A stretch of DNA of 32,725 nucleotides from a bacterium (lineage in GTDB: Bacteria; Bacteroidota; Bacteroidia; Flavobacteriales_D; Crocinitomicaceae). The position numbers were made by a program, and so were the translations under genes. The notes below the pieces were generated by a model. That model was not told the DNA's origin, searched no databases, and saw nothing but the letters and a program-made list of their open reading frames with translations. Positions 1-32,725 of this stretch are shown in pieces. Where the stretch lies: assembly GCA_024742305.1 (NCBI GenBank), contig JANSYQ010000036.1:1-32725 (forward strand), read 5' to 3'. How positions within the stretch are numbered: the first letter of the stretch is position 1; each line of letters starts with the position of its first letter.

Positions 1-85
1 AAATTCATTTTCAGCGGCAGACCGAAGGAGTGATTGATTGCCATAATAGTGGAGTTTTATTATGTTCCCAAGATAGATAAATAAT

Positions 86-616
86 CTATTTCTCGTGGCG
101 CAGTGAATCTGACTTTTCGTAGTCTTCCATGACTCTTTGTAGACGAGAACTGAGACTGTCAGATTGTACTTCGTTGATGTTCAATGTGTCGGAAGTAATG
201 AAGTGAATGCTACTATCTGACGGATCTATAACAATGGGCATGATCTTGTTGAAAGAGTATCGATCCAATAATGTGGTATCAATTCTTTTAACGGTGCGGA
301 TGGAGTCTCGCAGTGAACTAAATTTTTCAATTTTCCGATTTGTCTCGAGAATGGAGCAACTCAATTGGGAAGTCTGAGCAACGTAGTCCATATCTCGATG
401 CTTCAAATCATACTTTTTGCGGTACTCTTCATAGCTGAGGTGCAAATAATCCGTCATCACGGTATCATTGTAATTCTCTTTGAAAAATGCATCTTGTTCG
501 TATTCGCGAAGCTTGGTAGTAACCTCGGCATGCTCTTCGAGAGACTCTTGAGAGGGTTTGCAGCTTGTCAAGAAAAGAGGCACCAACACTATAAGAAGCA
601 TTTTTTCTAAAACCAT
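86..616 (-). CDS. Putative lipoprotein of unknown function
   Basis: This predicted 176-residue protein has a short N-terminal hydrophobic stretch ending in a lipobox-like LFLTSC at about residues 14-19, so it is probably a lipoprotein anchored by Cys19. The rest is charged and mostly helical, rich in Glu, Lys, Asp and Tyr, with a long coiled-coil-like middle. I do not recognise a family. The ATG at 614-616 lies inside the end of the upstream HEAT-repeat gene (10-base overlap), which suggests translational coupling. A second ATG at 599-601 would give a shorter, equally good signal peptide (MLLIVL...) and could be the real start. It is the last clear gene of a minus-strand run at the left edge. 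Product confidence is low; existence of the gene is likely. Confidence 0.65.
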   Translation of the reverse strand: MVLEKMLLIVLVPLFLTSCKPSQESLEEHAEVTTKLREYEQDAFFKENYNDTVMTDYLHLSYEEYRKKYDLKHRDMDYVAQTSQLSCSILETNRKIEKFSSLRDSIRTVKRIDTTLLDRYSFNKIMPIVIDPSDSSIHFITSDTLNINEVQSDSLSSRLQRVMEDYEKSDSLRHEK

Positions 617-1059
617 TTTCCAGAGTTCATGGGTTTGCGTAACATTTGCTTCAAATTTTCAAAAGATTTCCGACTGGGTCTATCTTTTTTCTCCGGCATG
701 TATCCTTTTTCCTGAGAGCGACCTTTTATCTCAGGTTCTTTTTTCCTTTCGACCCAAAACAGACGTTTCTTCTGAATGGTTTCTTGGATGTCTGCATCCA
801 CTCCAATATTTTCCAATGCACACATAGCCGCTTCAGAGACTAAGTAAACGGAGTCATCGATGCTACTAACAAGTGCGTGTTTCGATACGCTAGAACGCAA
901 TTCGCCCAAGTACTTCGCGGCCAATGCACGGATATCGTACGTTCCTCGCTTCAAAGCATACTCGATAGCGGGAATATTTTTCTTTCGCCTTTTTCTATCG
1001 AGCCACTTTTTGCTCAAGCTAGAGAATCTCAGCGTTACGAATAGTTTCTTCAGAAGCAT
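607..1059 (-). CDS. Small HEAT-repeat-like protein
   Basis: This is a 150-residue basic protein with no signal peptide. Residues about 28-88 contain two helical repeats of HEAT type, with the pattern 'IRALAAKYLGEL' followed by 'VYLVSEAAMCALENIG', the usual Ala/Leu-spaced repeat core. The C-terminal 50 residues are Lys/Arg/Glu-rich and probably disordered. HEAT repeats usually mediate protein-protein contacts; no enzymatic motif is visible. It sits upstream of and overlaps the lipoprotein gene by 10 bases, so the two are probably one transcript. Its partner is unknown. Confidence 0.6.
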   Translation of the reverse strand: MLLKKLFVTLRFSSLSKKWLDRKRRKKNIPAIEYALKRGTYDIRALAAKYLGELRSSVSKHALVSSIDDSVYLVSEAAMCALENIGVDADIQETIQKKRLFWVERKKEPEIKGRSQEKGYMPEKKDRPSRKSFENLKQMLRKPMNSGKWF

Positions 1060-1086
1060 CAGTTAGCGAATGTTGGCTCTAATTCT

Positions 1087-1626
1087 CTAGCGTACGTATT
1101 CTACTTGCAATCCTTTTCCAAAAAGGAAAGTTTCGTTGGTTGCTGTTCGGATTTTTTCGCGACTTGTCGCTTTGCCTCCATTGGACTGAACTTCTGTTAC
1201 GAAATAATAGAAATCTTTGGTGTCATGCTTCTCAATACTCCACGTGGCACTTTTAATGTTCAGTGCATCCATAACGGCACTATCGTACGAAACGGTTCCA
1301 TCGGCATTCAAAGTCATTTTCATCTTTTCACCGTTTTGATACCCGTACGGATAGGCAGATGTTTGGTCGTTTCCTTGGACTGTTGCCTTGGAGTATGTCC
1401 ATGTTCCAACGAGTAGTTCCTTCATTTCTTCAGCATTTGTAGGAGGGGTCGTTGGTTTCTCGGGAGTATTGTTTTCCTCTTGGCTTTCTTCATCGTTGTT
1501 AGTTGCTTCAGTGGAAGTTTCATTGTCAGCAGTTGCGTCATCACTCGTTTCGGCATCAGAAGAGTTACAAGCCGCGAGTAGTAATACACATACGACAACA
1601 ATCGATGTAAAAATGCTTTTATTCAT
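1087..1626 (-). CDS. Lipocalin-like lipoprotein
   Basis: From the ATG at 1624-1626 the protein is about 179 residues. It begins MNKSIFTSIVVVCVLLLAAC, a typical signal peptide with lipobox LAAC, so it should be lipid-anchored. Residues about 20-75 are a low-complexity acidic Thr/Glu/Asp linker. The remaining ~105 residues start 'LLVGTWTYS' and continue as alternating beta strands ('GTVSYDSAVMDA', 'SATWSIEKHD'), the pattern of Bacteroidota lipocalin-like domains; the ligand is unknown. The frame is open further upstream, but a TAnnTTTG promoter at 1652-1659 and the signal peptide both favour the start at 1626. The gene follows copA but has its own promoter. Family assignment is by pattern only. 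Confidence 0.65.
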   Translation of the reverse strand: MNKSIFTSIVVVCVLLLAACNSSDAETSDDATADNETSTEATNNDEESQEENNTPEKPTTPPTNAEEMKELLVGTWTYSKATVQGNDQTSAYPYGYQNGEKMKMTLNADGTVSYDSAVMDALNIKSATWSIEKHDTKDFYYFVTEVQSNGGKATSREKIRTATNETFLFGKGLQVEYVR

Positions 1627-1651
1627 GTTGTTTGATTTGATCGGTGTCTTA

Positions 1652-1659
1652 CAAAGGTA
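1652..1659 (-). promoter_or_regulatory. Bacteroidota -7 promoter box
   Basis: On the minus strand this reads TACCTTTG, an exact match to the Bacteroidota -7 consensus TAnnTTTG. It lies about 25 bases upstream of the ATG at 1626, giving a short leader for the lipocalin-like lipoprotein gene. It supports this start over the longer open frame. No clear -33 TTG was found at the ideal distance. Confidence 0.5.
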
Positions 1660-1733
1660 TGAATTGTATTTTTGGAATAAAACGAATTGGGGTTGAGGTA
1701 CATAGGTCCCATTTACCGACTTGTACACCAATA

Positions 1734-4265
1734 TTAATCCAAAGTTTTTGTTCGCAAGCGCAAGGCATTTCCGATTACAGAAACGGAACTAAAACTCATA
1801 GCCAAAGCAGCAATCATAGGAGAGAGAAGTATGCCGAAAAACGGGAACAACACACCTGCGGCAATAGGTACACCAATGGTGTTGTAAACAAGAGCGAAAA
1901 ATAGGTTTTGCTTGATGTTTCTCATAACCGCATCGCTCAAGTTTTTTGCCTTTACAATTCCGTGTAAATCGCCCTTTACCAGCGTAATCATTGCACTTTC
2001 AATGGCGACATCGGTTCCAGTTCCCATAGCAATTCCTACATCGCTTTTGGCCAATGCGGGTGCATCGTTGATACCATCTCCGGCCATTGCCACCACCTTA
2101 CCGCTTTTTTGGAGTTTTTCTACTTCTTTCAGTTTGTCCTCCGGTAACATGTTTGCTTTGAAATCGGCGAGGTTGAGTTCATTCGCAACTGCTTTCGCTG
2201 TTTCCGGGTTATCACCAGTTAACATAATCACCTCGATTCCGCTGTCTTGAAGTTCTTTGATAGCCTTTGCACTCGTTTGCTTTATTTCATCGCCTATGGC
2301 AACATATCCTACAACGTTTGTATCAATTGCCAAATAGGAAACCGTTTTACCTCTCTTCTGAAAAGATGCTGCTTTTTCCAGCATGTCTGAGCTTACCGTA
2401 GCACTGGCGTGCTCCATCATTTTTTGATTTCCGAGACTTACCTTTTTGCCCGAGATTTTTCCTTCTACGCCTTTTCCTGTGATGGCTTCGAAACCTTCCG
2501 ATTGTATTGACTCAATACTGCGTTCTTTTCCGTACTTAACTGTTGCCTCAGCCAAAGGGTGTTCACTGTTTCTGTTAAGGGATACAATGTATTGGAGCAC
2601 TTCATCTTCACTATATTGATCGTTAAACGTCCCGACTTCTTCAACACTTGGTTTTCCTTCAGTGATAGTACCCGTTTTGTCCACGATTAATGTGGTGACT
2701 TCATACATTTTTTCTAAAGCTGCTGCATTTTTCACCAATACGCCCTGTTGAGCACCTTTACCGACCCCTACCATAACAGACATCGGAGTTGCAAGTCCTA
2801 AGGCGCAAGGACAGGCTACGATTAGCACGGCTACTGCATTCACCATCGCGTAAACATAAGCAGGACTTGGTCCCCAAATTGCCCAAACGATAAAAGTGAT
2901 GAGCGAAATAAGGACTACAATGGGTACAAAATAGCCTGAGACAGTATCGGCAACTTTTTGGATGGGTGCGCGACTTCTACTGGCATCATTGACCATGGTG
3001 ATAATTTGCGAAAGCAGGGTATCGCTGCCAACCTTTTCGGCTTTCATTAAAAAGGATTGATTGCCATTAATGGTACCGCTGCTAACTTGATCATCAACCG
3101 ACTTTTTTACTGGAATTGGTTCTCCTGTAATCATGGATTCATCGATGCTAGTACTTCCTTCAATGATGATTCCGTCTACTGGGATTTTTTCACCAGGCTT
3201 TACTTTGAGAATATCATCCTGTTCTATTGAGTCGATGGCGACTTCGATTTCCTCGCCGTCCACCATTTTTGTGGTCTTGTTTGGGGCGAGCTTCAGTAAC
3301 TCTTTGACGGCCGAGTTCGTTTTGCTGTGTGCACGAGCCTCAAGTAACTGTCCCAGTAATACCAAGGTGAGAATGACCGTTGCTGCTTCGAAATAAACAT
3401 GAACTGTTCCTGCCTCCGTTTTGAATTGTTCAGGAAAGAAATCGGGAAAGAGTAGTCCGAAGAAACTAAAAAGCCAAGCGACACCGGCGCCCAGTCCAAT
3501 GAGCGTGAACATATTTGGACTTCGTCTGATTATGCTACTGTAGGCTCGTTGGAAAAACATCCAAGTGGCATAGAAGACCACAGGGATGGAGAGTACGAAC
3601 TGGATCCAGTTCCAATATTTAATCTCAAGTATCTCATGGAGCGGGTTGTTATGGATCATCTCGCTCATGGCAATAATGAAGATGGGCAAGGTGAAGCCTG
3701 TAGCGATCCAAAACTTCTTGGACAACCTATTGTACGTTTTTTCTTCAGCGCTAAGGTCGGGCTCTTTGGGGACGAGGTCCATTCCACAGATGGGACATGA
3801 ACCCGGCTCGTCTTCAACAACTTCAGGGTGCATAGGGCATGTCCATTGTTCGGCGGAAGTGTTGTTATTGAGCGATTGTTCTTCCACTAGGTCCATGCCG
3901 CAAACAGGGCAGTCGCCTGGCTCATCATACTTTTTGTCCCCTTCGCAGTGCATAGGGCAGTAAAAGACACCAGCTCCCTTCTTTTTTGCTACATCTTTGT
4001 GATTCTTGTGGTCGTGATGCCCATTGTGTTTGGTTGTTTCGTCGTGAGTATGGTCATCGTCCTTAGGGTGAATGTCGTAATTACTATCTGCCAAGGCTTC
4101 TTTTAACGTTTCAATCGCGATGTGTGATTCCATCTCGACGGTGGCTTGAGACTTTTCTAAATCCACAGAAGCTTGAATTACTCCTGGCACTTTCGATAGT
4201 GCTTCTTGCACGTGCTTTTGGCAACCCTTGCAAGACATTCCTGATATATGATAGGTATGCTTCAT
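1734..4265 (-). CDS. copA: Copper-translocating P1B-type ATPase
   Basis: This 843-residue heavy-metal P-type ATPase should export Cu(I) across the inner membrane. The N-terminus is an HMA domain with metal-binding GMSCKGC (Cys12, Cys15), then a His-rich stretch (about 70-90) and two small heavy-metal-binding domains of the YCPMHC...CPVCGM type (about 102-129 and 142-166). Eight membrane helices follow. Catalytic motifs are intact: TGEP (390-393), CPC in the sixth helix (485-487), DKTGT with phospho-Asp529, HP (569-570) and GDGINDAP (729-736). CPC plus the HP signature indicates Cu+/Ag+ specificity. It lies 82 bases downstream of the AraC-type regulator on the same strand, consistent with a metal-responsive unit. 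Family assignment is very secure; the exact metal is inferred from motifs. Confidence 0.95.
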   Translation of the reverse strand: MKHTYHISGMSCKGCQKHVQEALSKVPGVIQASVDLEKSQATVEMESHIAIETLKEALADSNYDIHPKDDDHTHDETTKHNGHHDHKNHKDVAKKKGAGVFYCPMHCEGDKKYDEPGDCPVCGMDLVEEQSLNNNTSAEQWTCPMHPEVVEDEPGSCPICGMDLVPKEPDLSAEEKTYNRLSKKFWIATGFTLPIFIIAMSEMIHNNPLHEILEIKYWNWIQFVLSIPVVFYATWMFFQRAYSSIIRRSPNMFTLIGLGAGVAWLFSFFGLLFPDFFPEQFKTEAGTVHVYFEAATVILTLVLLGQLLEARAHSKTNSAVKELLKLAPNKTTKMVDGEEIEVAIDSIEQDDILKVKPGEKIPVDGIIIEGSTSIDESMITGEPIPVKKSVDDQVSSGTINGNQSFLMKAEKVGSDTLLSQIITMVNDASRSRAPIQKVADTVSGYFVPIVVLISLITFIVWAIWGPSPAYVYAMVNAVAVLIVACPCALGLATPMSVMVGVGKGAQQGVLVKNAAALEKMYEVTTLIVDKTGTITEGKPSVEEVGTFNDQYSEDEVLQYIVSLNRNSEHPLAEATVKYGKERSIESIQSEGFEAITGKGVEGKISGKKVSLGNQKMMEHASATVSSDMLEKAASFQKRGKTVSYLAIDTNVVGYVAIGDEIKQTSAKAIKELQDSGIEVIMLTGDNPETAKAVANELNLADFKANMLPEDKLKEVEKLQKSGKVVAMAGDGINDAPALAKSDVGIAMGTGTDVAIESAMITLVKGDLHGIVKAKNLSDAVMRNIKQNLFFALVYNTIGVPIAAGVLFPFFGILLSPMIAALAMSFSSVSVIGNALRLRTKTLD

Positions 4266-4285
4266 CCTTGTTAGTTTCTATACAT

Positions 4286-4353
4286 TACAAAATTGTAGGC
4301 AATTAAACAGGGATGTATTACATAATTTTGGAAAAGAGTTGTAAGATTTACAA
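4286..4353. promoter_or_regulatory. Two short inverted repeats in the araC-copA gap
   Basis: The gap before copA holds two related dyads: TACAA-AA-TTGTA at 4286-4297 and TTGTAA-GAT-TTACAA at 4339-4353, the latter overlapping the stop of the AraC-type gene. Both use the half-site TTGTA/TACAA. The first lies about 20-30 bases upstream of the copA start codon, where an operator would act. The second could also be a small hairpin. The sequence shows only the symmetry; the regulatory role is inference. Confidence 0.35.
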
Positions 4354-4908
4354 TTCGTCCAAAGGCTTCCTGTGAATTGGACGTAACTTCTTGAAGTGAG
4401 TGGGGGTAAGTCCAGTTATCTTTTTAAATTGATTGCTGAGATACGCTACGGATGAATAATTCAATTTATGCGCAATTTCATTCAATGTTAACTCGTCATA
4501 GACAAGAAGTTCCTTGACCTTTTCTATTTTTTGGAGAATGTAATATTTCTCTACAGTCATCCCTTCCACCTCCGAAAAAAGCTTACTCAAAGCACTGTAG
4601 TCCTGATTCAATTCTTGGCTGAGATAGTCGGAGAGGGTAAGGTTTAGGTTATTATTTTTATTTTGAATCACGTCAGTGATCAGGTTTTTGATCTTCTCGA
4701 TTTTCTGCCTCCTTTTGTCGTCTAGAAGTTCGAAACCAACTTCAAGCAGTGCCCTCTCTAATTGTGTTTTTATTTTAGAAATGTTGTTCTCCTGAATCTC
4801 TACCTCGCCTAGCTCTATTCGAAGTGGAGTAAGACCAATCGTTTCGAGTATTGATTTTACCGCTAGTTTGCAGCGGTTACAGACCATATTTTTGATGTAG
4901 ATTTTCAA
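4348..4908 (-). CDS. AraC-family regulator with HMA-like N-terminus
   Basis: This is a 186-residue predicted transcription regulator. The C-terminal ~100 residues contain an AraC-type double helix-turn-helix, including 'LTLNEIAHKLNYSSVAYLSNQFKKITGLTPTHFKK', given here only as the recognisable pattern: the second helix-turn-helix ends in the F-K-x-x-T-G-x-T-P-x-x-F-K signature. The first 75 residues start MKIYIKNMVCNRCK with Cys10 and Cys13 in the position of the CxxC of HMA metal-binding domains, and continue like a ferredoxin-fold HMA. Direct metal sensing by this domain is a reasonable inference. It is immediately upstream of copA on the same strand, so copA is the likely target. The fold assignment of the N-terminus rests on CxxC position and length only. 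Confidence 0.85.
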   Translation of the reverse strand: MKIYIKNMVCNRCKLAVKSILETIGLTPLRIELGEVEIQENNISKIKTQLERALLEVGFELLDDKRRQKIEKIKNLITDVIQNKNNNLNLTLSDYLSQELNQDYSALSKLFSEVEGMTVEKYYILQKIEKVKELLVYDELTLNEIAHKLNYSSVAYLSNQFKKITGLTPTHFKKLRPIHRKPLDEL

Positions 4909-5014
4909 TCTTTAGTTTGATTTCTTTTGTGACGAACTACCTATCCAAAGTACATTTTTTCGGATATCTATGTGTTTTTGCCGAAAAGTAAATGACTAAA
5001 TATTCTGAAGGACG

Positions 5015-5530
5015 TCAGTCTCTAAACCAACCCGAGTACTTCACATAATTATTGGCAATTCGCATGACTTCACCTTCGAATAATTCGGGAGAAATTTCTT
5101 TCACTTTTTTGGCGGGAACACCGGCATAAATTGACCCAGCTTCTACGCGGGTGCCTTCTTTTAGAACGGCTCCGGCAGCTATGATGGATCCTGATTCGAT
5201 GTAACAATTATCCATAACGATACTTCCCATTCCGATGAGAACGTTGTCTTCTACTGTGCAGCCATGCACTAATGCATTGTGTCCAATGGAGACGTTATTT
5301 CCCAAAACAGTTTTTGTTTTCTCGAAAGTACAATGAATCACTGCGCCATCCTGAACGTTCACCTTGTTCCCCATAGTGATGGAGTTGACATCTCCACGAA
5401 TCACGGCATTAAACCACACAGAGCATTGATCGCCCATGGTGACATCTCCTACGATTGTGGCGTTTTCCGCAAACCAGCAGTCGTTTCCATGAACTGGAGA
5501 TTTACCTCTACATTCTTTGATGAGTGCCAT
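5015..5530 (-). CDS. Gamma-carbonic-anhydrase family protein
   Basis: This 171-residue left-handed beta-helix protein has hexapeptide repeats across most of its length (for example 'ATIVGDVTMGDQCSVWFNAVIRGD'-type turns). It contains the three His that bind metal at trimer interfaces in gamma-carbonic anhydrases: His66 (VIHCT), His84 (IGHNA) and His89 (VHGC). Its length and the C-terminal helix match the short cytoplasmic YrdA/PaaY-like group. Many members of this group have weak or no carbonic anhydrase activity, so the reaction is uncertain. The gene stands alone between the copper genes and the LytTR operon, on the same strand. Family call is secure; function is not. Confidence 0.9.
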   Translation of the reverse strand: MALIKECRGKSPVHGNDCWFAENATIVGDVTMGDQCSVWFNAVIRGDVNSITMGNKVNVQDGAVIHCTFEKTKTVLGNNVSIGHNALVHGCTVEDNVLIGMGSIVMDNCYIESGSIIAAGAVLKEGTRVEAGSIYAGVPAKKVKEISPELFEGEVMRIANNYVKYSGWFRD

Positions 5531-5593
5531 TTTTTTTACCGGAAATTACAGAAACTTTGTGAAAATCGAGTTTGGAAAACAATCTGGATTCGA

Positions 5594-6349
5594 CTAGTTT
5601 ATAATCCCTAGTGCTTGGCAAACATCCTTCTTTCGACGTGCAGCAACGGTGATTACCGAGCCGTCAGATAAAACTAAATCGCCCGTTTTACCTCGAATGT
5701 ATTTTGTGATGTAATTGATATTGACGATGTTCGATTTGTGAACTTTAAGAAAATTCGCTTCCGTTAGAATTTCTTCATACTCCGCCATTGGTTTAGAAAT
5801 TAGCATTTTCTTGCCGCCTTTCAAATAAAAATTACAGTAAGCTCTATCGGCTTCACAGCGAATAATATCATCCACATCCATGAATTCGATTCCCTCGGCG
5901 GTTGGTAAAGCAATTTTGGAAAATGAATTATTACCCTGTGCCATGTTTCCGTTGAGTAAGGTAACCTGATCGTTGTAATAGTTTGAATCTGAGGATCGCT
6001 CTTTGCACTTTTGAATGGCCTCTTCCAACTCCTGCACATTTAATGGTTTCAATAAGTAATCCATCGCGGCATATTTAATTGCTTTGATGGCATACGCCGC
6101 ATGAGCTGTGGTGAATATAACTTTGAAGTTTACTGTTTCAAGTGACTCTAATAAATCAAATCCGCTTCCTCCGGGCATTTCCACATCTAGAAAAACAACA
6201 TCCGGACTTTTTGAAAGAATTAATGTTTTCGCCTCAATGATATTTGCTGCTGACCCAACTATTTCAACATCAGGGCAAAACATTTCAATCATTTTAGCAA
6301 TTGATAATCGCACCTGTTTTTCATCATCCACAATAACACATCGCAACAT
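5594..6349 (-). CDS. LytTR-type response regulator
   Basis: This is a 251-residue cytoplasmic DNA-binding response regulator. The receiver domain (about 3-120) is complete: acidic pair Asp8-Asp9, phospho-acceptor Asp55 (VFLDVEMPGG), Thr80/81 and Lys101 (LLKPL). The C-terminal ~100 residues are a LytTR DNA-binding domain with the typical 'VDDIIRCEADRAYCNFYLKGGKK' opening, quoted only as pattern, and 'FLKVHKSNIVNINYI'. LytTR proteins bind two direct repeats spaced about two helical turns apart. It is 15 bases downstream of the degenerate LytS-like gene and presumably co-transcribed. Because that partner has lost its catalytic His, the phosphodonor must be elsewhere or the receiver is used without a cognate kinase here. 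Confidence 0.93.
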   Translation of the reverse strand: MLRCVIVDDEKQVRLSIAKMIEMFCPDVEIVGSAANIIEAKTLILSKSPDVVFLDVEMPGGSGFDLLESLETVNFKVIFTTAHAAYAIKAIKYAAMDYLLKPLNVQELEEAIQKCKERSSDSNYYNDQVTLLNGNMAQGNNSFSKIALPTAEGIEFMDVDDIIRCEADRAYCNFYLKGGKKMLISKPMAEYEEILTEANFLKVHKSNIVNINYITKYIRGKTGDLVLSDGSVITVAARRKKDVCQALGIIN

Positions 6350-6364
6350 AGTAGCTTGTTTTGG

Positions 6365-7069
6365 TTAGTTTTCTGGGAATGTTAACTCCACTTCACATCC
6401 TCGTTGTATTTCCGAACTATCAAAAAGACTATATCTTTTAATTTCGTAGGCATTTTTACCCTTTATTGCATTTAAGAAGCCGCGTCTCGATTCTTTACAC
6501 TTGAAATCTTTAATACGAATCGCTTGTTGTTTCCTTCTCTGCAATTTACTCATATTTTCCTTATCTCTTGTAGTAGCAGAAAAGGTCATAGTCACCTGAT
6601 TCGAAATGTTTACTTTGTAATTCATAAAGAATACAGGAGACTTGCAGTTGACACTTAAAATCCAATCAATTACTTCTGCTACGTACGGTTGAACGTACAT
6701 GGCAGGCACCAAAACTTGGCTTGAATCGAGCTTTTTGGGGATCTTCCAATCAAAGGTATACGGCTTCGAATGCGACATTAACTTGATTTCGATATACTTT
6801 TCAATAAACTTAATTTCTTTGCTTAAGGGAACTGCTTCCTCCTTAATATTGTCTGTTGATAGTCGTACTAACTTTGTCACTGAGGAGAGAAGGGCCAAAA
6901 ACTCTCTCGGCTCTTTGTTTAATGCATAGAATTGAAATGAACTTAAAACATCCAAAATGAAGCGTTCATCGAGTTGAGAATTTAAAAGCATGGATCGCAT
7001 GTGAAGATCTGTTCTTCTACTTTTTTTCGGGATCTGCGAGGATGCTTTATGTTGTTTACTTCTTAACAT
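6365..7069 (-). CDS. Degenerate LytS-like histidine kinase (pseudokinase)
   Basis: This 234-residue soluble protein has no membrane segment. Residues about 28-140 align by eye with the LytS/His_kinase module: helix 'LNSQLDERFILDVLSSF', then 'LLSSVTKLVRLS', 'VPLSKEIKFIEKYIEIK', then 'VPAMYVQPYV'. The family signature Q-I-N-P-H-F-L-F-N is here Q-L-D-E-R-F-I-L-D, so the phospho-accepting His is Arg36. The N-box 'QPFVENAIxHG' is replaced by QPYVAEVID (127-135), losing the key Asn. No glycine-rich ATP lid is visible. It is therefore probably catalytically dead and may act as a binding partner of the downstream LytTR regulator. Internal ATGs at codons 24 and 27 are alternative starts; the ATG at 7069 is only 5 bases from a promoter-like AAAATTTG, which favours one of them or a leaderless message. 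Confidence 0.75.
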   Translation of the reverse strand: MLRSKQHKASSQIPKKSRRTDLHMRSMLLNSQLDERFILDVLSSFQFYALNKEPREFLALLSSVTKLVRLSTDNIKEEAVPLSKEIKFIEKYIEIKLMSHSKPYTFDWKIPKKLDSSQVLVPAMYVQPYVAEVIDWILSVNCKSPVFFMNYKVNISNQVTMTFSATTRDKENMSKLQRRKQQAIRIKDFKCKESRRGFLNAIKGKNAYEIKRYSLFDSSEIQRGCEVELTFPEN

Positions 7070-7074
7070 TTGTC

Positions 7075-7240
7075 CAAATTTTCTAAGACGTCCGTATAAT
7101 TGGAATACCAGTCTTCCCAGCGTGAACTATGACTTTCCCAACGGCATTTCTCTCTTTTTTCGCTCAAGTTACTTTGGGAATACCACCCTTACCTTTGGGA
7201 AGTTAAGCTCGAAAGCGACCAATTGAGATGTTAAAATTTG
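7075..7240. promoter_or_regulatory. Divergent control region with mirrored direct-repeat operators
   Basis: Rightward arm: TGGGAA at 7175-7180, 15 bases, TGGGAA at 7196-7201, 31 bases, AAAATTTG at 7233-7240. Leftward arm (minus strand): TGGGAA at 7140-7135, 15 bases, TGGGAA at 7119-7114, 31 bases, AAAATTTG at 7082-7075. Both spacings are identical on the two sides. On the right the repeat extends to the 9-mer CTTTGGGAA with exact 21-base periodicity, the geometry known for LytTR-family sites. AAAATTTG resembles the -7 box TAnnTTTG, and no -33 TTG is at the usual distance, as expected for activator-dependent promoters. Binding by the adjacent LytTR regulator is inference. Confidence 0.6.
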
Positions 7241-7268
7241 TAGTCATACAAACCCTAAAAGAAGCGGA

Positions 7269-8432
7269 ATGTTACTTCAAGAGCGCATAAGTACCCAGAA
7301 AAGTGAAGACCTAGAAGATATATATTCTTCGACTGTGATGATTGTTGAGCAAGACGAGGCAGCAAAAGATGTATATCGTAAAGCTTTCGACGAGGAAAAT
7401 GTTGAGGTTTGCTTTTTTAGCTCGGGATCCGAGGCTTATCAGTTTTTTTTAGATGCCCAAAATGTGGTGATCATCATAGTTGGGTTTGATTTATCCGACA
7501 TGATAGGGATAGACTTCATTTCCCTTTTTAAAAATTATAAAAGCAGTGAAATACCTGATATCGTTTTTAGTCGAAACAAAAACGACTACAACGGAATACA
7601 ATGTGCTTTTGAGTTAGGAGTTTCACAAGTGATTAACATACATAATGAGCCAAAATTAGTTCGAATTACTTTGCTGTCACTCTTGCGAAATGCCACAAGG
7701 AGACAGATGATACAGAACAATACCCTTCGAATGAAACAAAGGACGGAATTGTTGGAGCGAAATTATCACACCCTGCAAAACAGTTTGGACCATAGCCAAT
7801 TCATTCAAAAAGCATTATTTCTCACCGAAGAGACCATTGAGTCGAAGTTCGACAACTTATTTGTAATTAACAGGGCGAAACATCAAATAGGTGGTGATTT
7901 TGTTTGGATAGATACAATTAATTCAAAATTCATCAGCATTTGCGCAGATTGCACCGGACATGGGATTTCAGGAGCAATGCTTTCTACCTTGAGCTATGTG
8001 ATCATTGAAAATATTATTCGTGGTCAAAGAGTTTTCGATCCAGGTGAAATATTGACCCTGTTGCATCGTCAGTTTAACTGTTTATTTAATACATCGCAAA
8101 GTCAATGCGGAGCCGATATCTCAATTTGTGTGCTTGATACCTTCACAAAAAAATGGGAGTACGCCAGTGCAAAAGGAAAGTTAGCGGTGTTGAGCGACGG
8201 GGAATGTCGTAAGCTCGAATCACAGCGAATTTCAGTTGGTAATACCTACAAACCGGAATATCGCTTTGAAACAAAAGTTTTGGAATTGAAGGAAGGAGAT
8301 TTGCTTATTCAGTATTCAGACGGAATTACCGATCAATTTGGCGGACATAACTTTAAAAAGTTCAGTCAGAAGCGTATCGAGAAAACATTTAAAGATAACG
8401 TTCAATTGCCAGCATTTTTCGTGAGAAAGTAG
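7269..8432 (+). CDS. SpoIIE/PP2C-type phosphatase with pseudo-receiver, C-terminally truncated
   Basis: This 387-residue protein has an N-terminal receiver-like domain (about 20-145), a coiled-coil linker (about 145-185), then a SpoIIE-type Ser/Thr phosphatase domain. In the receiver the phospho-Asp position is Gly72 (IVGFDLSDMIG) and the conserved Lys is missing, so it should not be phosphorylated. Phosphatase metal motifs are present: GGDF (208-211), DCTGHG (Asp227) and YSDGITDQFGG (Asp351). The domain stops soon after 'KFSQKRIEKTF': the final ~30 residues, including the usual C-terminal metal-binding Asp-Asp motif, are absent. The stop at 8430-8432 lies in what seems to be a deletion junction with the next gene. 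Activity is therefore doubtful. It is divergently transcribed from the pseudokinase-LytTR pair and probably shares its control. Confidence 0.8.
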   Translation: MLLQERISTQKSEDLEDIYSSTVMIVEQDEAAKDVYRKAFDEENVEVCFFSSGSEAYQFFLDAQNVVIIIVGFDLSDMIGIDFISLFKNYKSSEIPDIVFSRNKNDYNGIQCAFELGVSQVINIHNEPKLVRITLLSLLRNATRRQMIQNNTLRMKQRTELLERNYHTLQNSLDHSQFIQKALFLTEETIESKFDNLFVINRAKHQIGGDFVWIDTINSKFISICADCTGHGISGAMLSTLSYVIIENIIRGQRVFDPGEILTLLHRQFNCLFNTSQSQCGADISICVLDTFTKKWEYASAKGKLAVLSDGECRKLESQRISVGNTYKPEYRFETKVLELKEGDLLIQYSDGITDQFGGHNFKKFSQKRIEKTFKDNVQLPAFFVRK

Positions 8433-8482
8433 AGGCAATAAAGGAAGAGGAGATTTCTGTTCAGGGACAGATTTACAAAAAC

Positions 8483-9340
8483 ATGGCTTACACGTGGTAT
8501 CATTTTATTACGCAGAACTTCGTCCTGTGTTATCGGCATGCGCAAGATTGGGTAGGACTTCTAGCCTCACATGAAGTGATTCTGAAAAATGAGCCCATCC
8601 TGTACCTCAAGGGATTGCACAATGTGCAGTCTGCCTTGTTTTACTCCAACAAGCCACGTCAATTTGAGAAATCATTTAATGAATTGCAGTCATTCGTATC
8701 GGAGCGTTCAGAGTATTTTGATGAGAACACGCGATTGCTGTCGGAAGTGTACTTGTACATGGGTCGATTGAACACTTTATTTCTATCAGGCAAGTTTCGT
8801 GGAAACGAAGTATTCATAGAAGATTTGAACAATTGGCTAACGCGTCACGAGCAGTATCTTGATCTGAATCGTTTTCAGGTATTTCACTACAAAATTGCAT
8901 CGCTTTATTTCGGCGCAGATGACTTCAAGAATTGCATTGTACACCTGAACAAAATCATCCATGCCGATGTTAAGGAAAAGTCGTTAAAGCAAGACGTTCA
9001 ATGTTTCGCTCGAATTTTGAATCTTGTTGCTCATTTTGAGTTAGGGAACGACGACTTAGTGGAGTACCAATTGAAGAGTACCTATCGTTTCCTACATAAA
9101 TACGGCGATTTACAGAAGGTACAGGAGTATATTATGCATTCCATCCGAAAGGCAATGATGACCCAAAAGAATGAAGTTATTCCCTTGTTTGAGGAATTGA
9201 AAAATCAGTTGGAAGAAGTCTTCGATGACCCTTACGAGCAGCGTCCACTTTTGTATTTGGATTTAATTTCTTGGTTGAAAAGTAAGATATCAGGGCGATT
9301 GGTAGAGGATATTATCCGCGATCGCCAAGTAAAACGATAG
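8483..9340 (+). CDS. N-terminally truncated TPR-like family protein (probable gene remnant)
   Basis: The 285 residues from the ATG are helical and TPR-like. They resemble the C-terminal half of a roughly 500-residue Bacteroidota family; the hallmark block is 'DVQCFARILNLVAHFELG' followed by 'LEYQLKSTYRFL' (here VEYQ) and a final 'DPYEQRPLLYLDLISWLKSKI'. The reading frame is open upstream of the ATG back to 8399, and the residues it would encode (REKVEAIKEEEIS...) also look like the family. Coding therefore seems to extend to the junction near 8400, where the first ~200 residues are missing. It lies in another frame from the phosphatase whose tail overlaps this stretch. If translated, it probably depends on coupling to that gene. 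Family identification is from memory of conserved patterns. Confidence 0.65.
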   Translation: MAYTWYHFITQNFVLCYRHAQDWVGLLASHEVILKNEPILYLKGLHNVQSALFYSNKPRQFEKSFNELQSFVSERSEYFDENTRLLSEVYLYMGRLNTLFLSGKFRGNEVFIEDLNNWLTRHEQYLDLNRFQVFHYKIASLYFGADDFKNCIVHLNKIIHADVKEKSLKQDVQCFARILNLVAHFELGNDDLVEYQLKSTYRFLHKYGDLQKVQEYIMHSIRKAMMTQKNEVIPLFEELKNQLEEVFDDPYEQRPLLYLDLISWLKSKISGRLVEDIIRDRQVKR

Positions 9341-9376
9341 GGTAAATTCGTATCTTTTCAACCCAATTTAATTAGC

Positions 9377-10222
9377 ATGAAAATTTTAACGGCAGTATTC
9401 GTTTTTATAGGAACGATAAGTTTTGCTCAGGAAGCGGCGTATATCATTTACACCTCTTCAGGTAAGAAGACTACATACAAGAAAATGGTGCGTGAACTGG
9501 CAGAGAAAGATATTATTCTTTTTGGCGAACTTCATGATAATCCTATAGCTCATTGGCTTGAACTAGAGTTAACGAAGTCGTTGGATGCAAAAGGTGACCT
9601 CACGTTAGGAGCCGAAATGTTCGAGGCTGATAATCAGCAAGCCGTAAACGATTACCTTGCCGGAGCTACAGATGCCAAAGGGTTGGATTCAACTGCAAGG
9701 TTGTGGAGCAATCATCGTACAGATTACGCACCACTATTAGATTATGCACGGGATCGCAACCTTTCGTTTGTGGCAACCAATATTCCACGGAGCTATGCAG
9801 CGATGGTAAATAAAAATGGCGGTTTTAGTGCGTTGGATAGCTTATCGGAAGAAGAGAAAAGTTGGATGGCGCCCTTGCCAATAGAGTTTGATGCTACGCT
9901 TCCACAATACAAGAAAATTTTGGACATGTTGGGAGACCATGCCACGCCGGACCTAGTGAAGGCACAGGCGATGAAAGATGCGACGATGGCACATTTTATT
10001 TTGGCAAACTATTCATCCGGACGATTTTTACATTTCAACGGAGCGTTCCATTCCAATTATTATGAAGGAATTTTGTGGTATTTGCAGCAAGAACGCCCTG
10101 AGTTGAAGTACGGAACCATTTCTACTGTTTCGCAGTCGAATATTAATTCGTTGGATAGGGAGAATAAGGGGATCGCTGATTATGTTATTGTGGTGGATGA
10201 AGATATGACTTCGACGTATTAA
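9377..10222 (+). CDS. ChaN/Tiki-like haem-binding uptake family protein
   Basis: This 281-residue exported protein has a signal peptide (about 1-18, ending SFAQ). It carries the ChaN/DUF399 signatures: 'DIILFGELHDNPIAHWLE' near residue 48, 'TLGAEMFEADNQQAVNDYL', 'SFVATNIPRSYAAMV', and the C-terminal 'FNGAFHSNYYEGI'. The conserved Glu and His in these motifs are those of the EreA/ChaN/TIKI fold. Known ChaN binds haem and is thought to take part in iron uptake; related TIKI proteins are metalloproteases, so the true activity is open. There is no lipobox Cys, so it is probably periplasmic or loosely surface-associated. No iron genes are adjacent. Confidence 0.85.
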   Translation: MKILTAVFVFIGTISFAQEAAYIIYTSSGKKTTYKKMVRELAEKDIILFGELHDNPIAHWLELELTKSLDAKGDLTLGAEMFEADNQQAVNDYLAGATDAKGLDSTARLWSNHRTDYAPLLDYARDRNLSFVATNIPRSYAAMVNKNGGFSALDSLSEEEKSWMAPLPIEFDATLPQYKKILDMLGDHATPDLVKAQAMKDATMAHFILANYSSGRFLHFNGAFHSNYYEGILWYLQQERPELKYGTISTVSQSNINSLDRENKGIADYVIVVDEDMTSTY

Positions 10223-10289
10223 TTTTTTAAAGGTGTAAGAGTTTGATTATTACGATGTAATTATAGCTCTCTTTAACGGAAGGATGAAC

Positions 10290-10313
10290 CTTGTTCGCCA
10301 TTTCGCGAACAAG
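10290..10313. terminator. Hairpin between convergent genes
   Basis: CTTGTTCGC (10290-10298) and GCGAACAAG (10305-10313) form a perfect 9-bp stem with a 6-base loop in the gap between the convergent chaN-like and AlkD-like genes. There is no T-run on either side, so it may be a weak bidirectional terminator or an mRNA 3'-end stabiliser. Confidence 0.4.
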
Positions 10314-10357
10314 AGAATTCGCAAAATCTAGGAATTGCTGAAATTTATCATTATTTT

Positions 10358-11029
10358 CTATAGATACTTCACCGCCTCCCTCCGAGCCAATCCTTCCAAC
10401 CTTATTTCCTCCACAAATTCCCTTACCTCCTCCGGAGCCGTCTTCGAATACTGTCGTAATGCCCAGCCAATGGCCTTTTGAATAAAAAATTCTGAATTCC
10501 CCTGATACTGAATTATTAAGCTTTTCATTAACTCAAAGTCAGTATCCTCCTTGTATTTCAACTGAAAAATTAAACAAGTGCGGTTCAACCAAAGGTTTGG
10601 TTCATGGCGCCAAGCTTCAATCGTTGCGGGGAGGGTGTCAGGAAACTTTTGAAAATACGCTCCAACATAATTCGAAGCGATTAGGTCCACAGTGTCCCAC
10701 CACGATTTCGTTGTGATGAGGTGTTCGATTGCGGGTAAATCTTCCCTGACAATCAAACGTTTTGGCGTGCGCTTGAGAAGGTCAATTGCCACATATTGGA
10801 ACTCACGCTGTTCGCCGTCCCATAGCGCATCAATCAACTCCCAACGGTCCACCTTCGCATCCTTAACTTCCGAAAACCATTCCTTTTGAATGCTATTTCT
10901 CATCGGTGCTGGAATTCCGTAGTACACGAATTTTCCTTTCATATAAGCGGACATTTTTTCGCCGTAAGCCGCATCAGCATCGCATTGTAATTTCTCGGTT
11001 AACGATTCGAGTAAATTGTTCAGTTCCAT
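10358..11029 (-). CDS. DNA alkylation repair protein (AlkD-like)
   Basis: From the ATG at 11027-11029 this is a 223-residue all-helical HEAT-like repeat protein of the AlkD glycosylase family, which removes alkylated bases such as 3- and 7-methylpurines. Visible family motifs are 'YYGIPAPMRNSIQKEW', 'EFQYVAIDLL', 'KSWWDTVDLIASNYVG' (containing the conserved Trp-Trp-Asp around the catalytic Asp), 'LWLNRTCLIFQLKY' and 'FIQKAIGWALRQYSK'. Length is typical. A TTG two codons upstream is also in frame; I prefer the ATG. A TACATTTG at 11040-11033 resembles a -7 box but lies only 3 bases from the ATG, so either transcripts are nearly leaderless or the match is chance. It stands alone, convergent with the ChaN-like gene. 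Confidence 0.9.
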   Translation of the reverse strand: MELNNLLESLTEKLQCDADAAYGEKMSAYMKGKFVYYGIPAPMRNSIQKEWFSEVKDAKVDRWELIDALWDGEQREFQYVAIDLLKRTPKRLIVREDLPAIEHLITTKSWWDTVDLIASNYVGAYFQKFPDTLPATIEAWRHEPNLWLNRTCLIFQLKYKEDTDFELMKSLIIQYQGNSEFFIQKAIGWALRQYSKTAPEEVREFVEEIRLEGLARREAVKYL

Positions 11030-11091
11030 ACTCAAATGTAGTATTCTAAATTGGTCCGATATTTGTTAAATTCTTGTTAAGATTCAAGTTT

Positions 11092-11820
11092 ATGAAAACA
11101 ACGGTACTACTTCTTCTCGCATTGTCATTGTTCTCCTGTCAGAAAAATAAGTTTCCCTCAACCGTTACCACGGGTGATTTTTCATCTGCCCAAGAAGTAG
11201 GGTATAACTTTCTTCTTAATGGAAGTTTCTCGAATCCAAAGAGCGAATTGTTAGACTTGGACAATGACGGAGTTTTTGATGTGCAATTGAATAGTACCAG
11301 TGCTGCCGTTACGGGTTCCGGAATAATGCCTGAAATATCCATTACCACCTTGCATGAAAACGTTGAAATGAATGTCAATATTCGACAAGATTCCATTTTT
11401 CAGGCATACTTCTATCATTGGCAATATGCGCCGGATGGTTCAAAAGCATACTTCCATGTGAATGTGACATCATGCAGCAAAGAAAGTGCACAGTATACAC
11501 CCATTGGAGTAGAAACAAATGCCTACTTGGTACCTTTGAGTGAAGACGAAATACTTAGTACCAACGACACGTATCAAAGTGGTACTTTTCACATAGCCAC
11601 TGCTGAGTCTCACGAAACGAGCATTGAGCAATTTCCTGATTCAACGGTTTACCGCATTAATGAAACGCGTAAATCATGTTTTGAATTTCCCCAAGAAGTT
11701 GTGCGTTATTTGGGGTTCAGAATGACAGACGAAACGGGACAAAAACTTGGCTGGATTGAACTGCAGTATCTTGGAGGAAATCACCTGCGCATTCAGAACT
11801 GGGCAATTCAGAGAAAGTAG
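11092..11820 (+). CDS. Lipoprotein of unknown function
   Basis: From the ATG at 11092 the protein is 242 residues. It starts MKTTVLLLLALSLFSCQ, with a clear signal peptide and lipobox LFSC, so it is probably lipid-anchored. The mature part is predicted beta-rich. A 'DLDNDGVFDVQ' segment near residue 57 resembles a calcium-binding thrombospondin-3/dockerin-like loop. The C-terminus has 'RYLGFRMTD...GWIELQY', a pattern I have seen in Bacteroidota surface proteins but cannot assign. A TTG six codons upstream is in frame but would precede the signal peptide. It is divergent from the AlkD-like gene and convergent with the GNAT gene. Confidence 0.75.
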   Translation: MKTTVLLLLALSLFSCQKNKFPSTVTTGDFSSAQEVGYNFLLNGSFSNPKSELLDLDNDGVFDVQLNSTSAAVTGSGIMPEISITTLHENVEMNVNIRQDSIFQAYFYHWQYAPDGSKAYFHVNVTSCSKESAQYTPIGVETNAYLVPLSEDEILSTNDTYQSGTFHIATAESHETSIEQFPDSTVYRINETRKSCFEFPQEVVRYLGFRMTDETGQKLGWIELQYLGGNHLRIQNWAIQRK

Positions 11821-11845
11821 AAATTAGTAGACCCATCAATTGTCT

Positions 11846-12352
11846 TTACTTCAAAAGTAGCTCATAACAGAAGTACGGATGTTCTTTTTTGTACGACAGG
11901 TAAACAGATCCCAATTCGGTGTAACCACGCTTCTTGTAAAATCGTTGATTGCGTGGATTTTGACTGTAAGTATCCAATCGTATGGCATCGAAGCCATTCT
12001 CTCTTGCCCAACCTTCCGCAAAGTCCATGATTTTACGAGCAATGCCTTTACCTTGATGCTGAGGGGATACCGCCAATCGGTGTACAACAATATTTCGATC
12101 CGATTCTTGAGTTGACCAATTTACTTCAGCGTATTCAGGGTCCTGCGTTTCGTTCAAAACGATGATTCCCAAAATTTCTCCGTTCTCCCTGTAAGCGAAC
12201 AAAGTCTCCGAGGCGATGTCCCGAGAAAGACTTTCCAAATTAGGATAATTTTCATCCCATTGATCAATACCGTTCTCGCGCATGTGACGACCACAAGCAC
12301 GGGTTAATTCGAGAATTGCCTCAAGTTCTTCCGGTTTCCCGCGAGAAATCAT
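11846..12352 (-). CDS. GNAT family N-acetyltransferase
   Basis: This 168-residue acetyl-CoA-dependent acyltransferase has the GNAT motif A 'VVHRLAVSPQHQGKGIARKI' at about residues 80-100, holding the Q-x-x-G-x-G/A pyrophosphate-binding loop. This is followed by 'NPRNQRFYKKRGYTELG', the motif B region with the usual Tyr. The acceptor substrate cannot be predicted. The start codon is one base after the kbl stop, so the two genes are almost certainly co-transcribed. That is a hint, not proof, of a role near amino acid metabolism. Confidence 0.9.
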   Translation of the reverse strand: MISRGKPEELEAILELTRACGRHMRENGIDQWDENYPNLESLSRDIASETLFAYRENGEILGIIVLNETQDPEYAEVNWSTQESDRNIVVHRLAVSPQHQGKGIARKIMDFAEGWARENGFDAIRLDTYSQNPRNQRFYKKRGYTELGSVYLSYKKEHPYFCYELLLK

Positions 12353-12353
12353 T

Positions 12354-13544
12354 CTAAGAAATTACGTCTAACTCTTTTCCAACTTTGATGAATGCTGCAG
12401 CCGCTCGATCCAAATCTTCTTTGCTGTGTGCCGCAGAGATTTGCGTTCGAATGCGTGCTTCACCTTTTGGTACAACTGGGTAAAAGAATCCAATGGCGTA
12501 AATTCCTTCTTCTAATAAACGATCTGCAAATTTTTGAGAAAGCGCAGCATCGTATAACATAATTGGAACGATAGGTGAATCCCCAGGTTTGATATCAAAG
12601 CCAGCAGCTACAATTTTTTCCTTGAAGTAATTGGTGTTTTCCTCCAATTTATCGCGAAGCTCAGTTGTCGAACTTAGAATATCAAACACCTTGTTCGAAG
12701 CACCCACAATGGAAGGAGCCAATGAATTAGAGAACAAATACGGGCGTGACTTTTGGCGCAACATATCGATGATTTCTTTCGGTCCAGTAGTATATCCACC
12801 CATAGCACCACCAAGGGCTTTTCCGAGGGTTCCGGTAACGATATCTACTTTATCCTGCACTCCAAAATGTTCTGGAACTCCACGTCCAGTTTTGCCGATA
12901 AATCCAGCGGAGTGACACTCATCCGTCATCACCAAGGCGTCGTATTTATCTGCAAGTGCACAAATCTCATCCATCTTCGCCAAATCACCGTCCATTGAGA
13001 ATACGCCATCCGTTACGATGATGCGGAATCGTTGCGCTTGAGCTTCCTTCAATTTTTCTTCCAAATCAGCCATGTCAGAATGCTTGTAGCGATAACGTTG
13101 AGCTTTACACAAACGAATTCCATCAATGATGGAAGCGTGGTTCAACGCATCTGAAATGATAGCATCCTCCGCTGTGAAAAGTGGTTCGAAAACCCCTCCG
13201 TTGGCATCAAATGCCGCCGCGTAAAGAATCGTATCTTCGGTTCCGTAGAACTTCGCAATTTTAGCTTCCAATTCCTTGTGAATGTCTTGGGTTCCACAAA
13301 TGAATCGCACAGAAGACATTCCGTATCCGTGGGAATCTAACGCATCTTTTGATGCTTGAATCACCTCCGGGTGCGATGAAAGACCAAGGTAGTTGTTCGC
13401 ACACATGATGATTACATCTTCTCCTGTATTCACATGCACATTTGCTCCTTGTGGAGTCGTAATCACACGCTCACGTTTATAGATCCCAGCCTCATCAATT
13501 GCCTTCAACTCTGCCTGAAGGTGCTCTTTCATTTTTCCGTACAT
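12354..13544 (-). CDS. kbl: Glycine C-acetyltransferase (2-amino-3-ketobutyrate CoA ligase)
   Basis: This 396-residue PLP enzyme of the alpha-oxoamine synthase family converts 2-amino-3-ketobutyrate plus CoA to glycine plus acetyl-CoA, the second step of threonine breakdown. Visible features are '[12 protein letters not shown]' near the N-terminus, '[11 protein letters not shown]', '[10 protein letters not shown]', '[12 protein letters not shown]' with the PLP-binding Asp and His, and '[14 protein letters not shown]' with the Schiff-base Lys242. The family-typical start [10 protein letters not shown] and a promoter box at 13566-13573 support the ATG at 13544; an upstream in-frame TTG at 13598 would precede the promoter. 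No tdh gene is in the window. Related enzymes such as serine palmitoyltransferase are possible, but the motifs fit KBL best. Confidence 0.93.
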
Positions 13545-13565
13545 GATTCCAATATTTTGTGTTGA

Positions 13566-13573
13566 CAAAATTA
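13566..13573 (-). promoter_or_regulatory. -7 promoter box of kbl-GNAT
   Basis: On the minus strand this reads TAATTTTG, an exact TAnnTTTG match, with a TTG about 22 bases upstream as a possible -33 element. The predicted transcript starts about 15 bases before the kbl ATG at 13544. Confidence 0.5.
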
Positions 13574-13721
13574 ACAGAATTGCGCGATTTTTAACCAATA
13601 TCTAGGTGGATTCAAATACTGTTTTCCATGAGTCTTGGCATCCTTCAAGAACACTCAATTCAAGAGTGATTTACAGTAATTGTTTATTTTTACGTTACTA
13701 CTGTACCTATACACTTGTACC

Positions 13722-15788
13722 ATGAAGCATTTGCTGCTCCTATCATTATTACTTTCATCTCATTGCTTTGGGCAAACCGGGGAACAGCGTGCAAAAATTG
13801 ATTCTCTCAAAAGTGTTATCAAGAATGCTAAGAACGATACTACTATCATCCGATGCTTACGTGAATGGGATGATATCATTTACAAGACAGATCCCGATTT
13901 GGACCTTGAACTAAACCTCCGAATGGATTCACTGGCATCGAAGAATCTAACTAGGAAAAACACGAAGGCGGAACGAGATTTTTACTTAAAACAAAAAGGT
14001 CGTTCTTGTGCGAACTTGGGTATAATATATAACGAAAGAGGTCAAAATACCATCGCACTGGAATATCTAAATGCTTCATTAGAAGCAAAAAAAGAACTTG
14101 GGGATAAAAAATTAATTGCGAGAACCCTGAACAATATTGGAGCCATTTATCACGAACAGGGTATTTATGAAAAGGCGGTTGATTACTACATGAGGGCACT
14201 CAACCTGCATAAAAGTATTGGCAATTCGAGAGGTGTTGCTGGTGCGCTGAACAACCTCGCGATCATCAATAAGCTTCAAGAAAACTTTGATACAGCCGTT
14301 GAGTATTACGAAAGAAGCCTTGAGCTCAAATTAAAGGAAGATGATAGCATGGCAATAGCAAATGCTTACATCAATCTAGGTATTCTCTACACGGAAATGG
14401 ACAAGTTTGACAAAGGTGAAACTTACACGCGAAAATGCCTTGAAATTAGCGAGAAAATCAACCATCAAAAGAATATTGCCGTAGCATACATTACGCTGGG
14501 ATCCATTAATTATGAGCAAAATCAGTTTGAGCAGGCATTATCCTATTATCTGAAAGGGTTTGAGATACAAAAGAGAACGGATGATAGGAAGAAAATTGCG
14601 GAAACAGCTGTTTATCTTTCTGAGGTGTATTACGAACTTAACAACTTGCGGAAAGCTAGGGATTATGGAGAGCAGGGACTCAAGCTATCCTATGATAACG
14701 ACGTAGCCGATGTCACGAAGCAAGCCACTGAAATTTTGTATCAAGTATACCAAAGGTTGGGCAATTACAAAAAGGCCTTTGAAATGCTCCAACAGTATAT
14801 GAAAATCAACGAGAAGTTGAATAACGAAGAAAATCGAAAAGCGGTGATACGCCAAGAGTTTACGTATCAATACCAAAAGAAGGTGGCTGCTGATTCTGTA
14901 AAAGCTGCGGAAGCAGAAAGAGTAAATCAGGCATTATTAGCAGAGGAGCGAGCCAAAAAACAACAGCACAAACTGGAGGCAGAGAAGCAAGCACAACAGA
15001 AATATTATGTGTTCGGTGGGTTGGCACTCATGTTACTTTTCGCTGGATTTATCTATAACCGTTTCCTTGTGACCCGAAAGCAAAAGGGAATTATAGAAGA
15101 GCAGAAAAAGAAGGTAGATGCAGCTTTTGTTGAACTGGATAAGGAAAAGAAAAAATCTGATGACTTGCTTCTGAATATTCTACCTGAAGAAGTGGCGGAA
15201 GAGTTGAAACGTGAAGGGAAAGCCGCGCCAATGAACTTTGAACAGGTTACCGTTCTTTTCACAGACTTCAAAGGTTTCACAAAAATTGCTGCAGAAATGA
15301 CGCCGCGTGAATTGGTAAAAACGCTGAATGAGTGTTTCTCGGCATTTGACACCATTGTTGAGAAGCACAACATGGAGAAAATAAAAACTATTGGTGATGC
15401 CTACATGTGTGCTGGAGGAGTGCCGATTAAAAATGGAACCAACCCAATTGATGCCGTTAAAGCCGCTTGTGATATGATTCTTTGGGTAGAAAATTGGAAC
15501 CAAAAACGACAGAAAAAAGGGTTATCCACTTGGGAAATCCGAATTGGAATTCATACGGGTGAGCTCGTTGCTGGTGTAATCGGCTCTAAGAAATTTGCTT
15601 TCGACGTTTGGGGCGATGCTGTAAATGTGGCAAGCCGAATTGAATCTGCAGGGGAAGCAGGTAAAATCAATATATCATCGTCTACGCAAGAATTGGTGAA
15701 AGATCACTTTGAAACGGAATATCGAGGCGAAATTGAGGTGAAAAACCGTGGCGCCATCAGTATGTATTTTGTAAAAATTCCTGAGTAA
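13722..15788 (+). CDS. TPR-containing membrane adenylate cyclase (class III)
   Basis: From the ATG at 13722 this is a 688-residue membrane protein. The order is a signal peptide (to about residue 18, 'HCFGQ'), a TPR array from about residue 95 to 370, a coiled coil, one membrane helix (about 427-448), a second coiled coil, and a class III nucleotide cyclase domain (about 505-685). The TPRs should be periplasmic and the cyclase cytoplasmic. Metal-binding Asp residues are present in 'FTDFKGFT' and 'IGDAYM'. The base-selecting pair is Lys in 'EKIKTIGD' and Asp in 'FAFDVWGDAVNVASR', as in adenylate rather than guanylate cyclases. Transition-state residues 'NVASR' are present. Likely product is cAMP made in response to a periplasmic or protein-binding cue. 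A TTG 14 codons upstream is in frame but unlikely. Confidence 0.9.
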   Translation: MKHLLLLSLLLSSHCFGQTGEQRAKIDSLKSVIKNAKNDTTIIRCLREWDDIIYKTDPDLDLELNLRMDSLASKNLTRKNTKAERDFYLKQKGRSCANLGIIYNERGQNTIALEYLNASLEAKKELGDKKLIARTLNNIGAIYHEQGIYEKAVDYYMRALNLHKSIGNSRGVAGALNNLAIINKLQENFDTAVEYYERSLELKLKEDDSMAIANAYINLGILYTEMDKFDKGETYTRKCLEISEKINHQKNIAVAYITLGSINYEQNQFEQALSYYLKGFEIQKRTDDRKKIAETAVYLSEVYYELNNLRKARDYGEQGLKLSYDNDVADVTKQATEILYQVYQRLGNYKKAFEMLQQYMKINEKLNNEENRKAVIRQEFTYQYQKKVAADSVKAAEAERVNQALLAEERAKKQQHKLEAEKQAQQKYYVFGGLALMLLFAGFIYNRFLVTRKQKGIIEEQKKKVDAAFVELDKEKKKSDDLLLNILPEEVAEELKREGKAAPMNFEQVTVLFTDFKGFTKIAAEMTPRELVKTLNECFSAFDTIVEKHNMEKIKTIGDAYMCAGGVPIKNGTNPIDAVKAACDMILWVENWNQKRQKKGLSTWEIRIGIHTGELVAGVIGSKKFAFDVWGDAVNVASRIESAGEAGKINISSSTQELVKDHFETEYRGEIEVKNRGAISMYFVKIPE

Positions 15789-15808
15789 TCTTCTCTCTTT
15801 TTCGGTGC

Positions 15809-16687
15809 TTAAATACGCGGCTTCGGAAAAGGAATATATGTCTCATCTCCCGGAACTTTCGGAAACAATTTTTGCTCCCAATCGCTCTTCGCCTGTTGTA
15901 AACGCTCCTTGCTAGAGGATACAAAATTCCACAAAAGATAATGCTCTTGTCCCAAAGGTTTTCCGCCAAACAAAAGCAATTGCGTTCCTTTTTTCAGTTC
16001 TACTTTGCACTCATCTTCTGTCTTGCTAATTAGCATTTGTCCGGCATCAATGGTGTCATCGCCATCTCTCACCGCACCCTTCACTACAACGAAGGCAATT
16101 TCTCCCTTCAACTGACTTTTAATGTCCAGTTGAGCATCTTCATGCGCTAAAATGTCGACCATAAAGAGCGGAGAAAATCCTTGCAATGGTGCTTTTTTTC
16201 CAAAACCTTCGCCAGCCACTAATTTGATGGTCATATTATTCTCTTCCCATTCCGGAATTGAATCAGCGGCATAGAAGTCGAATTGAGGCTCCATTTCTTC
16301 GAGTTCCTTTGGTAGCGCTACCCAAATTTGATAGCCGTGCATGGTGTGTACAGTATCACGTAATTCTTGCGGTGTTCTTTCTGTGTGTGTAACGCCCTTC
16401 CCGGAAGTCATGAAAGCAACATCGCCTGGGTTCACAATCACATCGCTTCCCATGCTATCTCGATGATGAACCGCTCCGTCGAATAAGTAAGTGAGTGTTG
16501 ACAATCCGACATGCGGATGCTGGTCCACTTCCATAGGTTTGCCCGGTTCCATTTTCGCCGGTCCCATGTGATCAATGAAGGTGAAAGGCCCTACCTGTCG
16601 TTTTTTTCGGAAAGGAAGCAAGCGACCAACCCAAAAATTACCAATATCACTCTGTCGCTCATCTACGAGCATCTTATTATTCGACAT
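15809..16687 (-). CDS. Pirin family protein
   Basis: This 292-residue bicupin protein of the pirin family has the metal ligands of the N-terminal cupin: His57 and His59 (QHPHVGLST), His101 and Glu103 (THTER). The family signatures 'GPFTFIDHMGPA' and 'YQIWVALPKELE' are also visible. Bacterial pirins include quercetin 2,3-dioxygenases (YhhW-like) and regulators of metabolic enzymes; the sequence alone does not decide. It is cytoplasmic, with no signal peptide. The gene is convergent with the cyclase (20-base gap) and divergent from the universal stress protein gene. Confidence 0.92.
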   Translation of the reverse strand: MSNNKMLVDERQSDIGNFWVGRLLPFRKKRQVGPFTFIDHMGPAKMEPGKPMEVDQHPHVGLSTLTYLFDGAVHHRDSMGSDVIVNPGDVAFMTSGKGVTHTERTPQELRDTVHTMHGYQIWVALPKELEEMEPQFDFYAADSIPEWEENNMTIKLVAGEGFGKKAPLQGFSPLFMVDILAHEDAQLDIKSQLKGEIAFVVVKGAVRDGDDTIDAGQMLISKTEDECKVELKKGTQLLLFGGKPLGQEHYLLWNFVSSSKERLQQAKSDWEQKLFPKVPGDETYIPFPKPRI

Positions 16688-16790
16688 ACCTGAACTTTTT
16701 CTTAAAAATAGTAAGGATTTTTTCGCAAGAATTGATTGTGGATTAAAAGTTCGTTAATAAGAAGAAGGTGTTTAATTGCTGGACATGATG

Positions 16791-16798
16791 TATCTTTG
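16791..16798 (+). promoter_or_regulatory. -7 promoter box of the universal stress protein gene
   Basis: TATCTTTG, an exact match to TAnnTTTG, lies 14 bases upstream of the first ATG (16813). Transcription would start near 16804, leaving a leader of 8 or 17 bases depending on the start codon used. Confidence 0.55.
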
Positions 16799-16821
16799 CA
16801 CCGAGCTTTCAAATGACACTA

Positions 16822-17628
16822 ATGAAGAAACTACTCGTTCCGATAGACTTTCAGAATACTACTCTTAACGCACTGAAATACAGCGTGCGAATCGCCAAAG
16901 AATTTGACTTCGAAATCCATGCACTGCACTTGATTGGTGCCGCGGATGAAAAAGCCAAGGCGGAAAAGAAAATGGAAGAGGTGGTGAAGAACTTTGAGGA
17001 AAGTGATCGCAAGCGAATAACCCCTCATATTACCGTAGGTAAAATTGAATCAGACATTGGAAAAACTGCTGAATCATTAGAGGTTAGTTTTATTCTGATG
17101 GGTATTCACAAGAAAAGTCGATTGGATAAAATTTTTGGTAGTCGACCCATTAAAGTGATTAGTGAAAGTAAAACGCCTTACATCACGATTCAAGAAGGAG
17201 GAACGTTGATGCCGATTAGTAAAATTGCCATGACCATTGATCTCGAAAAGGAAAGCATTCAGATTGTGGAGGCGGCAATTGATCTAGCGAAACTTTTCGG
17301 TGCGGAAATTATTTTGGTAGGTGGAGATCACACGGATTCAACGTTAAAATCGAAAGTTGCCGTAAATGTGAAAACCACAAGAAGATTATTATCTGAATCC
17401 GGTATTTCATCTTCGGTAAAACTTCTAGATCGCAGTCATTTCATGGAAAATTTCATCGATTTCTGCGCAGAGAACAAGGTGAACCTGATAGCGGCGACCT
17501 ACTACCCAGACACCTTTACCGTGTTCTCTAACAAATTCGTGCAGCGCCTTATGGAAAACGAAGCGTGCATTCCGGTGCTAACCTTGGATTCGCAATCGGT
17601 AGGTAAATTAGGGAAGTACTCCTTTTAA
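16822..17628 (+). CDS. Universal stress protein (two UspA domains)
   Basis: This ~268-residue cytoplasmic protein begins MKKLLVPIDFQNTTLNALKYS, the standard UspA opening. Domain 1 spans about residues 1-130 and has 'SFILMGIHKKSRLDKIFGS' near its end. Domain 2 (about 133-255) starts 'SKIAMTIDLEKESIQIVEAA'. The ATP-binding glycine loop (G-x2-G-x9-G-S/T) is only partly recognisable in domain 1 ('GIHKKSRLDKIFGSRPIKVI'), so nucleotide binding is uncertain. An ATG three codons earlier (16813) is also possible; I chose 16822 from family alignment. No neighbour suggests a specific stress. Confidence 0.88.
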   Translation: MKKLLVPIDFQNTTLNALKYSVRIAKEFDFEIHALHLIGAADEKAKAEKKMEEVVKNFEESDRKRITPHITVGKIESDIGKTAESLEVSFILMGIHKKSRLDKIFGSRPIKVISESKTPYITIQEGGTLMPISKIAMTIDLEKESIQIVEAAIDLAKLFGAEIILVGGDHTDSTLKSKVAVNVKTTRRLLSESGISSSVKLLDRSHFMENFIDFCAENKVNLIAATYYPDTFTVFSNKFVQRLMENEACIPVLTLDSQSVGKLGKYSF

Positions 17629-17803
17629 AGACAGAGAACGCTTTAGCACCTATTATTTGATACGTGCCTATGGCTCTAACGCCACGACTGTTCAAGCTTC
17701 TGTGCTGTTAACTTTTGTATTTTAAGAGTTCAAGTTTTACGGTTATTTTGACCAATTAGTATCAAGGTGAATCCGTAGAATTGAACACCTAATTTTTAAT
17801 TGA

Positions 17804-19195
17804 ATGTTAACCACTTTGTTCAAAAAGAAGCGCCAAGAAACAATGAGTGCCTTGCAGCACGATTCTTTTTTTGAAGAATTGCGTGCGTCTGATTATGCAC
17901 GACTGGATGAAAATAAGCAAGTGTACCTCGACTTTACTGGGGGGAACCTTTATGCCCAACGACAAATCGATCATCATTACAAAGAACTTTCTTCAAACGC
18001 TTTTGGAAATCCACATTCGACCAATCCAACGTCTCAATTGGCAACAAAAAAAGTGGAGGAAGCGCGACAAAAAGTATTGAGCTTCTTTAATGCGCAAGAT
18101 TACTTCTGCGTTTTTACTGCAAATGCCTCAGGTGCGCTCAAAATTGTCGGTGAGTGCTATCCTTTTGATACGAATTCAAAATTTGTATTGCTCGCGGACA
18201 ATCATAACTCGGTAAACGGAATTCGTGAGTACGCGAAAGGACGCGGTTCGGCATTTGAATATGTTCCCGTGCAATATGAAGATTTACGAATTTCTGAGGG
18301 AGAATTGAATCGCGTGTTGGAGGAAGAGGTTTCAGGGAATAAACTCTTTGCATTTCCTGCACAATCCAACGTTTCAGGTGTGAAGCATAGTTTGGATTGG
18401 ATTGGTAAGGCCCAGTCAAAAGGATGGGATGTATTACTAGATGCCGCGGCCTTCGTCCCTTCCAGTCCGTTGGATCTATCCAAAGTTACTCCCGACTTTG
18501 TAAGTATTTCGTTTTACAAAATATTTGGGTATCCCACAGGACTAGGATGCTTGCTGATCCGTAAAGAAAAGTTCAATCTTCTTCAAAAGAAGTGGTTCGC
18601 CGGAGGAACAGTCACACTGGCTGGAGTAAAATCTCCGAGTCATTACCTAATTGAAAATCACGAGCGGTACGAAAATGGAACGATTGATTATCTCGGCATA
18701 CCGGCATTAAGCATCGGACTTGATTTCATCGAATCCATTGGCATTCAACGAATCAATGAACGCGTAAATTCTATAACCACACACATGTGCGTTTCGCTCA
18801 GAAAGTTGCAGCACTCCAATGGACAACCTTTGGTGAACATGTTCGGTCCGGGCGATAGAACAGAAACGGGCGGTACCTTGATTATGACATTCAACAATCC
18901 CGATGGTACGGTTATTCCTTTTGAGGATGTGGAGCGCTTGACCAATGCGAGAAATATTTCCATTCGCTCCGGTTGTTTTTGCAATCCCGGCTTGGATGAA
19001 ATCAACAACTGCTTAACCACAGAGGAGCTCGCTGAATACTTCACGAGCAGACACAAAGGAGATTATTACGACATGATTGCAACGCTAAAAAAAATGCGTG
19101 GTGCTGTTCGAGTATCCTTCGGTATTGCTACTGTTCAACGCGATTTGGATGCGTTCTTGGAATTTGCTGGCAGTTTAGTAGATAGGAGTCATTAA
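17804..19195 (+). CDS. Class V aminotransferase-fold PLP enzyme (MoCo sulfurase/cysteine desulfurase-like)
   Basis: This 463-residue cytoplasmic PLP enzyme carries recognisable motifs: 'YLDFTGGNLYAQRQIDHH' near residue 45, 'FTANASGALKIVGE', 'DNHNSVNGIREYA', 'FPAQSNVSGVK', 'DAAAFVPSSPLDLS', the Schiff-base Lys239 in 'SFYKIFGYPTGLGCLL', and 'IRSGCFCNPGLDE' with Cys391/Cys393. The SFYKIFGYPTGLG and RSGCFCNPG motifs are closer to the N-terminal domain of eukaryotic MoCo sulfurases than to IscS/SufS. The Cys in the latter would be the persulfide carrier. The MOSC domain of true MoCo sulfurases is absent. Substrate is uncertain. It is monocistronic as far as can be seen. Confidence 0.85.
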   Translation: MLTTLFKKKRQETMSALQHDSFFEELRASDYARLDENKQVYLDFTGGNLYAQRQIDHHYKELSSNAFGNPHSTNPTSQLATKKVEEARQKVLSFFNAQDYFCVFTANASGALKIVGECYPFDTNSKFVLLADNHNSVNGIREYAKGRGSAFEYVPVQYEDLRISEGELNRVLEEEVSGNKLFAFPAQSNVSGVKHSLDWIGKAQSKGWDVLLDAAAFVPSSPLDLSKVTPDFVSISFYKIFGYPTGLGCLLIRKEKFNLLQKKWFAGGTVTLAGVKSPSHYLIENHERYENGTIDYLGIPALSIGLDFIESIGIQRINERVNSITTHMCVSLRKLQHSNGQPLVNMFGPGDRTETGGTLIMTFNNPDGTVIPFEDVERLTNARNISIRSGCFCNPGLDEINNCLTTEELAEYFTSRHKGDYYDMIATLKKMRGAVRVSFGIATVQRDLDAFLEFAGSLVDRSH

Positions 19196-19230
19196 GAAAT
19201 CGTATCGTCAAGAAGTTGCTTCCTACGATT

Positions 19231-19461
19231 CTATTCGTTTTCGGCCTCTTCATTTTTCCCGTAAAACTCCTCATGATTGCGCTCCATGCGTTTCATCATC
19301 CAGCGGCGCGATAGGTAAGCCATCGAGGCAATTCCGCCTAGGATGTAGTAAAATGCCCATACATCGAACCCGTCTTTAATACCCATAATGGTTACAATAA
19401 CGAAAATGAGAATGGCTGCTGTGAGCCAAAAGTAGAGCATGATTTTGTTGTACGTATTCAT
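19231..19461 (-). CDS. Small membrane protein
   Basis: From the ATG at 19459-19461 this is a 76-residue protein with two predicted membrane helices (about residues 5-27 and 33-50, 'MLYFWLTAAILIFVIVTIMG' and 'AFYYILGGIASMAYL'), followed by a basic-acidic cytoplasmic tail (RRWMMKRMERNHEEF). No family recognised. The frame is open upstream to a TTG at 19515, overlapping the previous stop, but the ATG gives a sensible membrane protein. It is the last gene of the coaX-lptC run, 50 bases after the second TPR-like paralogue. Confidence 0.6.
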   Translation of the reverse strand: MNTYNKIMLYFWLTAAILIFVIVTIMGIKDGFDVWAFYYILGGIASMAYLSRRWMMKRMERNHEEFYGKNEEAENE

Positions 19462-19511
19462 CCGACGGTTATTTGTGACAAAAATAGGGATTCGTTGGGA
19501 GAATTCGGCAA

Positions 19512-20762
19512 TCAATGGTCGGCTTCGGAAATGATTTCTCTCGTTGCCAGATCAATGGTTACTCCCCAACAAGGCAAAACTACAGTTTCCGACTGATTTT
19601 TATAAACAGATTCCAACTGTGGGGCCATTGCGTCGTATTTGGAATCGTCCACTCCCGCTTGTCGCATAAGAGTTGAGGCGTACAAATAATTGCATTTTCT
19701 CTCAAATGTTGATTCTCCGCATGAGTTTGCTGTGGCAGCCACACATATCGCTTGAATTTGAAGTGCTTTGTTTTTTAGTTCGCCTGTGACACTCTTTGCC
19801 GCTGTATAGGCCTTATGATATGACCCTTTTTGCAAATAGCAATCGGCAATACTGTACTGAATTTCATTCTTTTTTACTTCGTCTGAGGTTTCGCGCTGAA
19901 GTTCTTTGTAGTTAGGAATACGTTCAGAACACGGTATTGGGTCGGGCCAAGGATCAAACGCATAAGGATCATACGTAGTGATAGAGTCTGCGAGCTGATC
20001 AAAAACATCCAAATCTTCGCATTGGTGCGCAATAAATAGTTGTCCTAAGTTCATTAATGCTGTCTTTTTATCAGCGTTGTTTTCGGGCAGTGATGCCAAG
20101 TAAGGTGTAACGAGATAAGCAAGGTCATTACATGAAGTAATCACATGCGCCACGTACTTTGTCAAAGTTGATTGTGTGTTGCTACTGTAATGAATATTGA
20201 TCAACTTGGAAAGTTCTAAATATTCGGACAAGCAACGTTTTTTCAATACTTCTTTCTCTTCCACATCTTGTTCGAGATACCAAAGCGAGTATAAGTTATA
20301 GTAATAAAGCAATATGTACACTTCATCTTCCAGTTCTGTCCCTTGCGTTTTGATTCCGCGTGACATGTAGAAATCTGCTTTCTCGTAGTCTGGTGTCTTC
20401 AAGATTGAATAATGGTAACCGCGAGACATATCATCAACAGGGTCGTAGTGTCCGTTTTCTTCTGCTTTGTCCCAAGCAAACATCAATGTATCAAGGTAGG
20501 CGTAGTAATCATCTGATTTCTCTTCTAGTGTTTTTATCACGATTTGGACACAAGCCAACAAACGGTCATAGTTGTCTTTGCCAAATTGAGGGCAAACGGC
20601 CTCCGCCTTAATGAAAAATGTGGTCGCTTCTTTCCAGTTTTCAGTGGCTGCGAATGAAGAGCTCGTTACTTTGATGAGTCGAGCGCATTCCCGATTATCT
20701 TGGGTAAAAGATAGTTGGTTAAAATATAGAATAAATAGAAGAATGATAGATAAGCGTAGCAT
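19512..20762 (-). CDS. Secreted Cys-rich TPR-like protein, paralogue 2
   Basis: From the ATG at 20760-20762 this is a 416-residue protein with a signal peptide (MLRLSIILLFILYF...SFTQ). It is a clear paralogue of the protein encoded at 21352-22599. Shared blocks include 'ENWKEA', 'FGKDNYDRLLA', 'YYAYLDTLM', 'DDMSRGYHY', 'LLYYYN', 'KKTALMN', 'KKNEIQY', 'CVAATANSCGESTFERKCNY' and 'PCWGV'. The repeated 'A-x2-YY/F-x-KA' pattern suggests TPR-like helices, and about nine Cys are conserved, as in an exported disulfide-bonded protein. One difference is a Pro-rich 'YDPYAFDPWPDPIPC' replacing a helix of the paralogue. It follows lptC by 32 bases. Function is unknown; the position suggests the cell envelope. 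Confidence 0.75.
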   Translation of the reverse strand: MLRLSIILLFILYFNQLSFTQDNRECARLIKVTSSSFAATENWKEATTFFIKAEAVCPQFGKDNYDRLLACVQIVIKTLEEKSDDYYAYLDTLMFAWDKAEENGHYDPVDDMSRGYHYSILKTPDYEKADFYMSRGIKTQGTELEDEVYILLYYYNLYSLWYLEQDVEEKEVLKKRCLSEYLELSKLINIHYSSNTQSTLTKYVAHVITSCNDLAYLVTPYLASLPENNADKKTALMNLGQLFIAHQCEDLDVFDQLADSITTYDPYAFDPWPDPIPCSERIPNYKELQRETSDEVKKNEIQYSIADCYLQKGSYHKAYTAAKSVTGELKNKALQIQAICVAATANSCGESTFERKCNYLYASTLMRQAGVDDSKYDAMAPQLESVYKNQSETVVLPCWGVTIDLATREIISEADH

Positions 20763-20794
20763 TAACAATAGAACGCTAATTTGAGTGCCTTATT

Positions 20795-21355
20795 TTAATT
20801 ATCCAACTTTCCTTCCGGCTTGGTTATTTTGTACGAATCGAAGGTTTGCTTGGTGGTAATGCCCATGCCTCTACCCGTAATTCCTTTGCCTTTCTTTTTG
20901 ATGACGCAGTACTTTTTGGTGAAGATGGTGCTGTCGGTTTGGTTGTAAAACAACTCTTCGGTTTCCAAGTACTGCTCCTTTTCATAGTTATAAAGCACGA
21001 CTGAGTCTCGAACGAACATCAATCCAGTGTTGTAATTTACTTCACCATAAATAGCGGTAAGGGTAGAGCTAACGCCGCCGGTATCGTTGAAGAAATCAAC
21101 GCGAAGACCGTCTTTGAGGCGTGTGATGTGCTTGGGTTTCTTTACTGTTTCGGCAAGGGTTGCCTTGATACGTACTTGCGCATACCCGGAATCAGTATAG
21201 ATGATTTTAAGGTTTTGTGTGACTTCGTCAGGAGCGCCTTCGTCATAGGTGACTTTCTCAATGGCATCCATATCGTTTACACACGAAAAAAGAATACCTG
21301 CCATGAAAATCACAGCAGGTACTCCGAAATATATTTTAATACGTGATTGCATCAT
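20795..21355 (-). CDS. lptC: LPS export protein LptC
   Basis: This 186-residue LptC-family protein bridges the inner-membrane ABC transporter and the periplasmic LPS conduit. It has an N-terminal hydrophobic segment ending in FSC, a lipobox as in many Bacteroidota LptC proteins. The beta-jellyroll follows: 'NLKIIYTDSGYAQVRIKA', 'DGLRVDFFNDTGGVSSTLTA', 'GEVNYNTGLMFVRDSVVLYN' and 'ETEELFYNQTDSTIFTKK', the characteristic LptC strand pattern. The ATG at 21353-21355 overlaps the stop of the upstream gene as ATGA, so translation is coupled; a second ATG follows directly. The rest of the Lpt system is not in the window. Confidence 0.88.
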   Translation of the reverse strand: MMQSRIKIYFGVPAVIFMAGILFSCVNDMDAIEKVTYDEGAPDEVTQNLKIIYTDSGYAQVRIKATLAETVKKPKHITRLKDGLRVDFFNDTGGVSSTLTAIYGEVNYNTGLMFVRDSVVLYNYEKEQYLETEELFYNQTDSTIFTKKYCVIKKKGKGITGRGMGITTKQTFDSYKITKPEGKLDN

Positions 21356-22599
21356 GGACACGGGTTCACCGTAACTCCCCAGCAAGTCAATGTCACTGAT
21401 TTAGGACTGTTGTTATTGAAACAATCTTCAGTTGAAGGTCCCATGTTTCTGTATTTTGAACCGTCCAGTCCAGCTTGCTCCATCAATTCTGCTGCGTAGA
21501 TGTAATTACATTTTCTCTCGAAGGTTGAATCTCCACAAGAGTTTGCAGTAGCAGCTACACATCCCGCTTGGATTTGAAGTGCTTTTCCTTTCAAACTTCC
21601 TGTCACACTCTTCGCTGCAGCATACGCGTTGTTGTAAGATCCAATTTGCATGTAACACGCAGCGATGTTGTATTGAATTTCGTTCTTCTTCTCAGCGTCA
21701 AATGTCTTCTCTTTGATGTCTTTGTAAACTGGAATTTTCTCACTACACGAAAGCGTTTCAAGATACAACAACTGAATTTCAAGATCCTCCGGATCAATTT
21801 CGTACAATGTTTCTACCATCATAGCGAACTCTTCAGAGTCTTTACACTCTTGATCAATCAAAAGCTGAGCAAAGTTCATTAATGCTGTTTTCTTGTCTTC
21901 AGGAGCTTCAGGAAGCGATTCCATGTATTTTGGAACTGCTGGTAGCAAGTCTTCACATGAAGTAATCAGCTGAGAAAGGTAACCCGTAAGTGTCTCCTGT
22001 GTTGAAAGGGAATAGTTCGCTTCCTTGATCAACTTTGTCAACATAAAGTACTCGTTGATGAAACGTTGTTTCAACTCTTCTTTTGCTTCTGCATCTTGCT
22101 CAACAAACCACAATGAGTAAATGTTATAATAGTACAACAACAAGTACACTTCATCGCTCAATTCTGTTCCTCTCGCTTTGATAGCGCGGCCCATGTAAAA
22201 GTCTGCCTTTTTGTAGTTTGGCGCTTTTAAAAGTGTGTAATGGTATCCACGAGAGATATCATCATTGATATCGTAGTGACCTGCTTCCTCTGCTTTGTCC
22301 CATACCATCATTAACGTATCAAGATACGCGTAGTAGGCATCGGATTTATCCTCTTGAGCAGCCATCATATTTTGCGTACTGGCAAGCAATCGGTCGTAGT
22401 TGTCTTTTCCGAACTCTGCACAGTATTCTTCTGCTCGAATGAAGTATTCAACCGCTTCTTTCCAGTTTTCAACTCCCATTGCATTATTGGCAACCACTCG
22501 AAGTCGCGTACACTCTCTATCTTCTCCCTCACCTTCTTGTGCGAAGGCTGTAGAACCGATCAATAATGAAGCTACAATTAGTAATTTTCCTAGTTTCAT
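21352..22599 (-). CDS. Secreted Cys-rich TPR-like protein, paralogue 1
   Basis: This 415-residue protein has a signal peptide (to about residue 20, STAFAQ). The mature part is helical with TPR-like repeats ('AVEYFIRAEEYC', 'AYYAYLDTLMMVWDKAEE', 'KADFYMGRAIKARG', 'AACYMQIGSYNNAYAAAKSV') and about nine Cys shared with its paralogue downstream of lptC. The end 'LTCWGVTVNPCP' resembles the paralogue's 'LPCWGVTIDLAT'. The gene lies 39 bases after the outer-membrane barrel gene and its stop overlaps the lptC start, so it is translationally coupled to LPS export. A periplasmic role in envelope assembly is a contextual inference only. Confidence 0.78.
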   Translation of the reverse strand: MKLGKLLIVASLLIGSTAFAQEGEGEDRECTRLRVVANNAMGVENWKEAVEYFIRAEEYCAEFGKDNYDRLLASTQNMMAAQEDKSDAYYAYLDTLMMVWDKAEEAGHYDINDDISRGYHYTLLKAPNYKKADFYMGRAIKARGTELSDEVYLLLYYYNIYSLWFVEQDAEAKEELKQRFINEYFMLTKLIKEANYSLSTQETLTGYLSQLITSCEDLLPAVPKYMESLPEAPEDKKTALMNFAQLLIDQECKDSEEFAMMVETLYEIDPEDLEIQLLYLETLSCSEKIPVYKDIKEKTFDAEKKNEIQYNIAACYMQIGSYNNAYAAAKSVTGSLKGKALQIQAGCVAATANSCGDSTFERKCNYIYAAELMEQAGLDGSKYRNMGPSTEDCFNNNSPKSVTLTCWGVTVNPCP

Positions 22600-22638
22600 C
22601 TTTCTTACTTTTTCTTTGCTCTTTTCGAGCGCATTAAT

Positions 22639-23973
22639 TTAATATACTCTTCGTTTCTGGAACCATTTCTCGGAACTGGATGGTGCTACCGAAATACCGA
22701 AATTGAATCCATAATATCTTTCTTGTAGTTGGCTCGGATCGGAAGTCCCTCTGCGTCCCACGCTTGCACCAAAGTTGATTGAGGACAGGGATTTACCAAT
22801 ACTAACCGGTATACCAAACCCAAATGTTGTGCCAAAGTCATTTACTTGCTCTCCATTCAAGCTGTACGGAAGTGTATAGGTGTAGTAACCAACACGATAG
22901 CGTGTTTTAGCAAAAATGTTTCCATTGTTTTTTGAGTACAAATCTCCTGACTCCGGAATGTACTGCAGTCCGAGCGTGAGCTTTGTAGTGTTCAATAAAG
23001 TTTCCGATGGCTCATAAGGATTTCGATACTCACTCCATTCTTTGGTGCTGTATGACGCATGCAAACCAAAGGCTGGGTGGAACTTGTATTGACGTTTGTT
23101 GTTGTCGCGCACAAAATACGTGTAACTGAATCCATAAGTGAACTCCGGCGCGGTCGTTATATTCTGTCCGGTTTGCTCTACAAAAGAGGTGGTATCATAT
23201 AAATTCGGGTTCTCCACATTGGAAGAAAAGAAGATTCCAGTCGATTGCTCAGCACCAAAAGATTGAGAGGGGTCGACAGTTGCATACAAACCAATCTCAT
23301 GATTTGGGTTAAATTGGTGGTTAAAGTACATACCGAAATCGTAATGAAGACTACCTACTTTAAGGTTGTCGATGGCTGCCCCTCCTGTCAAAGAGGATTG
23401 GGAAGCTAACCAACTGTAACGATTGTTTTGTACACTTCCGAATACCCATCCAAGATTGGCACCTACTGATAGTTTTGTGCTATCCCAAAAAGGAAGCAAT
23501 TCAGCAGATAATGCCACAAATGTTTCATTCAAACTTCCGGTACCTGAATAACGATACGTGATGGAGTCGCCGTCAACGACTGTTCCGTCGGTGAAATCAT
23601 AATTTCTTTCCGAGAAGGGTTTCAATCCAAAGCCCAATCCAAAATGTTTTGCAAAGGAGAGTCCGAAAGCAAAGTGATGGATGTTTGAGGAGGGATTAAA
23701 TTCGCTTGTTTCTCCGAGTTCGTATGTCGATAAACGGGAAGAAAATCCTAGTGAGAATATCGGTTGTCCTGCTCCAAGGGCATTATAGGATGCCGGGTTG
23801 AAGAAATTCAAGGTCATGGAGTCTACCAAGGTAATTTCGGTATTTCCGAGTCCGGAAAATATAGGATGATCCCTTCCGGATAGTTCACCAATGCCAAAGT
23901 AGCTGTACGGATTTTGGGCGTTGGAAAGCGTTCCGAGTAACGCAAACAAAACAACAAGAAGGGTTTTACGCAT
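22639..23973 (-). CDS. Outer-membrane beta-barrel protein
   Basis: From the ATG at 23971-23973 this 444-residue protein has a signal peptide (MRKTLLVVLFALLGTLSNAQ). The mature protein opens 'NPYSYFGIGELSGRDHPIFSGLGNT', quoted as pattern, a start common to Bacteroidota outer-membrane proteins next to coaX. Alternating aromatic/Gly beta strands follow ('FAFGLSFAKHFGLGFGLKPFSERNY', 'FGFGIPVSIGKSLSSINFGASVG'), ending in a membrane-type strand 'YYGFNFGISVAP'. It is distantly like FadL/OmpP1 transporters, but no plug motif is clear. The start overlaps the coaX end by 8 bases. Role unknown; probably an outer-membrane channel or structural protein of the coaX-lptC cluster. Confidence 0.82.
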   Translation of the reverse strand: MRKTLLVVLFALLGTLSNAQNPYSYFGIGELSGRDHPIFSGLGNTEITLVDSMTLNFFNPASYNALGAGQPIFSLGFSSRLSTYELGETSEFNPSSNIHHFAFGLSFAKHFGLGFGLKPFSERNYDFTDGTVVDGDSITYRYSGTGSLNETFVALSAELLPFWDSTKLSVGANLGWVFGSVQNNRYSWLASQSSLTGGAAIDNLKVGSLHYDFGMYFNHQFNPNHEIGLYATVDPSQSFGAEQSTGIFFSSNVENPNLYDTTSFVEQTGQNITTAPEFTYGFSYTYFVRDNNKRQYKFHPAFGLHASYSTKEWSEYRNPYEPSETLLNTTKLTLGLQYIPESGDLYSKNNGNIFAKTRYRVGYYTYTLPYSLNGEQVNDFGTTFGFGIPVSIGKSLSSINFGASVGRRGTSDPSQLQERYYGFNFGISVAPSSSEKWFQKRRVY

Positions 23974-24685
23974 TATGCTTGTAAATTTCAAACAGACCTT
24001 CGAGGGTCAAATTTTCGACTGCAAAGATGTTATTTTTTCCCTGTATATCAAAGAAGTTGGCATCTCCGCCGGTCACAAAAAAGGTTAAGCTCTGAAATTG
24101 TGATTCGTAGTAGCTTACGAGTCCTTCTATCTCGGCACGCATTCCGTTCATTACTCCAGATTGCATGCTTGTTTTGGTGTCTTTACCAACGATGGAAGTC
24201 GTCGATTTATTGGATAGAAGGGGCAAATTTTCTGTGTAATCGTTCAACGATTTGTAACGAAGGTCGATTCCCGGGGCAATAGAACCGCCCAAATATCCTT
24301 CCGTTTTGCTGACAATGTCGAACTTGATGCACGTACCGATGTCGATGGAAACACCAAATTCCGTATCCATCCTCGAAGCCACTGCCACAGCATTACACAA
24401 ACGATCCATTCCAAGGGTATTTGGCGTTTCGTACGTATTTGCAATAGGAATTGGGGTAGAGGGCGATACGACCATGCCTTCGTGTGTCTGTAGAATTTCT
24501 TCGGCGAGATGGCTAGAAACGACAGAGGAGATCACCACAAATTTTGGGTGGGTCGCTTTGATTTGGTTTTTCACCGCCTCAAATTCATTGGGACTGCTAT
24601 AACGCATAACGTCAATCAATTGACCGTTTTCGAAGCGACCCAATTTCACATTTGTATTTCCGGCATCTACCACCAGTGTTTGCAT
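23966..24685 (-). CDS. coaX: Type III pantothenate kinase
   Basis: This 239-residue cytoplasmic enzyme of the ASKHA fold phosphorylates pantothenate in the first step of CoA synthesis. Motifs are the phosphate-1 loop 'VVDAGNTNVKLG' at the N-terminus, 'TPNTLGMDRLCNAVAVA' (pantothenate-binding G-x-D-R), 'GVSIDIGTCIKFDIV' (phosphate-2 loop with Asp and Thr), 'YLGGSIAPGIDL', and 'FVTGGDANFF' for adenosine binding. Length is typical. It heads the minus-strand run coaX, barrel protein, TPR-like protein, lptC, TPR-like paralogue, small membrane protein, with an 8-base overlap into the second gene. The first half of this order is common in Bacteroidota. Confidence 0.95.
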   Translation of the reverse strand: MQTLVVDAGNTNVKLGRFENGQLIDVMRYSSPNEFEAVKNQIKATHPKFVVISSVVSSHLAEEILQTHEGMVVSPSTPIPIANTYETPNTLGMDRLCNAVAVASRMDTEFGVSIDIGTCIKFDIVSKTEGYLGGSIAPGIDLRYKSLNDYTENLPLLSNKSTTSIVGKDTKTSMQSGVMNGMRAEIEGLVSYYESQFQSLTFFVTGGDANFFDIQGKNNIFAVENLTLEGLFEIYKHNA

Positions 24686-24745
24686 GCGGCAAAGATAGCC
24701 AAGAAAAAAACTTTCCCTTGCATGATGAATTATGAAAGAAGTTAT

Positions 24746-24753
24746 TATCTTTG
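24746..24753 (+). promoter_or_regulatory. -7 promoter box of tRNA-Phe
   Basis: TATCTTTG, an exact TAnnTTTG match, lies 45 bases upstream of the tRNA. No gene other than the tRNA follows on this strand, so it is the likely tRNA promoter. A TTG at 24718-24720 is somewhat too far for a standard -33 element. Confidence 0.5.
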
Positions 24754-24798
24754 CACTCGCCTTTACGGCACGATTCTATGTAATCGCACACTTAGGTT

Positions 24799-24871
24799 GG
24801 TGATATAGCTCAGTTGGTAGAGCAATGGACTGAAAATCCATGTGTCCCTGGTTCGATTCCGGGTATCACCA
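24799..24871 (+). tRNA. tRNA-Phe (anticodon GAA)
   Basis: This 73-base cloverleaf has acceptor stem GGTGATA/TATCACC, D-arm 'TAGCTCAGTTGGTAGAGCA', anticodon loop ACTGAAAAT with GAA, and T-arm 'CCTGGTTCGATTCCGGG', a full 5-bp stem with the TTCGATT loop. The discriminator base is A at 24871 and CCA is not encoded (CTC follows), so it must be added enzymatically. It is followed by its own terminator at 24879-24912. Confidence 0.96.
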
Positions 24872-24878
24872 CTCCACG

Positions 24879-24912
24879 AAAGCTCTTGGTTATTCCGAGG
24901 GCTTTTTTTTTT
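24879..24912 (+). terminator. Rho-independent terminator of tRNA-Phe
   Basis: AAAGCTCTTGG (24879-24889) pairs with CCGAGGGCTTT (24895-24905), including some G-T pairs, around a 5-base loop. It is followed by a run of ten T (24903-24912). It starts 8 bases after the tRNA. Confidence 0.8.
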
Positions 24913-24928
24913 GAAACCACTTAGGCAT

Positions 24929-24981
24929 ATGTGTCCATGGTTCCCTGCCTGTCGGCAGACAGGGATTCCGGGTATCACCAC
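24929..24981 (+). repeat. Truncated second copy of the tRNA-Phe 3' end, interrupted by a 20-bp palindrome
   Basis: ATGTGTCCATGGTTC (24929-24943) matches the variable region and T-arm of the tRNA with one mismatch. GATTCCGGGTATCACCAC (24964-24981) repeats the end of the tRNA plus its next base exactly (24855-24872). Between them, at the T-loop position corresponding to 24854/24855, sits a 20-bp imperfect palindrome (24944-24963), 8 of 10 arm positions pairing. The 5' two-thirds of the tRNA is missing, so this cannot be functional. It could be an attachment-site remnant or a decayed tandem tRNA invaded by a small palindromic repeat. Confidence 0.7.
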
Positions 24982-24984
24982 AAA

Positions 24985-25054
24985 AAAGCCCGCATCTCGA
25001 CAAGCATTACCTTCGCGCAGCCTCAGCGAAGCAAGGCTCGATGATCGGGGCTTT
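24985..25054. repeat. Nested inverted-repeat structure after the tRNA remnant
   Basis: The outer arms AAAGCCCGCATCTCGA (24985-25000) and TCGATGATCGGGGCTTT (25038-25054) pair imperfectly. Inside, CTTCGC (25011-25016) and GCGAAG (25026-25031) form a second hairpin. The outer stem ends in a short T-rich tract on the plus strand and A6 on the other side, so it could terminate transcription in either direction. The rest of the 298-base gap to the next gene (25055-25169) shows no other feature. Confidence 0.5.
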
Positions 25055-25169
25055 CTTCATATAATACTGTATTCGGATAATGCAGCATTCCGTGGAGTTC
25101 ATAAAAGAAAACTAGCTTTCCCGAGAGGTTATTGTAATAAATACTCTAACTTGTACAAAAATAAACGCT

Positions 25170-26003
25170 ATGAAAGCTATACAACTAGTAATTGGTACGA
25201 TACTTCTTGCCTCAACGACTTCCGCACAAAATGTTCCAATTGATTTCGAAGACACGGGAAATGGAGCCAATTGGACCTGGACCGTATTCGAAAATGATGG
25301 TAATCCACCTTTGGAAATAATTGATAATCCGGACATGAGTGGAATTAACACTTCCTGTATGGTCGCCAAATTTACTGCATTGCAAACCGGCAACCCTTGG
25401 GCGGGATGCGAAAGTATGCACGGCGCAGATTTAGGTTCTTTTACCTTGGATGCCAATACAAGTACTATCAACATTATGGTTTGGAAACCAGTAATAAGCA
25501 ATGTGGGAATCAAATTGGTTACCCCTTCAAATGCGGCGATGGTAGAGTTATTGATTCCGAATACTGTTGTAAATGAGTGGGAATTACTCACGTTTGATTT
25601 TTCCAGCTACATAGGACAGTTCCCTTATGATTCAGAGCCGGTAGATCAAGTGGTAATTTTCCCTGACTTCAACACAAATGGGAGAACACAAGATAATATC
25701 TGTTATTTCGATAATGTATGGGGAGTAGATTCAGTAACTGCCGCATGTAACCTTTCTGTTTCTGAATCGGATCTCACAAATTTCAACGTATTCCCGAATC
25801 CATCTGAAAACTCAGCAACGATTCAATCCAAGAATCTAATTCAATACGTAAAAGTCTATAATACGCTCGGTTCTGTTGTCCTCGAAAAGGATGTCTTGAG
25901 TAATACAGTTTCTTTGGATTTAACTGAATTTGGAAGCGGAGTCTACTTTGTAGAAGCTAAAATTGAAGGGCAAACTTCAATACAAAGACTGGTAAAAGAA
26001 TAA
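25170..26003 (+). CDS. T9SS-exported protein with C-terminal sorting domain
   Basis: This 277-residue protein has a signal peptide (MKAIQLVIGTILLASTTSAQ). Residues about 22-195 are a beta-sandwich-like region opening 'VPIDFEDTGNGANWTW', with 'ELLTFDFSSYIGQ' and 'DNICYFDNVWGV'. This pattern is found in carbohydrate-binding jellyrolls attached to Bacteroidota exoproteins; no catalytic residues are visible. The last ~75 residues are a type A T9SS sorting domain: 'FNVFPNPSENSATIQS', 'VKVYNTLGSVVLEKD', 'SGVYFVEAKIEG', ending in KE. The protein should reach the outside and be anchored or released by the type IX system. Its ligand is unknown. It is followed by a terminator at 26023. Confidence 0.85.
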   Translation: MKAIQLVIGTILLASTTSAQNVPIDFEDTGNGANWTWTVFENDGNPPLEIIDNPDMSGINTSCMVAKFTALQTGNPWAGCESMHGADLGSFTLDANTSTINIMVWKPVISNVGIKLVTPSNAAMVELLIPNTVVNEWELLTFDFSSYIGQFPYDSEPVDQVVIFPDFNTNGRTQDNICYFDNVWGVDSVTAACNLSVSESDLTNFNVFPNPSENSATIQSKNLIQYVKVYNTLGSVVLEKDVLSNTVSLDLTEFGSGVYFVEAKIEGQTSIQRLVKE

Positions 26004-26022
26004 TGAAATCTTATTCGATTTT

Positions 26023-26056
26023 AAAACAGGGTAGCACGATGTTGTCCTGTTTTTTT
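26023..26056 (+). terminator. Rho-independent terminator
   Basis: AAAACAGG (26023-26030) and CCTGTTTT (26046-26053) form an 8-bp stem with a 15-base loop, followed by a T-run to 26056. It ends the transcript of the T9SS protein gene. Confidence 0.75.
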
Positions 26057-26145
26057 GTTTTGGACCTGTATCTTTTTTGACGAAACTAGAAGCGTTCCAT
26101 ACATTGCATCCATGAACATTCTGTATTTTGGTACAAAACGAAATT

Positions 26146-27366
26146 ATGCGTGCACTCTACACTTTATTATTTCTCTTGCTATCTGTAAACGTTCTTTATG
26201 CACAAGACAGCATGAACGTAAGCCTCTTGTTCCATTGGGATGACAACACTATTCCAGCCGAGCCGGTGTACAATCTCAATTACAACGAAGTTTGGGGTGT
26301 GGCTATCAACGGTCGGGAATACGCCGTGATCGGCTCGTCCATTGGAACGCATATTTTTGATGTTACAGACCCCGTGAACTCTACGGAGGTCGCTTTTATT
26401 GAAGGAGCAGCTCAAGGAGTCATTCACCGCGATTACAAAGATTACCAGGGCTATTTGTATGCCGTTGCGGATGAAGGTCCAAGTACGCTGCAAATTATCG
26501 ACTTGAATAATTTGCCAAATTCAGCTACAGTAGTTTATGATACCAACGAACTCATTACTCGATCTCACAACATCTTTATTGATACCCTGAACGGTTTGCT
26601 GTATGATACGAACGGAGGCATGTACTCATTAGCGAACCCAGAAGCACCAACTACGATTTCTTATATCTTTTTGGGTGGAATGATCGATCATGGGCACGAC
26701 ATGTACGTAAGAAATGATACCGTTTATTGGCATGGAGGTCCAACGGGAATGAGCGTGTACGATTACAGCGTGGATCCGTGGAATCCAACATTGTTGGGCG
26801 AAATTTCGCTAGGAGAGTACAATCATTCGGGCTGGCTGAGTGAAGATGGAGATATTTATGTTTTTGCCGAAGAGGATTTTGGAAGAGATATTCAAATTTG
26901 CGACGTAAGTGACTTGTCGAACATAAACATAGTTTCTTATGTGAATTCGGGGTTTGGAGCGGCTTCCATTCCGCATAATTTGATTTTGAAGGATGACATT
27001 CTCTACGTAAGTTATTACCACGATGGGCTCTATATTTTCGATCTTTCAGACCCATCGAATCCATGGTTAAGAGGATTTTATGACACCGAGCCAGCTCCAA
27101 CACAACCGTATACATGGCACGGGGCTTGGGGAGTTTATCCCTTGTTGCCTTCCGGAAATATTTTGGTTTCAGACACACGTCATGGCTTGTTCGTTTTTGA
27201 CGGGTCGCAAGCAACGAGTTCTATTCCTCAATTGACTTCCAACGCTGAAAAGGAATTGGTAAAAACGGTAGACCTAACCGGAAGAGAAGTGAACGATCAC
27301 ACAAATTCAATTCTGATTAATGTTTACAGTGATGGAAGTACAGAGAAGGTGATACGTGTGGAATAG
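26146..27366 (+). CDS. LVIVD-repeat, choice-of-anchor-B-like exported protein
   Basis: From the ATG at 26146 this is a 406-residue protein with a signal peptide (MRALYTLLFLLLSVNVLYAQ). The mature part is a beta-propeller-like array of LVIVD-type repeats: 'GTHIFDVTDPVNSTEVAFI', 'LQIIDLNNLPNSATVVY', 'GMSVYDYSVDPWNPTLLGE', 'IQICDVSDLSNINIVSYV', 'GLYIFDLSDPSNPWLRGFY'. It matches the choice-of-anchor B pattern, with His residues in 'VIHRDYKDYQG', 'SHNIFID', 'GHDMYV' and 'HNLILK'. The C-terminus 'VDLTGREVNDHTNSILINVYSDGSTEK' (given only as its pattern) looks like a shortened T9SS sorting domain without the NPxP opening. A TTG six codons upstream is in frame but precedes the signal peptide. The SGNH hydrolase gene follows 35 bases later. 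Confidence 0.85.
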   Translation: MRALYTLLFLLLSVNVLYAQDSMNVSLLFHWDDNTIPAEPVYNLNYNEVWGVAINGREYAVIGSSIGTHIFDVTDPVNSTEVAFIEGAAQGVIHRDYKDYQGYLYAVADEGPSTLQIIDLNNLPNSATVVYDTNELITRSHNIFIDTLNGLLYDTNGGMYSLANPEAPTTISYIFLGGMIDHGHDMYVRNDTVYWHGGPTGMSVYDYSVDPWNPTLLGEISLGEYNHSGWLSEDGDIYVFAEEDFGRDIQICDVSDLSNINIVSYVNSGFGAASIPHNLILKDDILYVSYYHDGLYIFDLSDPSNPWLRGFYDTEPAPTQPYTWHGAWGVYPLLPSGNILVSDTRHGLFVFDGSQATSSIPQLTSNAEKELVKTVDLTGREVNDHTNSILINVYSDGSTEKVIRVE

Positions 27367-27401
27367 AAAATCCAACATGGGATTTTGTTCGTAAGTGTGA
27401 T

Positions 27402-28328
27402 ATGCGAGTAATCTTTATCTTCCTTTTATTCTTCACAGCGAAGGGCGTTTTAGGTCAGGACTTTGTCATTCCTCAAAACATCCGCTATTTGGCTTTGGGA
27501 GATTCATATACTATTGGGCAAGGTGTAAATGGGCCGTATCAATGGCCTACACAATTAAGTGATTCGTTAGTTGATCGAGGCTATCAACTTGATTCCTTAG
27601 CCTACATCGCTACGACGGGTTGGACAACACAGAGTTTGCTTAACGCCATCACCAATCAAAATCTAGAGGATAAAAACTTCAATCTCGTTTCCGTGTTGAT
27701 TGGAGTGAACAATCAATATCAAGGGCAGCCGTTCAATCTTTTTTTAACGCAGTTTCCTCAGTTACTTGATAGTGCTATCGTTTACGCCGGAGGTGATACA
27801 TCGAGCGTATTTGTTCTATCAATACCTGACTATGCGTATACACCTTTTGGTCAGCTTTTCAATCCGAATCAAATCTCCCAAGAAATTGATCAATACAACG
27901 CAGCAAAAGATTCTATTTGTCAAGAATATGGTATCAAATACTTCAATATTACGCCAATCAGTAGAGAGGGGTTGAACGATCCTGCCTTGGTCGCTTCGGA
28001 TGATTTGCATCCATCGAGGGAACAGTATACATTGTGGGTTGAAGAGATTTTAACGTGCGTTCCAATGAATTCATCAAACAACTTGCATGAGTTCGATATC
28101 CATCCCGTAAGAGTTTACCCAAATCCTGCTAGATCAGAAATATTCGTTGATGATTTTGAACTATTTGAGTCTTACACAATTTCTGATATGACCGGAAAAG
28201 TATTAGAGAAGCAAGATTTCCTGGGAAATGTAATTTCTATTAAAGGATTATCAAACGGCAACTATCTTCTGCATCTTAAAAATGATGGAGATGAAGTTAA
28301 AAGTGTGCGATTTGTGGTTGATAGATGA
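27402..28328 (+). CDS. SGNH/GDSL-family hydrolase with T9SS sorting domain
   Basis: This 308-residue exported enzyme has a signal peptide (to about residue 18, GVLGQ). The SGNH blocks are visible: block I 'YLALGDSYTIGQG' with nucleophile Ser35, block III 'SVLIGVNNQYQ' with the oxyanion Asn, and block V 'SDDLHPSREQY' with Asp and catalytic His. It is probably an esterase or lipase acting outside the cell; the acyl substrate is unknown. The last ~75 residues are a type A T9SS domain ('VRVYPNPARSEIFVDD', 'YTISDMTGKVLEKQDF', 'LSNGNYLLHLKND'). It probably shares a transcript with the LVIVD-repeat gene upstream. Confidence 0.9.
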   Translation: MRVIFIFLLFFTAKGVLGQDFVIPQNIRYLALGDSYTIGQGVNGPYQWPTQLSDSLVDRGYQLDSLAYIATTGWTTQSLLNAITNQNLEDKNFNLVSVLIGVNNQYQGQPFNLFLTQFPQLLDSAIVYAGGDTSSVFVLSIPDYAYTPFGQLFNPNQISQEIDQYNAAKDSICQEYGIKYFNITPISREGLNDPALVASDDLHPSREQYTLWVEEILTCVPMNSSNNLHEFDIHPVRVYPNPARSEIFVDDFELFESYTISDMTGKVLEKQDFLGNVISIKGLSNGNYLLHLKNDGDEVKSVRFVVDR

Positions 28329-28388
28329 ATCACACTGAGTAAAAACGAGCCGAGGAAATTCGAAGTTTGGAACGGGGCAACTTAATGT

Positions 28389-28424
28389 AAAAAAAGCGCA
28401 CCGGCCTCTCATCCAGTGCGCTTT
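28389..28424 (-). terminator. Rho-independent terminator of the giant T9SS gene
   Basis: AAAGCGCAC (28393-28401) and GTGCGCTTT (28416-28424) form a perfect 9-bp stem with a 14-base loop. Read on the minus strand it is followed by seven T (28395-28389), downstream of the stop at 28459. It may also block readthrough from the convergent SGNH gene. Confidence 0.8.
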
Positions 28425-28458
28425 GACTAACTAATCTATACCTAACACTAACAAGTTT

Positions 28459-31400
28459 TTAATGCTGCGTAATGATCCACTTCTGAACGAATTGTTGTTC
28501 CTCCGTCGTCACCGTTACGTAGTATATTCCAGGCTCAAATTGTGTTCCATTCAGCGCTATTTCTGAATTGAAATCCTGAGCTTTTAATGTCTTTTCAAAT
28601 AGTAGTTTACCCGTTTGATCGGTGATGGTCAAATCACCTTGTTTCGCAATTCCCGCGTGAACGATTAAATGCGAGTTTCCAGTAGATGGGTTCGGATACA
28701 ATTCAGCCCAATTACCGGAGACACCACAATCAACTGCGATAAGATCAGAATATTCATATTCTCCGTTAAAATCTACCTGTTTCAAACGATAATAAACAAC
28801 GCCATTTCTTGGTGCATTATCCACTACCACGTACTGATGTGATTGAGTGCTTGTTCCTTGTCCCGAAACCACATCAATGGTTTCAAATACTTGAGCATCT
28901 CCGCTTCTTTCCACCACAAAATAATCGTTGTTGTGCTCCGATTCCGTTGTCCAAGAGAGCACCGTTTCATCTCCCTGACAGAGCGCATTGAACTGGCTCA
29001 ATTCCACTGGGAGCGGATCTACCGAACCAAGAAGGGTGATGTCGAAGTCACAGTCGTTTCCTGCGTACCCATCAATGGTGATGTAGTACAATGTGTTTGG
29101 AGGCAGGGTAACCGGCCCCCATATCAAATCATTGGTATTCCCTTGATTGGCGCAATACACGTTGGTATAGTTAGCTGTGTCGCATGGTGCGCCGGTGATT
29201 TGATTGATTGAAACCTGAATTCCATTCGAAGATGGAGTACATGTTGTATTGGTGATTTGTAATTCTACTTGCCCTCCGGTAGAATCTGTTTGGAAGAAGT
29301 ACCAAACGGTGTTCTCCAAAGTTGGATTTCCACATGGGAACAGTGGGTCAATGCCCGGGCTTGTAGTGGCATTACTCGTCTGACTTATGGTTGTAGAACC
29401 GATGCCGAGCTGTGTAGCGTTCGAACAATAATCATTACAGTTCTGCCAAGTTGCAGCCGTTGTCGTCATGGTATCGTTCCACGTAATTTGATCCACAACG
29501 CCATTCGGCAATGCACACCAAGCAGTAATCACACTTCCACTTGAAGGAATGGTCACGTTTGGAATGGAAATCGTTTGTCCCTGTCCATACGGAATGCTTA
29601 GCCCAGTGAATGTTTGCGTCACAGGCGCACCTCCATCAATGGTATACGTAATGTCAATCGAAGTAATCGTATCCGATGTTTGACAAAGCTTGTTGTTATT
29701 GAAAACCGTTATTTCCATGAAGTATTCGCTTCCATAACAGCCGTCAATCAAAGTTAATTCTGCATCGATGTCTGTATCTGTTATGCGTACATTATCGAAG
29801 GCGAAATAGTGGTGTCCTGTATAAGTTGGTTCTGAATAATACGGACGTCCACGCATGCGGAATTTTACACACGATTCACCCACGAGATTACAAAGTGCCA
29901 TTCGAACTCTCTGCCACTCGTCTACCGGATTAGAAATGGAGTTTCTCCAGTAATTCGTTCCGTTGTACCATTCAGGATCGGGACCGTTTCCTAACTGAAT
30001 CCACGTTACACCCCCGTTAATACTGTACTGCACTTGGAAGTAATCGGAGTTGTGCAATTGATGTTTGATATCAAATTCAAGTGTTGGGTTCGTTAATGTG
30101 GACAAATCAAACACAGGGCTTTCCACCCAAACCCACGAACCATTATTACTGGCTGTTGTTTCTACGTACCAGGAATCGCCTTGGCCTTGAGGTCCGTTCA
30201 AATATGGAAGATTGCCCAGTACAAAGTTTCTTCCACCATTCAGTGGAGGAGCACTTCCGCTCGCCAACCAGTAACCGTTACCAGCATTGAAATCTTCTTC
30301 GTAAGGGAAAGTATTGATAGTTACTTGGTTCACATCAATGACCAAAGTACTGGTGTCATTATCGTTTTTAATGTCTGTTGGAAGCTGCGTGTAGCTAACA
30401 AAATTGTACGTGCCAATCGTCGTCATGTCGATGGTCGTAGGAAAGGTGAAGTTTACGGATCCATTCGCTGGAATTGGTCCGGGAACCGTTCCTGTCAATG
30501 TGGTGTTCAACGCTCCGGTAATATCACATGAAATCGGAACATTTGATTCCGGTTGACAGCTGAAATTGAATACTTCTACAGTCACGTTTTGTGTCGTGCT
30601 ATACAAACACCCTTGATCAACAGGTTCAACAAATGCTACCACGCCAACATCGCCTCCTTCTAAAATCTCGAAGTTATCAAACGCGAAGTAATGATGTCCG
30701 GTGTAGGTTGGCTCAGAGTAATACGGTCGTCCGCGGAAACGGAACTTCACGCACGGCTGTCCTGCCAAGGCACACAAACTCTTCTGCACTTTGGTCCATT
30801 GATCTACCGGATTGGAAATAGAGTTTCGCCAGTAGCCGTTGGAGTTGTACCAGTTCGGTTCCGTGGAACCAAGAGCTGTCCAAGTCGCCCCACCGTTGAG
30901 TGAATATTCCACGCGGAAATAATCGGAGTTGTGCAATTGATGCTTGATATCAACGTACAATTGCGGATTGGTAAGTCCTGAGAAATCAAAAACCGGACTT
31001 TCTACATCAATCCAAGCTCCGTCATTCGATGCGCTGGTTTTCACGTACCAAGAATCACCTTCACCTTGCGGCCCGTTGAGATACGGCAGCGTGTCTAAGT
31101 GGAAGAGTCGCGTATCGCTTGTTGTTCTCGATACCCAGCCGCCGTTGTCGGTATTAAAATCTTCGGTGTACGGGAAAGTAGCCACGGGAGCCCCGCTGTA
31201 TCGTACTTCCACAATATTATCGTTTGCCGGATTGGCATCTGTGGCCAAGTTGGTGGTTACCGAAATGGTATGTGTTCCAACAGTACTTAAATCAAAAGTG
31301 TTGGTGAAGGTGTAGATGTAGAATCCGAATGCTGGAATAGGTCCGGGCATAATTTCCGTTGTAACGGGACCGCCGTTCACTTGAATATCGACAGGGACAT

Positions 31401-32725
31401 TGTAAAGCGGTCGGCAGGTCATGTTTTCGATCACCACGCTCATGGTTTCAACGCCGTACGTAGAGCAATCTCCAGCATCAGCCAAGGTGATTTCCAACGG
31501 ACGAATGTCATCGGGTTCTCCTGCGTCAATGGCAAAGTTGTCGAATCCGAAATAGTGATGTCCGGTGTACGTCGGCTCTGAATAATACGGACGTCCACGC
31601 ACTCGGAACTTCACACACGGTTCTCCGGAGAGTTCGCAGAGTTCTTGCTCAACGGTTAACCAAGCATCTTGCGGCGTAGAAATGGAATTTCTCCAATAGT
31701 TGTTTCCGTTGTACCAAAGCGGGTCAGGACCACTTCCCAATTGAACCCACGTTGCGCCTCCGTTAATGCTGTACTGCACTTGGAAGTAATCAGAGTTGTG
31801 TAGCTGGTGCTTTATGTCCATGGTCAGCGTTGGATTGGTCAAGTTGGAGAAGTCAAACACAGGACTTTCCACCCAAACCCACGAACCGTTGTTGCTAGAA
31901 GTTGTTTCTACGTACCAAGAATCGCCCTCACCTTGTGGACCGTTCAAATATGGAATGTTGCCCAAAACGAAGTTACGACCACCGTTCAATGGAGGTGCGC
32001 TTCCACTGGCGATCCAATAGGCATTTCCTGAGTTGAAATCCTCGAGGTACGGATAGGTGTTCACCAAGAGTTGATCGACCAAAATAGATGTTCCCAGCGT
32101 ATCGTTCGGGAGATAAATATCTCCTGCAAGATTGGTGTAGGAGACAAAATTGTAGGTTCCCACGGTCGACATATCGAAGGTTCCTGAGAAGGTGTAGCTT
32201 ACGGATGTCCCCGGTGCAATGGGTCCGGGAACAGTGCCTGTAAGCGTAGTAGTAACAGGTCCAGTGATGTCGCAAACGACGGGAACGTTCGAGATGGGTG
32301 TACAACCAAAGTTGTAAACATCGACCGTAACAATTTGATTGGCGGAGAAGGAACATCCAACATCCACAGGGTCTTGATAGGCCACGATTCCCACGTCGGG
32401 ACCATCTTTGATTTCCACGTTATCAAACGCGAAGTAATGATGTCCGGTGTAGGTTGGTTCCGAGTAATACGGTCGTCCGCGGAAACGGAACTTCACGCAC
32501 GGCTGTCCTGCCAAAGCACACAAACTCTTCTGCACTTTGGTCCATTGATCTACCGGATTGGAAATAGAGTTTCGCCAGTAGCCATTGGAGTTGTACCAGT
32601 TCGGTTCTGTAGACCCGAGCGCTGTCCAAGTCGCCCCACCGTTGAGTGAATATTCCACGCGGAAATAATCGGAGTTGTGCAATTGATGCTTGATATCAAC
32701 GTACAATTGCGGATTGGTAAGTCCT
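28459..32725 (-). CDS. Giant modular T9SS-exported protein (C-terminal part; gene continues past the right edge)
   Basis: The last 1421 residues are visible and the frame is open to the window edge, so the true start is outside. It is built of repeated ~290-residue modules. Each module has a jellyroll ('EDFN...G.W', 'PYLNGPQGEGDSWYV', 'VESPVFDFS.LTNP', 'DIKHQLHNSDYF', 'RGRPYYSEPTYTGHHYF', MAM/concanavalin-like) and a ~100-residue Ig/CARDB-like domain with paired Cys. After the last jellyroll come a CARDB-like domain, a Cys-containing domain ('DYCSNATQLGIGST...ENTVWYFFQTD'), a fibronectin-like domain ('PVELSQFNALCQGDETVLSWTTESEHNNDYFVVERS' region) and a type A T9SS sorting domain ('LYPNPSTGNSHLIVH...GIYYVTVTTEE'). 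It is probably a surface adhesin or matrix protein, by analogy. A terminator follows at 28389-28424. Confidence 0.9.
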   Translation of the reverse strand, partial: GLTNPQLYVDIKHQLHNSDYFRVEYSLNGGATWTALGSTEPNWYNSNGYWRNSISNPVDQWTKVQKSLCALAGQPCVKFRFRGRPYYSEPTYTGHHYFAFDNVEIKDGPDVGIVAYQDPVDVGCSFSANQIVTVDVYNFGCTPISNVPVVCDITGPVTTTLTGTVPGPIAPGTSVSYTFSGTFDMSTVGTYNFVSYTNLAGDIYLPNDTLGTSILVDQLLVNTYPYLEDFNSGNAYWIASGSAPPLNGGRNFVLGNIPYLNGPQGEGDSWYVETTSSNNGSWVWVESPVFDFSNLTNPTLTMDIKHQLHNSDYFQVQYSINGGATWVQLGSGPDPLWYNGNNYWRNSISTPQDAWLTVEQELCELSGEPCVKFRVRGRPYYSEPTYTGHHYFGFDNFAIDAGEPDDIRPLEITLADAGDCSTYGVETMSVVIENMTCRPLYNVPVDIQVNGGPVTTEIMPGPIPAFGFYIYTFTNTFDLSTVGTHTISVTTNLATDANPANDNIVEVRYSGAPVATFPYTEDFNTDNGGWVSRTTSDTRLFHLDTLPYLNGPQGEGDSWYVKTSASNDGAWIDVESPVFDFSGLTNPQLYVDIKHQLHNSDYFRVEYSLNGGATWTALGSTEPNWYNSNGYWRNSISNPVDQWTKVQKSLCALAGQPCVKFRFRGRPYYSEPTYTGHHYFAFDNFEILEGGDVGVVAFVEPVDQGCLYSTTQNVTVEVFNFSCQPESNVPISCDITGALNTTLTGTVPGPIPANGSVNFTFPTTIDMTTIGTYNFVSYTQLPTDIKNDNDTSTLVIDVNQVTINTFPYEEDFNAGNGYWLASGSAPPLNGGRNFVLGNLPYLNGPQGQGDSWYVETTASNNGSWVWVESPVFDLSTLTNPTLEFDIKHQLHNSDYFQVQYSINGGVTWIQLGNGPDPEWYNGTNYWRNSISNPVDEWQRVRMALCNLVGESCVKFRMRGRPYYSEPTYTGHHYFAFDNVRITDTDIDAELTLIDGCYGSEYFMEITVFNNNKLCQTSDTITSIDITYTIDGGAPVTQTFTGLSIPYGQGQTISIPNVTIPSSGSVITAWCALPNGVVDQITWNDTMTTTAATWQNCNDYCSNATQLGIGSTTISQTSNATTSPGIDPLFPCGNPTLENTVWYFFQTDSTGGQVELQITNTTCTPSSNGIQVSINQITGAPCDTANYTNVYCANQGNTNDLIWGPVTLPPNTLYYITIDGYAGNDCDFDITLLGSVDPLPVELSQFNALCQGDETVLSWTTESEHNNDYFVVERSGDAQVFETIDVVSGQGTSTQSHQYVVVDNAPRNGVVYYRLKQVDFNGEYEYSDLIAVDCGVSGNWAELYPNPSTGNSHLIVHAGIAKQGDLTITDQTGKLLFEKTLKAQDFNSEIALNGTQFEPGIYYVTVTTEEQQFVQKWIITQH
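29775..32725 (-). repeat. Tandem ~870-base modules in A-B-A-B order inside the giant gene
   Basis: Approximate modules, from the right edge: A (partial, 32725-32065), B (32050-31180), A (31170-30310) and B-like jellyroll (30300-29775). A units read 'FRVEYSLNGGATWTALGS', B units 'FQVQYSINGGATWVQLG'. The A copies at 32420-32725 and 30674-30979 differ at nine of 306 bases by eye, and all nine are silent. The A-to-A offset is exactly 1746 bases (582 codons). A and B differ far more. Confidence 0.85.

Follow-up and report, generated by a model that had tools for sequence, protein, structure and literature searches.

The 199-bp spacer at 7070–7268 raises the question of what drives transcription out of it in both directions. 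It lies between a leftward unit encoding a kinase homologue and a LytTR regulator and a rightward gene encoding a receiver–PP2C protein. The window is the whole stretch of DNA that was analysed, 32,725 nucleotides. The arrangement TGGGAA-N15-TGGGAA-N31-AAAATTTG is present in both arms of the spacer on opposite strands (7175–7240 on the plus strand and 7140–7075 on the minus strand), and the TGGGAA pairs, the N31 interval and AAAATTTG were all located as the original prediction had described them. On the comparisons presented below, the segment 7075–7240 probably consists of divergent LytTR-activated promoters that would be autoregulated and would place a SiaA-like phosphatase under the same control.

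The LytTR response regulator (5594–6349, minus strand) has a receiver and a LytTR domain (Pfam Response_reg, 7e-22; LytTR, 2.5e-15). In alignments its receiver is intact, retaining Asp, Lys and the customary acidic residues as a pair, and the protein is the presumed binder of both arms. Eight proteins of this genome, itself included, match it at E <= 1e-20. The first gene of the leftward unit (6365–7069, minus strand) encodes a degenerate LytS-type histidine kinase homologue (Pfam His_kinase, 4.6e-10). When this protein was aligned with intact kinases, PHF was found to be replaced by ERF and the N box and DxGxG to be gone; the phospho-accepting His, the N box and the G box of a LytS kinase are therefore all lost. 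The rightward gene (7269–8432, plus strand) encodes a degenerate receiver, in which Gly replaces the phospho-accepting Asp in the alignment, and a SpoIIE/PP2C phosphatase domain (Pfam SpoIIE, 4.1e-15). The latter is SiaA-like and falls short of SiaA proper, matching the NCBIfam SiaA model at 4e-24 with 85 bits where the cut-off is 700.

Comparison with relatives gave a 10-bp half-site, ACGTTGGGAA, with a period of 21 bp, of which TGGGAA is the 3′ part. In the left arm (minus strand) the proximal half-site ACGCTGGGAA occupies 7114–7123, with TGGGAA at 7119–7114, and the distal half-site CCGTTGGGAA lies 21 bp away at 7135–7144, with TGGGAA at 7140–7135. In the right arm (plus strand) the distal half-site ACTTTGGGAA occupies 7171–7180 (TGGGAA at 7175–7180), and 21 bp from it the proximal half-site CCTTTGGGAA occupies 7192–7201 (TGGGAA at 7196–7201). 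These half-sites are imperfect, with 2 and 3 mismatches per pair relative to ACGTTGGGAA, which counts against the promoter reading. LytTR operators are described as direct repeats of 9–11 nt with a spacer of 11–13 nt (PMC4847170); both arms have two direct 10-bp half-sites and an 11-bp spacer. The consensus half-site given for AgrA is (TA)(AC)(CA)GTTN(AG)(TG) (PMC8826819), and AACGTTGGG matches it at 9/9 positions, the window half-sites by eye at only 7 to 8 of 9. The LytTR-type periodicity that had been proposed is thus borne out, since half-site, repeat length and spacer fall within the published AgrA and LytTR descriptions. The accompanying suggestion, that TGGGAA is not a known LytTR site and may be a new motif, did not hold, because the full half-site ACGTTGGGAA agrees with the AgrA consensus. 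TGGGAA as a non-LytTR motif was dropped after the relatives had revealed ACGTTGGGAA.

The motif had been picked post hoc, which favours the view that the likeness of the two arms is due to chance. A genome search for the exact TGGGAA pair, proposed with the original prediction, returned five occurrences against none for the reversed control; the three beyond the two arms all lie within open frames of 597–650 codons. Dinucleotide shuffles of the 199-bp region were scored for any hexamer repeated with a period of 16–30, the same period being required on both strands and overlaps being excluded, and only two of 20,000 qualified. A looser version that allowed palindromes and overlaps (375 of 20,000) was set aside as flawed. 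A site matrix was built from 17 hand-chosen sites, of which none came from the window or from G201 (the related genome introduced below) and one came from another contig of this genome. Built from other places, it nevertheless singles out the window arms, which score 27.5 and 22.5; the next-best window position scores 11.9, and none of 8 million first-order random positions scores as high as either arm. Chance repeats were ruled out by the matrix scores and the shuffle test. The chance explanation is weakened further because equivalent arms exist in the G201 region, where period and N31 are shared, and its probability is negligible.

Among the matches listed, no orthologous locus and no kinase or phosphatase orthologues were recognised in 33 same-genus genomes. 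A search for phosphatase orthologues in a genome-contig collection gave a single distant archaeal match of 43 residues only. In a 399-genome sample of the order, the kinase gave nothing above 34% identity at E <= 1e-17, and the phosphatase search led to G201, which belongs to the same family and another genus. The G201 LytTR regulator is 69% identical to that of the window, and the PP2C protein across the spacer is 36% identical. There, the LytTR gene runs in the same direction as two others, one for a kinase-like protein and one for a small protein that matches SprB weakly; the PP2C gene is divergent, its product having an intact C-terminus and matching the SiaA model at 1e-41 (143 bits, cut-off 700). 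The kinase-like protein lies below the Pfam cut-off (E 0.01), has 19% identity to that of the window and was matched by position and weak similarity; the two may be related by shared decay or by position, which is not proven orthology. None of the three catalytic elements was seen in the G201 counterpart. Kinase-like proteins without His and ATP-binding motifs stand next to an intact LytTR receiver in both cases (window 6365–7069; G201 L106 5148–5813).

With ATG 6591 taken as the phosphatase start, the G201 spacer has a leftward arm ACGTTGGGAA-N11-ACTCAGGGAA-N31-TAGTTTTG and a rightward arm ACAGTAGGAA-N11-ACGTTGGGTA-N31-TACTTTTA. The 21-bp period and N31 are kept in both arms of this orthologous intergenic region, which is the conservation that the original prediction had named as a check, seen here in another genus in place of close relatives; the arm-to-arm distance is, by eye, unlike that of the window. 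Within the genus to which G201 belongs, the three other genomes gave no match to the regulator at E <= 1e-72. G201 has a second divergent pair (L106 1638–1919), in which a gene whose product weakly matches a type IX tail faces one for a receiver–PAS–LytS kinase with catalytic motifs. This second region holds two sites, one good and one partial. In G321, a LytTR–phosphatase operon is preceded by one good half-site with a poor partner (6 mismatches per pair) and a gene for a SprB-repeat subtilase that carries a type IX tail by a pair with 4 mismatches, each at N31 to TAGGTTTG. The regulator of G154 is 53% identical to that of the window and has ACGTTGGATA-N11-ACGTTGGGAA 82 bp upstream of its gene; the best −7 box there is at N42, not N31, which tells against the promoter reading. 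The LytTR homologue of G056 (49% identity) belongs to a different operon, and the 8-kb stretch examined there yielded no site.

The −7 box of Bacteroidota, TAnnTTTG, is described as spanning −12 to −5 (PMC9723704). Both window copies of AAAATTTG (7075–7082, minus strand, leftward; 7233–7240, plus strand, rightward) have five of the six fixed bases and were scored as −7 boxes; the first T is absent from both, a point against the promoter reading. The left arm of G201 has 6/6 fixed bases at N31. The fixed distance to a −7-like box had been part of the original prediction, as had promoters in both directions: N31 occurs in both window arms with support from the sites of relatives, and G201 keeps the same divergent layout with N31 to a box in both arms. 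With the boxes placed at −12 to −5, the predicted starts are 7245, with a 24-nt leader, and 7070, and both repeat pairs are centred at −59; AgrA repeats are reported to be centred about −60 (PMC4227749). The leftward start would fall one base before the ATG and leave no leader, which also counts against this reading. The leftward transcript would then be leaderless, or the true start codon would lie downstream and the leader would be longer. By eye, no −33 TTG stands 19–21 bases upstream of either box. Its absence had been noted correctly, but as a hint of an activator it says little, because the account of Flavobacterium johnsoniae promoters in PMC7366714 identifies no −33 motif either.

In the mechanism that we propose, each arm would bind two copies of the LytTR response regulator at its two 10-bp half-sites, which are separated by two helical turns and have their centre at −59. 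The bound regulator would bring in the housekeeping sigma-A polymerase at a weak TAnnTTTG-like −7 box that has no −33 element; activation would come about through contact with polymerase. The leftward arm would activate the regulator's own operon in positive feedback, and the rightward arm would co-induce the SiaA-like PP2C phosphatase. The regulator would act once phosphorylated by a kinase encoded elsewhere, a step proposed because its operon partner is without catalytic residues. Repression from the same sites is a further reading, for which the LytTR protein CoxC gives a precedent, being described as a repressor with an operator that overlaps the −35 box (PMC11347149). We consider repression unlikely here, because the centre of the sites, at −59, is upstream of the polymerase box, as in AgrA promoters, and the box is weak and has no −33.

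The pattern ACGTTGGGAA-N11-ACGTTGGGAA was sought with <=3 mismatches in 240 genomes of the family, with the reversed pattern as a control. The 34 same-genus genomes yielded 54 matches, including the two window arms, and the control gave 6. Outside the genus there is no excess, because 54 matches (three in G201 and one in G154 included) stand against 66 for the control by hand count. At <=2 mismatches the figures, by our own count, are 22 of the 54 same-genus matches and 3 of the 54 outside the genus. Forty sites were inspected, namely 36 of the 52 other same-genus matches, favouring few mismatches, and four from G201 and G154; 36 of the 40 fall outside called ORFs, and two of the 36 overlap an ORF start. 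All loci collected, with window copies excluded, amount to 68 distinct sites. Among them a box within 1 mismatch of TAnnTTTG occurs at N30–32 in 18 cases (11 at N31), compared with 19 cases for the remaining 32 offsets between 15 and 49. Eight of the 13 best sites (0–1 mismatch) have no box within 1 mismatch at N29–33, and this too counts against the promoter reading, although one of the eight belongs to the G012 array described next but one. A half-site followed by N31 and a box, with <=1 mismatch, was found only 12 times against 4 for the control in the genus and 32 times against 36 outside it (hand count). In G012 (L181 5158–5289) five half-sites in 21-bp phase are followed by N31 and TAGATTTG, with the box after the last repeat; the gene behind this array has a DUF7793 match and a weak SpoIIAA-like match.

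The motif is linked to LytTR genes across the genus. A group of LytTR proteins, clade B, was found at E <= 1e-65 in 12 of the 34 same-genus genomes that formed the scope of the search, this one included (G000:C53:33128-33856); G201, G154 and G321 lie outside that scope. Sites with <=2 mismatches outside the window occur in 10 of the 12 clade B genomes and in 1 of the 22 without (p = 5e-6). The exception, G003, has four such matches and no clade B gene found in a genome that is 79% complete. All 12 clade B genomes have a match with <=3 mismatches within 8.3 kb of the clade B gene (that of G033 being inside a called ORF), and all 12 same-genus matches to the half-site, N31 and box fall in clade B genomes. 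In the window, G201, G154, G017 and G012, sites lie upstream of a LytTR gene or of a LytTR-containing operon. Autoregulation, judged likely in the original prediction, is supported because the sites stand in these places. We considered whether the sites might belong to another DNA-binding family, the LytTR neighbourhood being incidental. Binding by a LytTR protein is a prediction, which leaves room for such a reading, but consensus and period agree with LytTR, sites co-occur with LytTR genes and several genera show them before LytTR genes or operons, so that it appears very unlikely.

Which LytTR protein would read the sites is a separate matter. Clade B proteins are 48–57% identical to the window protein in the LytTR domain and 23–31% in the remainder. 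Twelve other LytTR proteins have receivers 37–53% identical to that of the window and LytTR domains only 28–45% identical. In a tree of LytTR domains the window and G201 proteins stand beside clade B, and in the receiver tree they do not; the comparison is one of topology only, support for the joint node not being given. The window regulator had been proposed as the reader: that a LytTR gene is present in the leftward unit stands, but a second LytTR protein, G000:C53, tracks the same motif. Both regulators of this genome are candidates, because clade B tracks the motif and the LytTR domains are alike. The clade B protein might be the regulator that matters, or the two might compete, with the cassette joining a resident regulon. 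The genus-wide tracking and the likeness of the LytTR domains speak for this, as do further sites of this genome at C40 and C23, before genes for a short exported-looking protein and an OmpA protein, whose likes also have sites in G018, G021 and G027. The G201 arms, however, occur along with a window-type regulator, and the 53%-identical regulator of G154 has a site before its own gene. We regard precedence of the clade B protein as possible, though rather doubtful.

The genes of the preferred reading lie in a foreign-looking block. The G021 genome has, one after another, genes for a hexapeptide protein, a FabH-like protein and a 514-aa protein; in the window the second of these and the beginning of the third, both intact in G021, are replaced by a block from ~5531 to ~8404–8410. 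The remnant of the third gene (8404–9340, plus strand; ORF 8483–9340, 285 aa) marks the right edge of the block. The last 285 residues of the G021 protein match the window at 8483–9340 with 88% identity (87% in G018). The GC content is 37.7% in the block and 42.4 and 42.5% on the flanks. That a lower-GC block stands here in place of sequence present in G021 suggests an acquired cassette at 5531–8404. At 8404–8432 the phosphatase gene ends early at the block edge, entering the remnant in another frame. The alignments show that the window phosphatase is without the C-terminal QTDD...IG segment kept by G201 and G321, and its activity appears doubtful. Elsewhere in the window, an AraC-type regulator (4348–4908; Pfam), with an N-terminus that by eye resembles a heavy-metal-binding domain, adjoins a P-type ATPase-like gene (1734–4265; by eye). 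At 19512–22599 similar-looking 418- and 415-aa proteins flank a 196-aa gene in what looks by eye like a duplication.

Pfam searches of the genes behind sites identified SLBB/Poly_export genes (G010, G003), SprB-repeat subtilases with a type IX signal (G010, G016, G321), OmpA protein genes (G000, G027), a lone receiver and a haem-binding-domain protein (both G004), and PAS/GAF sensor proteins (G004, G017, G032). Kinase genes are also preceded by sites. A short exported-looking protein recurs behind sites in G000, G018 and G021 (by eye; no Pfam match), and the remaining genes gave no Pfam family match. Judged by eye, a 1415-aa open frame at 28459–32706 of the window contains several nearly identical long repeats, and its C-terminus resembles a type IX sorting tail. 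The genes behind sites suggest control of surface life, and we infer surface and matrix as the theme of the regulon. Tentatively, and as a reading that is less likely than not, we put forward a LytTR regulon of two branches, with unlike receivers, a common type of DNA-binding domain and one operator ~31 bp before a −7 box. Its targets would be surface proteins, the export of matrix and a phosphatase switch of the SiaA-like kind. The locus in the window would be its mobile branch, a cassette of regulator and pseudokinase plugged into the resident regulon through the common operator.

LytTR operators, autoregulation and such layouts are already known, and LytTR regulators are common in these bacteria. 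In a literature survey that was far from exhaustive, we came across no paper that characterises a LytTR operator from this phylum. The motif, its 21-bp phasing and the N31 rule can serve as a concrete key in searches for such regulons, and the arms offer a simple test of LytTR activator action at a promoter without a −33 element.

Four known systems were compared with the locus. As in the SiaA biofilm phosphatase, the PP2C domain matches the SiaA model; the scores in both the window and G201 are unlike those of SiaA in lying below the cut-off, and the window protein also differs in beginning with a degenerate receiver and being truncated. The Streptococcus mutans LRS operons (HdrRM and kin) are described as activating themselves by way of paired repeats that lie upstream of the promoter, which is proposed here too; in them the partner of the LytTR protein is an inhibitory membrane protein, whereas the window has a full response regulator. 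The reported sites of Escherichia coli YpdB are likewise two direct repeats 21 bp apart (GGCATTTCAT), but differ in half-site sequence. The agr P2 and P3 promoters of Staphylococcus aureus are divergent, and the partner transcript is an RNA. Unlike agr, the window has a box of the TAnnTTTG type, a half-site extended by AA, a degenerate kinase homologue in the operon and a PP2C phosphatase gene, not an RNA, as the partner. As in the descriptions of agr, paired LytTR repeats of the AgrA consensus stand before each of two promoters, with their centre near −60, and one of these promoters serves the regulator's own operon.
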